32,062 nt of DNA from Chryseobacterium gleum (GTDB lineage Bacteria; Bacteroidota; Bacteroidia; Flavobacteriales_D; Crocinitomicaceae), in NCBI GenBank assembly GCA_945902775.1, contig CAMDMY010000029.1, forward strand, positions 1 through 32,062, read 5' to 3'. Numbering within the stretch: position 1 is the stretch's first letter; every line of letters begins with the position of its first letter. A model generated the notes under the pieces. The model ran no database searches. It saw only the letters and a program-made list of their open reading frames with translations, and was not told the DNA's origin. Of the stretch, positions 1-32,062 are shown in pieces. Both the position numbers and the translations under genes were made by a program.

Positions 1-1162
1 TAAACCGCATTTAAACATCGGGACAATTGGTCACGTAGATCATGGTAAAACTACATTGACAGCTGCAATTTCTACTGTATTAGCTAAGCAAGGTCTTGCT
101 GTACTTCGTGATTTCTCTTCAATTGATAATGCACCTGAAGAAAAAGAACGTGGTATTACTATTAATACTTCACATGTAGAGTATTCAACTAAGAATCGTC
201 ACTATGCGCACATTGATTGCCCAGGTCACGCGGATTACGTAAAAAACATGGGAACTGGTGCTGCTCAAATGGACGGTGCAATTATCGTTGTTGCAGCTAC
301 TGATGGGCCAATGCCTCAAACACGTGAGCACATCCTTTTAGGTCGTCAAGTTGGTATTCCACGTATTGTTGTTTTTATGAACAAAGTAGATTTAGTTGAT
401 GATGCTGAATTACTTGAGTTAGTTGAAATGGAAATCCGTGAATTGTTATCTTTCTACGATTATGATGGTGATAATGTTCCTGTTATCCAAGGTTCTGCTT
501 TAGGTGGATTGAATGATGAACCACAATGGGTTGAGAAAATTAACGAACTAATGGATGCTGTTGATTCTTATATCGAACTTCCTCCAAGAGATATGGATAA
601 ACCATTCTTAATGTCTATTGAAGATGTATTTACGATTCAAGGTCGTGGTACTGTCGCAACTGGACGTATCGAGACTGGAGTTATAAATACTGGTGATCCT
701 GTAGAGATTTTAGGAATGGGAACTGAAAAATTAACTTCTACAGTTACAGGAGTTGAGATGTTCCGTAAAATCCTAGACAGAGGTGAAGCTGGAGATAACG
801 TAGGTATCTTATTAAGAGGTATTGATAAAGCTGACATCAAACGTGGAATGGTAATCTGTAAACCAGGTACTACTAAACCTCACGCTGAGTTCAAAGCTGA
901 AATCTACGTATTGAAAAAAGAAGAAGGTGGACGTCACACTCCATTCCATAACAAATATCGTCCACAATTCTACTTCCGTACGACTGACGTTACAGGAGAG
1001 ATTTTCTTAACAGAAGGACGTGAAATGGTAATGCCAGGTGATAACGTTTCTATTACTGTTAAATTAATCGTTCCAGTTGCTATGGACAAAGGTCTTCGTT
1101 TTGCTATCCGTGAAGGAGGTAGAACAGTAGGAGCTGGTCAAGTAACTGAAATTATTGCTTAA
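1..1162 (+). CDS. tuf: Elongation factor Tu, 5' end cut off by window
   Basis: EF-Tu is the GTPase that delivers aminoacyl-tRNA to the ribosomal A site. The reading frame is open from base 2 and gives 386 visible residues; about 9-10 N-terminal residues lie outside the window. The first visible residues [18 protein letters not shown] contain the P-loop GHVDHGKT. They are followed by the switch I region (ERGITIN), the DCPGH switch II motif and the NKVD guanine-specificity motif, then the two beta-barrel domains, ending in [14 protein letters not shown] at base 56 is internal to the P-loop region and is not the true start. An intrinsic terminator follows directly. The identity is not in doubt. 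Confidence 0.98.
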
Positions 1163-1184
1163 TAGTACTAAATATTTAAATTTT

Positions 1185-1209
1185 AAAGGGGAGCTTGTCT
1201 CCCCTTTTT
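1185..1209 (+). terminator. Intrinsic terminator after tuf
   Basis: A perfect 9-bp stem (AAAGGGGAG paired with CTCCCCTTT) encloses a 5-nt loop and runs into a stretch of five T. It lies 22 bases after the tuf stop codon. The tRNA-Trp begins only three bases after the T run, so the tRNA, secE and nusG must be reached by read-through or RNA processing, or use a promoter I could not recognise. Confidence 0.9.
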
Positions 1210-1211
1210 AT

Positions 1212-1284
1212 GCGGGCGTAGCTCAGTTGGTAGAGTGGCGGTCTCCAAAACCGTAGGTCGTAGGTTCGAGCCCTGCTGCCCGCG
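1212..1284 (+). tRNA. trnW: tRNA-Trp (anticodon CCA)
   Basis: A complete 73-nt cloverleaf can be folded by eye. The acceptor stem GCGGGCG pairs with TGCCCGC (one G-U pair) and is followed by discriminator G1284. The D arm starts at GCTC. The anticodon stem is 1238-1242 with 1250-1254, and the anticodon CCA is at 1245-1247. The T stem is 1260-1264 with 1272-1276 around TTCGAGC. The 3' CCA is not encoded, because CAA follows the discriminator base. The tuf - tRNA-Trp - secE order is common in Bacteroidota. Confidence 0.97.
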
Positions 1285-1302
1285 CAACTAAAACAAAGAA
1301 TT

Positions 1303-1524
1303 GTGTCAAAAATTAAAGAATATTTTAACGAAACTGTGAACGAAATGGTTCATAACGTTACATGGCCTACTTGGAAAGAACTCCAAAGTAATACAATAAT
1401 AGTGGTTGTAGCTTCAGTTATGATTTCGCTGTTTATTTTTGTTATGGATTTTGTTTTTGGAATTGTAGGTGGCGCTGATTCAACATGGAAAGGTGCTTTG
1501 GGTTTTATTTACCGTATGTTTTAA
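1303..1524 (+). CDS. secE: Preprotein translocase subunit SecE
   Basis: SecE is the small essential subunit of the SecYEG channel in the inner membrane. The 73-residue product has an amphipathic N-terminal segment containing the family pattern V-T-W-P-T-W-K-E-L (about residues 19-27), followed by one transmembrane helix (about residues 31-53). This is the short single-span form typical outside the Gammaproteobacteria. The start is GTG at 1303; no ATG precedes the conserved region in this frame. It lies 18 bases after tRNA-Trp and 8 bases before nusG, so secE and nusG are very likely co-transcribed. Confidence 0.95.
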   Translation: MSKIKEYFNETVNEMVHNVTWPTWKELQSNTIIVVVASVMISLFIFVMDFVFGIVGGADSTWKGALGFIYRMF

Positions 1525-1532
1525 TATAAGTA

Positions 1533-2084
1533 ATGGGAGACATTAAAAAACGTTGGTACGTTGTAAGAGCAGTTAGTGGAAAAGAAAAGAAAGTAAAAGA
1601 ATATCTTGATCTTGAAATTTCTCGTTTAAAACTTGAAGATTTTGTTGATCAAGTACTTATCCCTACTGAAAAAGTTTTTCAAATTAGAAATGGAAAAAAG
1701 ATAATGAAAGAAAAATCTTATCTTCCAGGGTATGTTTTAATTGAAGCAGCTTTGGTAGGTGAGGTTACTCACGTTATTAAAAGTATTCCTAACGTAATTG
1801 GTTTTTTAGGAACTGAAAAAGGTGGTGAGCCTGTTCCTATGCGTTTAGCTGAGGTAAATAGAATTCTTGGTAAAGTGGATGAATTGTCTGAAGCTGAAGA
1901 AGAAATGAAAATACCATTCATTGTTGGTGAATCTGTTAAAGTAATTGACGGCCCATTTAATAATTTCAGTGGAGTAGTTGATGAAATTAATGAAGAGAAG
2001 AAAAAACTTAAGGTAATGGTTAAAATTTTCGGCAGAAAAAACCTATTAGAATTGAGTTATATGCAAGTTGCAAAAGAAGTTTAA
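1533..2084 (+). CDS. nusG: Transcription termination/antitermination factor NusG
   Basis: NusG binds RNA polymerase, modulates pausing and Rho-dependent termination, and links transcription to translation. The 183-residue product begins with the NGN-domain pattern KRWYVVRAVSGKEKKVKEYL. It contains the L-P-G-Y-V-L-I core (about residues 64-70) and ends in a KOW domain (VGESVKVIDGPFNNFSGVV, about residues 130-148, then the IFGR segment). Length and layout are normal for the family. It follows secE after 8 bases and precedes the rplK leader. Confidence 0.97.
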   Translation: MGDIKKRWYVVRAVSGKEKKVKEYLDLEISRLKLEDFVDQVLIPTEKVFQIRNGKKIMKEKSYLPGYVLIEAALVGEVTHVIKSIPNVIGFLGTEKGGEPVPMRLAEVNRILGKVDELSEAEEEMKIPFIVGESVKVIDGPFNNFSGVVDEINEEKKKLKVMVKIFGRKNLLELSYMQVAKEV

Positions 2085-2096
2085 CATTGTTTATTA

Positions 2097-2136
2097 ACCC
2101 GTAGGAGTGAGGAAAACGAAATTGAATGCTTCCCGT
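2097..2136 (+). promoter_or_regulatory. Possible ribosomal protein L1 binding site (rplKA leader)
   Basis: The 87-base gap between nusG and rplK contains GGAGTGAGG at 2104-2112 and TGAATGCTTCCC at 2123-2134. Together they can form an interrupted helix: GGAG faces CTTCC, flanked by unpaired GTGA and GAATG. This resembles the asymmetric internal loop by which L1 recognises both 23S rRNA and its own mRNA (GGAGTGA opposite GATGCTCC). Autoregulation of rplK-rplA by L1 is known in other bacteria. That this leader does the same here is inferred from motif resemblance and position only. Confidence 0.45.
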
Positions 2137-2171
2137 GATTACTCATATTTGACTACATAATTTTTATATAA

Positions 2172-2618
2172 ATGGCTAAAGTAGTAGCAGGATTGATCAA
2201 ATTACAGATCAAAGGTGGTGCTGCCAATCCAGCTCCACCGGTGGGGCCCGCTTTAGGATCTAAAGGGGTAAACATCATGGAATTCTGCAAGCAGTTTAAT
2301 GCTCGTACGCAGGATAAGCCTGGAAAGGTATTACCAGTAGTTATCACTGTTTATGGTGATAAATCTTTTGATTTTATTATCAAAACTCCTCCAGCAGCAA
2401 TTCAAATTATGGAATTGGCGAAACTTAAGAAAGGTTCATCAGAGCCTAACCGTGCTAAAGTAGCATCGTTATCTTGGGATACTGTTCGTACAATTGCAGA
2501 AGATAAATTGCCTGACATGAATTGCTTTACTGTAGACTCTGCTATGAGCATGGTTGCGGGAACAGCAAGAAGTATGGGAGTAACAATTAAGGGTGGAGAT
2601 GCACCTAAAACTAAATAA
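2172..2618 (+). CDS. rplK: 50S ribosomal protein L11
   Basis: L11 forms the GTPase-associated centre with 23S rRNA and L10/L12. The 148-residue product has the characteristic N-terminal domain ([20 protein letters not shown], residues 11-30, then [12 protein letters not shown]) and a C-terminal rRNA-binding domain with the GTARSMGV segment. It is a few residues longer than the usual 141-145. The ATG at 2172 gives the canonical [12 protein letters not shown] start. rplA follows after 11 bases. Confidence 0.98.
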
Positions 2619-2629
2619 TCGGTTTTATT

Positions 2630-3325
2630 ATGGGAAGAATTTCTAAAAAAAGAAAAGAGATTTTAGCTAAATTTGATATAGCTAAAACTTACTCCTTAGT
2701 AGAAGCGTGTGATTTAGTTAAGGAAATTTCTACAACTAAATTTGATGCTTCTGTTGATATCTGTGTAAGATTAGGAGTTGATCCGAGAAAAGCAAACCAA
2801 ATGGTTAGAGGTACAGTTTCTCTTCCTCATGGTACAGGAAAAGACGTTCGCGTTTTAGTTCTATGTACTCCTGATAAAGAGGCTGAAGCAAAAGCTGCTG
2901 GTGCTGATCACGTTGGACTTGATGATTACATTGAAAAAATCAAAGGAGGATGGACTGATATTGATGTTATTATAACAATGCCATCAGTAATGGGGAAAGT
3001 TGGAGCTTTAGGTCGTATTTTAGGACCTAGAAGTTTGATGCCAAACCCTAAAACAGGTACTGTTACTATGGATGTTGCGAAAGCAGTTGAAGAAGTAAAA
3101 GCAGGTAAAATTGATTTTAAAGTAGACAAATATGGTATTATCCATAGTTCTGTTGGTAAAGTAAGTTTTGAAGGAAATAAAATTCGTGAGAATTCTATGG
3201 AATTAATTCAAACTTTAGTTAAAATGAAACCATCTTCTGCTAAAGGTACTTACATCAAAAGTGTATACTTAAGTTCTACAATGAGTCCTGGTATTCAAAT
3301 TGATACTAAATCTGTTGTAGCTTAA
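2630..3325 (+). CDS. rplA: 50S ribosomal protein L1
   Basis: L1 forms the mobile L1 stalk near the ribosomal E site and in many bacteria represses its own operon. The 231-residue product has full family length and contains the signature region around [18 protein letters not shown] (about residues 127-144) and the conserved [18 protein letters not shown] segment. It lies 11 bases after rplK and 15 bases before rplJ, consistent with one transcript. Confidence 0.98.
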
Positions 3326-3340
3326 ATAAACTGAAGTAAA

Positions 3341-3862
3341 ATGACAAAAGAAGAAAAAGCAAAGTACATAGTAGATTTAGCATCTGAGATAAAAGAAGCT
3401 AATGTTTTCTATCTAACGGACACTGCTGATTTAACTGTAGAAGCTATTAATACACTTCGTAGAAAATGTTTTCAATCAAATATTCGTCTTAAAGTAATTA
3501 AAAATACTTTACTTGAAAAAGCGATGGATAGTATTGAAGGTAAAGATTTTGGTCAATTAAGAGAAACTCTTGCTGGTCCAACATCTATTATGTTCTCTGA
3601 GGTAGGTAATGTTCCTGCAAAATTAATTCAAGAATTCCGTAAAAAAGGTGCTAAACCAGTTCTTAAAGGTGCTTATATTAACGATGCTGTGTTTATTGGT
3701 GATGACCAATTGACTATGCTTAGTTCAATTAAGAGTAAGGATGAGATGATCGGTGAGGTTATCGGATTATTACAAAGTCCAATGAAAAATGTTCTTTCTG
3801 GACTTAATGGAGCTGGTGGCAAAATTGCTGGTATCCTTAAAACGCTCGAAAATAGAGCATAA
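3341..3862 (+). CDS. rplJ: 50S ribosomal protein L10
   Basis: L10 anchors the L7/L12 dimers on the ribosome through its C-terminal helix. The 173-residue product starts with MTKEEKAKYIVDLASEIKEA and carries the IRLKVIKNTLLEKA rRNA-binding segment, the LAGPTSIMFS strand and an Ala/Gly-rich C-terminal helix (LNGAGGKIAGILKTLENRA). There are only 15 bases between rplA and this gene, too short for the long L10-binding leader known in E. coli. Confidence 0.97.
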   Translation: MTKEEKAKYIVDLASEIKEANVFYLTDTADLTVEAINTLRRKCFQSNIRLKVIKNTLLEKAMDSIEGKDFGQLRETLAGPTSIMFSEVGNVPAKLIQEFRKKGAKPVLKGAYINDAVFIGDDQLTMLSSIKSKDEMIGEVIGLLQSPMKNVLSGLNGAGGKIAGILKTLENRA

Positions 3863-3901
3863 TTAAATAAATTGTACAACTTTAGATTAAATTAAAATAA
3901 A

Positions 3902-4279
3902 ATGGCTGATTTGAAACAAATCGCGGAAACGCTAGTAAACCTTACAGTAAAAGAAGTTAATGAACTTGCAACAATTTTAAAAGACGAGTATGGTATTGAG
4001 CCTGCTGCTGCTGCTGCCGTAATGGTTGCTGGTGGAGGTGCTGACGCAGGTGCTGCTGCAGAAGAAAAAACTGAATTCGACGTTATTTTGAAAGCAGGTG
4101 GTCCAAACAAACTTGCTGTTGTTAAACTTGTAAAAGAATTAACTGGTAACGGATTAAAAGAGTCAAAAGATATCGTTGACGGAGCTCCTGCTACATTAAA
4201 AGAAGGGATCTCTAAAGACGAAGCTGCTGCTCTTAAAGCTGCTCTAGAAGAAGCAGGAGCTGAAGTTGAGATTAAATAA
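3902..4279 (+). CDS. rplL: 50S ribosomal protein L7/L12
   Basis: L7/L12 is the multicopy stalk protein that recruits and activates translational GTPases. The 125-residue product has an N-terminal dimerisation helix pair, an Ala/Gly-rich hinge at about residues 37-55, and a globular C-terminal domain with [21 protein letters not shown], then [11 protein letters not shown] and a final [12 protein letters not shown]. The strongly biased codon use (GCT, GAA, AAA, GTT) fits a very highly expressed gene. It follows rplJ after 39 bases. Confidence 0.98.
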
Positions 4280-4301
4280 CTATCATTCTTCATAAATGGA
4301 A

Positions 4302-4327
4302 AGGCACGGCTTTATAAGCTCGTGCCT
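4302..4327 (+). promoter_or_regulatory. Hairpin between rplL and rpoB (attenuator or processing site)
   Basis: GGCACG-GCTT pairs with AAGC-CGTGCC around a 3-base loop with one bulged T at 4320, giving a roughly 10-bp stem. It is followed by TATTCCTGTTTATT, not a clean T run, so it is a poor full terminator. Its position between the ribosomal genes and rpoB is where E. coli has a partial terminator and an RNase III site. A similar role in lowering rpoBC expression relative to rplJL is an inference. Confidence 0.6.
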
Positions 4328-4338
4328 ATTCCTGTTTA

Positions 4339-4367
4339 TTTGAATTAAGTAAGTTACAATATATTTT
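4339..4367 (+). promoter_or_regulatory. Weak candidate promoter ahead of rpoB
   Basis: TTTG at 4339-4342 is followed, after 17 bases, by TATATTTT at 4360-4367. This matches the Bacteroidota -33/-7 pattern (TTTG ... TAnnTTTG) except for the last base. It lies downstream of the rplL-rpoB hairpin and 21 bases ahead of the rpoB start, so it could supply extra rpoBC transcript. In such AT-rich DNA the match may be chance. Confidence 0.3.
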
Positions 4368-4388
4368 CATCAACAAATTCTTTAGGCC

Positions 4389-7300
4389 TTGGCAACATCA
4401 AGTAATATTTCGACAAGAATTAATTTTGCGTCAAGCAAAAATCAATTTGATTATCCTGATTTTTTAGATATTCAAATTAAATCTTTTCAAGAATTTTTCC
4501 AGTTAGAAACAACACCGGAAAATAGAGATACGGAAGGATTATTTAAAGTATTTTCTGAAAACTTTCCTATAACTGATACTCGTAATCAGTTTGTTTTGGA
4601 ATTTTTAGATTATTTCGTTGATCCACCACGATACACTATTGAAGAGTGTATCGATAGAGGATTAACTTACAGTGTGCCTTTGAAGGCAAAGTTAAAATTA
4701 TATTGTACTGATCCAGAACATGAAGATTTTGAAACAATTGTTCAAGATGTTTATTTAGGAACAATACCTTATATGACACCGAAAGGATCTTTTGTTGTGA
4801 ATGGTGCTCAAAGAGTTATCGTTTCACAATTACATAGATCTCCTGGAGTTTTCTTTGGACAGAGTCGTCATGCTAATGGTACGAAATTGTATTCTGCTCG
4901 TGTTATTCCTTTCAAGGGTTCTTGGATTGAATTCGCAACAGACATAAATAGTGTAATGTACGCTTATATTGATCGTAAGAAAAAATTACCTGTTACAACT
5001 CTTTTTCGTGCGATTGGTTATGAAAGTGATAAAGATATTTTAGAGATTTTCGATTTAGCTGATGAAATAAAAGCTACAAAAGCAAATCTAAAAAAATTAG
5101 TTGGTCGTAAATTAGCTGCTCGTGTTTTGAAATCTTGGATTGAAGATTTTGTAGATGAAGATACAGGAGAGGTTGTTTCTATTGAAAGAAACGAAGTTTT
5201 ATTAGATCGCGAAACTATAATTGAAGATGCACATGTTGATTTAATTGTAGATTCTGGAGTTAAAACAGTTATTCTTCATAAAGAGGATGTTAATAGTGCT
5301 GACTTTACTTTAATTTATAATACATTACAAAAAGATACTTCTAACTCTCAAAAAGAGGCTGTAGAACATATCTATAGACAGTTGCGTAACGCTGAACCGC
5401 CAGATTATGAAACTGCTAAAAATGTATTTGAAAAATTATTTTTCTCTGATACTCGTTATGATCTTGGAGAAGTTGGTCGTTTCCGTTTAAATAAAAAACT
5501 AGGAATCGATTCAAATGAAGATTCAAGAGTATTAACTAAAAATGATATTATTCTTATTATAAAATATCTGATTGAATTAGTAAATTCAAAAGCAGATGTT
5601 GATGATATTGACCATTTATCTAATCGTCGAGTTAGAACGGTTGGTGAACAATTATACTCTCAATTCGGTGTTGGTTTAGCTCGTATGGCTAGAACTATTC
5701 GTGAGCGTATGAATGTTAGAGATAATGAGGTATTTACTCCTATCGATTTAATTAACGCTAAAACATTATCATCAGTAATTAATTCTTTCTTTGGAACGAA
5801 TCAATTATCTCAATTTATGGATCAAACTAATCCATTATCGGAAGTTACGCATAAGCGTAGACTTTCGGCACTTGGACCTGGCGGTTTATCTAGAGAAAGA
5901 GCTGGTTTCGAAGTGCGTGATGTTCATTATACTCATTATGGACGTTTATGTACAATTGAAACTCCTGAGGGACCAAATATTGGTTTGATTTCTTCATTAT
6001 GTGTTTTTGCAAAAGTTAATAAACTTGGATTTATTGAGACACCTTATAGAGATGTTGTTAATGGTAAGGTAGCTATTGACAAAACACCTATTTACTTATC
6101 TGCTGAGGAAGAAGATGGTAAAATGATTGCTCAAGCGAATGCTGAAGTGGATGATTCTGGAAATTTCTTAACTGATTATGTTAAGGCTCGTTTTGAAGGT
6201 GATTTTCCAGTTGTTCAACCTAAAGAATTAACATTAATGGATGTTGGAGCTAATCAGATTGCTTCGATTGCAGCTTCTTCGATTCCATTTTTGGAACATG
6301 ATGATGCCAACCGTGCATTGATGGGATCTAACATGCAACGTCAAGCTGTACCTTTATTAAAACCAAGTTCACCTATTGTAGGGACTGGTATTGAAAGATT
6401 GGTAGCTAGAGATTCTCGTGTTTTAATTAATGCTGAAAATAGCGGTGTTGTTGAATATGTTGATGCTAATGAAATAGTTATTCGTTATGATTGGACGAAT
6501 GATGATAAATTAGTTTCTTTTGATAGTGAAGTAACACATTATACGTTAACTAAATTTGCTAAAACGAATCAAAGTACTTGTATGAACTTGAAGCCAATCG
6601 TTAAGAAAGGTGATAGAGTTGAAAAAGGTCAAGTTCTTTGTGAAGGTTATGCAACGCAGCAAGGTGAATTAGCTTTAGGTCAAAATTTAAAAGTTGCGTT
6701 CATGCCTTGGAAAGGGTATAATTTTGAGGATGCGATTGTGATTTCTGAGCGAGTTGTTCGTGATGATATATTTACATCTATTCATATTGATGAATATACA
6801 GTTGATGTTCGTGATACTAAACGTGGGATGGAAGAATTAACTTCTGATATACCAAATGTTAGTGAAGAAGCAACTAAAGATTTAGATGAAAACGGAATTA
6901 TTCGTATCGGAGCTGAAATTAAAGAAGGTGATATAATCATAGGAAAAATTACTCCAAAAGGAGAAACTGATCCTTCGCCAGAAGAGAAATTACTTCGTGC
7001 AATATTTGGTGACAAAGCTGGTGATGTTAAAGATGCATCATTAAAAGCTGGACCATCATTAAGAGGAGTTGTTATTGAGAAAAAATTATTCTCAAGAGCC
7101 GTAAAAGATAGAAAATCTAAAGCTCAAGATAAACCACTTTTAGAAAGTTTAGATACTGATTATGAAAAAGATTTTGCTTTATTGAAGGATCGTTTAGTTG
7201 ATAAATTATTAAACGTTGTAGGAGAAGTTAAAGCGAATGGTGTTTTTAATAATTTTAGAGAAGAAATTATTAAAAAAGGTACTAAATTCAATCAAAAGAA

Positions 7301-8201
7301 TTTAGTAGCGATTGATTACACAATTGTTAATCCTACAAATTGGACATCGGATGATAAATTAAATACATTAATAGGAAGAGTTATTCATAACTTTAATATT
7401 AAAGCAAATGATTTATTAGGGACTTTTAAACGTAAAAAATTCCATATTTCAGTAGGAGATGAGCTTCCAGCAGGTATTGTAAAAATGGCTAAAGTATACA
7501 TCGCTAAGAAACGTAAGTTAAAAGTGGGTGATAAAATGGCTGGTCGTCATGGTAACAAAGGAATTGTTGCAAATATTGTACGTGCCGAAGATATGCCATT
7601 TTTAGAAGATGGAACGCCAGTTGATATTGTATTAAATCCATTAGGTGTACCTTCTCGTATGAATTTAGGTCAGGTTTATGAAACAGTTTTAGGTTGGGCA
7701 GGTGAGAAGTTAGGAGTTAAATTTGCTACTCCTATTTTTGACGGTGCTAAACCATACGAAATTGATGAATGGACTGCAAAAGCAGGTGTTCCTAAATCTG
7801 GTAAAACTTATCTTTATGATGGTGGTACTGGTGAACGTTTCGATCAAACTGCAACTGTTGGTGTGATATACATGTTGAAATTAGCTCATATGGTTGATGA
7901 CAAAATGCATGCTCGTTCAATAGGACCATACTCATTAATTACACAACAACCATTGGGTGGTAAAGCTCAATTTGGAGGTCAGCGTTTTGGTGAGATGGAG
8001 GTTTGGGCACTTGAAGCATTTGGAGCTGCTCACTTATTACAAGAAATCTTGACTGTTAAGTCTGATGATGTAAATGGGCGTGCTAAAGCTTACGAAGCAA
8101 TAGTGAAAGGAGACAATATTCCTGAACCAGGTATTCCTGAGTCATTCAACGTATTGTTACATGAGTTGAGAGGTTTATGTTTGAACATTTCATTAGATTA
8201 A
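4389..8201 (+). CDS. rpoB: DNA-directed RNA polymerase subunit beta
   Basis: This is the beta subunit of the core RNA polymerase, 1270 residues, full length for Bacteroidota. The start is TTG at 4389; an in-frame TAG at 4383-4385 excludes any earlier start, and the N-terminus ([20 protein letters not shown]) matches the family. The rifampicin-binding cluster is intact at about residues 472-496: Q475, F476, D478, H488, R491 and S493 correspond to E. coli Q513, F514, D516, H526, R529 and S531, so nothing there suggests rifampicin resistance. The C-terminal region carries the conserved [14 protein letters not shown] and [18 protein letters not shown] motifs. It follows rplL after 109 bases and precedes rpoC by 37. 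Confidence 0.98.
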
Positions 8202-8238
8202 TTTTCAAGTAGTTAAATTATAGATATTAAGCAATACT

Positions 8239-11200
8239 ATGGCTTACAGAAAAGAAACACCAAAAACGCAAAGTAGCTTCGACAAAATAACAATCTCTTT
8301 GGCTTCGCCAGAGTTGATTCTTGAGCAATCAAGTGGGGAGGTACTGAAGCCAGAAACTATTAATTATCGTACATACAAACCTGAAAGAGATGGTTTGTTT
8401 TGTGAGAGAATTTTTGGTCCTGTAAAAGATTATGAATGTCACTGTGGTAAATACAAACGAATCCGATATAAAGGAATCGTTTGTGACCGATGTGGTGTTG
8501 AGGTTACTGAGAAAAAAGTACGTCGTGAGCGTATGGGACACATTTCATTAGTTGTTCCTGTTGCACATATCTGGTACTTTCGTTCTTTACCTAATAAAAT
8601 TGGTTATTTACTTGGATTACCAACTAAAAAGTTGGATCAAATCATTTATTATGAAAGATTTGTTGTTATTCAAGGTGGTATAGCTACAAATACTGATGGT
8701 TCAGAGTTGAAGCGTCTTGATTTTTTAATGGAGGAAGAGTATTTAGATATTTTAGATACTTTACCAAAAGAAAATCAATATTTAGAAGATACTGATCCTA
8801 ATAAGTTTATCGCAAAAATGGGTGCAGAAGCGCTTTATGATTTGTTGAAAACGATGGATTTGATTCAAACATCTTATGATTTACGTCATCAAGCAAACAC
8901 GGAAACGTCAATGCAACGTAAAAATGAGGCTTTGAAAAGACTTCAAGTTGTTGAATCTATGCGTGAATCTCAGGAAAGAATTGATAATCGTCCTGAGTGG
9001 ATGGTTGTTAAAGTTGTTCCTGTTATTCCACCAGAATTACGTCCCTTAGTTCCATTGGATGGAGGTCGTTTTGCTACATCAGATTTAAATGATTTGTACA
9101 GACGTGTTATTATACGTAATAACCGTTTGAAAAGATTAATTGAAATTAAAGCTCCTGAAGTAATTTTACGTAATGAAAAGCGTATGCTTCAAGAATCTGT
9201 AGATTCTTTGTTTGATAACTCTAGAAAATCTAGTGCTGTTAAAACAGAATCTAATAGACCTTTAAAATCTTTATCTGATTCATTAAAAGGTAAACAAGGT
9301 CGTTTCCGTCAAAATTTACTTGGTAAACGTGTTGATTATTCAGCTCGTTCGGTAATTGTCGTTGGACCAGATTTAAAATTACATGAATGTGGATTGCCTA
9401 AAAATATGGCAGCTGAGCTTTATAAACCTTTCATTATTAGAAAATTAATTGAAAGAGGAATTGTGAAAACAGTGAAATCTGCTAAGAAAATAGTTGATAA
9501 AAAAGAGCCTGTAGTTTGGGATATTTTGGAAAGTATATTGAAAGGACATCCTGTACTTTTAAATAGAGCTCCAACTCTTCACAGATTGGGTATTCAAGCT
9601 TTCCAACCAAAATTAATCGAAGGTAAAGCAATTCGTTTACATCCTTTGGTAACTACAGCCTTCAATGCCGATTTCGATGGTGACCAGATGGCGGTTCATT
9701 TACCTTTAGGTAATGCTGCAATTTTGGAAGCTCAGTTATTGATGTTAGCTTCTCATAACATTTTGAATCCTGCAAATGGTGCTCCGATTGCTGTACCATC
9801 TCAGGATATGGTTTTGGGTCTTTACTATATTACTAAAGGTAAAAGATCTACAGACGAATATAAAATGAAAGGTGAAGATTCAATTTTTTATTCACCAGAA
9901 GAGGTAACAATCGCTTATAATGAGAAGAAATTAGATCTTCATGCACACATAAAAGTTAAATCATACGATTTAGATGAAAATGGTGTACCTACATTAATGA
10001 TGATTGAAACGACTTGTGGTAGAGTTTTATTTAATGAATTAGTACCTAGAGAAGTTGGATATATCAATGATGTATTAACTAAAAAAGCTTTAAGAGATAT
10101 TATAGGAAATGTATTAAAAGTTTCTGGAACATCTCGTACAGCCCAATTCTTGGACGATATTAAGGAAATTGGTTTCCAAATGGCCTTTAAAGGTGGATTA
10201 TCTTTTAATTTAGAAGATATTATCATACCTAAAGAAAAAGAAACATTAGTTGCTAAAGCTGAAGTTGAGGCTACCGAAGTATTGTCTAATTATAACATGG
10301 GGTTAATTACTAATAACGAACGTTATAATCAGATTATTGATATTTGGACGCATACAAATTCAAGATTGACCAACATTTTGATGGATCAATTGAAAAATGA
10401 TATGCAAGGGTTCAACTCAATCTACATGATGTATGATTCTGGTGCAAGGGGTTCTAAAGAACAAATTCGTCAGTTATCAGGAATGAGGGGATTGATGGCA
10501 AAACCTCAAAAATCTGGGGCATCAAGTCAAGACATTATTGAAAACCCAATTCTTTCTAATTTTAAAGAAGGTTTATCAATTCTTGAGTACTTTATTTCTA
10601 CTCACGGTGCGCGTAAAGGTTTAGCAGATACTGCCTTGAAAACGGCTGATGCTGGTTACCTTACTCGTCGTTTGGTTGATGTTGCTCAAGATGTTATTAT
10701 TAACATTGAAGACTGCGGCACTTTAAGAGGGTTAATGGCGACAGCGTTAATGAAAAATGATGACATTGTTGAACCATTGTATGACCGTATTTTAGGTAGA
10801 ACATCTGTACATGATATTCTTCACCCAGAAACTCAAGAAGTTATTGTTTCAGCAGGAGAATTAATTATTGAAGATGTTGCTGCACTAATTGAAAAAGTTG
10901 GTATTGATGAAGTTGAAATTCGTTCGGTATTAACTTGTGAAATGCAAAGAGGAGTTTGTGCTAAATGTTACGGTAGAAACTTATCAAATCATAGATTAGC
11001 ACAAAGAGGTGATTCTGTTGGTGTTGTAGCCGCTCAATCAATTGGTGAGCCAGGAACACAGTTGACTTTACGTACATTCCACGTTGGGGGTACTGCTTCT
11101 AATACAGGTTCTGAATCTGATTTAAAAGCGAAAGCGACTGGTCGACTTGATATTGAAGAACTTAGAACAATTGAAAAGAAAAACAGTGATGGTACTACAA

Positions 11201-12525
11201 GGGTAGTTGTTGTTGGGCGTTCGGCTGAATTGAAAATCACTGATGAGAAAACAGGAATTGTTTTAATGAATACAAATATTCCTTATGGATCTGAATTGGT
11301 TGTTGCAGGAAATGGTAAAATCAAAAAAGGTGATGTGATTTGTAAATGGGATCAATATAATGCTGTTATCGTTTCTGAAGTAAATGGTAAAGTTTTATTT
11401 GACAATATTACTGAAGGAATTACTTGTCGTGAAGAGGTGGATGAGCAAACTGGATTCGCTGAAAAAGTAATTATTGAATCAAGAGATAAAAAGAAAAATC
11501 CATCTATTCATATTGTTGATGCAAAAACAAATGAAATATTGAGAGAATACAGTTTACCTGTAAATGCTCACGTTTCTGTAAAAGATGGAGATAAAATTGA
11601 AGCAGGTGAAATCTTAGTTAAAATACCACGTACAGCTGGTAAAACTGGAGATATCACAGGAGGTTTACCACGTGTAACTGAATTATTTGAAGCACGTAAT
11701 CCTTCTAATCCTGCAGTTGTTTCTGAAATCGATGGTATTGCTGAGTATGGTAAAATCAAACGTGGTAATCGTGAGATTCAAATTACTTCAAAAGCAGGAG
11801 ATATTCGTAAATACCTAGTTCCTCTTTCTAAACATATTTTAGTTCAAGAGAATGACTTTGTAAGAGCAGGACAGCCATTGTCAGATGGAGCAATTACTCC
11901 AAATGATATATTAAATATTGAAGGACCTACTAAAGTACAAGAGTACATTGTTAATGAAATTCAAGAGGTATATCGTTTACAAGGTGTAAAAATTAATGAT
12001 AAACATTTCGAAGTTATCGTTCGTCAGATGATGTTAAAATCTGAAGTGATTGATGCAGGAGATACTAAATTCTTGGAAGGACAATCAGCTCGTAAAGTTG
12101 ATATCATGGAGGAGAATGATGCTATCTATGGAATGAAAGTAGTTGTTGAGGCGGGAGAGTCAACAGCATTAAAGCCAGGACAAATTGTTTCTGCACGTGC
12201 ATTAAGAGATGAAAATTCTCAATTGAAACGTGTTGATAAACAATTAGTTGAAGCTAGAGATGCAATTCCAGCAACTTCAACACCTTTATTACAAGGTATC
12301 ACAAGAGCTTCGCTTCAAACTAAATCATTTATTTCAGCAGCTTCTTTCCAAGAAACTACTAAAGTATTAAACGAGGCAGCGTTAGCTGGTAAGGTTGATA
12401 ATTTATTAGGATTGAAAGAAAATGTAATTGTAGGACATTTAATTCCAGCAGGAACAGGTGTAAGACAATTCCAAAATATGGTTGTTGCATCTAAAGAAGA
12501 TTTAGAAGCTATTTCAGAAAAATAA
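8239..12525 (+). CDS. rpoC: DNA-directed RNA polymerase subunit beta'
   Basis: The beta' subunit carries the catalytic magnesium site. The product is 1428 residues. The N-terminal zinc site is C67-x-C69 and C82-x2-C85. The catalytic motif NADFDGDQM lies at residues 476-484 with D478, D480 and D482. The second zinc site is C826, C900, C907 and C910. The trigger-loop region follows as [19 protein letters not shown]. No intein or lineage-atypical break is seen. An intrinsic terminator lies 19 bases after the stop codon. Confidence 0.98.
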
Positions 12526-12544
12526 TAATTAGGATTAATTATAT

Positions 12545-12574
12545 AAAGGGGCTGCATTTGTAGCCCCTTTTTTT
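12545..12574 (+). terminator. Intrinsic terminator after rpoC
   Basis: A perfect 9-bp stem, AAAGGGGCT with AGCCCCTTT, closes an 8-nt loop and runs into further T bases (seven T counting from the end of the stem). It ends the ribosomal protein/RNA polymerase transcript. The next gene starts only 11 bases later, so that gene needs read-through or an unrecognised promoter. Confidence 0.9.
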
Positions 12575-12585
12575 AGATTTAAATT

Positions 12586-12897
12586 ATGGAAAATAACAAT
12601 GAAAATCAAGTGAATATTGAATTAAGTGAGGAAATTGCTTTAGGAGTATATTCTAATTTAGCTATCATCACTCATTCCCCAACTGAGGTAGTAAGTGATT
12701 TTATTCAAATGATGCCTGGTATGCCAAAAGGGAAGGTAAGATCAAGAGTTATTATGACTCCTCAAAATGCGAAAAGATTCATGCAAGCATTAATCGAAAA
12801 CATTCAAAAATACGAACAAACTTTTGGTGTTATTGAAGATATTGATATTCAAGGTATGCCTCCAATGAATTTTGGAACGCCTACTACACAAGCATGA
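12586..12897 (+). CDS. DUF3467 family protein
   Basis: This small acidic protein of 103 residues has unknown function. The sequence (VNIELSEEIALGVYSNLAII, then SPTEVVSDFIQMMPGMPKGKV and RVIMTPQNAKRFMQALIENI) matches my memory of the DUF3467 family, which in Bacteroidota commonly sits directly after rpoC. No signal peptide or membrane segment is visible. The tail is Met/Pro-rich (IQGMPPMNFGTP). It is separated from rpoC by a strong terminator and faces the M23 peptidase gene tail to tail. Family assignment is fairly secure; function is unknown. Confidence 0.85.
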   Translation: MENNNENQVNIELSEEIALGVYSNLAIITHSPTEVVSDFIQMMPGMPKGKVRSRVIMTPQNAKRFMQALIENIQKYEQTFGVIEDIDIQGMPPMNFGTPTTQA

Positions 12898-12907
12898 AAC
12901 AAATTTT

Positions 12908-12941
12908 GATTTTGGGTATATAAGTACCCAAAATCTTTTTT
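12908..12941. terminator. Terminator between convergent genes
   Basis: An 11-bp perfect stem, GATTTTGGGTA with TACCCAAAATC, encloses the loop TATAAG. On the plus strand it runs into a T stretch at 12936-12941; on the minus strand the downstream bases are TTTG-rich (AAATTTTG read in reverse). It lies between the stop codons of the DUF3467 gene and the M23 peptidase gene and probably serves both, more efficiently on the plus strand. Confidence 0.8.
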
Positions 12942-14622
12942 ATTCAAATGTTATTTCATCTTCCCAAATTGCTTCATTTTTGCAATTGTCCTTCGCAATA
13001 ATTTTTAAATGATGCTTCCCTAGAAGTGATTTAGGTCGAATATAGAAAGCATAACTACCTTTTGATTCATATTGTAACAATACCCAACTACTATCTATAA
13101 ATAAGTCATAGTCAGATAGATTTGATTTTTCATCTTTAATCTTCCATTGTAACAGAACTTTTTTCATCAATGTATCTGTTTTTAAAAAGTTAAGAGGAAC
13201 AATAACGGGTGCGATTGTATCAATTTTTATTGAATATTGACCCAAGGTTTTTGCTTCAGCATTTAGCCAACCATTTAAAAATTTGGTAGATAGGTAGCTT
13301 GAGTTAGATGCAATATAATATTTTTCAATTGGGTATATTGGTGAATTTAATGGTAAGGAAATTTTTACTGTTTTTTGAATTGGTGTTGCTGAAGTTGCGA
13401 TAGAAAAACCATTTTTAATATTTAATTTTTTCGGAATTGGTTCATAAATACAACCTTCTGGTATATTTACTGAGATTAATTCTGATTTGTAATCAAAAGA
13501 TTTATTTGGATATAAATAATCACTTGCATTTAAGGTATTATCTTTTAAATTTAAACCTTCCAAGCGTGTTAATTTAAATTTAATTTCACTTTTATTTTTT
13601 TTAGAGTCTTCTGCTATATAATGTATAAGAAGAGTATCTTTTTGATTAATTTTTATTAAACCTAAACTATCATTTAAATAAAAGGTAAGCGGATTTTCTT
13701 GTGTTCGAAATGATTTTTGAAATTTTCTTTTATTTAATGTAAATTCCTCATAATCAGAATGTGAATTTATATATTTTGTTGTTTCAAATGAGACACTGTC
13801 GATTTTGTGACCAAATATAGTGTCTAAATTTACAATTAATAAACTTTTGTAAATCCCTAATGGATTAGTTGAAAGGTTGTAATGATCATTCGTTTCAAAG
13901 GCTAATCCAAGCCCACCGTCTTGATAATAAAAATCAGAAGGTATTGTTGTGAAATTCCCGTCTATAAAATATCCAAATTTTCCTTTAGATACATGAAGAA
14001 TTTTTGATTTACCATTTATTCTGTAACCTTCTTTTGTTAGACCATACAATTTAATGTTTTTAATTTCAGGTGGTTTAGTATCAATTATATCAAAGCCAAA
14101 TTTAAGAGGGTTAAGTGCTGTTTCAGTTTTGGTATTTCTTAATTCAAAGTGTAAATGTGGTGCTGTCGAGCTCCCTGTATTTCCAGATAAAGCAAAATTT
14201 TCACCTTTTTTTATTTTAATTTCATTTGTAGGCGGAAAAATTTCAACTTCAAAATTTTGATTTATATCTTGTGTTGATTTAACAATCGAATCAATTGCAC
14301 CAAGGAATTGACTGCAATGAGCATAAACACTAGTAATACCATTTTGATGATTTATATAAATTACTTTTCCATATCCGAATGCAGAAACTTTAATTCTAGA
14401 AACATAACCATCATCAATCGAGTATAATTTTAATCCTTCTTTTCCATTTGTTTTAAAATCTAATCCCATGTGAAAATGATTAGGTCTAAGTTCACCAAAA
14501 TTTGCAGAAAGAACTAATGGAATATCTAAAGGTGGAAAATAAGTTTTGTTACTATCGTTTTGTCCGATTGTAAATTTTATATTAATTAAAAGTAATACAC
14601 AAAAATATAAAAGTGACCTCAT
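12940..14622 (-). CDS. Secreted M23 (LytM-type) metallopeptidase
   Basis: This is a probable murein endopeptidase or envelope-remodelling protein of 560 residues. It has an N-terminal Sec signal peptide (MRSLLYFCVLLLINIKFTIG). The M23 domain occupies roughly residues 35-170: metal ligands H51 and D55 (HMGLD), H102 in YAHCS, and the HLH motif with H158, so all expected catalytic/zinc residues are present. The remaining 390 residues are a beta-rich extension without a recognised domain, possibly Ig-like modules for surface or peptidoglycan attachment. The gene is divergent from the zapA group. Its substrate is not known from sequence; an intact active site argues for an enzyme and not an EnvC-like activator. 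Confidence 0.9.
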   Translation of the reverse strand: MRSLLYFCVLLLINIKFTIGQNDSNKTYFPPLDIPLVLSANFGELRPNHFHMGLDFKTNGKEGLKLYSIDDGYVSRIKVSAFGYGKVIYINHQNGITSVYAHCSQFLGAIDSIVKSTQDINQNFEVEIFPPTNEIKIKKGENFALSGNTGSSTAPHLHFELRNTKTETALNPLKFGFDIIDTKPPEIKNIKLYGLTKEGYRINGKSKILHVSKGKFGYFIDGNFTTIPSDFYYQDGGLGLAFETNDHYNLSTNPLGIYKSLLIVNLDTIFGHKIDSVSFETTKYINSHSDYEEFTLNKRKFQKSFRTQENPLTFYLNDSLGLIKINQKDTLLIHYIAEDSKKNKSEIKFKLTRLEGLNLKDNTLNASDYLYPNKSFDYKSELISVNIPEGCIYEPIPKKLNIKNGFSIATSATPIQKTVKISLPLNSPIYPIEKYYIASNSSYLSTKFLNGWLNAEAKTLGQYSIKIDTIAPVIVPLNFLKTDTLMKKVLLQWKIKDEKSNLSDYDLFIDSSWVLLQYESKGSYAFYIRPKSLLGKHHLKIIAKDNCKNEAIWEDEITFE

Positions 14623-14626
14623 ATCT

Positions 14627-14634
14627 CAAAAATA
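14627..14634 (-). promoter_or_regulatory. Candidate -7 box for the M23 gene
   Basis: The minus strand reads TATTTTTG, a full match to TAnnTTTG, ending four bases before the ATG of the peptidase gene. No TTG is visible at the expected -33 distance. If used, transcription would begin at or next to the start codon, giving a leaderless or nearly leaderless message. Confidence 0.35.
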
Positions 14635-14677
14635 CAGCTTTTTTAAAAAAAATACATAAAAAGAATGTCATAAATTG

Positions 14678-14707
14678 TTGTTAATTTACCCTACATTGTT
14701 AATTTTG
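14678..14707 (+). promoter_or_regulatory. Bacteroidota-type promoter for the coiled-coil/zapA genes
   Basis: TTG at 14678-14680 is followed after 19 bases by TAATTTTG at 14700-14707. This matches the -33 TTG and -7 TAnnTTTG consensus of the Bacteroidota primary sigma factor at good spacing. It lies 16 bases ahead of the start codon at 14724, in the divergent intergenic gap. Confidence 0.6.
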
Positions 14708-14723
14708 TACAAAGTCGAAAACA

Positions 14724-15032
14724 ATGACCGAAAAAATTCAGCACATTATTGATGGTATCCGGTTGAAATGCAAAGCTTTGTATTCTCAACTTGAATCTGA
14801 ACGAGCTTTAAGAACGGAGCATGAAGCTGAATTATCAACTATTAAAAATGATTATCAACTCTTAAAAGATGAAAAAATCATATTTGAAGAGACAATAAGC
14901 AAGTTGAAATCGGAATTGGAATTGATTGAGAAACAAAGAGTCGAAGAAAAACAAGCAAGTCTAATAGACCGAAATGAAGAAATCGATGATTTGGTGAGGG
15001 AAATAGAACACTGCATCAAACAGTTAAAATAA
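14724..15032 (+). CDS. Small coiled-coil protein upstream of zapA
   Basis: I do not recognise a named family for this 102-residue protein. Nearly the whole chain is a predicted coiled coil (residues about 15-75, rich in Glu, Lys and Leu, without Pro), followed by a polar gap and a distinct C-terminal segment, NEEIDDLVREIEHCIKQLK. There is no signal peptide or membrane helix, so it is likely cytoplasmic. It is followed six bases later by zapA and is almost certainly co-transcribed with it from the promoter at 14678-14707. By size, coiled-coil nature and partner gene it resembles ZapB in concept, but no sequence homology is claimed. Confidence 0.8.
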   Translation: MTEKIQHIIDGIRLKCKALYSQLESERALRTEHEAELSTIKNDYQLLKDEKIIFEETISKLKSELELIEKQRVEEKQASLIDRNEEIDDLVREIEHCIKQLK

Positions 15033-15038
15033 TAACCA

Positions 15039-15332
15039 ATGGGAAAGTTATCCTTAAAAGTTGTAGTTGCCGGAAGAACCTATCCTTTAACCTTGAATGA
15101 AGGTGAAGAAGATAAGGTTTTAAAAGCGGCTGCAGATATAAACAAAGCAATAAAATTGCTTCAGGATAGTTATGCAGTTAAAGATATGCAAGATTTATTA
15201 GCTATGACAGCTTTACAACTTGCGACAAAACCAAAAACACAACAAGTTGCATCTAAACCTGTTGAACCAGATTATTCTTCAATTGAGAATGAGCTAGAAG
15301 GTTTGTCACAAGAGTTAGAAGGTTTAGAGTAG
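15039..15332 (+). CDS. zapA: Cell division protein ZapA
   Basis: ZapA binds FtsZ and promotes bundling of its filaments at the division ring. The 97-residue product has the family's N-terminal globular part (LSLKVVVAGRTYPLTLNEGEEDKVLKAA, residues 4-31), followed by a helix with KDMQDLLAMTALQLATK and a Glu-rich coiled-coil tail. Length is normal. It lies six bases after the coiled-coil gene and is followed by an intrinsic terminator, so the two genes probably form a short operon. Confidence 0.92.
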   Translation: MGKLSLKVVVAGRTYPLTLNEGEEDKVLKAAADINKAIKLLQDSYAVKDMQDLLAMTALQLATKPKTQQVASKPVEPDYSSIENELEGLSQELEGLE

Positions 15333-15352
15333 TTATTTATCTTACTAGTTTC

Positions 15353-15393
15353 CCCACTTCTTCGCACTTCTCGTGTGTTGAGTGGGTTTTTTT
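15353..15393 (+). terminator. Intrinsic terminator after zapA
   Basis: CCCACT (15353-15358) pairs with AGTGGG (15381-15386), with an inner GCAC/GTGT helix. The structure runs directly into seven T (15387-15393). It sits 20 bases after zapA and 30 bases before the chosen rny start. Confidence 0.8.
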
Positions 15394-15422
15394 ATGAACA
15401 TAATTTCAAAATTTTAAAAAAA

Positions 15423-16955
15423 ATGTTTTTAGTCATAGGTTTATTACTAGGTATAATTGCAGGAGGTGTCGCTGCATATTTCATTCAAAATAGTTTGTTA
15501 ACAAAGAAAAAAGAGCAAATTATTCATGAGGCGGAAGTTGAAGCAGAAGCAATAAAAAAAGAAAAAACACTTCAAGCGAAAGAAAACTTTTTGAAATTGA
15601 AGGAAGAGCACGAAAATTCTGTAAAAGAAAAAGACAGAAAACTTCAATCACTTGAAGATAAAGTTAAAAGTAAAGAAAATACTTTATCTCAAAAAATTGA
15701 AGAAATAAGTAGAAAAGAGAAAGAGACAGAAAAAATACAATCTGATTATGATTCTAAAATTCAATTAGTTGAATTGAAGCATCAAGAATTAGATAAAATA
15801 CAGCAGAAACGCGTTTTAGAATTAACTAAAATAAGTGGAATGTCTGCTGATGACGCTAAGAATCATTTGATGGATGCATTAAAAGATGAAGCTAGAACTG
15901 GTGCTATGGTTCATATAAAAGAAATCATGGAGGAGGCTAAATTAAGTGCTAATGTAGAAGCCAAAAAGATTGTAATTCAAGCGATTCAAAGAGTTGCCAC
16001 TGAGCAGGCTGTAGAAAATGCTGTTTCTGTTTTTAACATCGAGTCTGATGAAGTTAAAGGAAGAATTATTGGACGTGAGGGAAGAAATATTAGAGCTTTA
16101 GAAGCGGCTACAGGTGTTGAAATTATAGTTGATGATACACCAGAAGCAATTATGCTCTCTTGCTTTGATCCTGTAAGAAGAGAGTTAGCACGTTTAGCAC
16201 TTCATCAGTTGGTTTCTGATGGAAGAATTCATCCAGCTCGTATAGAGGAGGTTGTCGCTAAAATTAAAAGACAGTTAGAAGAAGAGATTGCTGAAACAGG
16301 TCGTAGAACTTGTATTGACCTTGGTATCCATGGACTTCATCCTGAATTAACAAGGATGGTAGGAAGAATGAAGTATAGATCTTCTTATGGTCAGAATTTA
16401 TTACAACATTCACGTGAAGTCGCAAATTTATGTGCTATTATGGCGGCAGAATTGGGCTTAAATGTGAAATTGGCTAAAAGAGCAGGATTACTTCATGATA
16501 TAGGTAAAGTTCCTGATGAAGATCCAGAATTACCTCATGCAATTTTAGGTATGAAGTTAGCTGAAAAATTTGGAGAGAAACCAGAAATTTGCAATGCAAT
16601 TGGTGCTCACCATGATGAAATTGAAATGACTTCAATGATTTCACCGATTGTTCAGGTTTGTGATGCTATTTCAGGAGCACGACCAGGAGCAAGAAGAGAA
16701 GTAGTTGAATCGTATATAAAAAGATTGAAAGAACTTGAAACTTTAGCATTATCTTATGATGGTGTATCTACGGCATATGCAATTCAAGCAGGAAGAGAAT
16801 TAAGAGTTTTAGTTGAAAGTGAAAAGGTAACTGATTTAAAAGCGGATGAACTTTCATTTGCAATTTCTCAAAGAATTCAGACAGAGATGACGTATCCAGG
16901 TCAGGTAAAAGTTACTGTCATCAGAGAGAAAAGGTCAGTTAGTTACGCTAAATAA
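15423..16955 (+). CDS. rny: Ribonuclease Y
   Basis: RNase Y is a membrane-anchored endoribonuclease that initiates mRNA decay. I chose the ATG at 15423 (510 residues, start [20 protein letters not shown]). The GTG at 15375 would place the start inside the zapA terminator stem and add 16 residues that do not resemble the family. The layout is an N-terminal membrane helix (residues about 2-20), a long charged coiled coil (to about 150), a KH domain with [15 protein letters not shown] near residues 212-226, and an HD domain with LLHDIGK (H358, D359) and a later GAHHDE segment. All expected domains are present. The first polysaccharide gene begins 17 bases after the stop codon with no terminator between. 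Confidence 0.96.
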
Positions 16956-16972
16956 TTTTAATTTTATAGATT

Positions 16973-17938
16973 ATGTCATTGGATAAAAAACACGTTTTAG
17001 TAACAGGTGGAGCCGGGTTTATCGGGTCTAACATTGTTGAAAAGCTGTTAAATAGCAATGTTTCAGTGACGGTTTTAGATAATTTATCTACAGGTAAATT
17101 ATCTAATCTAGAGGAATTTATCTCTAATCCAGATTTTAAATTTATTGAAGGAGATATTTGTGATTACGAAATCTGTTTAAAAGCTTTAGATAGTATTGAT
17201 TTGGTTTGTCATCAGGCAGCTTTGGGTTCAGTGCCTCGTTCTATAGAATTCCCTCATAAAACTCATGAAGTAAATGCAACTGGGTTTCTTAATGTTTTAC
17301 ACGCAGCAAAAGAAAAAGGAATAAAACGTTTTGTTTATGCAAGTTCTTCAAGTGTATATGGTGATAGTCCTAAATCTCCTAAAATAGAAGGTGAAGAAGG
17401 GAATTTATTATCACCCTATGCTGTTACAAAGCAATTAAACGAGAAGTATGCAAAAGTCTATTCTCAGTTACATGGAATGGAGACGATTGGTTTGAGATAT
17501 TTTAATATTTTTGGACCTAAACAAGATCCAGATGGAGTTTATGCCGCTGCAATTCCAAAATTTATAGCGCGTTTAAAATCGAATGAAGATGTTGTTATAA
17601 ATGGAGATGGGCTTCAAACAAGGGATTTTACATATGTTAAGAATGCCGTTAGTGCTAATTTTTTGTCTTTATTCAATGAAGATAAAGATGCATCAGGAAA
17701 GGTTTATAATGTAGCGTGTAATGATTCCTTTACTTTAAATCATGTTGTAGAAGCTTTGAAGATAGGATTGAAGTTGAACGGAGTAAATTCGAATTCCAAA
17801 ATAGTTAATGGTCCAGAAAGAGCGGGCGACATTAAACATTCTTTAGCTAATATTAATTCTATACAGGATAATCTAGGATACAAACCTTTGTATACCTTTC
17901 AAGAAGGTGTTGATGAGTATATTTCAACATTAATTTAA
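16973..17938 (+). CDS. wbpP: WbpP-like UDP-N-acetylglucosamine 4-epimerase
   Basis: This is an extended short-chain dehydrogenase/reductase of 321 residues, probably interconverting UDP-GlcNAc and UDP-GalNAc (or the uronic acid forms) for surface polysaccharide. NAD binding is shown by TGGAGFIGS (residues 11-19). The catalytic set is the Ser cluster in YASSSSVYG and Y149-x3-K153 (YAVTK). The segments HQAALGSVPRS (80-90) and LRYFNIFGPKQDPDGVYAA agree closely with WbpP/TviC-type epimerases as remembered. It starts 17 bases after rny, so it may be transcribed by read-through from rny. It opens the polysaccharide locus. Confidence 0.88.
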   Translation: MSLDKKHVLVTGGAGFIGSNIVEKLLNSNVSVTVLDNLSTGKLSNLEEFISNPDFKFIEGDICDYEICLKALDSIDLVCHQAALGSVPRSIEFPHKTHEVNATGFLNVLHAAKEKGIKRFVYASSSSVYGDSPKSPKIEGEEGNLLSPYAVTKQLNEKYAKVYSQLHGMETIGLRYFNIFGPKQDPDGVYAAAIPKFIARLKSNEDVVINGDGLQTRDFTYVKNAVSANFLSLFNEDKDASGKVYNVACNDSFTLNHVVEALKIGLKLNGVNSNSKIVNGPERAGDIKHSLANINSIQDNLGYKPLYTFQEGVDEYISTLI

Positions 17939-17943
17939 TGAAT

Positions 17944-17977
17944 TTAATCTATTACAAATATTAGATTAATTTGTTTT
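17944..17977 (+). terminator. Weak AT-rich hairpin after the epimerase gene
   Basis: TTAATCTA (17944-17951) pairs perfectly with TAGATTAA (17962-17969) around a 10-base loop, followed by TTTGTTTT. The stem is AT-rich with a single GC pair, so termination would be weak at best. It lies in the 44-base gap before the first flippase gene. Confidence 0.3.
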
Positions 17978-17982
17978 AGAGT

Positions 17983-19251
17983 ATGTATAAATTCATTAAA
18001 AAATCCGATTTCATTAGTAAAATAATTTTACTTGTTTCTGGGACACTAATTGCTCAATCAATCTCTTATTTACTTTCTCCAGTAATTTCAAGACTATATA
18101 CTCCTGAAGAAATGTCTTATTTGACATTACTAATTAGAATTTCAAGTTTTTTTGCTGTAATCTCTACAGGTAGATTTGAGATAGCTTTCCCCCTTCCGAA
18201 GAGAGATGAACATGCTTTTTCACTTTATAAGTTTACAGCATCCCTTACTTTCTTAGTCGTTATTATTTCAATATTTATTGTTTATTTATTTGATTATTTT
18301 GATTTTCAACAATTCTATATAAAACCCATTTTATATTTTATACCAATTTCTATTTTACTTGTTTCTTTTAATAGCCAAGGTGTAAATTGGGCTATAAGGC
18401 AAAAGGATTTTAAATCAATTAATACCTCTAAAATTTTACAATCAACTATAAACTCGTTATTATGTGTGTTTTTAGGTTGGTATTCTTTTGGTGTGAATGG
18501 ATTAATAATTGCTTTTTTGTTTAGCTTGTTACTTTCTAATATACCTTTTTTTAAATCTTTTTTACAAACGTATTCTAGGTTGAAATTTTATAGATTTAAA
18601 AGAAATAAATACATTATACTAAAGGAATATATCGGGTTTCCTAAGGTAAATTTACCGCATGTACTTATGGATCTTACGAAAGATTTATTTATTGCTTTTT
18701 ATTTGATTTTTTTATTTGATAAAGAAATATTAGGACTTTATGACTTTTCTTATAGAATGTTACGTTTGCCAATAATATTACTTGGAGTTTCAATAAGTCA
18801 AGTGTTGTTTAAAAAATCAGTTGATTTAATTAATGACAAAAAATCCATATATCCAATTGTTCGAAAAACGATTTTAATGTTGTTTTTACTTTCTATTGTT
18901 CCATTTGGAATATTGTTTTTATATGGTTCGGATATTTTCGGGTTTATTTTTGGTGAAAATTGGAGAGAAGCAGGACGTTTTTCAGAAATAATGTCACCTT
19001 GGTTAATGATGAATTTTATTGTTTCTCCAGTTTCTCAAATCCCTACAGTTCTTAATAAACAAAAAACATTTTTTATACTGAGTTTTATCTCAACTTTGTT
19101 GTTGGTGTGTGTATTTTTATTGAATCAATTAATCCCGAATGTAAACTTTATTTACACCTTAAAAATTCTTAGTATAAGTCAGTTTTTCTGTTTGATTTTT
19201 GTGCTATTTTGGATACTTAGAATAAGTAAAAAAACAATGTCAAAGATTTAA
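17983..19251 (+). CDS. Wzx-type polysaccharide flippase (first copy)
   Basis: This is a probable lipid-linked oligosaccharide flippase of the MOP superfamily, 422 residues and strongly hydrophobic, with about 10-12 membrane helices by eye. The N-terminal region (LVSGTLIAQSISYLLSPVISRLYTPEEM, about residues 17-44) is typical of polysaccharide-biosynthesis flippases: a helix with SPVxSRLYTPEE, followed by a conserved F-E-x-A-x-P-L segment (FEIAFPLP). The central hydrophilic link at about residues 200-215 separates two six-helix halves. Its last 12 bases overlap the end of the minus-strand lipoprotein gene. A second flippase lies 1.1 kb downstream, so the substrate of each is unclear. Confidence 0.85.
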   Translation: MYKFIKKSDFISKIILLVSGTLIAQSISYLLSPVISRLYTPEEMSYLTLLIRISSFFAVISTGRFEIAFPLPKRDEHAFSLYKFTASLTFLVVIISIFIVYLFDYFDFQQFYIKPILYFIPISILLVSFNSQGVNWAIRQKDFKSINTSKILQSTINSLLCVFLGWYSFGVNGLIIAFLFSLLLSNIPFFKSFLQTYSRLKFYRFKRNKYIILKEYIGFPKVNLPHVLMDLTKDLFIAFYLIFLFDKEILGLYDFSYRMLRLPIILLGVSISQVLFKKSVDLINDKKSIYPIVRKTILMLFLLSIVPFGILFLYGSDIFGFIFGENWREAGRFSEIMSPWLMMNFIVSPVSQIPTVLNKQKTFFILSFISTLLLVCVFLLNQLIPNVNFIYTLKILSISQFFCLIFVLFWILRISKKTMSKI

Positions 19252-20250
19252 TTTTTTTAGAGCTAAATGCCAAGTTGGCGTTAAATCTTTTGTTGCTCCT
19301 TTAGTTGTATAAGAATACCAGATAGCAATTTTATTATCAGCAATTAGTGCTGAAGACCTGTAAACATATTTTAAATTTTTATAAGGTATGTTTTTTTTAT
19401 TTAGAATTTCATGGTTATTTGTCCAATTAATTAAATCTTTACTTTCGGCTAAATATAGTGAGTAATTATCGTTTAATGGATTGCCATAATATCCTGTTGT
19501 AAGAAGATAATATTTTTTATCATCTCCTTTTATTACATCTAAATGCCAAGGTGAATAGTTTTTAGGGAATTCTATGTTTGGAGTTTTAGTATTCTCTTTC
19601 TTGAAATTATAATCTTTTTTAGAAATTATAGTTTCAATTCTATTATATTTTAAATCATTGTTTACAAAATACAATACGTATTCATTTTTTTTATTGTTGA
19701 ACATAATTGAAGGTGACATTATTAATGGCTCATTCTTCTTTAAGTTGTAATTGAGAATTGTTGATTTTTTAAAGACAGATGATTTGTTTTTCTGAGTTAA
19801 AGCAATTACATTATTGAATTTCGGTCTCAACATTTCAATATAATAAATAACCAATTCTCCTTTTTTATTAAAAAAAATATCAGGATCACAATTGTGGTCA
19901 ATAATTGGTTTTTTAACGATAGGATTAATGTCTTTCATGTAATCTGTGAAATTTACTCCATCATAACTTTTATAAAGACATGGGTTTTCTAGAGAATCAA
20001 TATAATATGGGTAAGGTGTTATACCCATTATTAACTCATTTTTGTTCCATAAAACATCTGGATGAACTACTTGACCACTTCCATCATAAGTTTTAATTTC
20101 TATACTTGAATCTGAAGGAAGTTTTTTTATAAATTCAGAAATAGTAGTAGCAATAATTTGATTTTCTGAATATAAATTTTTAATCTTTTTCACTTTAACT
20201 TGACAAGAATTTAAAATAAAAAGTATTATAATAGGTATGAAAATTTTCAT
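19240..20250 (-). CDS. Lipoprotein, possible beta-propeller glycoside hydrolase
   Basis: This 336-residue protein has a lipoprotein signal peptide, IIILFILNSC, with the lipid-bearing cysteine at C16. The mature part is beta-rich with repeated blade-like segments: VVHPDVLWNKNELIM, CDPDIFFNKKGELVIYY, SPSIMFNNKKNEYVLYFV, PWHLDVIKGDDKKYYLLTTG and LYLAESKDLINWT. Such D-P-D and S-x-D-L-x-N-W patterns are typical of five-bladed propeller enzymes (GH43/GH32-like), but I cannot assign a family or confirm a catalytic triad. It is the only minus-strand gene in the polysaccharide locus and sits between two flippase genes, convergent with one and divergent from the other. A role in trimming or binding the local polysaccharide is possible. 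Confidence 0.6.
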   Translation of the reverse strand: MKIFIPIIILFILNSCQVKVKKIKNLYSENQIIATTISEFIKKLPSDSSIEIKTYDGSGQVVHPDVLWNKNELIMGITPYPYYIDSLENPCLYKSYDGVNFTDYMKDINPIVKKPIIDHNCDPDIFFNKKGELVIYYIEMLRPKFNNVIALTQKNKSSVFKKSTILNYNLKKNEPLIMSPSIMFNNKKNEYVLYFVNNDLKYNRIETIISKKDYNFKKENTKTPNIEFPKNYSPWHLDVIKGDDKKYYLLTTGYYGNPLNDNYSLYLAESKDLINWTNNHEILNKKNIPYKNLKYVYRSSALIADNKIAIWYSYTTKGATKDLTPTWHLALKKLNL

Positions 20251-20270
20251 TTTTTTTAAAAAATTATCCC

Positions 20271-20278
20271 CAAATATA
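20271..20278 (-). promoter_or_regulatory. Candidate -7 box for the lipoprotein gene
   Basis: The minus strand reads TATATTTG, a full match to TAnnTTTG, 20 bases upstream of the start codon, which leaves a short 5' leader. No convincing TTG lies at the -33 distance. The gene is transcribed alone against its neighbours and must have its own promoter, which supports the assignment. Confidence 0.45.
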
Positions 20279-20348
20279 AGGTATAATAAGATAATAATTT
20301 ATCTTTTTAAGTATTTTTTTATAAAATTAAAATATTCTTTTTTTTTGT

Positions 20349-20356
20349 TATTTTTG
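20349..20356 (+). promoter_or_regulatory. Candidate -7 box for the second flippase
   Basis: TATTTTTG at 20349-20356 matches TAnnTTTG and ends nine bases before the ATG chosen at 20366. A -33 TTG is not seen at proper spacing. Being just downstream of a divergent gene, the flippase and following genes need a promoter in this gap. Confidence 0.3.
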
Positions 20357-20365
20357 TTAGACATT

Positions 20366-21601
20366 ATGGGTAAATACACGAAGTATATTATAACATTTTT
20401 TACGGAATTTTTAATTTTGTTTTTGGGAATTATAGTTTATAAAATTGTTAATGAAAGATTCAATAACACCCAATTTACAGAATACAATTTATTTAGAAGA
20501 TCTTCATCCCTTTTCCAACCTTTAATTATGTGTGGATTAGGAGTTTCAATACCTAAATTTACTAGTAAATACCTAAATAGAAATTCATTATTAATTGTAG
20601 GCTTTTTCATACTTTTTATTGTAGTAAGTTTGTTTGGATCTGTTTTTTTAATTTTTCATGAATTTTTTTCTGTACTACTTTTTGGAAATAAAATATATTC
20701 TAATTTAATTTTTCTTTTAGTTTTGATGCTTTTTGGAGCAGGTTTCCATTCAATTGTTTATGGTTATTTGAGGGGTAAATTCTTATACGGTTACGCCAAT
20801 CTTTTTCAGTTATTCAATATCGGTTTAGTTCCTGTGTTAACCTTGTTTGTATATAAAGATATTTCTAGCGTATTTTTTCTAAATTCTATAATTTGGATTA
20901 TTTCATCAGTAATCGTTTTTATCTTTTTAGTGTTGTTTTATAAACCTAAAATAAATAAAGTAGTGATAAAACATGATTTGATTAAATTATTGTATTTTGG
21001 TTTACCTAGAATACCAGGTGATTTTGCACTTTTGATTTTGATTTCATTACCATCTTTTATCGTATTACATATTTATAATGATTTTAAACTTGCTGGTTTT
21101 GTTGCTTTTTCAACTACAATGTTGAATTTAGTTGGGGCCGCATTTGGTCCTATTGGATTGATTTTGTTGCCAGAAACAAATCGGTTAATAAAAAATAAAG
21201 AAATAGATAAATTAAAGAAAATAACGAGAAAAATATTAATTATCACTACCGTTTTGATTTTTATTGGTTTAGTTATTTTTTCTTTATTCCCAAGTTTTTT
21301 CCTTGATTTATTAGTTTCTGAAACAGATGTGAAATTAATATCAGCTTGCAAAATCATGTTGCTAGGAGGGTTTGGCTATGCTCTTTATTTAAATCTAAGA
21401 AGTATTTTAGATGCTTTTTATTTTAAACCAGTTAATAGTGTGAATTTACTAAAAACATTATTTTTTTTAATTCTAATGGTATTGATCACTTGGTATTTCA
21501 ATCTTTCCTTTGAATATTTACTATATTCATTTTCAATTTCTATGTCATTATTAGGTTTATTAACTTATTATAAAGTAATATCAATTTTAAAATTACATTA
21601 A
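20366..21601 (+). CDS. Wzx-type polysaccharide flippase (second copy)
   Basis: This is a probable polyprenyl-linked oligosaccharide flippase of 411 residues with about 12 membrane helices. I start it at ATG 20366 (MGKYTKYIITFFTEFLILFLG). The frame stays open back to an ATG at 20237, but that would add 43 residues overlapping the start of the divergent lipoprotein gene and its promoter. Family-like features are the N-terminal helix followed by a G-x-G-x-S-I-P-K segment (GLGVSIPKF) and a mid-protein Y-G-L-P-R-I-P-like motif (YFGLPRIPGDFALLILISLP). It is not obviously a duplicate of the flippase at 17983. The Wzy-like gene starts five bases after it. Confidence 0.85.
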   Translation: MGKYTKYIITFFTEFLILFLGIIVYKIVNERFNNTQFTEYNLFRRSSSLFQPLIMCGLGVSIPKFTSKYLNRNSLLIVGFFILFIVVSLFGSVFLIFHEFFSVLLFGNKIYSNLIFLLVLMLFGAGFHSIVYGYLRGKFLYGYANLFQLFNIGLVPVLTLFVYKDISSVFFLNSIIWIISSVIVFIFLVLFYKPKINKVVIKHDLIKLLYFGLPRIPGDFALLILISLPSFIVLHIYNDFKLAGFVAFSTTMLNLVGAAFGPIGLILLPETNRLIKNKEIDKLKKITRKILIITTVLIFIGLVIFSLFPSFFLDLLVSETDVKLISACKIMLLGGFGYALYLNLRSILDAFYFKPVNSVNLLKTLFFLILMVLITWYFNLSFEYLLYSFSISMSLLGLLTYYKVISILKLH

Positions 21602-21606
21602 TCTAT

Positions 21607-23244
21607 ATGTTATCATTTATTGTTTTATTCATTTTTACATTTTTAATTGTTTTTGTACAGTTTAAAATTTGGAAAATAACACCAAATGTAATTTTTCCAG
21701 TATGTACATTTATATTTTACTATTGGTCATTAGCTGGTGCATGGATTTTTACTATTGATCAAAGTTTTGGAGAATTTGGAAGGTATTTGAATATGACTTA
21801 TTATGTGTATTTAGAAAAAGTTTATCCTGTTAAATTAGATAGTACTTATGCACAAATGATCGTTTACTATGGTTTGTTTATTTTATTTTTTCAGTTAACT
21901 ATTTATTTGATTCTGAAAAGAAGATTTAAAAATCAAGTTTCAAAAAAATCATTGAAATTAATTTTTTTAGATACAAGGATTATTTCTGTTATGATTTTTA
22001 TTTTCATCATCCTTTCCTTTGTAATTGTTAAAATACCTATTTATAAATCCATCATGTTAGAAGAATCAGTTTATGCAAATGTTCGAAAAGGTTTGGTGCC
22101 TTTTTATTCATTTCATCAGTTGTTTAATTTAAGTGCTTGTTTTTTATCCTATTTTACTTTGGCAGTTTATTTGAAAAATGATGAAGATAGCCAATTCAAA
22201 ATTGTCAAGTCTAAATCGGGGCTAGTGTGTTTTACCTTATTGTTTATTGCTACTAATGTTTGGCTTGTATTTCTTGGTAATAAGCATGAGATTTTAATTT
22301 TAGGGATCACTTCTTTCTTATTTTTAGCATATCCTGTTTTAAATTATAAACATCTCAAATCTTTAATTCTGTTAACGGTTATTTTATTTGTAAGTTTTGT
22401 GCTTACGGATCCTATTAGATCTCTAGCTCCTGTTTTATTAAAACCTTTTAAACAGTCTTCCTTTATAACAAATTCGGATACACAAATTAGAATCGCTAAT
22501 TATGTGAAAATAGAAGAAAATAAGAGTTTCAATGATTTGAAATTAATTGAAAAAGAGAAAATCAGAATGTTAAAACGTAAACATAAAAAATTTAGAGCAA
22601 ATTTAATAGATGAAAAAAAAGATCACAAGTCTTTATATGAAATAAAAGAAGAGATTTCAAATAATCTACATATTAAAAATAGTTCTCATGTATATTATGG
22701 TAAATCAAAATTTGATCAAATCAAAATAGCATTAGCTACTATTGCATTCAGTAATGAAATGTTCTCAGGTCAATTTTCATTATATGCTTCCTTAAAAGAA
22801 AAGTTGCCAATATCTATTGGTCATAGTTTTTACTCAGCATTTTGTGTTTTTATTCCTAGATCAATAATAAAAGATAGACCCGTAAGTAGTTACGAATATT
22901 ACTCAAAAAAATTAGAGTTGGACCCAGCACAAGGTTTTACTATTAATCATGCAACTGATTGGTATTTGAATTTTGGGTTTATAGGAGTTTTAATAGGGGG
23001 AGTTTTCTGGGGTGCTTTAATTTCATTTTTATATTTAGGTTCGGTTATAGTGGTTTCGGATGTTTTAAAAAATTTATCATTTATTTCATTGATAAGTGTA
23101 GCCGCTTATTTTTCTATGATTATCAGAGGAGGAATAGATATATTAAAAGTGATTGTTTTTGAATCAATTTTAATTCCTATAATGTTATTATTAGTTTGTC
23201 ATTTTTTATACTCTTATTTAATTTTGATTAAAAAAAATAAATGA
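21607..23244 (+). CDS. Wzy-like O-antigen polymerase
   Basis: This is a multi-spanning membrane protein of 545 residues, about 10-12 helices, and a likely polymerase of polysaccharide repeat units. Helices are clear at residues 2-20, 85-103, 127-142, 205-224, 228-243 and 252-267, and again in the last 100 residues. Between residues about 295 and 372 there is a hydrophilic stretch very rich in Lys and Glu (LIEKEKIRMLKRKHKKF and onward), probably a periplasmic loop. The segment INHATDWYLNFGFIGVLIGG near residue 445 resembles the conserved C-terminal part of oligosaccharide-repeat polymerases. It lies in an operon, five bases after the flippase and overlapping the next gene by four bases. Confidence 0.75.
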   Translation: MLSFIVLFIFTFLIVFVQFKIWKITPNVIFPVCTFIFYYWSLAGAWIFTIDQSFGEFGRYLNMTYYVYLEKVYPVKLDSTYAQMIVYYGLFILFFQLTIYLILKRRFKNQVSKKSLKLIFLDTRIISVMIFIFIILSFVIVKIPIYKSIMLEESVYANVRKGLVPFYSFHQLFNLSACFLSYFTLAVYLKNDEDSQFKIVKSKSGLVCFTLLFIATNVWLVFLGNKHEILILGITSFLFLAYPVLNYKHLKSLILLTVILFVSFVLTDPIRSLAPVLLKPFKQSSFITNSDTQIRIANYVKIEENKSFNDLKLIEKEKIRMLKRKHKKFRANLIDEKKDHKSLYEIKEEISNNLHIKNSSHVYYGKSKFDQIKIALATIAFSNEMFSGQFSLYASLKEKLPISIGHSFYSAFCVFIPRSIIKDRPVSSYEYYSKKLELDPAQGFTINHATDWYLNFGFIGVLIGGVFWGALISFLYLGSVIVVSDVLKNLSFISLISVAAYFSMIIRGGIDILKVIVFESILIPIMLLLVCHFLYSYLILIKKNK

Positions 23245-24167
23245 TGAAAATTTTAATTACTGGAGCTTCTGGTTTTATAGGTCAACATTTAATCGAAATG
23301 ATTGATTTAGATATGTATAAAGTTTCTCTTTTAACTAGAGATGTAAATAAAAAACAAAGAATTTATAGAAGTGAAATAAACATTCTACAAGGTGATTTAA
23401 ATGATTTGCCAAGTTTGATTTTAGCAACAAAAGATATTGATTGTATTGTAAATATTGCTGCAGAAGTAAGAAATCAATCTCAACTTGCGGCGACCAATAT
23501 ACAAGGTGTTAAAAATTTAATGGATGCAATTGTTATTAATGGGGTTAAAAAGATTGTCCATATAAGTAGTGTAGGTGTTGTTGGGAAACAGTTTAATATA
23601 AATCATGAACTGGTAGATGAAAATTGTTTACCAACCCCTCAAAATCAATATGAAATAACGAAACTAGAATCTGAAAAAATCATTAATCACGTAGCTAATC
23701 AAAATAGTGTTAAAACCATTATTTTGCGGCCAACTAATGTATTTGGAGAATTTCACCCTTATAATGCTGTTTTATCTTTAATTAATTTTATTAAAAAATA
23801 TAAATTTATATTTACTACACGAAATGCAAGATTAAATTATGTTTATGTAAAAGACCTTTGTGCAGTGATTTTGGAATGTATTAAAAATCAAGATTTTGAG
23901 GGAGATATTATTAATGTTGGTGCATCAGAAAAATTGGATGATTTTGTGATTAATTTATCAAATAACCTCAATATTAAATTGAATGTATTTTATTTACCAT
24001 TAATCTTTATTAAATTTTTAGAGTTATTTAAATTCAATAAATTTAGGTCTGTTTCAAATGGAATTGAATATGATAGTGAAAAATTTAAAAAAATAATTTC
24101 TCGATATAATTTTGATAGTATAGGTAATACAATAGAGTTTTTTATAGAAAAAAATATGATAAAATGA
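23241..24167 (+). CDS. NAD-dependent epimerase/dehydratase
   Basis: This is an extended short-chain dehydrogenase of 308 residues acting on an unknown nucleotide sugar. The nucleotide-binding motif is TGASGFIGQH (residues 7-16). The catalytic residues are the serines in HISSVGVVG (about 108-115) and Y137-x3-K141 (YEITK). The reaction (epimerisation, reduction of a 4-keto sugar, or dehydration) cannot be fixed from sequence; resemblance to WbpP at 16973 is only at fold level. A second ATG at 23244 is an equally good start. It overlaps both neighbours by four bases (ATGA), a sign of translational coupling. Confidence 0.8.
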   Translation: MMKILITGASGFIGQHLIEMIDLDMYKVSLLTRDVNKKQRIYRSEINILQGDLNDLPSLILATKDIDCIVNIAAEVRNQSQLAATNIQGVKNLMDAIVINGVKKIVHISSVGVVGKQFNINHELVDENCLPTPQNQYEITKLESEKIINHVANQNSVKTIILRPTNVFGEFHPYNAVLSLINFIKKYKFIFTTRNARLNYVYVKDLCAVILECIKNQDFEGDIINVGASEKLDDFVINLSNNLNIKLNVFYLPLIFIKFLELFKFNKFRSVSNGIEYDSEKFKKIISRYNFDSIGNTIEFFIEKNMIK

Positions 24168-25240
24168 AAATTTGCCTTTTTGCTGATTCAGATAGTATTC
24201 ATACAATAAGATGGTGTAATTATTTTGTAGAATTAGGTCATGATGTTCATTTAATTTCATTTAAACCGACTGAAGTTTTAAATGTTTCAAATTATTTCAT
24301 AGAAACAGGTGAGATAAATGTTAGCGGAGGAAATTGGAAAGTTCTTCTACATTTTAGAAAAGTTAAAGCTATTTTAAAAAGAATTAATCCTGATGTTTTT
24401 CATGCTCATTATGCAACGAGTTATGGAATAACAGGGGCACTTTGTAATTTTCATCCTTTTGTTATAACAGCTTTAGGATCTGATGTTTTAATAAGTCCAG
24501 AACAATCTAAAATAGTAAAAACTTTATTAGTTTGGGCTTTAAAAAGAGCTGATTGGATTACTTCAATGGCAGATCATATGAGTATAAAAATAAATTCGTT
24601 CATTCATCAGCCAAATAAAATTACAACTTTACCTTTTGGAATCGACACTACTGTTTTTTATGAAATGAATAGTAGAAATAGTAAGGACGATTCTTTTGTG
24701 ATAGTGAGTACAAGAAATTTTGAGCCTGTTTATAATCTTACCCATTTAATCCTTGCATATAAAAAAATAGTAGACAAAATTCCTAAATCAAAATTAGTAA
24801 TGATTGGGGCAGGTTCCCAAAAAGAAGAAATTAAAAAATTGGTAATTGATTTAGAATTAAAAGAATTCGTTGAGTTTAAAGGAAAATTAACACAGCCAGA
24901 AATTTCAAATGAGCTAAACAGGGCTCATTTATTCGTAAGTGTTTCAAAATCAGACGGAAACAATATTTCATTAAATGAGGCAATGGCTTGTGGAGCTTTA
25001 TGTATTGCAACTAATATACCTGCAAATATTCAATGGATTGAAGATGATGTAAACGGATATTTAGTTGAAATTGATGATGTTGATGAATTAGCTGCTAAAA
25101 TGATAAAAAGTTATAACAACTTTGATGTTTTTCAAAAATCAGCTCTACCCATCAATAGACAAATAATTAGTGAAAAGGCTGATTGGAGACATAATATGAG
25201 TGCCGTAATTGGTAAATACGAGTTTTTAATTAAAAAGTGA
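24164..25240 (+). CDS. GT4 family glycosyltransferase
   Basis: This is a retaining glycosyltransferase with the GT-B fold, 358 residues, cytoplasmic or peripherally membrane bound. The N-terminal acceptor domain has HAHYATSYGITG and ALGSDVL; the C-terminal donor domain has VSTRNFEPVYN, VMIGAGSQKEEI and the nucleotide-sugar motif SDGNNISLNEAMACG. In the usual E-x7-E motif the first Glu is replaced by Asp (D264), with E272 kept. This variant is common in part of GT4 and does not suggest inactivity. Donor and acceptor sugars are unknown. It overlaps the upstream gene by four bases and precedes the NeuD-like gene by six. Confidence 0.88.
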   Translation: MKICLFADSDSIHTIRWCNYFVELGHDVHLISFKPTEVLNVSNYFIETGEINVSGGNWKVLLHFRKVKAILKRINPDVFHAHYATSYGITGALCNFHPFVITALGSDVLISPEQSKIVKTLLVWALKRADWITSMADHMSIKINSFIHQPNKITTLPFGIDTTVFYEMNSRNSKDDSFVIVSTRNFEPVYNLTHLILAYKKIVDKIPKSKLVMIGAGSQKEEIKKLVIDLELKEFVEFKGKLTQPEISNELNRAHLFVSVSKSDGNNISLNEAMACGALCIATNIPANIQWIEDDVNGYLVEIDDVDELAAKMIKSYNNFDVFQKSALPINRQIISEKADWRHNMSAVIGKYEFLIKK

Positions 25241-25246
25241 AAAATT

Positions 25247-25777
25247 TTGAAAAGAATTGTTATCATTGGTTCGGGGGGGCATGGTAGAGTTGTCTACGAT
25301 GCAATACAAATGTGTGGAGATTTATCAATTGTAGGCTTTATAGATCAAAACTTAGCTGTTGGAACCAAAATAATCGATGATTGTAAGGTAGTTTTGTCAC
25401 AAGATGAATTGTTTAAATTACCTGAGATTACAGATTTTTTTATTGTAGCAATTGGTAACAATAAAATTCGTTATTCAGTTTTTTTAGAAGCTTCAAAATA
25501 TTCAACGCCAATTACAATTATCCATCCAAGTGTATCGATAGCTTCAGATGTTGAAATTAAAGAAGGAACGCTGATTTTATCTAATTCAACAATTTCTACA
25601 GGGGTTAGGATAGGTGCAAATACAATTATAAATTCAAATGTAGTTGTAGATCATGATTCAAATATTGGAATGAATGTACATTTAAAAATAGGCACTTTGA
25701 TAGGAAGTAATTCAGTTGTTTCTGATTTTTCTACTACAAATATTGGTGAAGTAATTTTAGAATTTTCTGCAAAATAA
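25247..25777 (+). CDS. NeuD/PglD-like sugar acetyltransferase, short C-terminus
   Basis: This is a probable acetyl-CoA-dependent N- or O-acetyltransferase acting on a nucleotide sugar. The N-terminal Rossmann-like part has VIIGSGGHGRVVYDA (residues 5-19) for nucleotide-sugar binding. A left-handed beta-helix follows from about residue 92, with the catalytic-type histidine in VVDHD (H136). The chain stops at 176 residues, whereas family members are usually about 205-215. The last hexapeptide coils and the closing V-x-G-x-P-A segment are missing, and the tail is EVILEFSAK. The next gene starts at the stop codon, so no leftover reading frame remains. The start is TTG at 25247; no ATG precedes the conserved motif. 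Activity is uncertain. Confidence 0.75.
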   Translation: MKRIVIIGSGGHGRVVYDAIQMCGDLSIVGFIDQNLAVGTKIIDDCKVVLSQDELFKLPEITDFFIVAIGNNKIRYSVFLEASKYSTPITIIHPSVSIASDVEIKEGTLILSNSTISTGVRIGANTIINSNVVVDHDSNIGMNVHLKIGTLIGSNSVVSDFSTTNIGEVILEFSAK

Positions 25778-27039
25778 TGAAGAAGATACTTAAATATGAT
25801 TTTAGAAGATGGTTTGAGTTTTTGTTATCAATGTTTGTATTTACTTTTCTGATTTCTCCAAAACTTTCTAATCTTTTTATTTTTTTGTTAATTGTGATAG
25901 TAGTTTTAGGCTATATTAGAAAAAACATTTATTTCAATTTCAACAATTTAAATTACCTTTTTATTGGATTCTATTTTTGTTATATAGTTGGATCAATATG
26001 GACAAATCATCCGTCTGTAGCTATGGGTTATTTAGAGAAGAAATTATCATTACTTGTATTTCCATTGTTATTCTCCTTTAATTTAAAGGAAGAAAAATTG
26101 AGTTTAAGATTACCTATTATTGCTTTTGTATTTGGTTTGTTTTTTTTAACAATACAAGGGTTATTAGCATCTTTTAATTGTTTTTTTTCTAACGGATCTA
26201 GTTTATGTTTTTCAGCTTCCACATTATCTAGTATACATCATCCAACTTATTTCTCAGTTTTTTTATTTTTTTCAATGGGTTTAGTATGGTATGGGTATAA
26301 AAATAATTTTAGATTTTTTAATTTCCCTTTGGTTTTAACTTATCTGATTTTTGCAATTTTAGTTCAAAGCTCACTAATGTCATTAGCAGGTGTATTGTAT
26401 TTGTACTTTTTTTTAGGGTTATTATTGTTCGTCTTCCTAATTAAGAAATTCAATAAAATGTTGATACTATTTTTGTTTGTAGTAGGGATTACAATTACTT
26501 TTTCAACGGTAAAGTATATCCCATATTTGAGAGATGAAATTGGTCAATCTCAAGAAGCATTTAAAAATTATATTAAGAATCCGATTCAATATATCAAATC
26601 AAGGAAATATCCATTATCAGGGAATGATACTAGATTAACAATGTGGGAAACGTCTTTACTTGTATTTGAAGAACATATTTTTGGAGTTGGTACGGGTAAT
26701 GTTGACGACTATTTAACTGACCGTTTGAATGATTTTGGTCAAACAGAATTAGCTAAACAAAATTACAACCCGCATAATCAATTTTTACAAATTGCTGTAG
26801 AAATTGGAATTATAGGATTACTTCTCTTTATAATATTGATAGGTAGTTTATTGAAATTTGCATTTATAAATAGAAATTATTTAATCTTAATACTTGTTAC
26901 AAGTTTGATTTTTAATTCTTTATTTGAATCAATGCTTCAGAGGCATAGTGGAATTGTTTTTTATTGTTTTTGGATAACGCTTATTATAACTCAATTTAAA
27001 AAAAGTGATATTATTTTTAAAGTTAACCATATCAGCTAA
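25777..27039 (+). CDS. O-antigen ligase/polymerase (Wzy_C type)
   Basis: This is a multi-spanning membrane protein of 420 residues, about 10-12 helices. It contains the Wzy_C/WaaL-type motif NPHNQFLQIAVEIGIIGLLL with H333, preceded by a large periplasmic loop carrying GNDTRLTMW and the Arg residues typical of O-antigen ligases. It could attach finished polysaccharide to a lipid or protein acceptor, or be a second polymerase. With the Wzy-like protein at 21607 also present, ligase is the more likely role. Its start overlaps the stop codon of the NeuD-like gene by one base. Confidence 0.8.
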   Translation: MKKILKYDFRRWFEFLLSMFVFTFLISPKLSNLFIFLLIVIVVLGYIRKNIYFNFNNLNYLFIGFYFCYIVGSIWTNHPSVAMGYLEKKLSLLVFPLLFSFNLKEEKLSLRLPIIAFVFGLFFLTIQGLLASFNCFFSNGSSLCFSASTLSSIHHPTYFSVFLFFSMGLVWYGYKNNFRFFNFPLVLTYLIFAILVQSSLMSLAGVLYLYFFLGLLLFVFLIKKFNKMLILFLFVVGITITFSTVKYIPYLRDEIGQSQEAFKNYIKNPIQYIKSRKYPLSGNDTRLTMWETSLLVFEEHIFGVGTGNVDDYLTDRLNDFGQTELAKQNYNPHNQFLQIAVEIGIIGLLLFIILIGSLLKFAFINRNYLILILVTSLIFNSLFESMLQRHSGIVFYCFWITLIITQFKKSDIIFKVNHIS

Positions 27040-27065
27040 TAATAATTACTTTTATCACTGTTAAA

Positions 27066-27713
27066 ATGTATAAAATGAAAACAAAAAAGAAAAGGATCTT
27101 AGTCTTAGCTCCACACACTGATGATGGTGAATTTGGTTGTGGAGGCACTATCTCAAAATTTATAAATGAAGATCACGATGTATACTATGCTGCTTTTTCG
27201 GCTTGTCAACAATCTGTTTTACCACAATTTCCTTCTGACATTTTAATAACTGAAGTTAAAGAAGCCACTAGCATTTTAGGTATTAAACCCTCAAATTTGA
27301 TTCTTTTTGATTATGATGTTAGAACTTTTGGATATCAACGTCAAGATATTTTAGATGATTTAATCAAATTAAGAGCTGATATACAACCGGAATTAATATT
27401 TATGCCTACAATAACTGATGTTCATCAAGATCATCATACGATTGCAGAAGAAGGAATGAGAGCTTTTAAATTCAATAGTATTTTGTCTTATGAATTGCCT
27501 TGGAATAATTTTTCATTTTCAACTTCTAGTTTTGTTCATTTGAGTGAAACCGACATTCAAACGAAAGTGAATGCATTACAAGCATATCAATCACAGGCAC
27601 ATAGACCTTATTCAGATGAAGATTTTATTCGTTCATTAGCAAGAACTAGAGGTGTTCAGATAGGTACAAGATATGCAGAAGCATTTGAATTAGTTAGATG
27701 GATAATTGATTGA
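27066..27713 (+). CDS. PIG-L family deacetylase
   Basis: This is a zinc-dependent N-acetyl-sugar deacetylase-like protein of 215 residues, with no signal peptide, hence cytoplasmic. Metal-site motifs are APHTDDGEFGCGG (H17, D19, D20) and VHQDHH (H120, D122, H123), matching the AHPDDE and HxDH patterns of PIG-L/LmbE enzymes such as MshB. A second in-frame ATG at 27075 is an alternative start. It is followed two bases after its stop codon by an LpxD-like N-acyltransferase, which suggests that an N-acetyl sugar is de-acetylated and then given a different acyl group. Substrate assignment is inference. Confidence 0.87.
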   Translation: MYKMKTKKKRILVLAPHTDDGEFGCGGTISKFINEDHDVYYAAFSACQQSVLPQFPSDILITEVKEATSILGIKPSNLILFDYDVRTFGYQRQDILDDLIKLRADIQPELIFMPTITDVHQDHHTIAEEGMRAFKFNSILSYELPWNNFSFSTSSFVHLSETDIQTKVNALQAYQSQAHRPYSDEDFIRSLARTRGVQIGTRYAEAFELVRWIID

Positions 27714-27715
27714 TT

Positions 27716-28618
27716 ATGAATGTTTTAAGTTTAGTTAATTTTTTAGAACCTCTTTCGTTAACTATTGTAAACGAAGAAAGTATTTTAGAGGTTCGAAGTA
27801 TAGATGATGAAGATTTTAAAAGTACGAGTTTAGGATGGTGTTCTATAAAAAAATTAGATTTACTATTAAAAGTAAAGTCAGGTACAGTTTTATTAAATTC
27901 TGAATTAGCTGAAAATTATTTAACTATAAATTCCTCATTTCCTTTCAATGCAATTATTGTAGAAAATCCTCGAAAATCATTTGCAGAAGTATTAAGACAT
28001 TTTTTTATTGAGGAAAGTGAATGGAAAGGAATACATTCGACTTCAACAATTCATCCAAGTGTTGTTTTCGATGAAAATCTAATTACAATTGAACCAAATG
28101 TTGTTTTAGAGAAAAATATCCGAATAGGGAAACGTGTTTATATTGGGGCAAACACTGTAATTAAATCAGGAACAATAATCGGCGATGACGTTAAAATTGG
28201 TTCAAACAATACAATTGGAGGAGTAGGTTTTGGCTATGAACCAAACGAAGAGGGTATGTATGAATTAATTCCTCATTTGGGAAATGTTATTTTACATGAT
28301 AAAGTTGAAGTCGGTAATAATACATGTATTGATAGAGCTGTTTTAGGGTCTACTGTTTTAGAGTCAGAAGTAAAAGTTGATAATCTTGTTCACATAGCAC
28401 ATGGAGTTCGAATTGGTTCTAATAGTCTTGTTATAGCACATGCAATGATTGCAGGTAGTGTTCAAATCGGTAAAAACACTTGGGTTTCGCCTTCTGCTTC
28501 AATAAAGCAAAAATTGATAATTGGAGATAATGCACTTGTAGGAATGGGAAGTGTAGTTCTAAAAAATGTTGAAGATGGTGCAATCGTTGTAGGTGTTCCA
28601 GCAAAGAAAATAAATTAG
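27716..28618 (+). CDS. LpxD-like UDP-sugar N-acyltransferase
   Basis: This is a left-handed beta-helix acyltransferase of 300 residues, started at ATG 27716 because the upstream TTG at 27710 overlaps the previous stop codon. The N-terminal 100 residues resemble the uridine-binding domain of LpxD, ending in AIIVENPRKSFAEVLRHFF. The helix then shows GGVGFGYEPNE, VEVGNNTCIDRAVLG and VHIAHGVRIG, where H229 matches the catalytic His of LpxD. It is shorter than LpxD (about 340) and ends in VVGVPAKKIN, as sugar acetyltransferases do, lacking LpxD's C-terminal helices. Located in a polysaccharide operon beside a PIG-L deacetylase, it more likely N-acylates a polysaccharide precursor than lipid A. A role in lipid A cannot be excluded. 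Confidence 0.8.
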   Translation: MNVLSLVNFLEPLSLTIVNEESILEVRSIDDEDFKSTSLGWCSIKKLDLLLKVKSGTVLLNSELAENYLTINSSFPFNAIIVENPRKSFAEVLRHFFIEESEWKGIHSTSTIHPSVVFDENLITIEPNVVLEKNIRIGKRVYIGANTVIKSGTIIGDDVKIGSNNTIGGVGFGYEPNEEGMYELIPHLGNVILHDKVEVGNNTCIDRAVLGSTVLESEVKVDNLVHIAHGVRIGSNSLVIAHAMIAGSVQIGKNTWVSPSASIKQKLIIGDNALVGMGSVVLKNVEDGAIVVGVPAKKIN

Positions 28619-28619
28619 G

Positions 28620-29633
28620 ATGAAGTTATCTGTTATTATACCTTGTAGAAATGAAGTTAATTTTATTGAAGAGTGTATAGAATCGATTTATTCTAATGAT
28701 TTACCGCTAACTTGTGAATTGAATGTTATTATTGTCGATGGTTTAAGTGATGATGGTACAAGAGATAAGATAAAAACATTAAGTAATAGGTTTCCTAATT
28801 TGTTTTTAGTTGATAATAGACTTCAATTAACTCCTTTCGCTTTTAATTTAGGTATTCATTTTTCAAAAGCTGATTTCTATCAAATTATAGGTGCTAGACA
28901 CATTGTTTCAACTAATTATCTTTTTAAATCAATAGAGATATTACAAAAAGACTCCAGTGTTTGGTGTGTCGGAGGTAGGTTAATAAATGAGTATACAAAT
29001 GACTCTAGTAGAATAATTTCAAAAGCAATGGATACTTCTTTTGGTATGGGATTGGGTAATTTTAGGATACTAGATAAATCTGATTTTACCGATACAGTAA
29101 CCAGTCCTATGTATCCTTCATGGGTTTTCGATAAAATAGGATATTTTGATGAAGAATTAATTCGAAATCAAGATGATGATTTTAATTTTCGAGTAACAAA
29201 AGCAGGTGGGAAAATTTGGTTTGAACATGATATTTCATTAAGGTATTATGTTAGAGGTAATTATAAAGGATTATATAAGCAATTTTTTCAATATGGATAT
29301 TGGAAAGTTTTTGTAAATAAAAAACATGGAGAGGTAACTACTTTAAGGCAATTAGTACCACCTTTCTTTGTATTATATCTTTTTATTTTACCATTTATTT
29401 TAATGTTTAGCTTGATTTTTGGATCAATTTTTTCAATAGGTTTAATTTTATATGTTTTTTTAGCAGCTATAGTTGCTTTTAAAAAATCATTAGCTATTAA
29501 AGAGTTTTTCGGAATATTTAAAACATTTCCTATATTACATTTTAGTTACGGAATTGGTTATTTACAAGGAATAGTTCATTTTTTAATTTTAGGTAAAAAA
29601 CCATCGAATAAACAAAAAAGTTTGTCAAGATAA
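28620..29633 (+). CDS. GT2 family glycosyltransferase with C-terminal membrane helices
   Basis: This is an inverting GT-A glycosyltransferase of 337 residues. It begins MKLSVIIPCRNEVNFIEECI, followed by the nucleotide-binding aspartates in IIVDGLSDDGT and the catalytic-base region RNQDDDFNFRVTKAGG (about residues 180-195). Two or three membrane helices follow at about residues 245-290, then a short tail. The overall layout resembles ExoA-type succinoglycan glycosyltransferases. Where the usual D-x-D metal motif is expected the sequence has GARH, as is common in this subgroup. The start codon is one base after the stop codon of the LpxD-like gene, so translation is probably coupled. Confidence 0.87.
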   Translation: MKLSVIIPCRNEVNFIEECIESIYSNDLPLTCELNVIIVDGLSDDGTRDKIKTLSNRFPNLFLVDNRLQLTPFAFNLGIHFSKADFYQIIGARHIVSTNYLFKSIEILQKDSSVWCVGGRLINEYTNDSSRIISKAMDTSFGMGLGNFRILDKSDFTDTVTSPMYPSWVFDKIGYFDEELIRNQDDDFNFRVTKAGGKIWFEHDISLRYYVRGNYKGLYKQFFQYGYWKVFVNKKHGEVTTLRQLVPPFFVLYLFILPFILMFSLIFGSIFSIGLILYVFLAAIVAFKKSLAIKEFFGIFKTFPILHFSYGIGYLQGIVHFLILGKKPSNKQKSLSR

Positions 29634-29659
29634 TTGTAAATTAGCAAAAAAAAACAATA

Positions 29660-30874
29660 ATGATTCCATTTTCACCTCCTCGTATTGATCAGAAAATAAT
29701 TGATGAAGTTACTCTTGCTTTAAAATCGGGTTGGATTACTACTGGACCAAGAACAAAGTTATTTGAGAAAAAAATAACTGAATATTGTGGCAATAAAAGT
29801 ACCGTTGCGTTAAATTCGGCAACTGCTGGATTAGAGTTGATTTTGAGATGGTTTGGTGTTAAAGAAGGGGATGAGGTTATTTTACCAGCATATACTTATT
29901 GTGCTACCGCTAATGTAGTTATTCATTGTGGAGCAACACCTGTTTTTGTAGATGTAAATTCAACTGATTTTAATATATCGGTTTCGGAAATTGAAAAAGC
30001 CATCACCTCAAAAACAAAAGTGATAATGCCGGTTGATTTTGCTGGTGTACCTTGTGATTTTAGTGAGATTAATTCTTTAGTTAAAAGGGACGATATTGTA
30101 TCTAAGTTTGAAGCATCAACTGAAGAACAGTCTAATCTTGGTCGAATTTTAGTGTTGTCTGATGCGGCACATTCTTTTGGAGCATTATATAACGGAAAAG
30201 TTGCAGGTAATTTGACGGATGTTTCCGTATTTTCATTTCATGCCGTTAAAAATTTGACTACAGCAGAGGGCGGAGCAATTGCTTTAAATTTCCCTGAACC
30301 ATTTGATAATGAAGAATTATATAAAAAATTCTGTATTACTTCGTTACATGGACAAAATAAAGATGCTTTAGCTAAAACTCAAAAAGGGAATTGGAAGTAT
30401 GATGTTGTAGAAGCTGGATATAAATGTAATATGACAGATATTTCTGCAGCTATAGGACTAATAGAGCTTGAAAGATACAAAGATGATACTTTGGTAAAAA
30501 GAAAGTATATTTTCGATATGTTTAATTCTGAGTTATCAAAGTATGATTGGGCTGAATTACCAGAATATGAAACTAGCTCAAAGACATCCTCCTATCATTT
30601 ATTTCCTTTAAGAATAAAGAATATTTCAGAGGAGCAGAGAGATGAGATGATAAAAAGAATATTTGATGAAGATGTTTCCGTAAATGTTCATTTTATCCCG
30701 GTTCCGATGTTGTCATTCTACGTTAACAAAGGATACGATATTAAAAAATATCCGGTAACATTAGATAATTTTAAGAGAGAAATATCTTTACCTGTTTTTT
30801 ATGATTTAACTGATGAGCAAATAGCGAAAGTTATAAATTCTGTTGTAAAATCCGTAAAATCTGTTATCAATTGA
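29660..30874 (+). CDS. DegT/DnrJ/EryC1 family sugar aminotransferase
   Basis: This is a PLP-dependent aminotransferase of 404 residues, likely converting a nucleotide 4-keto (or 3-keto) sugar to an amino sugar with glutamate as donor. Family marks are GWITTGPRTKLFEKKI at the N-terminus, NSATAGLELILR for phosphate binding, PAYTYCATANVV, D168 in SDAAHSFGA contacting the PLP ring, and the Schiff-base lysine K197 in FHAVKNLTTAEGG. The C-terminal part has VNVHFIPVP. It overlaps the PglC-like gene by four bases, and this pairing is seen in bacillosamine-type pathways (PglE with PglC). No matching 4,6-dehydratase is in the window; it may lie downstream. Confidence 0.92.
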   Translation: MIPFSPPRIDQKIIDEVTLALKSGWITTGPRTKLFEKKITEYCGNKSTVALNSATAGLELILRWFGVKEGDEVILPAYTYCATANVVIHCGATPVFVDVNSTDFNISVSEIEKAITSKTKVIMPVDFAGVPCDFSEINSLVKRDDIVSKFEASTEEQSNLGRILVLSDAAHSFGALYNGKVAGNLTDVSVFSFHAVKNLTTAEGGAIALNFPEPFDNEELYKKFCITSLHGQNKDALAKTQKGNWKYDVVEAGYKCNMTDISAAIGLIELERYKDDTLVKRKYIFDMFNSELSKYDWAELPEYETSSKTSSYHLFPLRIKNISEEQRDEMIKRIFDEDVSVNVHFIPVPMLSFYVNKGYDIKKYPVTLDNFKREISLPVFYDLTDEQIAKVINSVVKSVKSVIN

Positions 30875-31458
30875 AACGAATTTTTGACATTCTAGTCTCT
30901 GGGTTGATTTTGATTTTTTTCCTTCCTTTTGGATTATTATTTTCATTTTTAATTATTTTTGAAAGTAGAGGGGGAATATTTTATAGACAACAAAGAATTG
31001 GAAAAAACAACACTCCTTTTAAATTGTTTAAATTCAGATCAATGCGAGTTGATGCTGATAAAAGCGGAAAATTAACGGTTGGGATGAGAGATTCTAGAAT
31101 AACCAAAGTGGGTTATTTTTTAAGAAAGTATAAATTGGATGAGTTCCCTCAATTTATAAATGTTTTTATTGGTCAAATGAGTATAGTAGGTCCGAGACCA
31201 GAAGTGAAAGAATACGTTGATTTATACAATGAAGAGCAGAGAAAAGTTTTAAATGTAAAACCTGGAATTACGGATTATGCCTCTTTAGAGTATTTTGATG
31301 AAAATGAATTATTAGGAAAGTCAGAAAACCCTCAAGAGACGTATATTAAAGAAATCATGCCGGCTAAATTAGAATTAAATAAAAAGTATTTATCTAATCC
31401 AACCATTTCTCATGATATATCAATTATGTGGAAGACATTTATGAAAATGATTAAGTAA
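30871..31458 (+). CDS. PglC-type initiating sugar-phosphate transferase
   Basis: This is a monotopic phosphoglycosyl transferase of 195 residues that moves a sugar-1-phosphate from UDP-sugar to polyprenyl phosphate, the first membrane step of polysaccharide assembly. It has an N-terminal membrane-dipping segment (ILVSGLILIFFLPFGLLFSF, residues 7-26), then FYRQQRIGKNNTPFKLFKFRSM. The catalytic Asp-Glu pair is D90-E91 in KLDEFPQF, followed by GQMSIVGPRPE and VKPGITDYASL. The size fits the minimal PglC/WecP-like form without the WbaP extension. The start is TTG at 30871, overlapping the aminotransferase stop codon (TTGA); no ATG is available before the conserved region. Confidence 0.93.
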   Translation: MKRIFDILVSGLILIFFLPFGLLFSFLIIFESRGGIFYRQQRIGKNNTPFKLFKFRSMRVDADKSGKLTVGMRDSRITKVGYFLRKYKLDEFPQFINVFIGQMSIVGPRPEVKEYVDLYNEEQRKVLNVKPGITDYASLEYFDENELLGKSENPQETYIKEIMPAKLELNKKYLSNPTISHDISIMWKTFMKMIK

Positions 31459-31472
31459 TCTAATTATAAGTA

Positions 31473-32062
31473 ATGAAAAAGTACAGATTTTTGTTATTTA
31501 TTCTCCCCGTTATTTTTTTCTTTCTTTACTATTTTTGGCCAATCCGTAAGGATACTCTCAAAGTACTTTTTATAGGGAATAGTTATACGTATCGAAATGA
31601 AATGCCGTCTATTTTTGAGGGAATTGCTATTTCAAAAGGTAAAAAAGTGTATGTTGACGATTGTACTTTAGGAAAAGCAACTTTAGCTATTCAATCAAAA
31701 AGATTTGCACTGAAAAATGCAATTTCGAAAGAGAAATGGGATGTTGTAATCATTCAAGGTTCAAGCAGAGATTTTGTTAAAGATTCATCAATTATAGTTA
31801 AGAAGACGAAGCCCGCTTTAGAAAAAATCATTAAAGCTGTTCAAAAAAACAATCCATCTACCAAAATGTTGTTTTATATGACTTGGGGCTATCGAAACGG
31901 TTTTAAACCTATTGATGAGGTAAATACCTTTGAAAAAATGTCAAACTTAATTGAGAAAAGGTATTTAGGTTTGTATAAAACCTATGATATCGGGGTAGTA
32001 CCTGTAGGGATGGTTTGGAAAGATGTTCGAAAAAAGAGGGATGATGTTGTTTTGTATGTTAA
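31473..32062 (+). CDS. SGNH-type hydrolase, 3' end beyond window
   Basis: The frame is open from ATG 31473 to the window edge, giving 196 residues. An N-terminal membrane anchor or signal segment (YRFLLFILPVIFFFLYYFW) is followed by VLFIGNSYTYRNEMPSI, which fits block I of SGNH/GDSL hydrolases with the nucleophile serine in GNS, and by VVIIQGSSRD. These features resemble DUF4886-like SGNH proteins. The catalytic Asp-His block is past the edge. It lies 14 bases after the PglC-like gene in the same direction, so it is probably part of the polysaccharide operon, perhaps an esterase or O-acyl-handling enzyme. Confidence 0.7.
   Translation, partial: MKKYRFLLFILPVIFFFLYYFWPIRKDTLKVLFIGNSYTYRNEMPSIFEGIAISKGKKVYVDDCTLGKATLAIQSKRFALKNAISKEKWDVVIIQGSSRDFVKDSSIIVKKTKPALEKIIKAVQKNNPSTKMLFYMTWGYRNGFKPIDEVNTFEKMSNLIEKRYLGLYKTYDIGVVPVGMVWKDVRKKRDDVVLYV

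Follow-up and report, generated by a model that had tools for sequence, protein, structure and literature searches.

The window analysed here, a whole stretch of 32,062 nucleotides, is the entire contig G000:C29, which ends at base 32062. Judged from the flanking genes, it carries an O-antigen-type locus. Within this locus, a gene for a PIG-L family de-N-acetylase (27066..27713, + strand, 215 aa; assigned by PF02585 and its metal residues) is followed by a gene for a putative LpxD-like N-acyltransferase (27716..28618, + strand; assigned by NCBIfam, alignment and tree). The two open reading frames (27066-27713 and 27716-28618) are separated by two bases, as described in the initial annotation. 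The ATG of the second gene, at 27716, lies two bases past the PIG-L stop codon; were translation to begin at the in-frame TTG at 27710, the two genes would overlap.

The pair is followed by a GT2 glycosyltransferase (28620..29633, + strand; PF00535, 45 bits), a DegT/PseC-like sugar aminotransferase (29660..30874, + strand; PF01041, 332.6 bits) and an initiating sugar-phosphate transferase (Bac_transf; 30871..31458, + strand; PF02397, 192.3 bits). The aminotransferase scores 305.9 bits with the PseC equivalog, which is under the cut-off of 423.5. An O-antigen ligase/polymerase-like membrane protein (25777..27039, + strand; PF04932, 64 bits) is encoded immediately 5' of the PIG-L gene. Other genes on the 5' side of the pair code for a flippase-like protein (17983-19251; PF13440), two long proteins without Pfam matches that were classed as membrane-type by eye (20237-21601 and 21607-23244) and, according to Pfam, an epimerase-like SDR, a GT4 and a NeuD-like protein. 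This NeuD/PglD-like protein (25247-25777) is short and ends early, spanning positions 1-159 of 202 in TIGR03570. The last ORF (31473-32060) runs off the contig end; it matches DUF4886 and, weakly, a GDSL/SGNH hydrolase.

The gene for RNase Y (15375-16955) immediately precedes the polysaccharide locus. The same placement is confirmed, as in the window, for the related loci L050 and L097, and is assigned by size and place only for L049, L055, L092, L096, L102 and L104. Given this recurrent position of RNase Y, the polysaccharide locus may have a fixed site.

The PIG-L protein

The PIG-L protein matches PF02585 with an E-value of 2.7e-15 (57.4 bits; gathering cut-off 28.2). Its metal motifs are PHTDD (H17/D19/D20) and HQDH (H120/H123). 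All five residues are invariant in the 51 aligned PIG-L proteins (51/51, that of the window included). The zinc motifs are intact, as initially annotated. Five further residues (R86, R92, Q93, R132 and K135) are likewise invariant (51/51). An identity as bacillithiol deacetylase (BshB) was considered and rejected on equivalog scores (TIGR04001: 66.1 of 182.5 bits; TIGR04000: 46.4 of 195.25 bits).

The LpxD-like protein

The second protein passes the cut-off of the LpxD subfamily model PRK00892 (243.6 bits; cut-off 207). It fails those of the lpxD equivalog TIGR01853 (205.9 bits; cut-off 242.5) and of the NeuD/PglD model TIGR03570 (101.4 bits; cut-off 160.8). The initial annotation had assigned an LpxD-like N-terminal domain. 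This domain matches no Pfam model at 1e-3, and the support for its LpxD-like nature comes wholly from NCBIfam and the alignment. Over the alignment, the protein is 27% identical to the canonical lpxD product of its own genome and 26% identical to E. coli LpxD.

H229, previously noted as a catalytic-type His, aligns with H239 of E. coli LpxD, the catalytic His of that enzyme. K266 stands at the position of E. coli H276. The C-terminus reads GVPAKKI, as in sugar acetyltransferases, and the protein lacks the LpxD tail; this part of the initial description is correct. For comparison across relatives, LpxD-like proteins were grouped as window-type (group A), ACP-linked (group B) or diverged and PIG-L-linked (group C). 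The H239 column holds H in 22/22 rows of group A, 5/5 of group B, 6/7 of group C and 13/13 canonical rows. The exception in group C is the PIG-L-linked LpxD-like protein of L112 (8767-9696), in which N replaces the catalytic-type His. The H276 column holds H in all 13 canonical rows, and in group A it holds K in 18 of 22 rows, D in one and G in three.

Structure models, each computed from a two-sequence alignment, have mean pLDDT values of 60.1 and 44.0. A Foldseek search with these poor models placed LpxD chains on top, yet with an E-value of 7e-3 and a TM-score of about 0.2. The models were too poor to be used for judging pockets.

Separation from lipid A biosynthesis

A canonical lpxD, the presence of which the initial annotation had left to be checked, is encoded elsewhere in the same genome (G000:C5). 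There, lpxD (TIGR01853, 357.6 bits), a fused lpxC/fabZ (PRK13188, 668.1 bits) and lpxA (TIGR01852, 301.3 bits) are consecutive.

A tree was computed from 62 aligned rows with 303 columns retained. One clade (support 98/86) contains 12 canonical LpxD proteins from the window's order and family, nine proteins of a third paralogue, and L168. A second clade (100/99) contains group A (22 proteins), group B (5), group C (7), L166, L167 and one NeuD row. Group A forms one side of a branch with support 97/94, and E. coli LpxD is placed outside both clades. The positions of four long branches (the NeuD row L060_NeuD, L167, L106 and L112) are unsure. The tree thus sets the LpxD-like protein apart from Bacteroidota LpxD, a point that had been raised together with the original annotation.

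The third LpxD paralogue (L149-L153, L155, L156, L158, L159) has about 310 aa and is not of the window type. It is also present in members of the genus, and some of its loci have a neighbouring EF-P-like gene (by eye).

It would still be conceivable that the LpxD-like protein is a spare lipid A LpxD in an accidental neighbourhood, given that it passes the PRK00892 subfamily cut-off. We regard this as highly improbable and have rejected it: the score is under the equivalog cut-off, the protein falls into a separate clade, a canonical lpxD is present, and PIG-L adjoins the gene in 20/20 relatives.

Conservation of the gene pair

The LpxD-like protein occurs in 21 of 240 genomes of the window's family at E<=1e-40, the window's own included. 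In all other family loci with this protein (20/20), the gene immediately 5' of it, in the same orientation, codes for a PIG-L protein, which is 47-93% identical to that of the window. With ORF starts as assigned here, the gap between the two genes ranges from -8 to +12 bases. An ortholog of the GT2 gene comes after the LpxD-like gene in 14 of the 20 relatives. Four loci (L044, L049, L060 and L061) are limited by short contigs. At the phylum level, 10 of 395 genomes have a match to the LpxD-like protein, again including its own, and among the nine other loci PIG-L is adjacent in six (L160-L165). Thus, the pair, whose recurrence in relatives had also been left to be checked, is a genuine unit of two genes that polysaccharide loci have conserved. 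L167 encodes an LpxD-like protein with neither PIG-L nor a CE4-type deacetylase, and the same holds for L168.

A scan of genome contigs returned 11 loci, with a close relative only in L009. This locus was taken to be from the same genome as G030:C34 and was left out of the counts. The others (L010-L019) were dropped, because the match falls within nucleotidyltransferase-like proteins of 550-841 aa (by eye). For 27 pairs, the distances among PIG-L proteins and among LpxD-like proteins are correlated (r 0.86; 0/2000 permutations as high), which carries little weight, since common descent by itself would produce such a value. In L055 (7965-9335), two tandem PIG-L genes lie ahead of one LpxD-like gene.

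Loci with a dedicated acyl carrier protein

In all five group B loci, the genes for PIG-L, the LpxD-like protein, a small acyl carrier protein (ACP) and an AMP-forming ligase follow each other in that order, the ACP and the ligase being found in each by tblastn. In L160, the ACP matches PF00550 with 24.7 bits (cut-off 20.8) and the ligase PF00501 with 207.8 bits. When these two L160 proteins were used as queries at 1e-3 against the window and 52 loci, the only matches outside group B were in L108, where a short fragment of an ACP and a divergent ligase were hit. Accordingly, neither the ACP nor the ligase of group B has a relative in the window or its 20 related loci at this threshold. In view of the linkage, a carrier protein is the most likely source of the acyl group for the LpxD-like enzyme of group B. 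By homology, a carrier-protein acyl donor may also be envisaged for the pair in the window.

Proposed function of the pair

We consider it likely that, in the cytoplasm, a single UDP-linked N-acetylhexosamine destined for the polysaccharide is processed by both enzymes in succession. PIG-L would strip the N-acetyl group, as suggested by its family and its intact metal motif. The LpxD-like enzyme would then hold the UDP-amino sugar via its N-domain and acylate the free amine, with H229 as the base, if homology is a guide. The modified sugar would be incorporated into the polysaccharide, probably by the adjoining GT2 protein (28620..29633). In some relatives, the acyl group would probably come from the dedicated ACP after charging by the AMP-forming ligase; for the pair in the window, the donor may be a housekeeping acyl-ACP or a CoA thioester. 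We infer the deacetylation and the re-acylation, the UDP level, and the identities of the sugar and of the acyl group.

This two-step reading is favored by the 20/20 adjacency, the separate clade, the canonical lpxD elsewhere, the ACP-ligase link in group B, the replacement of PIG-L in L166 and the alternative caps (see below). L167, having an LpxD-like protein without PIG-L, counts against it. So do the lack of relatives of the group B ACP and ligase in the window and its related loci, the marginal CE4 score in L166 and the PIG-L places without a recognized cap next to them (see below). N-acyl remodelling, as put forward in the initial annotation, is plausible and has gained support: the last three of these observations speak for it, with the UDP-linked substrate and the unusual acyl group standing as inferred parts of the proposal. 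Given the acetyltransferase-like C-terminus, a plain acetyl group is possible. Together with K at the H276 position, this C-terminus means that the donor could be acetyl-CoA, which would be futile on the same amine. The enzyme pairs are directly assayable, and the ACP-ligase form renders the acyl donor testable.

The presence of a DegT gene suggests that the two enzymes might serve separate amines: the LpxD-like protein would replace PglD on the 4-amino group made by DegT, and PIG-L would deacetylate another sugar. Downstream of the pair, the window and 10/20 relatives encode DegT and the initiating transferase (one relative with an extra gene between), two more have DegT at a greater distance downstream, and the NeuD/PglD-like gene of the window is itself a short one. 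Moreover, according to PMC6519341, a PglD homolog of F. psychrophilum is predicted to place 3,5-dihydroxyhexanoyl on the 4-amino group of Qui2NAc4N. PIG-L, however, adjoins the LpxD-like gene in 20/20 relatives, yet in L057, L058 and L059 (19.9 kb read each) the pair is present without a DegT match at 1e-5, so that the unit is independent of DegT. In G020 (L157), a mere 62-aa piece of DegT is left between the GT2 and transferase genes, and the pair is intact. In L166, the gene preceding the LpxD-like gene codes for a CE4-type deacetylase in the place of PIG-L, though this locus also has DegT; the assignment is marginal (23.6 vs 23.1 bits), and a sequence search with this protein matched no PDB chain at 0.01. 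Overall, we consider a division over two amines unlikely, and successive action on one sugar is preferred.

W41 in the N-domain of the LpxD-like protein occupies the column of F41 of E. coli LpxD, a uracil-stacking position. This column holds F in 13/13 canonical rows and W in 19/22 rows of group A, 5/5 of group B and 7/7 of group C. The Trp at this place suggests that the LpxD-like protein may bind UDP. It also bears on the idea that the pair works after transfer, on a lipid-linked or assembled glycan. PIG-L relatives do include enzymes that act on a lipid-linked sugar. LpxD, however, binds a UDP-sugar, and every LpxD-type row aligned has F or W at the F41 position. A parallel for post-transfer action would be DnpA, for which action on the core GalNAc of P. 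aeruginosa is a speculation in PMC10579960. Post-transfer action has, in our estimate, a small chance of being correct, well below that of separate amines, and the UDP-linked sugar is retained as the proposed substrate.

Comparison with known systems

In the Raetz pathway of lipid A biosynthesis, a UDP-amino sugar is deacetylated by LpxC and then N-acylated by LpxD. As this is the classical case of UDP-sugar deacetylation and N-acylation, the pair in the window may work alike. The second enzyme of the window is homologous to LpxD, but its deacetylase is a PIG-L protein unrelated to LpxC, the gene is in a polysaccharide locus, and the LpxD-like protein differs from LpxD by its equivalog score, its clade, K at the H276 position and the absence of the tail. 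If the proposal is true, the LpxC-LpxD reaction order would have arisen again, this time for the sugars of a polysaccharide and with a deacetylase unrelated to LpxC. The same deacetylate-then-acylate order of LpxC and LpxD is also given in PMC10579960, where it serves as an analogy for the speculated conversion of GalNAc to GalN(L-Ala) by DnpA.

DnpA (PA5002, a PIG-L protein) is listed beside PA5003, a GNAT N-acetyltransferase, in a Pseudomonas LPS core locus (PMC8005017, from its P. syringae core table). The likeness is that of a PIG-L gene adjoining one for an N-acylating-type enzyme in an LPS locus, but the partner is a GNAT protein and the sugar a core sugar. For the Wbp/Vim linking-sugar pathway of P. 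gingivalis, PMC7468200 proposes that VimE, a putative deacetylase, removes the C-2 acetyl group and that VimA then attaches an amino acid at the amine thus exposed. The proposed logic of deacetylating and recapping an amine is similar. However, that source puts VimE in CE4, and VimA matches N-acetyltransferase/FemAB rather than LpxD. Membership of the window pair, with its PIG-L and LpxD-like proteins, in the Wbp/Vim pathway was dropped because of the CE4 assignment of VimE. The O-polysaccharide of F. psychrophilum is a flavobacterial example with an unusual N-acyl group (3,5-dihydroxyhexanoyl), predicted in PMC6519341 to come from an ACP. Its WfpG differs, being a PglD homolog predicted to act on a 4-amino group, and the term "deacetylase" is absent from the main text of PMC6519341.

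The initial annotation knew of no named pathway with both enzymes. Among the matches listed in a literature search by title, abstract start and term counts, no combination of PIG-L with an LpxD-like protein was found, which is weak evidence because many subscription papers are beyond the reach of the search. The deacetylate-and-recap logic itself has already been proposed in print for other systems (PMC7468200, PMC10579960).

Other partners of PIG-L

At E<=1e-35, PIG-L has 45 occurrences, spread over 43 of the 240 family genomes; some of its neighbors were classed with the aid of Pfam. The neighbor is a window-type LpxD-like protein at 22 places (L110 is cut by the contig end), and a diverged LpxD-like protein is in the same gene run at seven. 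An ATP-grasp protein is found at three places, and a formyltransferase, another hexapeptide transferase and a WbqC-like protein (two genes on) at one each; a contig end lies on one side at two. The remaining eight places, including the first tandem copy in L055, have no recognized cap immediately adjacent, so that PIG-L may also act alone; of these, L099 has an ATP-grasp gene one gene off, and three have GT2 next. Thus, 12 of the 23 places lacking a window-type partner have another acyl- or amide-forming enzyme next to PIG-L or within its gene run. A second hexapeptide protein is encoded as well in five of the seven diverged cases (two checked by Pfam). Further on in L101, there are a PP-loop/Asn-synthase-type protein, a glutamine amidotransferase and a His_biosynth protein.

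It is tempting to speculate, though we put this at slightly under an even chance, that one Bacteroidota PIG-L subfamily makes a common free-amine sugar, which interchangeable neighbors cap differently. The caps would be LpxD-like proteins with or without their own ACP and ligase, ATP-grasp ligases, formyltransferases and other hexapeptide transferases. Exchange of the cap gene would alter the chemistry of the surface glycan, the deacetylase staying constant. In our view, the uniformity of the PIG-L proteins agrees with a single shared substrate that receives different caps. If this is true, PIG-L would be a marker of a modified amino sugar, the neighboring gene would tell the kind of cap, and the N-acyl diversity of Bacteroidota surface glycans could be predicted from sequence. 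The pair may be one route by which related bacteria vary their surface coats.

In 15 of the 49 PIG-L loci read outside the window, a homolog of the non-hydrolysing UDP-GlcNAc 2-epimerase is encoded no more than three genes away from PIG-L, a raw count to be weighed against the general frequency of this gene in glycan loci. It adjoins PIG-L in nine of them (L046, L047, L048, L061, L104, L105, L110, L111 and L114), three of these nine being confirmed by Pfam. Pfam or NCBIfam was run on the homologs of seven of the 15 loci (L097, L100, L101, L104, L111, L114 and L165). There is no 2-epimerase among the genes of the window that were run against Pfam. The proximity fits with a UDP-N-acetylhexosamine as the PIG-L substrate.

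WbqC-family genes are found near PIG-L in L107 (1052-1771) and L108 (10669-11367), one of them immediately after a formyltransferase gene.
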